A stretch of DNA of 36,865 nt, taken from contig JAISYS010000048.1 of NCBI GenBank assembly GCA_031269735.1, forward strand, positions 1-36,865. The letters are read 5' to 3'. Under the pieces are notes generated by a model that ran no database searches, was not told the DNA's origin, and saw nothing but the letters and a program-made list of their open reading frames with translations. The stretch comes from Candidatus Endomicrobiellum cubanum (lineage in GTDB: Bacteria; Elusimicrobiota; Endomicrobiia; Endomicrobiales; Endomicrobiaceae). Shown here in pieces: positions 1 to 36,865 of this stretch. The position numbers were made by a program, and so were the translations under genes. Every line of letters starts with the position of its first letter. Position 1 is the stretch's first letter.

Positions 1-92
1 GACCCGCTAAATCCTAGATGCTCTTTCATTTCTTCAAATATCTTGTTCAAATCCTACAAATTCTTTGCTCCCTTCAACTCTTCTTTGTCCAT
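1..92 (-). pseudogene. IS256/Mutator-type transposase remnant (5' end, cut by window edge)
   Basis: On the minus strand an ATG at 92-90 follows a very strong ribosome binding site (AAAGGAGGG, 5 bases ahead). It reads MDKEELKGAKNL, then an in-frame TAG (54-56), then DLNKIFEEMKEHLGFSG to the window edge. IS256-family transposases start with a similar DKEEL...DLN segment and carry an (E)HLG(Y/F) motif some 20-30 residues further on. Here that motif follows almost at once, which suggests an internal deletion as well as the nonsense codon. The assignment rests on these short motifs only. The rest of the gene, if it exists, lies left of the window. No clear terminal inverted repeat was identified in 93-258. 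Confidence 0.45.
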
Positions 93-258
93 CTTTACCC
101 TCCTTTACTTTCTTTATACTAAACGTTCTACACTTTCTTTTTTACATAACAACCCTAATAGTACAGGGTCCTTTAAAGCACTCTCTTTAAGTCAAGAGGG
201 TAAGTTTAGGCAAAAATGTGGGATTGGATGTTGTCAAATGTCAATTTTATTTAAGAAA
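93..258. other. Non-coding stretch between transposase remnant and the YD-like gene
   Basis: I see no credible gene. The short plus-strand ORFs here have no supporting motif and one runs into the coding region on the other strand. The stretch is probably the upstream flank, and perhaps the end, of the decayed insertion sequence. Confidence 0.4.
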
Positions 259-1407
259 TTACATTAATCCTGTAAGATATTTTTTATCTATAAGCCCTGT
301 ATCAACCCATGCTTTAACCATTGCCCCTGTAGGCTCCAAACCATCATCGATTTTTAAAGTTAGTTCTCTTCTTTCATTTTTAAATATTGTAACTTCATTA
401 TTCCTCTTATCCCACACACCAACCATTTGACCTTCATAATATAAGTTTTTACTTATTATTGTATCATTAATCGCAACATACAGAGCTTTTCCGTCGATAT
501 CATACCAAGTTGTCTCATTATTTGTCTTATTAAACGAATACACTAATTTTGAACCACTCCATCCATATTCAGTAATAATAGCGCCAGCCTGATTTCTTGT
601 ATATTGCTGCTTGCCATCTTTATAGTAAGTTGTCTCACCTGTTTTTTTATCATAAGTTTTATCTAAATATACATTACCATTTTTATCTTCTATATATATA
701 TATTCACTAATTATTGCTCCACCTTCATTTTCTATATATTTAGGGTTTTGATTTTCATCATAGTAAGTTTTATTACCATACATATCTATTTTTGTAGTTA
801 ACATATTCTTATCATTATACTCATATTTTGCTGTACGGTTACCTTCATAATCTAAATCATAAATAGCTCTTCCTTTATCATCAAAAACTGTTTTTGCTTT
901 GGTCAACTCATTAACACTAGCAACCATCCTTTTTCCATAAGAGTCATAAACATTTGTTTTAGTAAGATTTTTATCTTTATCATACTCTTTTACTATTTGT
1001 CCGCCAATACCTTTTTCTTTATATGATACAATCTCTCCAAACTCATTTCTAACTTCTGTAATATTTGTACCTATAATACTTTTTTCTTCCTTTTTTAGGT
1101 TCCCTTTAGAATCTACTGTTTTAGACTGACCTGAAAGAGAAAAAGTAACACTGCCATCTTTTGATATGCTTAAAGCAAGACTACCTGTAGTTGTAAAGAA
1201 TTGTCTATTACCTGAAGAATCTGTTGCTTGTACAGGCCTATTAGGAAGAATAGAAACCATATCTTTTGGCTTTGCAAAATTAGTTAAGTCTTCTATAGTT
1301 CTGCCTTCAGGACCTATATTATATGGATTTTGGGAAGGAAGGGCACTAAAACAAGGTCTACTAAAGGAAATTACGAAAGTTAATAATAAAGAACTTATTT
1401 TCTTCAT
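259..1407 (-). CDS. Exported protein with YD/RHS-like repeats, function unknown
   Basis: A 382-residue protein. The start chosen is the ATG at 1407, 7 bases after GAGAGG; an in-frame codon 10 residues upstream lacks such a site. It begins MKKISSLLLTFVISFSRPCF, a basic-plus-hydrophobic signal peptide; a Cys near the end of the segment (FSRPCFS) leaves a lipoprotein possible. The central part (about residues 130-370) carries degenerate repeats of roughly 20-40 residues built around aromatic/acidic/glycine motifs such as YDSYGK, FDDKGRAIYD, YYDENQNP, TTYYKDGKQ and TWYDIDGKA. These resemble the YD repeats of RHS proteins, which form beta-strand shells. No toxin domain or RHS core-end motif is visible, and at this length it is much smaller than true RHS toxins. 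A TATAAT box lies about 30 bases upstream of the start with no good -35. Function is not assigned. Confidence 0.75.
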   Translation of the reverse strand: MKKISSLLLTFVISFSRPCFSALPSQNPYNIGPEGRTIEDLTNFAKPKDMVSILPNRPVQATDSSGNRQFFTTTGSLALSISKDGSVTFSLSGQSKTVDSKGNLKKEEKSIIGTNITEVRNEFGEIVSYKEKGIGGQIVKEYDKDKNLTKTNVYDSYGKRMVASVNELTKAKTVFDDKGRAIYDLDYEGNRTAKYEYNDKNMLTTKIDMYGNKTYYDENQNPKYIENEGGAIISEYIYIEDKNGNVYLDKTYDKKTGETTYYKDGKQQYTRNQAGAIITEYGWSGSKLVYSFNKTNNETTWYDIDGKALYVAINDTIISKNLYYEGQMVGVWDKRNNEVTIFKNERRELTLKIDDGLEPTGAMVKAWVDTGLIDKKYLTGLM

Positions 1408-1547
1408 AATTTTACCTCTCTTTTCTTTCCTTACCAATATTATAATAAAACTAATGGAAATCTACTATAGAAGATGTAAAAAATATGAAAACACATATAA
1501 GCAAATAAAAATCATCTGATTATGTACAATAATAGTTGTCTTTATTT

Positions 1548-1955
1548 TTATAATTCAAAATTTACAACACTAATCTTCATTCTTATTTTATTGCCATTTA
1601 TAGTTGTATCTTCAGTTCCTTCTTGTAAATTCTCTGGCGCTAAAATGTTTCCAAAAATAGTAGCCTTTTTGTTTAAGTTTTCTTTGAGTTGTTCAAGCTT
1701 GTCACCAACTAAAATATAATACAGGTCATTATCACCTTTTAGATATATTAACTCTTTTCCAGTATCTTTTTTAATTACACCCTTGACTTTTATCATAAAC
1801 TCTGCTGTTGAGGAAGTTATAGTATTTTGCATTGATTTAGAGGATCTCATATATTTGGCTACTATTACTGGACCTAACGCAACAAAAATAGCTAGTATAG
1901 CAATTATTATTCCAAGCACAATCCACTTCTTTTTTGTGTTTGTTGACGGCTCCAT
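1548..1955 (-). CDS. Small membrane-anchored protein, function unknown
   Basis: A 135-residue protein. After a short basic N-terminus (MEPSTNTKKK) one hydrophobic segment at about residues 11-33 should anchor it in the inner membrane. The remaining 100 residues form a soluble, strand-rich domain with phrases such as VKGVIKKDTGKELIYLKG and ATIFGNIL, which suggests a small beta-barrel or OB-like fold, but I do not recognise the family. The start is supported by GGGGGAGG about 9 bases upstream. A weak promoter (TTGAAA, 15-base spacer, TATAAT at 2014-2019) overlaps the end of yqeY, so it may have its own transcript. Gene existence is fairly certain; function is unknown. Confidence 0.75.
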   Translation of the reverse strand: MEPSTNTKKKWIVLGIIIAILAIFVALGPVIVAKYMRSSKSMQNTITSSTAEFMIKVKGVIKKDTGKELIYLKGDNDLYYILVGDKLEQLKENLNKKATIFGNILAPENLQEGTEDTTINGNKIRMKISVVNFEL

Positions 1956-2026
1956 AACAAAATACCTCCCCCTATTGAATTAATACAAAACTTATTTATT
2001 TGAGCATGCAATTATTATAACATTTT

Positions 2027-2473
2027 TTATTTACTTTCAATAGTCTTTTTAACCATTTGAGAAATACGCTTACCATCAGCTTGGCCATTTACAGCAATAA
2101 CAGTTGCTTTCATAACTGCACCAAAACTTTTATCATCAGATTCCCTGTATATTCTTTCAATCTTACTAAACAATTCTTCATCAGACATTTCTTTAGGAAG
2201 ATATTGCTGTATAATTTGCATCTCGTTACTTTCTTTTTCTATCAAATCATTACGCCCAGCTTTTTGGAAACTCTCTATAGATTCTTTACGTTTTTTTAAT
2301 TCAGCTCTTAAAATTTTTACAACTTCATTGTCATCTATTTTTATATTTTTCATATCACGAATATTTATTTCGTTTAAAATTCCTCTTACAACGTTGAGTT
2401 TTTCCAATTCTTTGGATTTCATATATTTAATTAAGTCTAATTTTAACTTTTTTATCATTTCAGTATCAAACAT
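2027..2473 (-). CDS. yqeY: GatB/YqeY domain protein
   Basis: A 148-residue protein of the YqeY family, the free-standing version of the tRNA-binding tail domain of the GatB subunit of Asp/Glu-tRNA amidotransferase. Family features seen: a helical N-terminal half with LKLDLIKYMKSKELEKLNVVR, the EVVKILRAELKKRKESIESF stretch, then QIIQQYLPKEMSDEEL and the C-terminal FGAVMKATVIAVNGQADGKR region typical of the last third. Length is normal. The ATG at 2473 is preferred because GGAGAG lies 5 bases ahead; the in-frame codon 7 residues upstream has none. Transcription probably starts near 2500 from the promoter at 2507-2535, divergent from tRNA-Gln. The precise cellular role of free YqeY is not well established. 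Confidence 0.93.
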   Translation of the reverse strand: MFDTEMIKKLKLDLIKYMKSKELEKLNVVRGILNEINIRDMKNIKIDDNEVVKILRAELKKRKESIESFQKAGRNDLIEKESNEMQIIQQYLPKEMSDEELFSKIERIYRESDDKSFGAVMKATVIAVNGQADGKRISQMVKKTIESK

Positions 2474-2506
2474 TTTATCTCTCCATACTAACAATATTTA
2501 TAGTGT

Positions 2507-2535
2507 ATTATATAAAATGAAAATGTATTTGCCAA
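2507..2535 (-). promoter_or_regulatory. Sigma70-like promoter for yqeY
   Basis: Reading the minus strand: TTGGCA (2535-2530), a 17-base spacer, TATAAT (2512-2507). The expected transcript start near 2500 gives a short leader to the yqeY ATG at 2473. The -35 box shares five bases with that of the divergent tRNA-Gln promoter. Confidence 0.65.
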
Positions 2536-2557
2536 TCTAACGACTTTTTGTTATAAT
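2529..2557 (+). promoter_or_regulatory. Sigma70-like promoter for tRNA-Gln
   Basis: TTGCCA (2529-2534), a 17-base spacer, TATAAT (2552-2557) on the plus strand. The predicted start near 2564 lies about 14 bases before the mature tRNA-Gln 5' end. Confidence 0.7.
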
Positions 2558-2577
2558 TTTTTACAAAATTAAACATT

Positions 2578-2650
2578 TGCCCGATGGTGTAATTGGTAAC
2601 ACGTCTGCCTCTGGAGCAGAAGTCTCCTGGTTCGAGTCCAGGTCGGGCAG
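2578..2650 (+). tRNA. tRNA-Gln (anticodon CUG)
   Basis: A 73-base cloverleaf: acceptor arms TGCCCGA (2578-2584) and TCGGGCA (2643-2649) pair fully; the T arm CCTGG-TTCGAGT-CCAGG is perfect; the anticodon stem TCTGC/GCAGA holds the loop CTCTGGA, so the anticodon is CTG, reading CAG (Gln). A U1-A72 first pair and a G73 discriminator agree with glutamine identity. CCA is not encoded, so a CCA-adding enzyme must finish it. It is the only plus-strand gene in the window. Confidence 0.95.
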
Positions 2651-2784
2651 TTTATTTGGTCGCCATAACTGTCCTTGTGTTAAGGGGCCCTTAATGAATG
2701 CAGGGTAATATCATTTTTAACCCCTCAGTATCTAAAAAGAAGCAGTAGGATATGTTAAATTTTGGCCCAATCGAATGTTGAGCC
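2651..2784. other. Non-coding spacer with a near-perfect palindrome
   Basis: Nothing gene-like. At 2680-2694 TTAAGGG, one G, CCCTTAA forms a 7-bp palindrome. It is not followed by a T-tract on either strand, so it is not an obvious terminator. Confidence 0.4.
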
Positions 2785-4101
2785 CTATTTATTCTTTTCA
2801 ATTACTTCCCAACGTCCACCTTTGTCAGGACCTACTCGGCGAATTTTCTGCTGTTTTTTGAGTTTTGTCATATTCTTCTTTGCACCTGCATAAGTAAGAC
2901 CTATTGCTTCTGAAAGTTCTTGTATTGTTATGTACGGTTTTTTGAATACTATTTCAAGAACTTTCTGGTCACTTTTCTGGTCACTTTTTATATCGGTTTT
3001 CTTGATACTTTCTTTGTCTATATTTTTATCAAATCTTAGAGATAATCTTAAACCCGACTGAGTAATCTGAAAGGCTTTGCGACCATACAAGCCGACAATG
3101 TATGGAATTCCTGAACCTAAATGTTCAACAAGTTCCAAATCTTGAAATATTCTCATAATGCCAGGATTACGTGGAGTAGAACGACCTGTAAAAAACTCTT
3201 CCTCTGACATCAACTCAAATATATTTCCATAAGTCGTTATTTCAAATCTGTCTTCAAATATTTCAAAAATAGGAGTGTCTTCTCGAGAATAATCATTATG
3301 GACAAAGGCATTTATTATCGCTTCGCGCAGAGCATTTTTATCTACATATTTTTTATCTAAACGCGGTTTTAAACCCTGCTTTTTTGACTGTGTAATATTG
3401 GCTACGTCAAGCCTTATTTGGACTTTATTTAACGCCGTAAGTAAACATTGGTCACCGTATTCTTCTTTTTAAAAAGATTTCAAAGTTCTGTCTTTACCTG
3501 TCCACTGAGCAAGCCTGATTGAAATTCTGTTTTTATCAGCAAACATATACGCCATTTGATTATATTTAGCATTAGCTGTCAATAATTTCAGATTTTCCGC
3601 AAAATGTTCATTCAATTGTTTGCCCTTTTCGGCATAATAAATTTTGAGCTGTTCAAATGTTAAATCTTGCATTCTTGCAGGAATATTCTCTAACGACATA
3701 GGATGACGTTTAGACATAAGTTTATTTATCATCTCTTCTGTCATAGGTTGCGAAGCCGAGCCAACGCGGATAAAACAACCAGATTCAGAACGCCCTTTCT
3801 GTTTTATGTAATAAGGAATTTCTGCTCCACTTGCAAGGTTTATTACGATTATTGTTTTACCGTCTTTTACTTGAGTGAAAATATCAAACATCCCCATTAT
3901 GCTTGGACGTATATTATCTTTAAGTCTGTCTTTGATTTTTAACTGAATTTCATCAGGGTTGCTCACGCCTAAAATTGAGCCGTCATTCCTAACACCGATA
4001 TAAATATCGCCACCTTTAGAATTAAGAAAAGCAACTGCTTCTTTTTCAAGATCTTCTGTAAGTTTTTCCTTGTATTCTATGCGATTTGTTTCAAGATTCA
4101 T
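2785..4101 (-). pseudogene. AlbA_2 / RecG-like (Schlafen-type) regulator, interrupted by one in-frame stop
   Basis: One reading frame runs from the ATG at 4101 to the stop at 2785 with a single internal TAA (3471-3469). Before it lies an AlbA_2 domain (residues about 1-130: ETNRIEYKEKLTEDLEKEAVAFLNS, GGDIYIGV, RVGSASQPM); after it the frame continues with KEEYGDQ, ALREAIINAFVHNDYS, the PRNPGIMRIFQDLELVEHLGSG segment of the HATPase_c_4-like RecG-related C-terminal domain, and a winged-helix end (ITIQELSEAIGLTYAGAKKNM). All family landmarks are present in order, so only the nonsense codon breaks the gene. SD AGGTGAGG supports the ATG start rather than the GTG four codons upstream. Such proteins are usually DNA- or RNA-binding regulators in accessory regions. 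The downstream part has its own internal ATG (3213) but no reason to be a separate gene. Readthrough or a sequencing error cannot be excluded. Confidence 0.8.
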
Positions 4102-4214
4102 TTTGATCCTCACCTCTCAATAGAGACAAAACTCTATCCTTACATATTTTACTAGTGTCCATCACAGGATAAAATATTACAATATCAATTAATAAATTCA
4201 ATATAACTTCTTTT

Positions 4215-4676
4215 CTAAATCTGCGAGTATAGATTTATCATTTCTATAGCATTCATTGCAGCTTCAGAACCTTTGTTACCTGCTTTTGTCCCAGCACGCT
4301 CTATAGCTTGTTCTATAGAATCTGTAGTTAAAATGCCAAAAATTACAGGCACTTTACTATTAAATCCAGCTAAAGCAACTCCTTTTGAAACTTCTGAACA
4401 TACATAATCAAAATGAGAGGTAGCTCCCTTTATAACACAACCTAAACAAATTACAGCATCAAACTTTTCAGAATCTACAATTTTTTTTGCTAGAGGCGGA
4501 ATTTCAAAAGCTCCGGGAACCCAAAAAATGGAAATATCATTATCAGATACAGAATGTCTTTTAAGAATATCTTCTGCTCCATTTATTAATTTGGTTGTTA
4601 TAAATTCATTAAATCTAGAAACAACTATTGCAAACTTTTTACCCTCTGCTTTAAACTGACCACTAATAACTTTCAT
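4215..4676 (-). CDS. ribH: 6,7-dimethyl-8-ribityllumazine synthase
   Basis: Joins 5-amino-6-ribitylamino-uracil and 3,4-dihydroxy-2-butanone 4-phosphate to make lumazine, the penultimate step to riboflavin; usually a cytosolic 60-mer or smaller oligomer. At 153 residues it has normal family length. Seen: VSRFNEFIT near the N-terminus, [23 protein letters not shown] with the active-site His, FGILTTDS and [14 protein letters not shown]. The start at 4676 follows GGGAG by 7 bases; an in-frame codon 9 residues upstream has weaker support. It is the last gene of the rib operon, about 95 bases after ribBA, and it should share control by the FMN riboswitch. Confidence 0.97.
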
Positions 4677-4770
4677 AATATTTCTCCCTTTATACAAACT
4701 CAAATAAGTTAATGTTTTTAGAGACCTTTAGTATATAAAACCTCTGGGTTATTAAAACTCATCCTTAAAT

Positions 4771-6000
4771 TTACATAATATTTAATAAATGCCCTAACTT
4801 TTCTTTTTTAGTATTCAAATATTTTTTGTTAGATTTATTTGATTTAATTTCAATAGGAACTCTATTTGCAACTTTTAAACCATATCCTCGAAGACCTACT
4901 ATTTTTTTAGGATTGTTTGTCATAAGGTTTATACTTTTTATACCAAGACATGCTAATATTTGAGCTCCTATGCCATAATCTCTTAAATCTGGAGCAAAAC
5001 CCAAAGCTAAGTTTGCTTCTACAGTATCCATACCCTTTTCTTGGAGTTCATAAGCTTTTAATTTATTAGCCAGTCCTATACCTCTACCCTCTTGATGCAT
5101 ATATAAAACAACCCCTTGTCCTGCCTGTTCTATAAAAGTTAACGCCTTTTCCAGCTGATCGCCACAATCACATCTTAAAGAATGAAAAATATCTCCAGTT
5201 TCACATGAGGAGTGTACTCTTACTAAAACATTTTTCTTGTTTTTAACATCACCTTTTATTACAGCCAAATGAGAATTTCCTGTTATCAAATCTTCAAATA
5301 AAGTAAGTTTAAATTCTCCAAATTTTGTAGGAAAACAAACACTTACAATTTCTTTTACAACTGTTTCTTTACTACGTCTATACGCAACAAGCTCTTCAAT
5401 GGTTACAATTTTAAGTTTATGTTTTTTAGCAAATTTCAATAAATCTGGCATTCTTGCCATAGTACCATCGTCATTGATTATTTCACATATTACACCAGCT
5501 GGATAAAGCCCTGCCATTTGAGCCAAATCTACAGCAGCCTCAGTATGTCCAGTACGTGTTAGAACCCCTCCATCTTTACATTTTAAAGGGAAAATATGGC
5601 CTGGTTTAGCAAAATCGTTTGGATCAGCTGTTTCGTCTATAAGTCTTTTGACAGTTGCAGCTCTATCGTAAGCAGAAATACCTGTTGAAGTGCCAATTTT
5701 ACAATCCACAGAAACCGTAAACGAACAACCTTTCTGCTCTGTAGAAATATTAACCATGTCATCTATCTTAAGCTTTTGAAGTCTTTCTTTTTGCATTGGC
5801 ACACAGATAAGTCCCCTTGCAAATTTTGACATAAAATTTATTTTTTCAGGAGTGATTGTGTGAGCCGCACAAACTAAATCGCCTTCATTTTCCCTATTTG
5901 GATCATCTACAACAATTACCATTTTGCCAGATTTAATTTCTTTTATAGCATTTTTTACTGACACAAAATTTTGTTCCTTTTTCATATTAAATAAATCCAT
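4771..6000 (-). CDS. ribBA: Bifunctional DHBP synthase / GTP cyclohydrolase II
   Basis: Supplies both riboflavin precursors: the N-terminal half converts ribulose 5-phosphate to 3,4-dihydroxy-2-butanone 4-phosphate and the C-terminal half opens GTP. DHBP synthase (about residues 12-205) shows [12 protein letters not shown] with metal-binding acidic residues, [10 protein letters not shown] and [12 protein letters not shown] cyclohydrolase II (about 210-405) shows [10 protein letters not shown] and [10 protein letters not shown] with the three zinc cysteines, HQEGRGIGL, and [12 protein letters not shown] with the catalytic region. Both halves look intact at 409 residues. The start is ambiguous: the ATG at 6000 (overlapping ribE by 14 bases, AAGGA very close) or the ATG at 5985, which touches the ribE stop. 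Third gene of the operon. Confidence 0.97.
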
Positions 6001-6604
6001 TTCCTTTTAACATTTCAATACTAATGCTACCTGATCTTTCATTTATAAATTTTTTTACATATTTTGACAGTATGTCAATTTCTATGTTTGCTTCATCATT
6101 ATTCTTTTTCAGACTAAAAATTGTACTGACAAATGTTTCTGGTATAATAAAAACTTCAAACCCAAAATCATATACTTTTGATACTGTAAGACTAACACCA
6201 TCAATTGCAACAGAACATTTTGTTATCATAAAATTAAGAAAATTTTCTTTACAATTAAAAAGCACTTGATAAAAATTGTCAATTTTTTTTATATCTCTTA
6301 TTTGTACCGTTCCATCAACATGACCACTTACAATATGACCTCCAAGTCTTGATGAAAATTGTAAAGCCCTCTCCAAATTTACCCTTGAATTGATTACTAA
6401 TTTAGAAAGAGCTGTGTTCTTATTTGTATAAGGGCTATAATCTGCAACAAAACTATTTGCTTTTACTATAGCCGCAGTTAAACATACTCCATTGACGGCA
6501 ATACTGTCACCTTTTTTTATCTCTTTTAAAGATGTTCCTATTTCTATTTGAGAACTAAAAATATTTTTTACTATACCGATATCTTCAATTAAACCTGTAA
6601 ACAT
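5987..6604 (-). CDS. ribE: Riboflavin synthase alpha subunit
   Basis: Dismutates two lumazine molecules into riboflavin plus the pyrimidine substrate of RibH. The 205-residue protein begins with the hallmark [10 protein letters not shown] and holds two lumazine-binding barrels in tandem: repeat one with AVNGVCLTA, repeat two with [12 protein letters not shown] and [12 protein letters not shown]. The length is normal. It starts 3 bases after the ribD stop and overlaps the start of ribBA, so it is translationally coupled to both. Confidence 0.97.
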
Positions 6605-6606
6605 TT

Positions 6607-7683
6607 TTAACCCTTGCTTTTCCCAATTTTACCTTTTATAAAAAAATCAATGCCTATTTTTTTTACTTGCATTTTTTTTATATTTAAACTTTCAGATATT
6701 CTTTTTACACCCTGACCACCAACAACTGGGATTGATGTTTTTCCACCTATTATTTTTGGAGCAATAAAAAAATATATGTCATCTACACTTTTTGAAAACA
6801 GTGCTGAAGCAATAATTTCACCCCCTCCTTCTATTAAGATTCTTTTTATTGAAAAAGAATTCAGTCTTTCAATTATTAAATTAAAATTTCTTTTTGACGC
6901 TTCAATATTTATTGGAGTAAGTATTACTCCCTCTTTTTTAAAATGTTTTGGAATTTTTGAAATATTCTTATCATAAAAAATTATTGTATTTGCTCGATTA
7001 TTAAACAATTTATAAGATTTTGGCAGTTCCAGCTTAGGATCTATGACAACCCTTATTGGATTTTTTAGATTTTTATTATGTGACGTAAGCAATGGATTAT
7101 CTTTAAGTGCTGTATTTTTGCCAACCAAAACAGCATCATATAAAGTTCTCATTTTGTACACTAAATTTCTTGCCTTTTGAGAAGTTATCCATTTAGAATC
7201 ATAGCATCTGGTTGCTATCTTACCATCTAAAGTCATTGCGGCTTTAATAGAAACTAAAGGTTTTACTTTTAAATGTCTCAAATAATCTTTTATTAAAATT
7301 GTTGATTTTTTTTTTAAAAGTCCCTCATGAACTTCTATGCCATTTTTTTCTAAAAATTCCTTTGTCCCAAAATTTTTCTTATCTTTTACAGCATAAAAAA
7401 CTCTTTTTATTTTGGCATTTACAATTGCAAGTGCACAAGGTGGACACTTCCCATAACTATTGCAAGGTTCTAAAGTAACATACAAATCAGCACCTTTTGC
7501 ATTTTTACCTGCACATTCAATAGCATTTATTTCAGCATGCTTTCCACCAAAATATTTATGCCAACCTCTACCAACAATTTTGTCATCTTTAACTACTACA
7601 CAGCCAACTTGCGGGTTAGGAAAAACTTTAGGCTCACCCTTTCTTGCAAGATTTATTGCTATTTGCATATATTTACTATTCAT
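6607..7683 (-). CDS. ribD: Bifunctional pyrimidine deaminase/reductase
   Basis: Performs the deamination and side-chain reduction steps between GTP opening and lumazine. The deaminase half (residues about 1-145) has HAE and PCNSYGKCPPC, giving the His/Glu and two zinc cysteines; the usual PCxHxGxTPPC is altered (His to Ser, Thr to Cys), though the zinc ligands are kept. The reductase half (about 145-355) has SIKAAMTLDGKIA, DAVLVGKNTALKDNP and the ILIEGGGE glycine-rich NADPH motif. First gene of the rib operon. Its SD (GAGG, 7700-7697) is 13 bases from the ATG and sits in the 3' arm of the terminator hairpin, so folding would also hide it. Confidence 0.96.
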   Translation of the reverse strand: MNSKYMQIAINLARKGEPKVFPNPQVGCVVVKDDKIVGRGWHKYFGGKHAEINAIECAGKNAKGADLYVTLEPCNSYGKCPPCALAIVNAKIKRVFYAVKDKKNFGTKEFLEKNGIEVHEGLLKKKSTILIKDYLRHLKVKPLVSIKAAMTLDGKIATRCYDSKWITSQKARNLVYKMRTLYDAVLVGKNTALKDNPLLTSHNKNLKNPIRVVIDPKLELPKSYKLFNNRANTIIFYDKNISKIPKHFKKEGVILTPINIEASKRNFNLIIERLNSFSIKRILIEGGGEIIASALFSKSVDDIYFFIAPKIIGGKTSIPVVGGQGVKRISESLNIKKMQVKKIGIDFFIKGKIGKSKG

Positions 7684-7719
7684 AAAAATAAAAAAACCTC
7701 AAAAATATTATTTTCGGGG
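7684..7719 (-). terminator. Riboswitch-controlled intrinsic terminator ahead of ribD
   Basis: On the minus strand CCCCGAAAA (7719-7711), loop TAATA, TTTTTGAGG (7705-7697), then T7-A-T5 directly before the ribD ATG. The stem has one C-A mismatch and one G-U pair. The 5' arm can alternatively pair seven bases with TTCGGGG (7923-7917) at the riboswitch 5' end, giving a plausible antiterminator. Confidence 0.75.
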
Positions 7720-7740
7720 CTTAAATAAATTATTGTTCTT

Positions 7741-7925
7741 CTCTTGTCCGGACTAAAGCAAAAATAGTTAATTTACAATATTTTAGTAAACTATTATTGC
7801 TATCACCGTCGGCACTAGGTTTACACTAGTTCAGTCTGCATAAAAATGCAGAGTCGCAGGCTTAAAAGAATTTCTTTATCACTGCCGGTAAGGAATAAGG
7901 CAATACCTTTCACCTTCCCCGAAGA
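7741..7925 (-). promoter_or_regulatory. FMN riboswitch (RFN element)
   Basis: Read on the minus strand, the conserved RFN blocks appear in order: ATCTTCGGGG and AAGGTGAAAGG at the 5' side, CTTACCGGCAGTGAT, AAGCCTGCGA, a short hairpin (CTGCA...TGCAG), GAACTAGTGTAAACCTAGTGC, CCGACGGTGATAGC, and AGTCCGGAC followed by AAGAGAAGAAC closing P1. This matches the FMN aptamer that senses flavin mononucleotide and turns off riboflavin genes when FMN is plentiful. It lies between a promoter and the terminator ahead of ribD, and should control ribD-ribE-ribBA-ribH. A longer, AT-rich P6-like arm (about 7755-7800) separates the last two conserved blocks. Confidence 0.96.
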
Positions 7926-7942
7926 TTTACGTTTATGTGCAT

Positions 7943-7971
7943 ATTTTATTTATTTTTTTTAGACCAGTCAA
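7943..7971 (-). promoter_or_regulatory. Sigma70-like promoter of the riboflavin operon
   Basis: TTGACT (7971-7966), 17-base spacer, TAAAAT (7948-7943) on the minus strand. A start near 7936 places the riboswitch about 10 bases into the transcript. The promoter begins only 10 bases past the autotransporter stop codon. Confidence 0.75.
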
Positions 7972-7980
7972 ATATTTTAC

Positions 7981-10761
7981 CTAGGCACGTTTATAGAAAT
8001 CAGTTGGCTGTGTAGTAAATTTATAATTAAAACCAACATTCCCATAATAACTATTTTGATGTTGAGAAAATCTACCGTTCAAATTTAAATAAACAGACAA
8101 ATCTTTGGAAGCATCATATAAAATACCTGCCCCTATAGAAGTTGATACCATATCACTCTTCAAACCTTTAATATCCATTTTTTGTGTACCATTTTTAAAT
8201 GAACTCTTAAAGTTTCCTTCTTTGCCAAAACATAATAAATCAGCTTGAGTAGATAAACACCACTTAAATTTACTATTTATACCATTATTTACTTTAATAC
8301 CCAAAGAAGAATTTACCCTATTATAAGAACCATCAAAGACAATTAAGTTTGCATCTTCTGCGCCAGTCTCAGAAAACTCATTTCTTGTAACGTGTGAGTA
8401 GTCTATATCAACAAACGGCTTCATACAAAAATTATTACTAATATAATAGTTATAAGAAATTTCTCCTGACGAATTAAGACTGTACCCTTCAAAATCAGCA
8501 CTAGTATTTCTATTTAAATAATCAATATTCCTAGAAGCAAAATAACTTTGTCTTTCTCCAATAACAAAAGTTTTAATTTCAAAATTATTCTCAAAAAATA
8601 TAGACAAGTAACTACCAACATTGTACCCCTTAATATCTATTTTATCTCTATTTTGTTTAGATTTCATATCTCTATAACCTATAGCTATCCCGAAAATCCT
8701 ACTATCTTCCCTTAAGGTATCAAAACCCACTTGAGCACCGTTACTCAAAATATTAAAATCCTCTGGAGACTCTAATGTACCTTTAAAATTATTTTGAGCA
8801 TTAAAACCTTGTACCCAAAAATTTCTCTTATAAAAACTGTCATTATTAGGGTAATAACTTCTATCTAATCTGGACAAAATATTATTTTTATACGTATTAA
8901 TAGTTGGTACCGTTATAGCATTTGCATAAATATGTCCAGACAAATTAAGCAAAGCATTTTTTTTATCTGAAACACTTGCCATTTTATCTACTACATCTAT
9001 AATATGAAATAAATCGTTTTGGGATTTACCATAGTCTCCATCTAGAGAAAAAGCAACCTGCCTTTCATTGTCTGTCAAACTGTCAATGTTATTTAACTCA
9101 TTAACATAAATGTTAAGATTGGCAGACTTCCAAGAAGTATGATTTCCAGTATCATAAGTTATATAAGAGTTTACTCTATGCATTATATTACCCTGACCAT
9201 TAGTATTATCTATCAAAATATTACCTTGAGCATTTTGTAAAGAAGAAATAAAATTGTATGTTACAGTTGTTTTATTTACACCAACAAAACTTATTTTAAC
9301 TTTAGTACCATCTAAATTAGCAGAATTCGTAATAACAAATTTATCTATATTATTACTTTGTAAATCCAAATCATAATAAAATAAAGCACTCGAGCTAAAA
9401 GTAGATATTTCTATCACATAGTCTTTTTTCCTATCTAAATTAACTGTAGCTGATGATGAAAAAGAAACATTGTCGCTTTTAAAACTTGACCCCTCGCCAA
9501 AACTTAAATAACCATCTAATACATTAAAAGTTGTTAGAATAAAATCCCCATTAAGATTAAGAGTTCCTCTGCCAATTTTATTTATAACATCATTACCACT
9601 GCTAGAACATCTTATACCACTATTTAGAGTTATACTGCGCATATCTCTGGTATCTAAAGTTAAAGTGTTTAATGAGGCACCAGTAGAATGCCCTCCCATA
9701 TAAATATCATTTCTTTTAATTTCATTTTTTATTGCCATACTGTTATTATTAAATAAAACATCACTAGTAATAGCTCCTATATAAGAAAACGTACTATCGT
9801 ATACATAAATTGCTCCTCCTTCTTGAGCAGATTTATTATCGCTAAAAGTAGCGCCATCATTTATTATTATCCCTTTTGAAAATATAGCACCACCTTGAGA
9901 AGATGTAGTTTCATTGCCTATTGCAGTAACATAAGATCTAAAAGATACGTACCCTGCGCTAGAATAAATAGCGCCTCCATTTCCATCTGCCTTATTATAA
10001 GAAATTATAGTATTACTACTAAATCCTATGTTATTTAAAGCAAAAATAGCGCCTCCATTTCCAGCAGCAACATTGCTTGAAAGTTCTACAGAAGCATAAG
10101 GTGACATAAATATAACACTTCCACTAGAATAAATAGCACCACCATCATAAGCTTGTCCAGAATGTAAGGCCTTATTATTTATAAAATAAGCACCACCATA
10201 AAATGTAGCAGTACCTACTGCACACAAGGCACCACCATTATATGCAGATGTATTAGAAAGAAATGCTATAGTATCAGTAGGATTTGAAATCCAAATATTT
10301 CCTCCAGCATAAACTGCACCACCACATGCACTAGAAGTATTTTGTTCAAAAACTATGGTTCCATTCAAATTAAAATCGCGAGTATCGGTATATATTGCCC
10401 CACCTCCATTATTGCTACCTGAAAGCCTGTGACTACCTTTTTGTAACGTAATATTATTTATTGTTACATATCCTTGTCCTGCATCAAAATTAAAAAACTT
10501 ATTATTCGATGCACTTAAAGTTCTTTTAATACTTTGGCTATTTGAACCTATTATAGAATTGTCAGCAATTGATCGTGGAGAAGAAATATCAAAATCCCCA
10601 AAAAAAATACCTGGATTAGAATTTGAGATTTGACTCCACTTAGAGTCATCGTTTATATCACTTTGAGTTATGAAATCTATATCTGCATAGCAATAGAAAG
10701 GAAGGAAGTTACAAAAAAGCAAAATAATAAATCTTATTACTTTTAACCTTTTTATATTCAT
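7981..10761 (-). CDS. Autotransporter with Pmp-like GGAI/FxxN repeats
   Basis: A 926-residue surface protein. Signal peptide: basic MNIKRLKVIRF, hydrophobic IILLFCNFLPF, then a likely cleavage after CYA. The passenger (about 30-560) carries eight GGA(I/V/L)(Y/C/F) motifs (for example GGAIYSS, GGAVYAGG, GGAIFSKG, GGAIYVYD) interleaved with FxxN-type motifs (FEQN, FLSN, FSSN, FSDN), the signature of chlamydial polymorphic membrane proteins and related beta-helix adhesins. The last 270 residues (from about WVQGFNAQ) look like an autotransporter beta-barrel, with a final strand ending VGFNYKF; an extra tail of about 11 residues follows, which is unusual because barrels normally end at the aromatic residue. 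Start: ATG at 10761 rather than a TTG six codons earlier; neither has a clear SD. Likely role: adhesion or surface interaction; the ligand is unknown. Confidence 0.88.
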   Translation of the reverse strand: MNIKRLKVIRFIILLFCNFLPFYCYADIDFITQSDINDDSKWSQISNSNPGIFFGDFDISSPRSIADNSIIGSNSQSIKRTLSASNNKFFNFDAGQGYVTINNITLQKGSHRLSGSNNGGGAIYTDTRDFNLNGTIVFEQNTSSACGGAVYAGGNIWISNPTDTIAFLSNTSAYNGGALCAVGTATFYGGAYFINNKALHSGQAYDGGAIYSSGSVIFMSPYASVELSSNVAAGNGGAIFALNNIGFSSNTIISYNKADGNGGAIYSSAGYVSFRSYVTAIGNETTSSQGGAIFSKGIIINDGATFSDNKSAQEGGAIYVYDSTFSYIGAITSDVLFNNNSMAIKNEIKRNDIYMGGHSTGASLNTLTLDTRDMRSITLNSGIRCSSSGNDVINKIGRGTLNLNGDFILTTFNVLDGYLSFGEGSSFKSDNVSFSSSATVNLDRKKDYVIEISTFSSSALFYYDLDLQSNNIDKFVITNSANLDGTKVKISFVGVNKTTVTYNFISSLQNAQGNILIDNTNGQGNIMHRVNSYITYDTGNHTSWKSANLNIYVNELNNIDSLTDNERQVAFSLDGDYGKSQNDLFHIIDVVDKMASVSDKKNALLNLSGHIYANAITVPTINTYKNNILSRLDRSYYPNNDSFYKRNFWVQGFNAQNNFKGTLESPEDFNILSNGAQVGFDTLREDSRIFGIAIGYRDMKSKQNRDKIDIKGYNVGSYLSIFFENNFEIKTFVIGERQSYFASRNIDYLNRNTSADFEGYSLNSSGEISYNYYISNNFCMKPFVDIDYSHVTRNEFSETGAEDANLIVFDGSYNRVNSSLGIKVNNGINSKFKWCLSTQADLLCFGKEGNFKSSFKNGTQKMDIKGLKSDMVSTSIGAGILYDASKDLSVYLNLNGRFSQHQNSYYGNVGFNYKFTTQPTDFYKRA

Positions 10762-10809
10762 ATTTAGAATTCTATACAATATTTTTTGTTTTGTCTATAA
10801 AACTAAGCT

Positions 10810-10944
10810 CTAATTTTTATTTATTATTGTTACCAATTTTTCAGAAAAAATTTTAACATGTGGGCAAACTCTAATATTATCATCAAAAGATTCCAAATCA
10901 TCTCCATAAAAGCATATTCAAGTTGTGTAAAATTTAAATTTCAT
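10810..10944 (-). pseudogene. Small ORF with internal TGA, probable gene remnant
   Basis: In one minus-strand frame an ATG (10944-10942) opens MKFKFYTT, then TGA (10920-10918), then 35 codons (ICFYGDDLESFDDNIRVCPH..., ending INKN) to a TAG. The downstream part has a protein-like composition with two Cys, in a region otherwise empty. A TGC-to-TGA change would explain the break. No SD is evident and no family was recognised. Confidence 0.3.
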
Positions 10945-11005
10945 ACCAAAATACATTTTTTAAGTTGAACCATATGTAAGCAAATGTAACCTCATAGAAA
11001 TTTAC

Positions 11006-11884
11006 TTAAAATCCTGAGTTTAAAAAATTAATTGCAATTGGCCCAAAAATAACTATAAAAATTGTAGGAAATATTAACAAAATTAAAGGGATAAGAATTT
11101 TGATAGGAGCTTGATAAGCCTTCTTCTCTGCACGAGAATATATATCATTTCTTAAAGAATTTGATAAACGTTTAAAAGACTCTGCCATACCAGAACCTGA
11201 ATCCAAAGAAGTGTCAATTACTCTAACAAAAAAAGAAAGTTCTTTAATGTCTGTTTTACTAACCATATCAGAAAAAGCATCCTTTTTATCACACCCTATG
11301 TATATCTTTGACAAAGCATTTTGAAAATCTTTAATTAAAGGGCCTTCCATTATCTGTACAACTTTATTACTAGCTCTATAAAAATCCAAGCCAGAATCTA
11401 ACATGATTGACAACAAATCTGCCATATCTGGTAATTGTCTTAAAATAAGATCTTTTCTTCTTTTTAATTGCTCTTTAAGTTTTATAAAAGGCAGAAAAAA
11501 TCCTCCTAAAAAAACTAAGATAATAACTAAAATATCAATACTAACAAACATTACACAAATTATACCGCCCAGTACACCTAACAATATCTGTAAAGCAAAA
11601 AACTCATAAGGATCAATTTTTTTGTTATCAACGCCAAGAGAGTATAAATTCAATTTAATATTATTGATGTATTCTAGGAACTTTTTATTTTTTATATATT
11701 TAAACCAACATCCTAATTTTGACGAGATCTTAAAAATAAGAAATTTTATAAAATTTCTATTTTGAGTTTTGTTGATAAAATTATCTACTTTACTTGCTTT
11801 TTCAATTTTAGATATTTTGTTACATATAATAAAAACAAGAAGAAATACAAAAATTGTAAAACTTAAATAAAAAAATATTATCAT
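11006..11884 (-). CDS. tadC: Tad pilus inner-membrane platform protein TadC
   Basis: A 292-residue member of the type II secretion F (T2SSF) family. An N-terminal membrane segment, two adjacent hydrophobic segments (about 95-135), a cytoplasmic helical T2SSF domain (RQLPDMADLLSIMLDSGLDF ... DIKELSFFVRVIDTSLDSG) and a C-terminal membrane segment match TadC. With TadB it forms the platform on which the TadA ATPase drives Flp pilus assembly. It starts on the last base of the tadB stop (TAATG), so it is translationally coupled. The N-terminus is lysine-rich, as is common in AT-rich genomes. Last gene of the cluster; the autotransporter follows after about 245 bases. Confidence 0.88.
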   Translation of the reverse strand: MIIFFYLSFTIFVFLLVFIICNKISKIEKASKVDNFINKTQNRNFIKFLIFKISSKLGCWFKYIKNKKFLEYINNIKLNLYSLGVDNKKIDPYEFFALQILLGVLGGIICVMFVSIDILVIILVFLGGFFLPFIKLKEQLKRRKDLILRQLPDMADLLSIMLDSGLDFYRASNKVVQIMEGPLIKDFQNALSKIYIGCDKKDAFSDMVSKTDIKELSFFVRVIDTSLDSGSGMAESFKRLSNSLRNDIYSRAEKKAYQAPIKILIPLILLIFPTIFIVIFGPIAINFLNSGF

Positions 11885-12693
11885 TAAAAATCTATCTCCG
11901 TAATTTTTCTTATCACTAAAGATCCTAAACTAACCATAATAACAACTATTAGAAGTAGAATATTGCCTGCAAGAGTCACAAACAAAGGACATATCATGTC
12001 CGGTTCTATTAAATACATCATAAAAATTATAATAAAAGGGACTAAACTGACTATATTGCCTGAAAGTTTTCCCTGAGATGTTAATGCATTTACTTTTGAC
12101 TTAGTTGCAATTCTTTTAGATATCAGTTCTATGATTTGTTCAAATATATCCTTTAAGCTAGCGCCTGTATCTTTAGATATTTTAATTGTATTCAACACGA
12201 ATTTAAATTCCTTACTACTCGTTTTAGAAGATACTTGTCCTATTGCTTCATCAAAACTTAAGCCTAAAGTTATAGAATCAGAAATTTGCTCAAATTCGCT
12301 TTTTATTGGTTCTTTAAGTTCGTTTTTTACATCAACTATAGCATTTATTACAGTACGTCCTGACTGTAAAGAATTTTTTATGATAGTTAAAGCTTCTACA
12401 ATTTGTAAATCAATAAGATTTGAAATCTTTTGTTTTTTTAAATAGGTTAAATGCCAATCAAAGTAACTATATAAAATGCACAAAATAACTGAAAAGATGA
12501 TGTTCTCTATTGCAATAAAAGATACAATAAATATCCCGAACAAAATGACAAATCTTTTTCTTTTAATAATTAAGCTCTTAAAATCTATTTTCTTATTAAT
12601 TTTTTTATTCTTTGTTAAATTAATGCTTAAAATAAAATATATTAAACAAAATACAAATATAGATAAAGAGACCAAAAATAAAATTTCTCTCAT
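11884..12693 (-). CDS. tadB: Tad pilus inner-membrane platform protein TadB
   Basis: A 269-residue T2SSF-domain protein. Hydrophobic segments lie at about 5-25, 48-78 and in the last 60 residues; between them is the cytoplasmic domain with LQIVEALTIIKNSLQSGRTV, FEQISDSITLGLSFDEAI and TIKISKDTGASLKDIFEQI, the usual TadB pattern. It overlaps the stop of the upstream ATPase gene by 4 bases (ATGA) and the start of tadC by one base. It works as the partner of TadC under the TadA motor. The assignment of TadB versus TadC follows gene order and length and is less certain than the family. Confidence 0.88.
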   Translation of the reverse strand: MREILFLVSLSIFVFCLIYFILSINLTKNKKINKKIDFKSLIIKRKRFVILFGIFIVSFIAIENIIFSVILCILYSYFDWHLTYLKKQKISNLIDLQIVEALTIIKNSLQSGRTVINAIVDVKNELKEPIKSEFEQISDSITLGLSFDEAIGQVSSKTSSKEFKFVLNTIKISKDTGASLKDIFEQIIELISKRIATKSKVNALTSQGKLSGNIVSLVPFIIIFMMYLIEPDMICPLFVTLAGNILLLIVVIMVSLGSLVIRKITEIDF

Positions 12694-14678
12694 TTAAAAC
12701 ACTCTATATCTACACTAAACCCATTTTGATAGGCAGAACTTATAAATTCTGGGATATAATCACAAAACATAAAGTCTCCAGCAACTACACCATTGCCAAA
12801 AGATTTTTGAACATATTTAAAAACAGGCTTTATTTCATATATATTATCGTCATTCGTTTTATGTATTTGAGAAATTGAAGATATTTTTCTTGATCCATCT
12901 TGATACCTTGAAAGTTGTACAATAATATCAACGGCGGAGACAATTTGTGTAATTATAGACCTCTCTGGGATTTCTATCCCTGACATATAAATCATAGCCA
13001 CAAGTCTAGAAATAGCATCTTTAGGAGAGGTTGCATGCAAAGTAGTGAGACTACCTTCATGTCCTGTAGACATTGCCTGAAGCATATCTAACGCTTCTCC
13101 ACTACGACACTCGCCAACAATTATTCTATCTGGTCGCATTCTTAAAGCATTTATAACAAGCCTTCCAATGTTTATTTCACCAGTTCCTTCTTGAGACTTA
13201 GGTTTACTTTCAAGCCTTACAACATGTTTTTGTTGCAGGTTGAGTTCTGCAGAATCTTCTATAGTTATTAGTCTTTCATTTTCAGGAATAAAAGAAGAAA
13301 TTATATTTAGTAAAGTAGTTTTACCTGTACCTGTACCGCCAGAAACAATAATATTTTTCTTTAATAGTACGGCGAGTTTTAAGAATTCTACCATGTCTTG
13401 ATTTATACTTTTTGCAAAAAGCAAGGAATCTATTGAAAGTTTATCTTTAGAAAATTTTCTTATTGTTACAATACTGCCATCCAAAGATATAGGACTTATT
13501 ACAGCATTAACCCTAGACCCATCTTTAAGTCTAGCATCTACAATAGGAGAAGCTTCGTCAACATGTCTTCCGACTTGATGAATTATTCTATCTATAACTG
13601 TTTTAAGATTTGCTTCGCTGGAAAATGATAAATCTGTCTTAAATATTTTACCTGACTTTTCCACAAATATATTTTGATGTCCATTTACCATTATCTCTGT
13701 AATTGAAGAATCTTCTAACAAATCTTCTAAAACTCCAAGTCCTGCTATCTCATCACAAAGTTCCTTACTTAATCTATTTAAAATTTCTTCCGGTATGTTT
13801 AAGTTATTAGTTTTTATTATTTTAAACACTAGACCTTTTGTAATATTTTTTAATTTTTTTTCATCTTTTTCTTGAGCAAATTCTTTTATTTCCTCTATAA
13901 GAGTTTTTTGCAAATTATTTTTAAGTTCTTTATAAACATTTTCATTTTGATAATAACTATAATTAGAATTGTCTGTAGATTTTGTTTGCAAAGAATTTAA
14001 ATTTACAATTTTTTCCAAAGCTGCAACATAAGGATTTGTTTTATCTCGATATGAAAATGTCGGAGACAATATTTGTTTTTGAAGAGAACTGCTAAAATCA
14101 GTATCAATAATAGTACCTACACCAAAATCTAATAACATTTTGTCACAATAAAAGTTATAGTCCAAATTAAATCTAAACAAAGTAAAATTTAGTTTACTAT
14201 TAATAACTCTATATTCTTGCAAAAATAAAATCGTATTTTTTGTAGATAAACTATCAGAAAAGAAGGGTATGAGGCAATGTTTTGCTTCCTTAATTAAACG
14301 TAAAACATTTTCGCTTTTCTGATAAGGTAAAATAACATAAACATTTTTAAAATATTCATCTAAAACAAACAAAAGATATATGACACTCTCTATACTATCT
14401 ATGTTCTCCACTGGATCTTTAATACACAGTATACTGCTAGACCTGCATGTAAATAAATAATCTTTTATAATATTAAAGTTTCCAGTTGTTAAAGCAGGCA
14501 AAACATCTTCTATATACTTTATTGAACTTTTATAAACAGACCAAAAAACACTGGAATCTGGCACTGAAAAATCAACAATTATACTATCAGCTTTTTTATT
14601 AAGATTTATTGAATCTAACCCAAAAGCTATAAGGGTACACTGTAATAGAGAAGAACCTTCTGGAGATATCAAAAACAT
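12690..14678 (-). CDS. tadA: TadA/CpaF pilus ATPase with N-terminal degenerate TadZ/CpaE-like domain
   Basis: A 662-residue protein. The C-terminal part (about 240-662) is a complete secretion ATPase of the CpaF/TadA family: GLGVLEDLLEDSSITEIMVNG, VDARLKDGSRVNAV, Walker A SGGTGTGKTTL (about 446-456), ITIEDSAELNL, Walker B region RPDRIIVGECRSGEAL, and STGHEGSLTTLHA. It powers Flp pilus assembly. The first 230 residues are absent from ordinary TadA. They resemble the TadZ/CpaE MinD-like fold segment by segment (FLISPEGSSLLQCTL where SxKGGVGKSTL is expected; ADSIIVDFS; IEDVLP; a DYLF..SSILCI stretch; LLFVLDEYFKNVYVILP; a closing NPYVAALEKI), but the P-loop Lys and Gly residues are lost. ATG at 14678 has GAGG 6 bases ahead; an upstream TTG is less likely. 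The fusion is the most unusual protein in the window. Confidence 0.9.
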   Translation of the reverse strand: MFLISPEGSSLLQCTLIAFGLDSINLNKKADSIIVDFSVPDSSVFWSVYKSSIKYIEDVLPALTTGNFNIIKDYLFTCRSSSILCIKDPVENIDSIESVIYLLFVLDEYFKNVYVILPYQKSENVLRLIKEAKHCLIPFFSDSLSTKNTILFLQEYRVINSKLNFTLFRFNLDYNFYCDKMLLDFGVGTIIDTDFSSSLQKQILSPTFSYRDKTNPYVAALEKIVNLNSLQTKSTDNSNYSYYQNENVYKELKNNLQKTLIEEIKEFAQEKDEKKLKNITKGLVFKIIKTNNLNIPEEILNRLSKELCDEIAGLGVLEDLLEDSSITEIMVNGHQNIFVEKSGKIFKTDLSFSSEANLKTVIDRIIHQVGRHVDEASPIVDARLKDGSRVNAVISPISLDGSIVTIRKFSKDKLSIDSLLFAKSINQDMVEFLKLAVLLKKNIIVSGGTGTGKTTLLNIISSFIPENERLITIEDSAELNLQQKHVVRLESKPKSQEGTGEINIGRLVINALRMRPDRIIVGECRSGEALDMLQAMSTGHEGSLTTLHATSPKDAISRLVAMIYMSGIEIPERSIITQIVSAVDIIVQLSRYQDGSRKISSISQIHKTNDDNIYEIKPVFKYVQKSFGNGVVAGDFMFCDYIPEFISSAYQNGFSVDIECFK

Positions 14679-14720
14679 TTTATGCCTCAAATAAACTATT
14701 AGGATTTTAGAGAGATCATG

Positions 14721-15551
14721 TTACTTACTCATGCTTGCATACTTATTTATTATCTCCAAAACTTCTTTTTGATTTGTAAGTTTTATGTCTTTTGTATAAT
14801 TTGGATTATTTACAACTCTTGATAGATCTTTAATTACAGATGTAACTTTTAAAGGATCAATGTCATAATCTTTTGTGTCACCAGTAGGTCTTATTAGGTA
14901 TTTCAAACTCCCTTTTTGAGAAAAAAGAATAACTTTTTGGGCATCTTGTGTAGACAAAGCTAAAGTTAATATACTAGTATTGCCTATCTCATCATCTTGT
15001 TTTCTGGCTGCCCCTATATAGTTATTGCCTACAGCCAAGACCAAAACATTTTGCACTAAAGAAAATACTGTCTCTTGTAATTGCTTATTAGAGTCTGTGT
15101 ATTCTATTGCTGCAAAAATATCTATCTTGCTGCCAGGAGATAAAATGCCTATACTATCCATATCAAAAGTTATAGATATAGCTTTTTTCCCTTCTGGAAT
15201 TAAATTGCTTATTCCATATTCGTTTATCTTTGATAATTTGCTTGATAAGACTTGTTCATTTTCTTCTATTGTATTTAATGATATGTATTCGCAGGCCCCA
15301 TCCGGTAAAAAAAGCTCCTTAATACCATTAAATACTCTTGGTTGAGCATACTCTTTAGGAACATATTTTTCTAAAAGCATATCTTGTTTTATAACCGTCC
15401 CCTGAGGTATAACCTGTGAAGCTACAACGACCTTAACTGGCTCAGTCATTACTTTATATTTTGTTTCTAGGTCCGATATATAAATATATGCAAAAAATAC
15501 AGAAAGGATTGCAAAAATTAAAGCTATAAGTAATATTTTCTTATTACTCAT
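14721..15551 (-). CDS. cpaB: Flp pilus assembly protein CpaB/RcpC
   Basis: A 276-residue protein with one N-terminal membrane segment (KKILLIALIFAILSVFFAYIYI) and a periplasmic part that contains a SAF-type domain: VKVVVASQVIPQGTVIKQDMLLEKYVP, followed by the GKKAISITFDMDSIGILSPGSKIDIFA segment typical of CpaB/RcpC. In Tad systems this protein works with the outer-membrane secretin. No secretin gene is next to it here, although rcpC and rcpA usually adjoin. It starts 3 bases after the flp pilin stop, using an SD (AAAGAG) near the end of that gene. Length is normal. Confidence 0.9.
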   Translation of the reverse strand: MSNKKILLIALIFAILSVFFAYIYISDLETKYKVMTEPVKVVVASQVIPQGTVIKQDMLLEKYVPKEYAQPRVFNGIKELFLPDGACEYISLNTIEENEQVLSSKLSKINEYGISNLIPEGKKAISITFDMDSIGILSPGSKIDIFAAIEYTDSNKQLQETVFSLVQNVLVLAVGNNYIGAARKQDDEIGNTSILTLALSTQDAQKVILFSQKGSLKYLIRPTGDTKDYDIDPLKVTSVIKDLSRVVNNPNYTKDIKLTNQKEVLEIINKYASMSK

Positions 15552-15554
15552 AAC

Positions 15555-15728
15555 TTACTCTTTATCTGCCTTTTGAATAACCTTACTTGCGCTTTCAAAT
15601 TTACTTTTAACTTTTTTTCCTAAAGATTTATATGCAACAAAAACTATGCCTACAACAACTGCCACAATAAGAATATATTCTACCATTCCCTGTCCCTTGT
15701 GTCTTCTAATCCAATTAAAATTTAGCAT
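15555..15728 (-). CDS. flp: Flp-type (class IVb) pilin
   Basis: A 57-residue protein starting MLNFNWIRRHKGQGMVEYIL. A short basic leader ends in G, followed by QGMVEY with Glu at mature position 5, the prepilin-peptidase site shared by Flp pilins; the hydrophobic stretch ILIVAVVVGIVFVAY then forms the pilin helix, and a short Lys-rich tail (SLGKKVKSKFESASK) ends it. This is the structural subunit of the Tad pilus. A strong SD, AAAGGAG, lies 8 bases before the ATG. The gene lies between tadE and cpaB, the expected position. It is short enough to be missed by length cut-offs. Confidence 0.93.
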   Translation of the reverse strand: MLNFNWIRRHKGQGMVEYILIVAVVVGIVFVAYKSLGKKVKSKFESASKVIQKADKE

Positions 15729-15750
15729 TGATGTCGCTCCTTTATTTTTA

Positions 15751-15875
15751 CTCTAAAATCCTTAACTCATATCTTACTGCGCCATCTTTGGCTCTGCTGT
15801 GTTAAAAAACTTGTGTTTATGACACGATAAACTCCTAACTCCTATATTTCGCCTCGCTCTGTCAAAATATTCACA
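15751..15875 (-). repeat. Intergenic repeat, copy A
   Basis: Fills most of the leader between tadE and flp. It aligns over about 115 bases with copy B at 27944-28063. Shared blocks on the plus strand in order: TTAAC-CATAT-CTTAC, CCAT, CTCTGCTG, GTTAAAAA, TTGTGTTTAT, GCCT, TGTCAAAA and TTCACA. A small GTGT-TTATG-ACAC hairpin sits in the middle. Confidence 0.6.
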
Positions 15876-15900
15876 GAAATTATATGCAAGACAGACTCAT

Positions 15901-16410
15901 TTATTTGCGCCATGTATATTTTTTACTTCCAGTTCCTGATAAAACTTCTAGTTTCGATCTTATTTTAATAGTTTCCTTGCCAATAACCTTCAATATTTTA
16001 GGTATTTTATACGAATATGTTATCTCTACAAAAGAATTTTTTGGTACTAGTCCTTTAACAATATCTAAAGAGCCAAAACTTGTAATATCTGGCTTTATAA
16101 AATCTATGTCAACGTCAACAGGTTTATAGTCATTTATCTCCACTTTTACAATAAGCCTATTTAGATCTAAAACTCTGCCCAGAGTCTTTGCATCACAAAG
16201 ATAATTTTTTATGTCATTTTCTATATACTTTTTATCAAAATTAGTATAGGTAATTAAATCTATGCCATATTCTGTAGCTGTTAATATTTGTTGCCACGTT
16301 AACATAAGGCTAGCAAACCACACAACTGCGAAAAGAAAAACAACAATTAATGGGGCTATTAAAGCAGCCTCCACTAACGCTTGCCCCCTTAACTGTTTAA
16401 GATACTTCAT
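15901..16410 (-). CDS. tadE: TadE-like pilus assembly protein (pseudopilin)
   Basis: A 169-residue protein. The N-terminus KYLKQLRGQALVEAALIAPLIV has the TadE/TadF signature: a basic leader, a RGQALVE processing-like site with Glu, then a membrane helix to about residue 35. The remaining 130 residues are periplasmic and strand-rich, ending in FVEITYSYKIP and a short basic tail. TadE-type pseudopilins are minor components needed for pilus assembly. It starts directly after the RND permease stop with no good SD, so it may be coupled to that gene, and it lies about 170 bases before flp. Confidence 0.88.
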   Translation of the reverse strand: MKYLKQLRGQALVEAALIAPLIVVFLFAVVWFASLMLTWQQILTATEYGIDLITYTNFDKKYIENDIKNYLCDAKTLGRVLDLNRLIVKVEINDYKPVDVDIDFIKPDITSFGSLDIVKGLVPKNSFVEITYSYKIPKILKVIGKETIKIRSKLEVLSGTGSKKYTWRK

Positions 16411-16413
16411 AAC

Positions 16414-19400
16414 TTATAAATCTTGTTTATGAAGTTGTTCTTCTGTATAATCTATCATTCTCTTTTCAGGTCTTTTCGCAAGTCTTCTCAAAAATAATCT
16501 TAATTTATCCATATATTCAAAAATTGCAGGTACGACAATTAATGTAAGAACTGTAGAACTTATAACGCCTCCTATAACAACAATTCCCATACCTTTTCTA
16601 AACTGGCCTACTTCGCTAAGACCTAACGCTGTTGGTAACATCCCAGCTATAAGAGCAAAAGACGTCATAAGTATAGGACGAAGTCTTACTATGCCAGCCT
16701 TTATTATAGCGTCATCAATATTTAAGCCGTCTCTCATCTGCTGTTGGATATAGTCTACTAAAAGTATAGAGTTTTTTGCCACAATACCTAACAGCATTAT
16801 CATTCCAATAAGCGTAAACATATCTATTGGCTGCCTTACCATAAGTAGAGCCAAAAGCCCACCTATAATAGCTAAAGGAAGAGCTATCATAATTGTAAAT
16901 GGTGTAATAATAGACTCATATAAACTTGCAAGTACCATAAAAATAAATATAAGAGATAACCCCGCAGCAATGATAATACTCTTAAACATTTCCGCCATGT
17001 CTTCAGCATTTCCAAAAAGTCCAAACCGCACATGTTTCCATTGTTCTAGATTTTCAGGTTTTGACTTTTCTTCATTAAATATTCTAATAGCTTCTTTTTG
17101 TATTTCGTTTATTGTCCCGCCTGCTGCAAGATTACCCTCAACTGAAATATAACGTACTCTATCTTCTCTAAATATTTGAGTAGGCCCTTCAGCCATTTTT
17201 AGAGAAGCAACATTCTTTAACTTTACAAGCTTATTATTTACATTGTTTATATAAATAGCATCTAAATTTTGAGCGATATCCTGCTGGTCTTGAGCAAATC
17301 TAACTTTTATATCATACTCTAAACCATTATCTCTAAATTTACCTGCCAAGGCGCCATCTATCATGGCTCTTACTTCATTTCCTACAACAACAGAACTTAC
17401 ACCGTAATCTTCCATTTTTTTAGGGTCCATCTGTATTTGCACTTCGGGTTTGCCAATTTTATAGTTGGAATGCACGTCTACAAAATAAGGTATTTCTTTA
17501 AACCGTTTTATTAAAACTTGAGACACATCATACAAGACATCTATATTGTCTCCATTGAGTTCCATAATAAACTCGCTTTCCCCACCACCGCCAACACTCT
17601 GCCTCACTATGGAAACTTCCAATTCATCGCCAAACTTTTCTTTAAAAACTTCTCTAAGATAATCTTTCATTTGCGAACTTGAACGTGTTCTTTTAGAAAT
17701 ATTCTTGTTTTTCTTTTTACTAAAAAGCCCAAAAAATTCCCCTTTAGATTCTGCCGGAATCATTTTTACATATATGCTTGATTGACTTGCAAGGTTAGAA
17801 AACATTCCACTTTGCCCTACTGCCACAGAAACAAGCTCTATATTTGGATCGTTCATCAATATTTCCTCAACTTGTTTAGTATATCTATCCATTTGATCTA
17901 AAGAAGTGCCTGGCTTTGATTGCAAGTTAATATTAAACTCGCCCCATTCAGCAGCAGGCATAAAGGTAGCTTTTAAATATTTTTTTGCCACGCCAATAGT
18001 AAAGATAAATACAAACGCTGCAATTATAAGAGTCGTAAATTTCCAACTTATAGAAAAACGGTTCTTATTTTTACCAAATTCAAAATCTACAACTTTTGCT
18101 TTTACAATAAATAATATTAATTTTTTATATGCTCTCTCCAAAATGTTAAAACATACATTAAACCACTCTACTGTAAACCTTCTAAAAATTTTAATTATAA
18201 ATTCTTGAGGTTTACCTTTTTTTGCTTCTTTAGCATTATGGTCAGGAATCATATATGCTGAAAGTAAAGGAGCAATAGTTAAAGCGTCCAATATAGATAT
18301 GAACATTGCAAACACAACTGTTAAACCAAATTCTTTAAAAAATTGCCCCATAACACCACTTAAAAAAGCTACAGGCAAAAATACAGCAATCACAGTGCTT
18401 GTAGTGGCTATAACTGCTAAAGTAACCTCATTTGTTCCATCCAAAGCCGCTTTTATAGGATTTGATCCCTCTTCATAATGCCTAAAGATATTCTCTCTAA
18501 CAACAATAGCATCGTCAATCAAAAGACCAACAGCCAGCGATAAAGCCATTAAAGACAATACATTTAAGCTAAATCCAAATGCATACATAAAAACAAAAGA
18601 GCCTATTAAACTGTTTGGCAAAGAAAGCGCTGTAATAAAGGTTGAACGCCAACTAGCTAAAAATAAATAAACTACAATTATTGCAAGAAAAACGCCCTCA
18701 ATAATTGTGGATTTAACATTTTCTATGTTCATTCTTACGCCATGCGCAGAATCTGAAATCATAGTAAGCTGTGGTCGCCCATCATACTGTAAATACTTTT
18801 GATTGACTTCGGCAATCTTTTTCTTTATCCCATCTGATATTGCTACGTCGTTACCTTTTGCTTGTCTATAAATTTGCAAAAGAAGAGCAGGCTCAGAAGC
18901 AAAATTACCATTTTTTTTAATATCTATTCTTGCACGCGAAACTTCTTTTTCAACCCCATCCTCTACAGCAGCAACATCTCCAACTGTAACACGTCTATCA
19001 TTGCCTAAAAAATTTACAACAACATCGTTAATCTGAGCAACAGATCTAAATTCCCCCAAAGTTCTAAATTCTATTTCGTTTGCACCTCTGTTTACTTTTC
19101 CAGCAGGGATATTTAAAGAATTAGATTTAATTTTTGCTGCAAGAGATGTAAGAGTGAGCTCATAATTTTTAAGTTTGTTCTTATCTGCATTAATATGTAT
19201 TTCTCTTTTTTGTCCACCAATAATGTTTATCTGCGACACTCCAGAAACTTGAGCTAAATCTTTAGAAACTACATCGTCTGCAAAATCATACATCTGTTTA
19301 GGTGTAAGACCCTTTGCCTTCAAACTGATAGTTCCTATAGGAAGACTGTTAATATCTGCCTTCATTATTACTGGTTCTTTTATATCGTCAGGTAAGTCAA

Positions 19401-19749
19401 GTCTAATTTGCCCGACTTTGTCTCTAACTTCTTGAGTTGCAATGTCAGGATTTTTTGAAAGTTGGAATTCACAAAAAACTACAGACATATTATCTTGATT
19501 TATTGAACTGACGTGTTTTAAAGCGGAAACACCACTGACTGCATCTTCTATAGGTTTTGAAACAAGCTGTTCAATTTCAGCTACACCTGCACCAGGGTAA
19601 GAAGTCATAATTAAAACATATGGAAATTCCACATCAGGGAACATTCTCACGCTAAGTTTATTTAAAGAAACAGCTCCCAAAATTACAAACACCATAAGCA
19701 ACGCTATTATAAAAGTCGGGCGTTTAATTGCTATTTTTGCTAAATTCAT
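16414..19749 (-). CDS. RND-family efflux pump inner-membrane permease
   Basis: An 1111-residue AcrB/HAE1-type proton-driven transporter. It shows the family layout: a first membrane helix at about 10-28 (FIIALLMVFVILGAVSL), a large periplasmic loop with porter subdomains starting at RMFPDVEFPYV, a first helix bundle, a second periplasmic loop, and a final bundle. Proton-relay residues are kept: LAVGLLIDDAIVVREN in TM4 (Asp-Asp) and LLGIVAKNSILLVDYI in TM10 (Lys). Length is somewhat above AcrB because of a Lys-rich insertion around residues 680-700 (FFGLFSKKKNKNISKRTRSS) in the second periplasmic half. The start has SD AGAGGAT. tolC lies directly upstream, but a periplasmic adaptor (MFP) is missing from this locus. 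Substrate cannot be told from sequence. Confidence 0.95.
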   Translation of the reverse strand: MNLAKIAIKRPTFIIALLMVFVILGAVSLNKLSVRMFPDVEFPYVLIMTSYPGAGVAEIEQLVSKPIEDAVSGVSALKHVSSINQDNMSVVFCEFQLSKNPDIATQEVRDKVGQIRLDLPDDIKEPVIMKADINSLPIGTISLKAKGLTPKQMYDFADDVVSKDLAQVSGVSQINIIGGQKREIHINADKNKLKNYELTLTSLAAKIKSNSLNIPAGKVNRGANEIEFRTLGEFRSVAQINDVVVNFLGNDRRVTVGDVAAVEDGVEKEVSRARIDIKKNGNFASEPALLLQIYRQAKGNDVAISDGIKKKIAEVNQKYLQYDGRPQLTMISDSAHGVRMNIENVKSTIIEGVFLAIIVVYLFLASWRSTFITALSLPNSLIGSFVFMYAFGFSLNVLSLMALSLAVGLLIDDAIVVRENIFRHYEEGSNPIKAALDGTNEVTLAVIATTSTVIAVFLPVAFLSGVMGQFFKEFGLTVVFAMFISILDALTIAPLLSAYMIPDHNAKEAKKGKPQEFIIKIFRRFTVEWFNVCFNILERAYKKLILFIVKAKVVDFEFGKNKNRFSISWKFTTLIIAAFVFIFTIGVAKKYLKATFMPAAEWGEFNINLQSKPGTSLDQMDRYTKQVEEILMNDPNIELVSVAVGQSGMFSNLASQSSIYVKMIPAESKGEFFGLFSKKKNKNISKRTRSSSQMKDYLREVFKEKFGDELEVSIVRQSVGGGGESEFIMELNGDNIDVLYDVSQVLIKRFKEIPYFVDVHSNYKIGKPEVQIQMDPKKMEDYGVSSVVVGNEVRAMIDGALAGKFRDNGLEYDIKVRFAQDQQDIAQNLDAIYINNVNNKLVKLKNVASLKMAEGPTQIFREDRVRYISVEGNLAAGGTINEIQKEAIRIFNEEKSKPENLEQWKHVRFGLFGNAEDMAEMFKSIIIAAGLSLIFIFMVLASLYESIITPFTIMIALPLAIIGGLLALLMVRQPIDMFTLIGMIMLLGIVAKNSILLVDYIQQQMRDGLNIDDAIIKAGIVRLRPILMTSFALIAGMLPTALGLSEVGQFRKGMGIVVIGGVISSTVLTLIVVPAIFEYMDKLRLFLRRLAKRPEKRMIDYTEEQLHKQDL

Positions 19750-19778
19750 TATATTATCCTCTAAACTTTAATTTACTT

Positions 19779-21206
19779 TTACTTATTGTAATTATAAAAT
19801 GCTTTTACTGTCTCAGATATTCTAATAAGCTCCAAAATACTTCCAAGAACATTTAGCGTAGCGTCATCTAAAGCTTGTTCTGTCTGTAAAACTAAATAAG
19901 TTGTAGTTCTGCCTGTTTTTAATAATTTTTCATCTTCTTGTTTTCTTTGTTTTTGTATTTGTTCTATTTCTACAGCAAGAGTATTTTTTAATTTTGCATC
20001 ATTCCAATCATCTAAAAATTGCTGCCAATCATTATTCTCTTTAATGGATAATGATTCTGCTTTTTTTTGAGCTGAAATCTTTGCTGCTTCGTAGCCTTGA
20101 CTTAATATCCCTCTTAATTTAAAGTTTAAAGGCAAACTATACTTTAATCCTATCGAATATGAAGGTTTTTTGGCTTTTGTTAAATCATCTTGAACAATAT
20201 CAAGCTTAGTGCTTACACTATTAAGAGCATATTGTCCACTCAAAACTAAATCGGCTCCACTAGTCTTTTTATTTGCTATTTGATCATACATAGCACTGTT
20301 TACATCTTCTAAACTAGAAAGAACATCCAGTCTTGTACAATTTTTTTCTGGTTCGTAATCACTATTAAAAGATTCCCCTTTTTCTTCAAACTTTTCAACG
20401 GCATATTTAATATTCACATCTGCAATAGCCAAAAACTGATTTACCACTCTGTTTGCTTTATTTTCTTGTTCACAAGCAATTTTTAAATTCAAATTGCCAA
20501 GCTTTACTGCTGCTTGAGATTGCAAAATATCTGCCTTTTCTGCTAAGTCCATACTAAATCTTTTTTGGTTCCAGTCCAAAATTTTTTGTACTCTATTTAA
20601 AGCATTCTTCCTAAAATCTACAACCGTTTTTGCATAAGATAAATTCCAATAAGCCATTTTTGCATTAAGTAAAAGGCTTTGTTTTTGATACTCCAGCAAA
20701 TACAAAGCAGCCTTTGCGGTAGCTCTAGACTTTGCAATAGAGGCTTTTGTAGAAGCACCATTTATGTCTTTTAATAACGACTGCTCTAATTTCACAAACG
20801 GAGCAACATCAATAGTGCCAAGATCTTCATCTTTATCTGCAATTTTATAGTTACTCTGAGAACCGTTTAACCCAACAGAAACTTGAGTACCAAAGCCAAA
20901 CATCTTATTTATAGCTGCATCACAAGCAAATTTCTCTAGCTCGTCAGGTATAAGATCTAAAGAAAGAGGCCTTTTACTCTTATCGTCAGCATAATTAACT
21001 CCTGCATTTAAAGAATACGAATACGCCATTTCTAATTGAGCAAGTTTTCCCTTAACCGCATCAATGTTTGATTGTATAGACTGTAACTCACTATTATTTT
21101 TTAAAACTAAATTTAAATAATTGTCCAAATTTAAAACATCTGCATATACACTTGCTGCAAAACAATAACACAAAAAAATAACTACTACTCTTACAATCTT
21201 GTTCAT
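19779..21206 (-). CDS. TolC-family outer-membrane efflux protein
   Basis: A 475-residue outer-membrane channel. A signal peptide (MNKIVRVVVIFLCYCFAASVYA, likely cut before DVLNL) is followed by two OEP repeats of long helices: LDNYLNLVLKNNSELQSIQSNIDAVKGKL in the first half, and QGYEAAKISAQKKAESLSIKENNDW near the end. A long strand-rich segment (about 100-145) may be barrel. It starts with AGGAG 10 bases ahead and ends 30 bases before the RND permease, so the two form a transcription unit. The usual adaptor gene between or before them is absent. Its substrate follows the pump and is unknown. Confidence 0.92.
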   Translation of the reverse strand: MNKIVRVVVIFLCYCFAASVYADVLNLDNYLNLVLKNNSELQSIQSNIDAVKGKLAQLEMAYSYSLNAGVNYADDKSKRPLSLDLIPDELEKFACDAAINKMFGFGTQVSVGLNGSQSNYKIADKDEDLGTIDVAPFVKLEQSLLKDINGASTKASIAKSRATAKAALYLLEYQKQSLLLNAKMAYWNLSYAKTVVDFRKNALNRVQKILDWNQKRFSMDLAEKADILQSQAAVKLGNLNLKIACEQENKANRVVNQFLAIADVNIKYAVEKFEEKGESFNSDYEPEKNCTRLDVLSSLEDVNSAMYDQIANKKTSGADLVLSGQYALNSVSTKLDIVQDDLTKAKKPSYSIGLKYSLPLNFKLRGILSQGYEAAKISAQKKAESLSIKENNDWQQFLDDWNDAKLKNTLAVEIEQIQKQRKQEDEKLLKTGRTTTYLVLQTEQALDDATLNVLGSILELIRISETVKAFYNYNK

Positions 21207-21268
21207 TTACTTACATCTCCTATTCATAAAAACTAATTTAAGGATTTCTCTAAAAAACCTAACTCTAA

Positions 21269-21351
21269 CCTGACTTGACCTTTTGGATTCCCCCTTTCCA
21301 TCTTTTTTATGAGTGTTTTTTCCTTTTTTTCGTTAAAGCGGTCAAGTCAGG
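21269..21351. repeat. 12-bp perfect inverted repeat spanning the end of rlmD
   Basis: CCTGACTTGACC (21269-21280) and GGTCAAGTCAGG (21340-21351) are exact inverted copies with 59 bases between. CTCTAAC flanks both arms as a direct repeat. The right arm encodes the last residues of RlmD. The transcript could fold into a long-loop hairpin. Confidence 0.6.
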
Positions 21352-22695
21352 CTCTAACGCTACCACGACCTCGACATGACTAGTGTGCGCAAATACATCG
21401 ACAAGTACAATTTCTGTCAAATTGTACTTGCCACTTTCAATAATAATTTGTAAGTCTCTTCCTAAAGTAGAAGGATTACAAGAGACATAAACAATTCTTT
21501 TTGCTTTTGAAAAAAGCAAAAAATTAATGACTTTTTCTGTAAGCCCAGCACGAGGGGGGTCAACAACTACCAAGTCAAAGTTATACTCTGTTGTATCCAC
21601 CCAATCCTGACAACTAGCAACAAAAAATTGAGCATTATTGATATTGTTTAATATCAAATTTTCTTTTGCAATTGCAATTGCCTCGGGTATTATATCTACA
21701 CCTACTACTTCTTTAACACTACAAGCTACAGATAAACCTATAGTACCCGTCCCACAATACAAATCCAATAATGTATCATGTTTGGAAGGTTTTAAAAGTT
21801 TTAACACCTGATTATACAAAATTTCCGTGCCTTTTGAGCTTGTTTGAAAGAAAGAAAAAGGTGAAATGTTAAAGTAGAAATCTTTACTGCCAACGTTAAG
21901 TTTTTCTCTTATACAAGGCTTTCCATGCAATAAAATAAGTTTATTTACAACTACAGCATCTGACCTTCTAGAATTTATAGTCCAGTACAAACTATCAACA
22001 AAAACTGAAAGCTCATTTACAATAGGTCTTAATACATCTTGCCCCATTGTAGATTCATTTGTCACTATATTTACAAGAAGTTGGTTATTGTTTTGAGCTT
22101 TACGCAAAACTACATGTCTAAAAAAACCTTCATGTTTTTTATTGTCATAAGCAAACAGTTTACTTTCTTTAGCAAAATGTTTAACAATATCTACAACTTT
22201 AATAAAATCTTTGTCACATATATAGCAAGGTGGAACTGGGACATACTTATTGAAATTTCCTTTCTCATGAAGTCCTAAGTCTACAGTGCCCCTACTGTTA
22301 AAAAAACTGAATTCCATTTTATTTCTATAATACCATTGTAAAGGACTTGGTATTATCGTAGAAATATTTAAATCTGTAAAGCTTAAAAGTTCTTTTAAAT
22401 ACTCTTGTTTTAGAATTAATTGATTTTCGTAAGACAGGTTCTGGAAATAACACCCTCCGCAAATACCAAAAGAACTGCATCTAGGATTAATTCTATCTTT
22501 AGATTCTAAAACAATGCTCTTTAAAATACCATCTCTATAAGTTTTTTTGTCTCTTACAACTAACACTTCTGCAGTCTCTTTTGGCAAGAGCCAGTCTGTA
22601 AACAAGACTAAACCATCTTCACATCTGCAAAGAGATCGCCCAGGAAAAACAATTTTCTCACAAACGACATTTATAATCTGATTTTTTAAGGACAT
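21307..22695 (-). CDS. rlmD: 23S rRNA (uracil-5-)-methyltransferase, RlmD/RumA type
   Basis: A 462-residue SAM-dependent methyltransferase that makes m5U in 23S rRNA or possibly tRNA; the paralogues of this family are hard to separate. The N-terminal RNA-binding part (about 1-75) has TRAM-like features. An iron-sulfur cluster is indicated by PRCSSFGICGGC (three Cys) plus the Cys in PPCYICD. The C-terminal domain has LLDLYCGTGTIGLS for SAM binding, VVDPPRAGL, and VSCNPSTLGRDL containing the catalytic Cys. Length is normal. It overlaps the response regulator upstream by 10 bases. The last 10 codons (ALTKKRKKHS) are Lys-rich and overlap one arm of a 12-bp inverted repeat. Confidence 0.92.
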   Translation of the reverse strand: MSLKNQIINVVCEKIVFPGRSLCRCEDGLVLFTDWLLPKETAEVLVVRDKKTYRDGILKSIVLESKDRINPRCSSFGICGGCYFQNLSYENQLILKQEYLKELLSFTDLNISTIIPSPLQWYYRNKMEFSFFNSRGTVDLGLHEKGNFNKYVPVPPCYICDKDFIKVVDIVKHFAKESKLFAYDNKKHEGFFRHVVLRKAQNNNQLLVNIVTNESTMGQDVLRPIVNELSVFVDSLYWTINSRRSDAVVVNKLILLHGKPCIREKLNVGSKDFYFNISPFSFFQTSSKGTEILYNQVLKLLKPSKHDTLLDLYCGTGTIGLSVACSVKEVVGVDIIPEAIAIAKENLILNNINNAQFFVASCQDWVDTTEYNFDLVVVDPPRAGLTEKVINFLLFSKAKRIVYVSCNPSTLGRDLQIIIESGKYNLTEIVLVDVFAHTSHVEVVVALEPDLTALTKKRKKHS

Positions 22696-23648
22696 GAATT
22701 TACTTCTTTCAAAGACTTTATCTCCTCTTTTGCAGCTTCTAAATCTAAAAGAGTGGCTTGTAATTCTACAATTTTAGCCTCTAACTTCTCATATAGTTTA
22801 GTATTGTTAATAGATTGAACCATTTGGGAAACAAAAACTAAAATATTTCTCAAATCTGACTGTGTAAATATGACATCATCAGAAGTCTTTGTGAATACTA
22901 AATAACCAATTATTTCCCAGATAAAAACCATCGGATAAACTAAAACGCTTTTAACTTCTGTTGTAGAGTCAAATATATCAGAGAATTTTTCTGTTATATC
23001 ACTACTATTGATAATTAAAGGCTCATAATTACCTGATTTTCCTTGATGAATTTTAGAAACAAAAATTTCCAATTTTCTTCTATAAACATCAAATATAGGG
23101 ATAGAAGACGCTGCTAAATACATTTGTTTTTTCGTATCTTCTAAAAAAATTGAAACATCGTTTGATGAAATCGCATTCTTAAGAAGAGATATAAAAACTG
23201 GAAAAAGCTCTTCTAATTTTACGCTTGAAAATATAGCAGTTGAACTTTCGTATAAGGCTAAAAGTATTTTAAGTTCCCTTTTTTCCATAGCTTTTTCTAC
23301 TAGAGCAGAAAGTTCATCTATGTTAAAAGGTTTTTGAACAAAATCGTAAGCTCCACTACGCATAGCATATAATGCATTGTCCATAGTAGCATGCCCTGTC
23401 ATTATTACAACTTCCGTTTCTGGAGATTTATCTTTTATAGTTTTTAAAAGAGTAATACCGTCAACTTTGGGCATTTTTATGTCAGAAACCACTACATTGA
23501 TTTTGTTGGAAGTAATTTTTGATATTGCGTCTTGCCCATCAACAGCAAACAAAACATCATAGCCCAAACTTACAAACTCTTGAATCAAGAGATCTCTTAT
23601 AGCTTGCTCATCATCAACAACTAGAATCTTACCCTTGCTTACAGACAT
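22686..23648 (-). CDS. Response regulator with REC and GAF-like domains, no DNA-binding output
   Basis: A 320-residue protein. REC domain (about 5-120): ILVVDDEQAIRDLLIQ acidic pocket, VVVSDIKMPKVDG with the phosphoacceptor Asp, VIMTGHATM with Thr, and DFVQKPF with Lys, all conserved. A second domain (about 135-275) looks like a degenerate GAF (LFPVFISLLKNAISSNDVSIFLED, VLVYPMVFIWEIIGYLVF). The C-terminus is a coiled coil (YEKLEAKIVELQATLLDLEAAKEE). No helix-turn-helix, ATPase or cyclase domain follows, so it likely acts through protein contacts or dimerisation. No sensor kinase is in the window. SD AGAGG supports the start. It overlaps rlmD, and yajQ lies just upstream. Confidence 0.88.
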   Translation of the reverse strand: MSVSKGKILVVDDEQAIRDLLIQEFVSLGYDVLFAVDGQDAISKITSNKINVVVSDIKMPKVDGITLLKTIKDKSPETEVVIMTGHATMDNALYAMRSGAYDFVQKPFNIDELSALVEKAMEKRELKILLALYESSTAIFSSVKLEELFPVFISLLKNAISSNDVSIFLEDTKKQMYLAASSIPIFDVYRRKLEIFVSKIHQGKSGNYEPLIINSSDITEKFSDIFDSTTEVKSVLVYPMVFIWEIIGYLVFTKTSDDVIFTQSDLRNILVFVSQMVQSINNTKLYEKLEAKIVELQATLLDLEAAKEEIKSLKEVNSCP

Positions 23649-23661
23649 TTTTCACCTCTTA

Positions 23662-24159
23662 TTATCTATAATTAGTAAACTGTAAAGGCAAAGAAAAAGA
23701 AACTTCTTTTAAATAAGCTATTACCTGCTGTAAGTCGTCTTTTTTGGGAGAAGTCACTTTTACTTTTGAGCTATCTATTTGTGTCTGGACTTTTATTTTA
23801 GAATCTCTGATAAGTTTTGATAACTCTTTTGCTTTATCTGAAGGAAGTCCAGAAACAATTTCAGCAACCTGCCTAATATACCCTTCAAAAGCTTTTTCTT
23901 GAGTTTTATAATTTAAAGACTTTATAGAAACACCCCTTTTTGCAAAACGACCCTCTAACATATCTTTTAAAGCTTTCATTTTATAATCGTCATCTGCAAC
24001 AAGTGTAATCTTTTTATCATTTTTATTTAACTCTATAGAAGATTTACTCCCTTTAAAGTCAAATCTATTTGAAAGTTCTTTTTGCGCTTGGTTAACAGCA
24101 TTTTCAACTTCCATCATATTTACTTCAGAAACAATATCAAAAGAAAATTTATCAGCCAT
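23662..24159 (-). CDS. yajQ: YajQ-family nucleotide-binding protein
   Basis: A 165-residue protein of the YajQ family, which is made of two ferredoxin-like domains and binds nucleotides; some homologues bind cyclic di-GMP. Seen: FSFDIVSEVNMMEVENAVNQ at the N-terminus, SNRFDFKGSKSSIELN, GVSIKSLNYKTQEKA and the tail KDDLQQVIAYLKEVSFSLPLQFTNYR, the typical family ending. Length and end are complete. SD GGAGAA supports the ATG. A tiny membrane ORF lies 20 bases upstream and may share the transcript. A c-di-GMP role here is not shown by the sequence. Confidence 0.95.
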   Translation of the reverse strand: MADKFSFDIVSEVNMMEVENAVNQAQKELSNRFDFKGSKSSIELNKNDKKITLVADDDYKMKALKDMLEGRFAKRGVSIKSLNYKTQEKAFEGYIRQVAEIVSGLPSDKAKELSKLIRDSKIKVQTQIDSSKVKVTSPKKDDLQQVIAYLKEVSFSLPLQFTNYR

Positions 24160-24179
24160 TTCAATTCTCCAAAAATAAT

Positions 24180-24278
24180 CTATTTAACATTACCTTTTAT
24201 AATTATATACACAAAGAAAAAAATGAAAAACAACATAAAAACATACGCTGGCCAATCTGACACAAAATCAATGTACAT
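24180..24278 (-). CDS. 32-residue single-span membrane peptide
   Basis: A strong SD, GGAGG, sits 5 bases before an ATG that opens MYIDFVSDWPAYVFMLFF, then a run of Ile/Phe/Val and Tyr (residues 12-27), then KGNVK and TAG. The layout is a short acidic N-terminus with a Trp-Pro, one transmembrane helix and a basic C-terminal end, which would place the C-terminus in the cytoplasm by the positive-inside rule. It lies 20 bases upstream of yajQ on the same strand. The strong SD, the proper start and the charge pattern support a real gene; the low complexity and the short length are the doubt. No family is recognised. Confidence 0.55.
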   Translation of the reverse strand: MYIDFVSDWPAYVFMLFFIFFFVYIIIKGNVK

Positions 24279-24338
24279 TTATTCCTCCTATGCCAATATT
24301 TAAAATGATTTGTATTGTACTTTTTTTTATATTCTGTA

Positions 24339-25222
24339 TCAAGAATTTGTTTGGACCCACTCAGAAAGTTCTTTTTTAGAATGAGACCAATCTATTTCGT
24401 TTTGTTGCTCCATATTACAGTATCGACAAAACGAAGGAGCATGAGATAAAATCTAATATCTCATCAATACTGTTTGCTTTATATATGTCAATATAATCAT
24501 CTTGGCTAACACTAAAACTCTGACCAAAATATTCATTTAATATTTCTATGTAGGGTATGGTGCGGCAAATATAAAGCTTTCCATCTTTTAATTGATACAG
24601 CTGTTAGATTGTCCGCACAACCTAAAACTTTTCTCTGCGTCTTGAAAACCATTAACATCTAGTTTCATGGCAGACCATTCAAGTTTGCCCTCCCTTTCTA
24701 TCATTCCATTCGAAGAAGCATATGTTATTTTCACACCATAAGATTTTGAAAGTGAATTAATTGCTTCCATATCTAAACTTATAGGATAATGACTAATGTA
24801 AATTTGTACTTTATTTTGTCTACAACTTTCCCAAAAATCTTTAGTCTATTTCAATAATAATATTCCATTTGTAATAATAGATAATCCTGCTGCCTTAAAA
24901 TTCATCCTTGCAGTATAAAAAATTCACACAAATTAGAATGTAATAATGGTTCTCCACCCAAAAAATTAACATCTTCCACCTTGCCATTTGATAGCAGGGC
25001 AAGTCTTTGACAATCATTTTTGAATTGCGCTAAATCAAGGTAATATTCTTTAGATAATGGAGAAAAATGACTACAGCTCTTACAATTTAAATTACAATGG
25101 TCCGTAATATGCACTTCAAATTTTAATGTTTTTCTTTTCTGCAGACCATATTTTACTTTTCTATTTGCTAGAAATTGACGTCTAAATAAAATTACCCAAT
25201 TAGGGATAAATTTCTTTAACAT
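24339..25222 (-). pseudogene. Radical SAM protein, decayed (at least three frameshifts and one stop)
   Basis: The first ORF (25222-24902) begins MLKKFIPNWVILFRRQ and holds the radical SAM core start FEVHITDHCNLNCKSCSH with the CxxxCxxC iron-sulfur motif, and VNFLGGEPLLH. The reading then breaks near 24902 into another frame (NFKAAGLSIITNGILLLK, an in-frame TAG at about 24847, then KDFWESCRQNKVQIYISHYP and MEAINSLSKSYGVK...), breaks again near 24588 (continuing LKDGKLYICRTIPYIEILNE), and again near 24450 into a last frame with APSFCRYCNMEQQNE that ends at 24341. The pieces read in order as a complete Cys-rich radical SAM protein with a C-terminal C..C cluster region. Several independent lesions make a sequencing artefact unlikely. 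Former function is unknown; such proteins often sit near surface-polysaccharide or peptide-modification genes. Confidence 0.85.
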
Positions 25223-25284
25223 TCCTTCGTATTTCTATGCATTTACAGTTCTCCAAAAATATCATTTATAAGTACCTAGAAACC

Positions 25285-26475
25285 CTACTTTAGAACTTTT
25301 CCCTTGTACATTGGCGACATTAAACGTAACTTTTCAACAATCTTAGGCAAGTGTTCTAAAACATAATCAACATCGTTTTGGGTATTATAACATCCAAAAG
25401 AAAACCTTATAGTTCCTTGAGCTGCTATTGGGTCAACACACATAGCCTGCAAAACATGCGAACCTCCCAAACCTACAGCACAAGCTGAACCTGTAGAAGC
25501 AGCTATACCACACATATCTAACATCACAAGTAGCGCTTCTCCCTCTATATATTTAAAACTCACATTTAAAATACTAGAAACAGCTTTACTACCACTTCCA
25601 TTTATTATTACTTCTGGAATTTTTTTTATAACTCCCTCTTTTAATTCCTCTCTTAAAAATAACACTCGTTTATTATTTTCTTCCAAATAAGCATTAGCGA
25701 TTTCAAAAGCTTTAGTAATGCCAACAATGTAAGGTATATTTTCCGTTCCTGGTCTAAGCTCACTTTCTTGACTGCCTCCAAAAGTTATAGGTTTAATTTT
25801 TGTCCCTTTTTTTACATATAAAACACCTATACCTTTTGGGGCATAAAACTTATGGCCAGAAATTGCTAGCAAATCTACCTTTAATGCTTTAACATCTAAA
25901 TGAACTTTCCCTGCTGTTTGAACTGCATCTGTATGAAAATAAATCTTGTTATTCCTGCTCTCATTTATTGTTTGTAAATATGCGCCTATTTCTTCTATAG
26001 GTTGTATTGCTCCTACTTCATTATTTGCATGCATTATACTTACAAGAACAGTGTCATCTCTAACAGTCCGTTTAAAATCTTCTAAAGAAATAACTCCATC
26101 TTTGTCCACATCAAGATAAGTCACATTATAACCATTCTTTTCAAGATATTGGCAAGAATATAAAACAGCATGATGTTCAATTTTTGTAGTGATTATATGC
26201 CCTTTAAAATCATGAGCATTTAATATTCCAAAGATTGCAATGTTGTCTGACTCTGTACCACAACCAGTAAAAAATATTTCGTCTACACTTGCGTTTAAAA
26301 GAGAAGCTATTTGTTCTCTAGAATTATTTAAAGCTTCTTTAGCTTGCCTTCCAAAAGAGTGGATACTTGAGGCATTACCATAAATATTAGCGAAGTATGC
26401 TTCCATATCTTTTATAACTTCAGCATTTACAATTGTAGTGGCACTATTATCTAAGTAAACTTTTCTTGATTGCAT
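25285..26475 (-). CDS. Cysteine desulfurase (NifS/IscS type)
   Basis: A 396-residue PLP enzyme that takes sulfur from cysteine for Fe-S cluster, thiolation or cofactor synthesis. Seen: YLDNSATTIVN at the start, GCGTESDNIAI, EHHAVLYSC, HTDAVQTAGK, the PLP lysine in SGHKFYAPKGIGVLY, RPGTENIPYIVG and the catalytic Cys in STGSACAVG with a longer loop, as in class I enzymes. Length is normal. The start directly follows the mltG stop. No scaffold gene (iscU/nifU) is adjacent in this window, so its partner is elsewhere. Given the hydrogenase genes nearby, Fe-S supply is a plausible task. NifS versus IscS naming cannot be settled from sequence. Confidence 0.93.
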   Translation of the reverse strand: MQSRKVYLDNSATTIVNAEVIKDMEAYFANIYGNASSIHSFGRQAKEALNNSREQIASLLNASVDEIFFTGCGTESDNIAIFGILNAHDFKGHIITTKIEHHAVLYSCQYLEKNGYNVTYLDVDKDGVISLEDFKRTVRDDTVLVSIMHANNEVGAIQPIEEIGAYLQTINESRNNKIYFHTDAVQTAGKVHLDVKALKVDLLAISGHKFYAPKGIGVLYVKKGTKIKPITFGGSQESELRPGTENIPYIVGITKAFEIANAYLEENNKRVLFLREELKEGVIKKIPEVIINGSGSKAVSSILNVSFKYIEGEALLVMLDMCGIAASTGSACAVGLGGSHVLQAMCVDPIAAQGTIRFSFGCYNTQNDVDYVLEHLPKIVEKLRLMSPMYKGKVLK

Positions 26476-26476
26476 T

Positions 26477-27424
26477 TTATATGTTAACCTGCCTTTTAGA
26501 AACTTCTTGCTTGTTTCTGTTATGCTCTTCTAAGTCATCTGCAAATAAATGTTCTCCGTTTCCTTTAGAAACAAAAAATAAACTTCTCACGTCTGAAGGA
26601 TATAATGCCGCATTTATTGAGCCTACTCCGGGACTACATATAGGACCGGGGGGCAAACCAAAATGTAAATACGTATTATAAGGAGATTTAAATTTTGTAT
26701 CTTTTATAGTAAGTTTTTCTTTATTTATCCCCATAGCATACAAAACAGTCGCGCAAGATTGCAACCTAATTTTTTTCTTGAGTCTATTATGAAAAACTGC
26801 AGATATTATAGACTTTTCATTAGGTTTTACTGCTTCTTTTTCAATAATTGATGCAAGAATTACAATATCTTTAAAATCCATATTCATTTCTTTTGCTCTT
26901 AGCAACATAGCAGGCGTTATTTTTTTATTAAATTCATTGTACATCATATCTATTATTTGCTCTTCACTAACACCAGGAACAACAAAATACGTTTCTGGCA
27001 TTAAGTAACCTTCTAGGTTGCGTACTGTAGAAATTTTAATAAATTTTTCTTTATCTATTTCTATTGTCTTAGATATTATCTGAGCTGTCTGTTTTATATT
27101 ATTGCCTTCAGGTACAGTAACCTTTATATTATTCTTTGATCCTGTCGTTAAATCTTTTAATATTGTAACCATAGTGCCTTTGTAAGAAAAAGTATATATG
27201 CCTGCTTTTAATTTATTGCTTGAATTTGTCAACCTAACTATTTTCATAAATAATCTTTTTGACACTATGAGATGGTTTTCTTTAAGTTGGTTTGCAACAG
27301 AAAAAAAAGTAGCGCCTTGATTTACCACTATTGTAATTTGTCTATCTGGAAGCAACAAATATATAGATAAAAAAATAACACTAAGTACTAGTATAATCAG
27401 AAAAATTCTTATTTTTTTAGCCAC
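26477..27424 (-). CDS. mltG: Endolytic murein transglycosylase MltG
   Basis: Cleaves nascent glycan strands in the periplasm and ends peptidoglycan synthesis. The 315-residue protein has one membrane anchor (IRIFLIILVLSVIFLSIYLLL), a LysM-like segment (about 30-95), and the YceG/MltG domain with NLEGYLMPETYFV, ASIIEKEA with the catalytic Glu, RLQSCATVLYA, and SPYNTYLHFGLPPGPICSPG. Length is normal. It starts with GTG inside the end of the NYN gene (16-base overlap) and ends just before the cysteine desulfurase, so translation is coupled. Confidence 0.95.
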   Translation of the reverse strand: MAKKIRIFLIILVLSVIFLSIYLLLPDRQITIVVNQGATFFSVANQLKENHLIVSKRLFMKIVRLTNSSNKLKAGIYTFSYKGTMVTILKDLTTGSKNNIKVTVPEGNNIKQTAQIISKTIEIDKEKFIKISTVRNLEGYLMPETYFVVPGVSEEQIIDMMYNEFNKKITPAMLLRAKEMNMDFKDIVILASIIEKEAVKPNEKSIISAVFHNRLKKKIRLQSCATVLYAMGINKEKLTIKDTKFKSPYNTYLHFGLPPGPICSPGVGSINAALYPSDVRSLFFVSKGNGEHLFADDLEEHNRNKQEVSKRQVNI

Positions 27425-27891
27425 AATTTTTCAAATTCCTTATTTATGTCATTTTTTACATCAATGTCAAATTCTCTTACTTTCTGCACATTATCGTGTT
27501 TAGCTCTTTTAGATAAAAATACTTCCACGCTTTCATGCTTTGCTCCACTTGCACCAATTCTACGTATTATTCCTCTATCGTTTGTAACAACCGTTATATT
27601 ATATGGATTTTCTGACATGTCTACAATTTCTACAATAATGTCGTCTGCAGATAATACACCATCACTAAATATTACTTCTATATCACACATACAAATTTTA
27701 CTATAACCTCTTGTTTGACAAAGATTTTTTGATTTAGAATCAAAAATTACTGATATAGAATTTTTCAAACTGCCATGCGGCCTAAATTCTCTGATAAACT
27801 TAATTAATATATTACGCCTGTTTTCTAACGTATTAGACACAAACATATCATCTGAATTTATTACATTGTAACCATCTACTATATAATGCAT
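27409..27891 (-). CDS. NYN-domain (YacP/Rae1-like) RNase-type protein
   Basis: A 160-residue protein with the NYN/PIN-like fold of the YacP (DUF901) family, putative metal-dependent RNases; the Bacillus member Rae1 cleaves mRNA on the ribosome. Seen: MHYIVDGYNVINSD with the first acidic ligand, NRRNILIKFI, VIFDSKS, FSDGVLSADDIIVEIV with an acidic pair, and VVTNDRGIIRRIGASGAK. The acidic residues expected for catalysis are present. SD GAGG supports the ATG. It overlaps mltG and probably starts that transcript, following a spacer with repeat copy B. Confidence 0.88.
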   Translation of the reverse strand: MHYIVDGYNVINSDDMFVSNTLENRRNILIKFIREFRPHGSLKNSISVIFDSKSKNLCQTRGYSKICMCDIEVIFSDGVLSADDIIVEIVDMSENPYNITVVTNDRGIIRRIGASGAKHESVEVFLSKRAKHDNVQKVREFDIDVKNDINKEFEKLWLKK

Positions 27892-27943
27892 TAAATCCTC
27901 AAGAATAATAGACTAAATGACTTGATTTTGATTACTATAAGGT

Positions 27944-28063
27944 CTGTAAAAACATTAACACATATACTTACATACCATTTCTGACTCTGCTGCTGAGTTA
28001 AAAATTTGTGTTTATCACATAATAAATTACGGTTTTTGCCTTTCTATTGTCAAAAATTTCACA
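27944..28063 (-). repeat. Intergenic repeat, copy B
   Basis: Fills the spacer between ruvX and the NYN gene and aligns with copy A (15751-15875). Plus-strand blocks shared: TTAACACATATACTTAC, CCATTTCTGACTCTGCTG, GTTAAAAATTTGTGTTTAT, GCCT and TGTCAAAAATTTCACA. Copy B has stops in a frame that copy A keeps open, so the conserved unit is probably not protein. Confidence 0.6.
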
Positions 28064-28101
28064 TATACGTATTAAGATTTTAGAAATATTCATAAAATTT
28101 C

Positions 28102-28530
28102 TTATAGAGTTTTATTAGATTTCATATCTAAATAAGTTTGCAAAATAAAAGAAGCTGCTATTTTATCTTTTAAACCCTTACGTTTGTGTCTTGACACATT
28201 TGCCTCACACACCAACATCCTTTCTGCTTGGGATGTGGTGAGACGCTCATCTATTGTTGTAACATCAACATTTGATATCAGTTTAATTTCTTCTATAATC
28301 TTACGCACGGTCTGGGCCATTTCGCCCTGCGTGCCATTCATGTTTATTGGCAGGCCAAACACTATGCACGACACATCGTTTTTTTTTGCAATATCTACAA
28401 TCTTTGCAGCATCTTTTTTTAAAGAAACACTTTCAATCACATCAAAAGGGCTAGCAACAACTTGTAAAATATCTGTCATTGCTATTCCTATGCGCTTTAG
28501 ACCATAATCTACACCCATAATTCTACTCAT
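28102..28530 (-). CDS. ruvX: RuvX/YqgF family putative pre-16S rRNA nuclease
   Basis: A 142-residue RNase H-fold protein. Seen: IMGVDYGLKRIGIAMTD with the first catalytic Asp, VFGLPINMNGTQGEMA, and DERLTTSQAERML with the Asp-Glu pair; the C-terminal DKIAASFILQTYLD holds the last acidic residue. YqgF proteins process the 5' end of 16S rRNA in E. coli and were earlier called Holliday junction resolvases. Length is normal. SD AAAGTAGG supports the ATG. It lies 34 bases after hydA and may be read by transcription from the hydrogenase genes, though the functions are unrelated. Confidence 0.93.
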   Translation of the reverse strand: MSRIMGVDYGLKRIGIAMTDILQVVASPFDVIESVSLKKDAAKIVDIAKKNDVSCIVFGLPINMNGTQGEMAQTVRKIIEEIKLISNVDVTTIDERLTTSQAERMLVCEANVSRHKRKGLKDKIAASFILQTYLDMKSNKTL

Positions 28531-28564
28531 ATATACCTACTTTATAAGCCTTATCTAAAAACCC

Positions 28565-30565
28565 TTATTTAATTTCTTTATCAATTGCTTCTTCAACGGA
28601 TTTATCCGAAGCTTTACTTATCGTTGTATTAGAAACTTTCACATTCGGAGCACTAAAACATTTTTCTAAGCATATAGATGCAGATATATTTACTTTATCT
28701 TTATAGTTTTTATTTCCAACATAATCGACAATGTGTTTTAAAATTTCTTTTGACCCTTTTTTCATGCAGTGGTTACCAAAACAAACTTTAATATCTACAC
28801 CGCCATTACTACTATTATCTGATATTACTACACTTTCCTTATAGCGTTTTCTATATTTGTAATGCGTATGTAAATACTCATGAGCTTTCGTACTACCAGG
28901 AGCATTACCAAGGTAGTCATTATATAATTTTTGAACATAAGGATTATCTTGCGGTTTATGAAGTTCTAAAGTTTTATCATTTTCGTATAAAACTTTAGCT
29001 CTATTTTTTCTTGTAGATAAATCATTATAAATAGGCTGACCTGCACCTCCTACACATCCTCCTGGACAGGCCATAACTTCTATAAAATCATATTTTCTTT
29101 TTTCGGCTTTTAACTCTCTTAAAACTTGTCTTGCATTTTTGAGACCATATATAATTGCTATTTTTAATTCCCTTCCAGAAAGATTTATTTTTGCTTCTCT
29201 TCTTCCATCTTCACCTCTTACAAAACTAAACTGTTCAGACTCATCTTGCCCATCAGTCATACCACTTGCCACATTCCTTAAAACAGCTTCTGTTACCCCT
29301 CCAGAATTCCCAAATATTATACCCGCCCCTGTTTTAAAACCAAGCGGCATATCAAAAGCATAAGCATCTAAATCTTGAAACCTTAATCCTGCCTCTTCTA
29401 TCATCATTGCAAGTTCCTGAGTAGTAATAACATAATCAATGTCTATCTCTCCATTATTTGCAAGTTCTTTTCTTCTTGCTTCATACTTTTTAGCTGTACA
29501 TGGCATTATAGAAACAACGACTAAATCTTCTTTGTTTACACCTAAAATTTTTGGCATAATCCTTTTGGCAATTGATCCATACATCCCTTGAGGAGAACGA
29601 CAAGTTGAAAGACTTTTGATAAATTCCGGATAGTATTGTTCAACAAACTTTACCCAAGCTGGGCAACAAGAAGTAAATAAAGGGAGGTTATTATTTTCTT
29701 TTATCCTCTCTAGAAATTCATTAGCTTCTTCTACTATGGTCATGTCTGCCGTAAATGATACATCAAATACTTTATAAAAACCCATCATTTTTAAAGCTGT
29801 AACAATTTTCCCCGCTGCTTCAGTTCCATTTTCTTTGGCAAGTCCAAAAACTTCTCCAATTGCAGCCCTAACAGCGGGAGCAATAGCAACCACAACCTTT
29901 TTATTTTTATTACTTAGAGCTTTCCATACATCTTTAACCTCTGATCTTGGAATAATTGCTCCTGTTGGACAGACCCTGCTACACTGTCCACAATACACAC
30001 ATTCTGACAACTCTAAATCCTTTCCAAAATTTGGACAAACTACAGATTTCGAACCTCTATTTACAAATCCTAGCGCTCCTATACTCTGTACTTCGTCACA
30101 AAATCTTACACAATCACCACACAAAATGCATTTATCTTGCTCCCTAACTAAAGCATATGTAGATAGATCTCTGTCTGTTTTATGAACAACATTTTTGAAT
30201 CTAACGTTTTCTATTCCAAGTCTTCTTGCAAGAGTTTGAAGTTTACAACTTTGACTTTTTTGGCAAGTAGTACATTCTCTATCATGATTTGCAAGTAATA
30301 GTTCTACTATAATCTTTCTCATGCTTATTATTTTTTCAGTATTTGTACTAACAACCATTCCAGAAGTTGCAGGAGTAGAACATGCAGGAATAATACCCGT
30401 ACCTTCAACTTCAACCATACAAAGCCTACATGAACCATAAGTACTTAGCTCTGAATGATAACAAAAAGTTGGAAGCTCTATTTTAGCTTTTTGTATAATC
30501 TCTAAAATATTTTTTTCATTCTCAAAAAAAATTTTTACACCATTTATTATCAAATATTTTTCCAT
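28565..30565 (-). CDS. hydA: [FeFe] hydrogenase catalytic subunit, NADH-linked trimeric type
   Basis: Makes or oxidises H2 in the cytosol; with HydB and HydC it likely couples NADH and reduced ferredoxin oxidation to H2 production (electron bifurcation, by family). Domains of the 666 residues: N-terminal [2Fe-2S] ferredoxin (1-75: FCYHSEL, SCRLC, ACS); His/Cys cluster HDRECTTCQKSQSC (94-107); two [4Fe-4S] clusters (146-156, 189-199); H-cluster domain with TSCCPAW (298-304), MPCTAKKYE (354-362) and EVMACPGGCVGGAGQP (496-511). The H-cluster cysteines are C301, C356, C500, C504, with C300 for proton transfer. The last loop has GGAGQP where GGGGQP or NGGGQP is more usual. Residues 590-650 add a thioredoxin-like [2Fe-2S] domain (VCFGNHC, ICLEKC). 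Maturases HydEFG are not in the window. SD GGAG; starts directly after hydB. Confidence 0.96.
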   Translation of the reverse strand: MEKYLIINGVKIFFENEKNILEIIQKAKIELPTFCYHSELSTYGSCRLCMVEVEGTGIIPACSTPATSGMVVSTNTEKIISMRKIIVELLLANHDRECTTCQKSQSCKLQTLARRLGIENVRFKNVVHKTDRDLSTYALVREQDKCILCGDCVRFCDEVQSIGALGFVNRGSKSVVCPNFGKDLELSECVYCGQCSRVCPTGAIIPRSEVKDVWKALSNKNKKVVVAIAPAVRAAIGEVFGLAKENGTEAAGKIVTALKMMGFYKVFDVSFTADMTIVEEANEFLERIKENNNLPLFTSCCPAWVKFVEQYYPEFIKSLSTCRSPQGMYGSIAKRIMPKILGVNKEDLVVVSIMPCTAKKYEARRKELANNGEIDIDYVITTQELAMMIEEAGLRFQDLDAYAFDMPLGFKTGAGIIFGNSGGVTEAVLRNVASGMTDGQDESEQFSFVRGEDGRREAKINLSGRELKIAIIYGLKNARQVLRELKAEKRKYDFIEVMACPGGCVGGAGQPIYNDLSTRKNRAKVLYENDKTLELHKPQDNPYVQKLYNDYLGNAPGSTKAHEYLHTHYKYRKRYKESVVISDNSSNGGVDIKVCFGNHCMKKGSKEILKHIVDYVGNKNYKDKVNISASICLEKCFSAPNVKVSNTTISKASDKSVEEAIDKEIK

Positions 30566-30567
30566 AA

Positions 30568-32442
30568 TTAACTCCTGGAAATAGCATTAAATTTACAAGA
30601 ATCTTTACATATTCCACATTTAATACATTTTGATACATCAATTTTATACTGTTCTTTAGGTTTTCCTAAAATAGCTTTTACAGGACATTTGCTTGCGCAT
30701 AAACCACAACCGATACATTTATCTGTGATTTGATAATTTAATAGTTTGGCGCACTCTCCTGCGGGACATTGTTTATCTTGTACATGCGCATCATATTCTT
30801 CCTTAAAATATTTCAAAGTAGACAGCAATGGGTTTGGAGCTGTCTTTCCAAGCCCACATAAAGAGCCTATTGCAACTGCATTTGCAAGTTCTTCTAAGAC
30901 AGATAAAGTATTTTTATCTGCCCTGCCCTCCGTTATGTCTGTAAGCATCAAAAGCATCTGCAAAGTACCCTCTCTACAAAGAACACATTTGCCACAAGAT
31001 TCGCTTTGAGTAAACTGCATAAAAAATTTTGCAACATTTACCATACAGTTATGTTTACTCATAACAACAAAACCACCAGAACCAACCATCGCCCCAACAG
31101 TTTTTAAAGAGTCATAGTCTAAGTTCATGTCCAAATGCTCTTTGGTTAAACAACCTCCTGACGGACCACCTATTTGTACGGCTTTAAAATTGTCCTCATT
31201 TACTACGCCTTTTTCATCAGGTACGCCTCCTGCTATATCAAAAATAACATGCCTTAGAGTTGTCCCAAATGGGACCTCTATAAGTCCTGTATTTAAAACA
31301 TTCCCTGTTATTGCAAAGATTTTTGTTCCTGAAGAATTTTGAGTTCCATTCTTTTTAAAAGCATCTGCACCATAATTAATTATTATATGTACATTGGCAA
31401 GCGTTTCAACATTATTTATAGCAGTAGGTTTACCCCAAAGACCGCTTTGGGCAGGAATAGGCGGTTTTGGCGATGGCATGCCTCTTTTCCCCTCAATGGA
31501 AGCTATTAGTGCTGTTTCTTCTCCACAAACAAAGGCTCCTGCTCCTTCCATAACATGTAAAGTAAAATTGTGCCCTGAATCAAAAATATTTTTGCCAAGC
31601 ACACCAATTTCTGTAGCAGCTTTTACAGCCTTTTGCATCCTAGAAACTGCTAAAGAATATTCTGTTCTAACGTATATATAACCTTCGTCTGCACCTATTG
31701 CTTTTGCTGCAATTATTAAACCCTCTATCACATTATGAGGATTACCTTCCATAACGCTTCTATCCATAAAAGCGCCGGGGTCTCCTTCGTCCCCATTACA
31801 AATCATGTACTTTTTTTCTGATTTTTGAATTCTTGTGAAATCCCACTTTCTACCTGTTGGGAAACCTGCTCCACCACGCCCTCTTAAGCCAGAGTTTATA
31901 AGCTCATCACAAATTTCTTTATCTGTCATATCCACACAAGCTTTTTTAGCGGCCCTATATCCACCACTAGCTATGTATTCTTGTATATTTTCAGGATCTA
32001 TAACACCACATTCTTTCAAAACCACTCTGTTTTGCTTTGTGTAAAAAGGTATATCACCTTGCCCTTTACAAACTTTGCCATTATCATGATAACACAACCT
32101 CCCTACAATACCATCTTTTAAAACGCTTTCCTCTAAAATTTCTTTAACATCTGAACTTGTAACTTTTGTATACAATATCCCTTGTGGCAAAATGTTTAAT
32201 AAAGGTCCATGTTGACAAAATCCCTGGCAACCACTTCTAGAAATCAGAGTTCCTTTACTTTCTTCTTTTAATTCTATATGAGCATCTATACCCATTTCTT
32301 TAGACATATCTACAAGACTCTTAAATACATCCAAAGAACCATTTGCCACACAACCTGTCCCTGCGCATACAACAATTCTTTTCTTTATATTTTTGTTTAA
32401 GGTATTAAATCCTTTGGTTATGTTCTCCAAATCTATGGCCAT
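30568..32442 (-). CDS. hydB: Hydrogenase flavoprotein subunit (NuoF-like), NADH-binding
   Basis: A 624-residue partner of HydA that binds FMN and NADH. Layout: N-terminal thioredoxin-like [2Fe-2S] domain (1-125: VVCAGTGCVANG, SRSGCQGFC); NuoF core with LRGRGGAGFPTGRKW, NGDEGDPGAFMDR, and GAGAFVCGEETALIASIEG for FMN/NADH binding; SLBB-type domain; ESCGKCVLCREGT with the N3-type [4Fe-4S] cluster; and a C-terminal pair of [4Fe-4S] ferredoxin motifs (CIGCGLCASKCP, CIKCGICKDSC). This order is that of HydB/HndC in trimeric hydrogenases. SD GGAG 7 bases before ATG. The gene is second in hydC-hydB-hydA, with hydC 36 bases upstream. Confidence 0.95.
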   Translation of the reverse strand: MAIDLENITKGFNTLNKNIKKRIVVCAGTGCVANGSLDVFKSLVDMSKEMGIDAHIELKEESKGTLISRSGCQGFCQHGPLLNILPQGILYTKVTSSDVKEILEESVLKDGIVGRLCYHDNGKVCKGQGDIPFYTKQNRVVLKECGVIDPENIQEYIASGGYRAAKKACVDMTDKEICDELINSGLRGRGGAGFPTGRKWDFTRIQKSEKKYMICNGDEGDPGAFMDRSVMEGNPHNVIEGLIIAAKAIGADEGYIYVRTEYSLAVSRMQKAVKAATEIGVLGKNIFDSGHNFTLHVMEGAGAFVCGEETALIASIEGKRGMPSPKPPIPAQSGLWGKPTAINNVETLANVHIIINYGADAFKKNGTQNSSGTKIFAITGNVLNTGLIEVPFGTTLRHVIFDIAGGVPDEKGVVNEDNFKAVQIGGPSGGCLTKEHLDMNLDYDSLKTVGAMVGSGGFVVMSKHNCMVNVAKFFMQFTQSESCGKCVLCREGTLQMLLMLTDITEGRADKNTLSVLEELANAVAIGSLCGLGKTAPNPLLSTLKYFKEEYDAHVQDKQCPAGECAKLLNYQITDKCIGCGLCASKCPVKAILGKPKEQYKIDVSKCIKCGICKDSCKFNAISRS

Positions 32443-32478
32443 ACTTTTACTCCTTTGTATTGGTTGTGTCTAAAACCC

Positions 32479-32949
32479 TTAACATATATTATCAATTAGA
32501 GCAACAGCTTTGGACGCAGTCATTTGCCCATATACTTTGCCGTCAATAACAATAGCTGGAGCAAGGCCACATGCTCCAAGACAAGCAACTGTTTCCAAAG
32601 TAAAAAGCATGTCTTTTGTTGTGGTTTCCGAACCATTCAAATTCAGTTTTTTCTTTAAAGCATCTATTATAGTTGATGATTTTTTTACATGGCAAGCTGT
32701 TCCATCACAAATCCTTATTATATGCTTGCCTTTGGGAGTTAATGAAAAATGGGAGTAAAAAGTTGCTACACCATAAACTTTTGCGGGAGATATATTTAAA
32801 GCTGAAGATATAAAAGCTAAAATCTCCTGAGGTAAGTATTTGTACTCTTCTTGTGTAGCTTGCAGAATTGGAATTAATTTAGACTTGTCAAAGGCATGCT
32901 CTTCTAAAATACTACATACTGATCTAAATTTCTCATAGTTTGATTTCAT
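32479..32949 (-). CDS. hydC: Hydrogenase small subunit (NuoE-like), [2Fe-2S] protein
   Basis: A 156-residue thioredoxin-like ferredoxin, the NuoE/HndA-type partner of HydB. It has an N-terminal helical bundle (LIPILQATQEEYKYLPQEIL), GVATFYSHFSLTPKGKH, and the cluster Cys in CDGTAC and CLGAC with the ETVACLGACGLAPAI signature. Length is normal. SD GGAGAG 5 bases before ATG. It is the first gene of the hydrogenase operon; its own 210-base leader shows no clear promoter. The order hydC-hydB-hydA is the usual one. Confidence 0.95.
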   Translation of the reverse strand: MKSNYEKFRSVCSILEEHAFDKSKLIPILQATQEEYKYLPQEILAFISSALNISPAKVYGVATFYSHFSLTPKGKHIIRICDGTACHVKKSSTIIDALKKKLNLNGSETTTKDMLFTLETVACLGACGLAPAIVIDGKVYGQMTASKAVALIDNIC

Positions 32950-33161
32950 TTATCTCTCCGTAGACAGTTTTAGTGAAAACTTATATATTTTAAGTCTATC
33001 TAAAAACCCATTTTAGCTTTTTACATCATTAGGAGAAAATAATTTTTTTATCTATAAAAATAAAATTAGATTTTAAATATTTGCTACTTTACGATAAGCT
33101 ATATCTAAAGATAAACTTCAATATTATAAAAGACACAGATTTTTTAGATTTAATCGATTTG

Positions 33162-33485
33162 TTAATTTTTACTATTATAATTATAAATAAACCATTTAAT
33201 TTTTAAAACAGCTTTTTTTGTTGATATAAAAAATTGTTTTATACTTTCAAATAGTTTGTCAATTTCAAAACTGTTTTTAACTGTACTAGCTTTATTATAT
33301 ATGGAATAAACATTTTCTGCAATAAACTCTTTAGCATCTACACTTTTTTTATTTTTTTGGGGTCTTATTGGTTTATAAGGTTCCTCTAAAATAACTTCTT
33401 TTGAATTTGACATATTTACATTATCATTAGCAAATAGAAAGAGACCTGTACAAAATAATAAAAAGAAAATTAAAATTTTTATCAC
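33162..33485 (-). CDS. Small exported protein, function unknown
   Basis: A 107-residue protein with an N-terminal signal (MIKILIFFLLFCTGLFLFAND) likely cut before NDN; a Cys in the hydrophobic core (LLFCTG) could mark a lipoprotein, but it is poorly placed. The rest is short, polar and Lys-rich, with a predicted amphipathic helix (FESIKQFFISTKKAVLKIKW). The start is a GTG one base past the antiporter stop with no visible SD, so it is either coupled to that gene or the true start is uncertain. No family is recognised. Downstream (left) lies a 210-base spacer before hydC. Confidence 0.6.
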   Translation of the reverse strand: MIKILIFFLLFCTGLFLFANDNVNMSNSKEVILEEPYKPIRPQKNKKSVDAKEFIAENVYSIYNKASTVKNSFEIDKLFESIKQFFISTKKAVLKIKWFIYNYNSKN

Positions 33486-33486
33486 G

Positions 33487-34653
33487 TTAATTTTTTTGTT
33501 TTGATAAAAGATACTTCAGTATCAGTGGTGTAACAAAAGTTGTAAGTATTATAACTGCAACTAAAGCACTATAATCTTTTATGCCAAAAACATTATTTTT
33601 TAAACCAATACCAGCAAATATTAAACCTACTTCCCCTCTTGGGACCATAGAAACACCTATTAACAGTTTATTAATCCCTTTTTTAAGTACCACAAATCCA
33701 GCCACTGTTTTACCAACAAAAGCAACTACAAACAATACAGTCATTAAAACTATAATTTCTCTATTTACAGCAATAAAAGGATTAAAAGTGCTTATATCAA
33801 CATTTGTCCCCATTAAAACAAAAAATATAGGAACAAAAAACGCGTAAACAGGTTTGATATCCTTTTTTATTTCTTCACTTTGTTTTACTGTAGAAAGAAC
33901 TAAACCTGCAACAAATGCACCTACTATCGGCGCAAGTCCAACTTTTGTTGAAAACGCAGAAATAATAAAACAAAATGCTAGACCTACAATGAATATTACA
34001 TGAGACTGTTTCATCTTTGTAACAATTTTAAAAATAGAAGGAGAGATAAGGACTCCCGCTAAAACAGATAAAACTAAAAATAAAATAGCTGTACCACTTA
34101 TAGAAGCAACTGTCCCTAGGGTAACAGTTCCACCCTGAATGAGCTTTAAAACAACTGCAAGTATAGCAAGACCTATAACATCATCTATGACTGCTGCTCC
34201 TAAAACTATTTTAGCTTCTTGAGTTTCAAGTCGGTTTAAGTCCATAAATACTCTAGCTGTAATACCAACTGAAGTAGCTGTGAGAACTGCGCCAGCAAAA
34301 ATTGCTTGAGTACTTGTAAACCCAAAATATAAAAATACAAAATACCCTAAAAAATAAGGGGCTATAACTCCTACAACAGCCACTGCCGTAGCCCAAAGGC
34401 CCGCTTTTAAAAATTCTTTTATATCTGTAGAAAGGCCAACTTCAAAAAGAAGTATAATAGCCCCAAGTTCTGATATGCCAGAGAGAATTGCTGTTTCATG
34501 TACGATACCTAAAAAACTAGGACCTATAATGATACCCGCCAAAAGCTCTCCTATTATAGCGCTTTGGCCAAACCTTAAAGCAATTTCACCAAAAATTTTT
34601 GCAAAAAATAGAATACTTGCCAAAGCTATTAAAAGCGCAAATATATCGTGCAC
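33487..34653 (-). CDS. CPA2-family cation:proton antiporter
   Basis: A 388-residue inner-membrane antiporter that exchanges Na+ or K+ for protons. It has about 12 hydrophobic segments. Family marks: GLSTDIKEFL early, LTATSVGITARVF, GAAVIDDVIGLAIL with the Asp-Asp ion-binding pair, and SMVPRGEVGLIFAGIG near the end. No C-terminal RCK/TrkA-N or UspA domain is present, so it resembles NapA/GerN-type rather than KefB/KefC proteins. It starts with GTG (SD AAAGGAG, 7 bases), 20 bases after the thyX stop. Ion choice cannot be told from sequence. Confidence 0.9.
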   Translation of the reverse strand: MHDIFALLIALASILFFAKIFGEIALRFGQSAIIGELLAGIIIGPSFLGIVHETAILSGISELGAIILLFEVGLSTDIKEFLKAGLWATAVAVVGVIAPYFLGYFVFLYFGFTSTQAIFAGAVLTATSVGITARVFMDLNRLETQEAKIVLGAAVIDDVIGLAILAVVLKLIQGGTVTLGTVASISGTAILFLVLSVLAGVLISPSIFKIVTKMKQSHVIFIVGLAFCFIISAFSTKVGLAPIVGAFVAGLVLSTVKQSEEIKKDIKPVYAFFVPIFFVLMGTNVDISTFNPFIAVNREIIVLMTVLFVVAFVGKTVAGFVVLKKGINKLLIGVSMVPRGEVGLIFAGIGLKNNVFGIKDYSALVAVIILTTFVTPLILKYLLSKQKN

Positions 34654-34673
34654 TATACTTCTCCTTTATACGG

Positions 34674-35342
34674 TCATATCTTCTTCCAAGGTTTTCCACA
34701 TGTAAAAGTTTCATGACAACCTTCTCTTATACAATCTGGGCCAGCATCATTAAAAAGTAAAGGCGCTTTTTGCTTAACAAGACTTAACATACGACAAGCC
34801 ATTTCCCGTATTTCCCACTGTGCTCTATTGCAAGTTCTTAAGGAGAAAAAATGCCTTAACTCTCTTGCATTCATTGTGAATATAATTTTTGTAGCACTGG
34901 CGTTAGGAAGAATAAATCTTGCATCCTCAGCAGGAATCTCTGCACTTAAGATTTCTTTATAAAGATTTTCTGCCTCAATTAAAAAATTATTATATTTTTT
35001 TAAAAGCTCTGCATTTTTCTTTATACTTTCTGGTACGATAAATTCAAGGGTATTTTTAAACTTAACATACCGTTGACTTTGCACTGAAAAAGACGCTATC
35101 CTATGCCTTGTAAGTTGAGCAAGCAACGCTCTAGAAACTCCCTCTATACCAAAAGTAAAAGATGCATGTTCTAACACAGAATAATGGCCAGAAGAAATAA
35201 CTTTAGATAAAAGCTTTTCAATTTTTTCTTTATCAAAACTTTGTGCAAGTTCATCTACAGTTTTATAACTGTAACAAAGCCCTGCAGCTAATGCACAAAT
35301 CTTTTCAGGTTCCTGAGTAAATTGTAAAAGTTTAACTTTCAT
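34674..35342 (-). CDS. thyX: FAD-dependent thymidylate synthase
   Basis: Makes dTMP from dUMP with methylene-tetrahydrofolate and FAD, without producing dihydrofolate. The 222-residue protein has the ThyX motif RHRIASFSVQSQRY (RHRxxxxxxxS), SVLEHASFTFGIEGVSR with the FAD-site His, and ARFILPNASATKIIFTMN plus NARELRHFFSLRTCNRAQWEIR with the dUMP-site Arg. It is typical of anaerobes and reduced genomes that lack ThyA. The C-terminus adds a Cys-containing tail (GPDCIREGCHETFTCGK) seen in some homologues. No strong SD precedes its ATG. It lies between purA and the antiporter. Confidence 0.96.
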   Translation of the reverse strand: MKVKLLQFTQEPEKICALAAGLCYSYKTVDELAQSFDKEKIEKLLSKVISSGHYSVLEHASFTFGIEGVSRALLAQLTRHRIASFSVQSQRYVKFKNTLEFIVPESIKKNAELLKKYNNFLIEAENLYKEILSAEIPAEDARFILPNASATKIIFTMNARELRHFFSLRTCNRAQWEIREMACRMLSLVKQKAPLLFNDAGPDCIREGCHETFTCGKPWKKI

Positions 35343-35369
35343 AAGGAGTCATCTCTATATACATCAAAT

Positions 35370-36713
<1,344 letters not shown>

Positions 36714-36750
36714 TAGAAATTGGCGAAAACGCCATTAAATTTAAAACAAA

Positions 36751-36823
36751 CGCTCCCAACGAGATTTGAACTCGTGTCGCAGGATTGAAAATCCTGTGTC
36801 CTAGACCCCTAGACGATGGGAGC
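36751..36823 (-). tRNA. tRNA-Glu (anticodon UUC)
   Basis: A 73-base minus-strand cloverleaf: acceptor GCTCCCA / TGGGAGC, D arm with GTCTAGGGGTCTAGGAC, anticodon stem CAGGA/TCCTG around TTTTCAA (anticodon TTC, reading GAA), T arm with ACGAG-TTCAAAT-CTCGT, G73. CCA is not encoded. A 68-codon ORF overlapping it is spurious. Confidence 0.95.
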
Positions 36824-36826
36824 AAA

Positions 36827-36865
36827 TGAGCCCGGTGCGGCTTGAACGCACGACAACCTCATTAA
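36827..36865 (-). tRNA. tRNA-Lys (or tRNA-Asn), 3' part only
   Basis: The last 39 bases are the 3' half of a tRNA on the minus strand: TTAA of the anticodon loop, TGAGG stem, TTGTC, T arm GTGCG-TTCAAGC-CGCAC, acceptor CGGGCTC and A73. The visible anticodon bases N-T-T read AAN codons. An A73 and GAG-type acceptor fit Lys better than Asn, which usually carries G73. The 5' half lies outside the window. It is 3 bases upstream of tRNA-Glu, so both are cotranscribed. Confidence 0.75.

Follow-up and report, generated by a model that had tools for sequence, protein, structure and literature searches.

The Tad pilus assembly motor of Endomicrobium carries TadZ and TadA in one polypeptide, with the TadZ part likely acting as a nucleotide-independent scaffold of MinD fold. 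The wider reading, for which we see a somewhat better than even chance, is that TadZ-TadA represents a fourth Tad motor architecture that is the rule across the Elusimicrobiota, and that one clade has lost the nucleotide site while the domain itself stayed under selection. The gene in question lies on the minus strand of a 36,865-nucleotide stretch of Candidatus Endomicrobiellum cubanum DNA (hereafter, the window).

The open reading frame spans positions 12690-14690 if read from a TTG; read from an ATG at 14678, with a GAGG a few bases 5′ of it, the gene encodes a fusion protein of 662 aa (12693..14678, stop codon at 12690-12692). No coding frame was seen on the plus strand over these coordinates, for which the initial annotation had specified no strand. 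The same full-length frame is present in six other Endomicrobium records, with 56-81% identity inside the genus, and its recurrence in genus, class and phylum excludes both a frame artefact and a chance occurrence. In agreement with the initial annotation, which had described ~230 extra residues ahead of a standard CpaF/TadA, an N-terminal domain (residues 1-236; 13971..14678, minus strand) precedes the TadA/CpaF part (12693..13970, minus strand), which comprises a linker and a three-helix region followed by the ATPase. This motor is ordinary, matching T2SSE (residues 313-591, 3.8e-56) and, as its best NCBIfam model, the TadA family model TIGR03819 (residues 297-603, 1.7e-90; 303.7 bits for the fusion protein, below the curated cut-off of 373 bits), and its catalytic motifs—GGTGTGKTT (447), RLITIEDSAE (469), RMRPDRIIVGE (513) and TGHEGSLTTLHA (538)—are intact. 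With a full T2SSE domain containing Walker A, Asp box, Walker B-like motif and His box, and with tadB and tadC following, the protein resembles TadA/CpaF, from which it differs by an additional 236-aa TadZ domain that is predicted to be folded.

The surrounding tad locus is compact and runs on one strand (minus): a TadE-like pseudopilin (15901..16410; PF07811, 9.7e-8), a 57-aa Flp-type pilin with the motif KGQGMVEY (15555..15728; weak Flp1_like and Flp_Fap matches, under their curated cut-offs) and CpaB/RcpC (14721..15551; TIGR03177, 5.9e-33) precede the fusion gene, and the TadB-like (11884..12693; T2SSF, 6.5e-14) and TadC-like (11006..11884; T2SSF, 1.4e-11) platform proteins, the usual neighbours of TadA/CpaF, directly follow it. 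The genes follow the canonical order cpaB-(secretin)-tadZA-tadB-tadC. Likewise, in loci from the class and phylum the N-terminal domain occupies the tadZ position before TadA, with CpaB upstream, TadB-TadC downstream and, in locus L128, a short secretin upstream. Very short secretins of 233-248 aa, consisting of a signal peptide, little else and the secretin domain, were found directly before the fused gene (L128:5329-6075) and, on contig C29 of the window's own genome, away from the tad locus and ahead of TadE/TadG-like genes (L139:6828-7529). Just downstream of tadC, the window encodes a 932-aa protein with GGAIY-like repeats and a C-terminal autotransporter-like part (7981-10779, minus strand), while an RND-type transporter and a TolC-like gene (16414-21206, minus strand) lie immediately upstream of the TadE-like gene.

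Residues 1-236 matched no Pfam or NCBIfam model, and searches with the single N-domain sequence or with 13 N-domain sequences against Pfam, NCBIfam, PHROGs and the PDB returned nothing useful. A first AlphaFold2 model, built from an alignment of 13 genus members, reached a pLDDT of 66, and its leading Foldseek matches were already of MinD/ParA type. The model built from a 41-sequence alignment of the class was confident (pLDDT 92, pTM 0.90), with FlhG (9.3e-8), the ParA structure 3ea0 (3.5e-7) and MinD 1hyq (8.5e-7) as Foldseek matches at a TM score of about 0.7. This predicted SIMIBI fold of MinD/ParA type fits the TadZ-like domain that the initial annotation had suggested, and on its basis a receiver, an FHA or an unrelated domain was rejected for residues 1-236. 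In the model, the domain begins at strand 1 of the MinD/ParA fold, without the N-terminal atypical receiver domain of TadZ/CpaE; weak Response_reg matches were obtained for TadZs that Arthrobacter and Sinorhizobium encode as standalone proteins. TadZ/CpaE ends in an amphipathic helix for the membrane, and the junction of N-domain and motor showed no clear helix of this kind.

Kinship with TadZ emerged from profiles of the wider class rather than from the window's genus, whose domain alone (profile A1) had no sequence similarity to TadZ or PDB chains. Profile matches linked the genus to fused class members (3e-10 to f3; 1.8e-9) by way of family and order relatives, and the N-domains of most class members match minD, ParA or AAA_31 models. 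A profile of 11 more distant fused class members (A5) found 3ea0 at 1e-26 and MinD at 6e-17, and a 41-row profile that includes the window matched 3ea0 at 1.8e-13. With A5, the standalone TadZs of Paraburkholderia, Sinorhizobium and Arthrobacter scored 70-103 bits (103, 72 and 70, in descending order), whereas Soj from the window's genome reached 46 bits and MinD of E. coli 37; TadZ came out above MinD and Soj with the profiles for class and phylum (A3, A5 and clade A). Ranking by profile is good but imperfect, since the TadZs of Azospirillum and Photobacterium scored lower with the fused profiles, and some standalone TadZs fell below MinD or Soj. In addition, one fused protein whose motif resembles a P-loop could be aligned along most of its length to the Paraburkholderia TadZ whose gene lies immediately upstream of cpaF (2e-15). 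Together with the predicted fold, these scores support the likeness to TadZ/CpaE noted in the initial annotation. The window protein thus shares with TadZ/CpaE the MinD/ParA fold, the place right before tadA and the best scores among the ParA/MinD relatives tested, and differs in being fused to TadA and in lacking the receiver domain and, in its lineage, the P-loop. MinD, FlhG/FleN and Soj/ParA have the fold in common with the fused domain, but they occur as free proteins, their deviant Walker A is intact and their profile scores lie under those of the best TadZs. Among solved proteins, the ParA family ATPase 3ea0 of Chlorobium tepidum is closest in sequence to the fused domains; it is a separate protein.

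The window belongs to a 1.33 Mb MAG (95.4% complete) that is most similar, among the records, to MAGs of Endomicrobium and Endomicrobiellum. AAA_31 and CbiA searches of this MAG recovered no separate TadZ and one gene only, encoding a 258-aa protein with a perfect KGGVGKTT. This gene, assigned as Soj, adjoins parB. There is a small chance that an unseen tadZ resides in the missing part of the MAG.

At the Walker A position, the loop that connects strand 1 to helix 1 (residues 4-12, ISPEGSSLL; 14643..14669, minus strand) is degenerate and lacks GxxxxGK[ST]. The window reads SPEGSSLLQCTL here, the very replacement pointed out in the initial annotation, and related Endomicrobium sequences read APGCSLLYRNL and similar, none with GxxxxGK[ST]. 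The P-loop has lost its glycines, lysine and threonine in the window and its family, and in most of the class as well. Judged from these residues, the TadZ part appears dead, as first proposed, and suggests itself as a fixed scaffold instead of an ATP switch. Alternatively, the fused domain might bind nucleotide through a non-canonical site and still gate TadA. Published TadZ is described as still binding ATP, and as having low ATPase activity, in spite of an atypical Walker A (PMC6668835), and Asp36 within IIVDFS (14571..14573, minus strand), which an alignment of 41 fused domains places at the Walker A′ aspartate position, is retained in the window and in at least 90% of these domains; moreover, GPKEGxGK[ST] is kept in most sampled members of one clade. 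However, the published motif is deviant, whereas in the window none is recognisable, and with the loop residues gone from family and most of the class we regard a surviving nucleotide site as improbable.

When read by eye in the sampled fused proteins, the P-loop state tracked the TadA tree across the phylum. In one clade (f13, f16, f19, f21 and f22), most sequences have GPKEGxGK[ST], the exceptions being L128, with R for the lysine, and L130, with GPREGAGAS. In the other clade, f10, f12 and one f15 copy carry GxKGGxGQT, in which glutamine replaces the lysine, while f1-f7, f9 and the second f15 copy lack a P-loop, with at most remnants such as TREGLGQP. The branch that inhabits termite guts is among those whose TadZ part lacks the ATP pocket. 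Given that the P-loop state follows the clades of the TadA tree, the most parsimonious order puts the fusion first and the loss of the P-loop second, which the initial annotation had not anticipated.

Another possibility is that the domain is a relict that positions nothing and only tunes the TadA hexamer—for example, extension versus retraction—like the disordered N-terminus or FHA domain of other CpaF proteins. N-terminal additions to CpaF indeed vary (none, disordered, FHA; PMC12019362), and truncating the disordered CpaF N-terminus reduced extension and retraction equally. Pairwise dN/dS within Endomicrobium was 0.13-0.28 for the N-domain and 0.07-0.21 for the TadA core, with the N-domain above the motor core in most pairs, often by about twofold. 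These values indicate a degenerate domain under purifying selection, albeit somewhat less constrained than the motor. Against a relict stand the preserved fold and a TadZ-like motif near the C-terminus, in which FSYRDKSNSYV takes the position of P-S-FS--I; we deem this option doubtful, and slightly more so than a non-canonical nucleotide site. That the N-domain is of other origin and unrelated to TadZ is highly improbable: the window's own sequence lacks a Pfam or NCBIfam match, but fold, intermediates, TadZ-ranked profile scores and the tadZ-tadA gene position all disfavour it.

The fusion extends well beyond what the initial annotation had claimed. Matches were obtained in 156 of 199 Elusimicrobiota genomes, the open frames being mostly about 630-790 aa long, and the sampled N-terminal extensions start with a TadZ-like domain; the TadZ-TadA architecture is common to Elusimicrobiota. 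A single origin of the fusion drew neither support nor rejection from the trees: one that kept all fused proteins in a single clade did as well as the best one (AU p 0.35). Three genomes harbour a second TadA of 350-410 aa that has no TadZ domain (L087:2010-3065, L093:11888-13108 and L104:2490-3560); these copies form a clade of their own branching beside one fused clade. In L126 (f22) and L134 (f21), apparent proline-rich tails of ~100-150 residues precede the TadZ domain, as read from open frames of 838 and 895 aa.

A 2025 survey of 292 CpaF orthologs distinguished three architectures, namely bare, with a disordered N-terminus and with an FHA domain (PMC12019362), and a TadZ-fused form is not among them. 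A literature search, which did not reach two key 2012 TadZ papers, likewise found no TadZ-TadA fusion. The best reading is that TadZ-TadA is a fourth CpaF architecture and adds a class to those published. Its closest analog in design is FHA-CpaF (class III), exemplified by the Moraxella bovis plasmid locus L141, which is also a CpaF with a folded N-terminal domain; there, the added domain is FHA, whereas in the fusion it is MinD-like. Phyla beyond Elusimicrobiota were covered via plasmid records. Among these, a near full-length match on the Paraburkholderia terrae plasmid pPT70 looked like a fusion outside the phylum, and turned out to be two adjacent genes.

How might such a motor have arisen and work? 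TadZ dimerises with ATP, carries a receiver domain and positions the secretin, and a model fitted to a tomography map of Caulobacter places six CpaE dimers in a ring around the CpaF hexamer, with AlphaFold3 predicting CpaE-CpaF contact (PMC13170226). By that model, CpaE and CpaF already form one assembly. Adjacent tadZ and tadA genes probably fused early in the phylum, with loss of the N-terminal receiver domain of TadZ, and the TadZ part would later have lost its P-loop in one clade. In the window, the TadZ part would serve as a nucleotide-independent scaffold of MinD fold, of which each TadA hexamer would carry six copies; these may hold the motor at the inner-membrane platform or at the pole and modulate coupling. 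Formation of the TadA hexamer would replace the ATP-driven dimerisation that free TadZ needs. As the hexamer gathers six TadZ domains, the motor might need neither this dimerisation nor the receiver domain any longer, which would explain why P-loop and receiver were lost while the fold was kept. The fixed 1:1 ratio of TadZ to TadA put forward in the initial annotation follows from the fusion itself; the removal of nucleotide control and a role in polar targeting are both inferred.

Under the proposed mechanism, each motor should contain six TadZ domains instead of twelve: the Caulobacter model has 12 CpaE per 6 CpaF, whereas the fusion allows only six TadZ. If true, the essential job of TadZ would be structural—docking and positioning the motor—and its ATP cycle would be needed only where TadZ assembles as a free protein. 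A natural fusion that fixes the partner and ratio of TadZ bears on the contact of TadZ/CpaE with the motor, on their ratio and on the purpose of the ATP site, and the homolog series with intact, altered and absent P-loops makes the role of nucleotide testable by comparison.

Within the genus of the window, the Tad locus seems to be decaying. The fused gene is broken in four genomes (G019, G053, G054 and G062), and about 20 of the 42 genomes in the genus lack it completely, many of these genomes being small and incomplete. Some Endomicrobium are reported to possess a large Tad region and another to have Tad as pseudogenes (PMC8809381), and the gene decay seen here agrees with this report.
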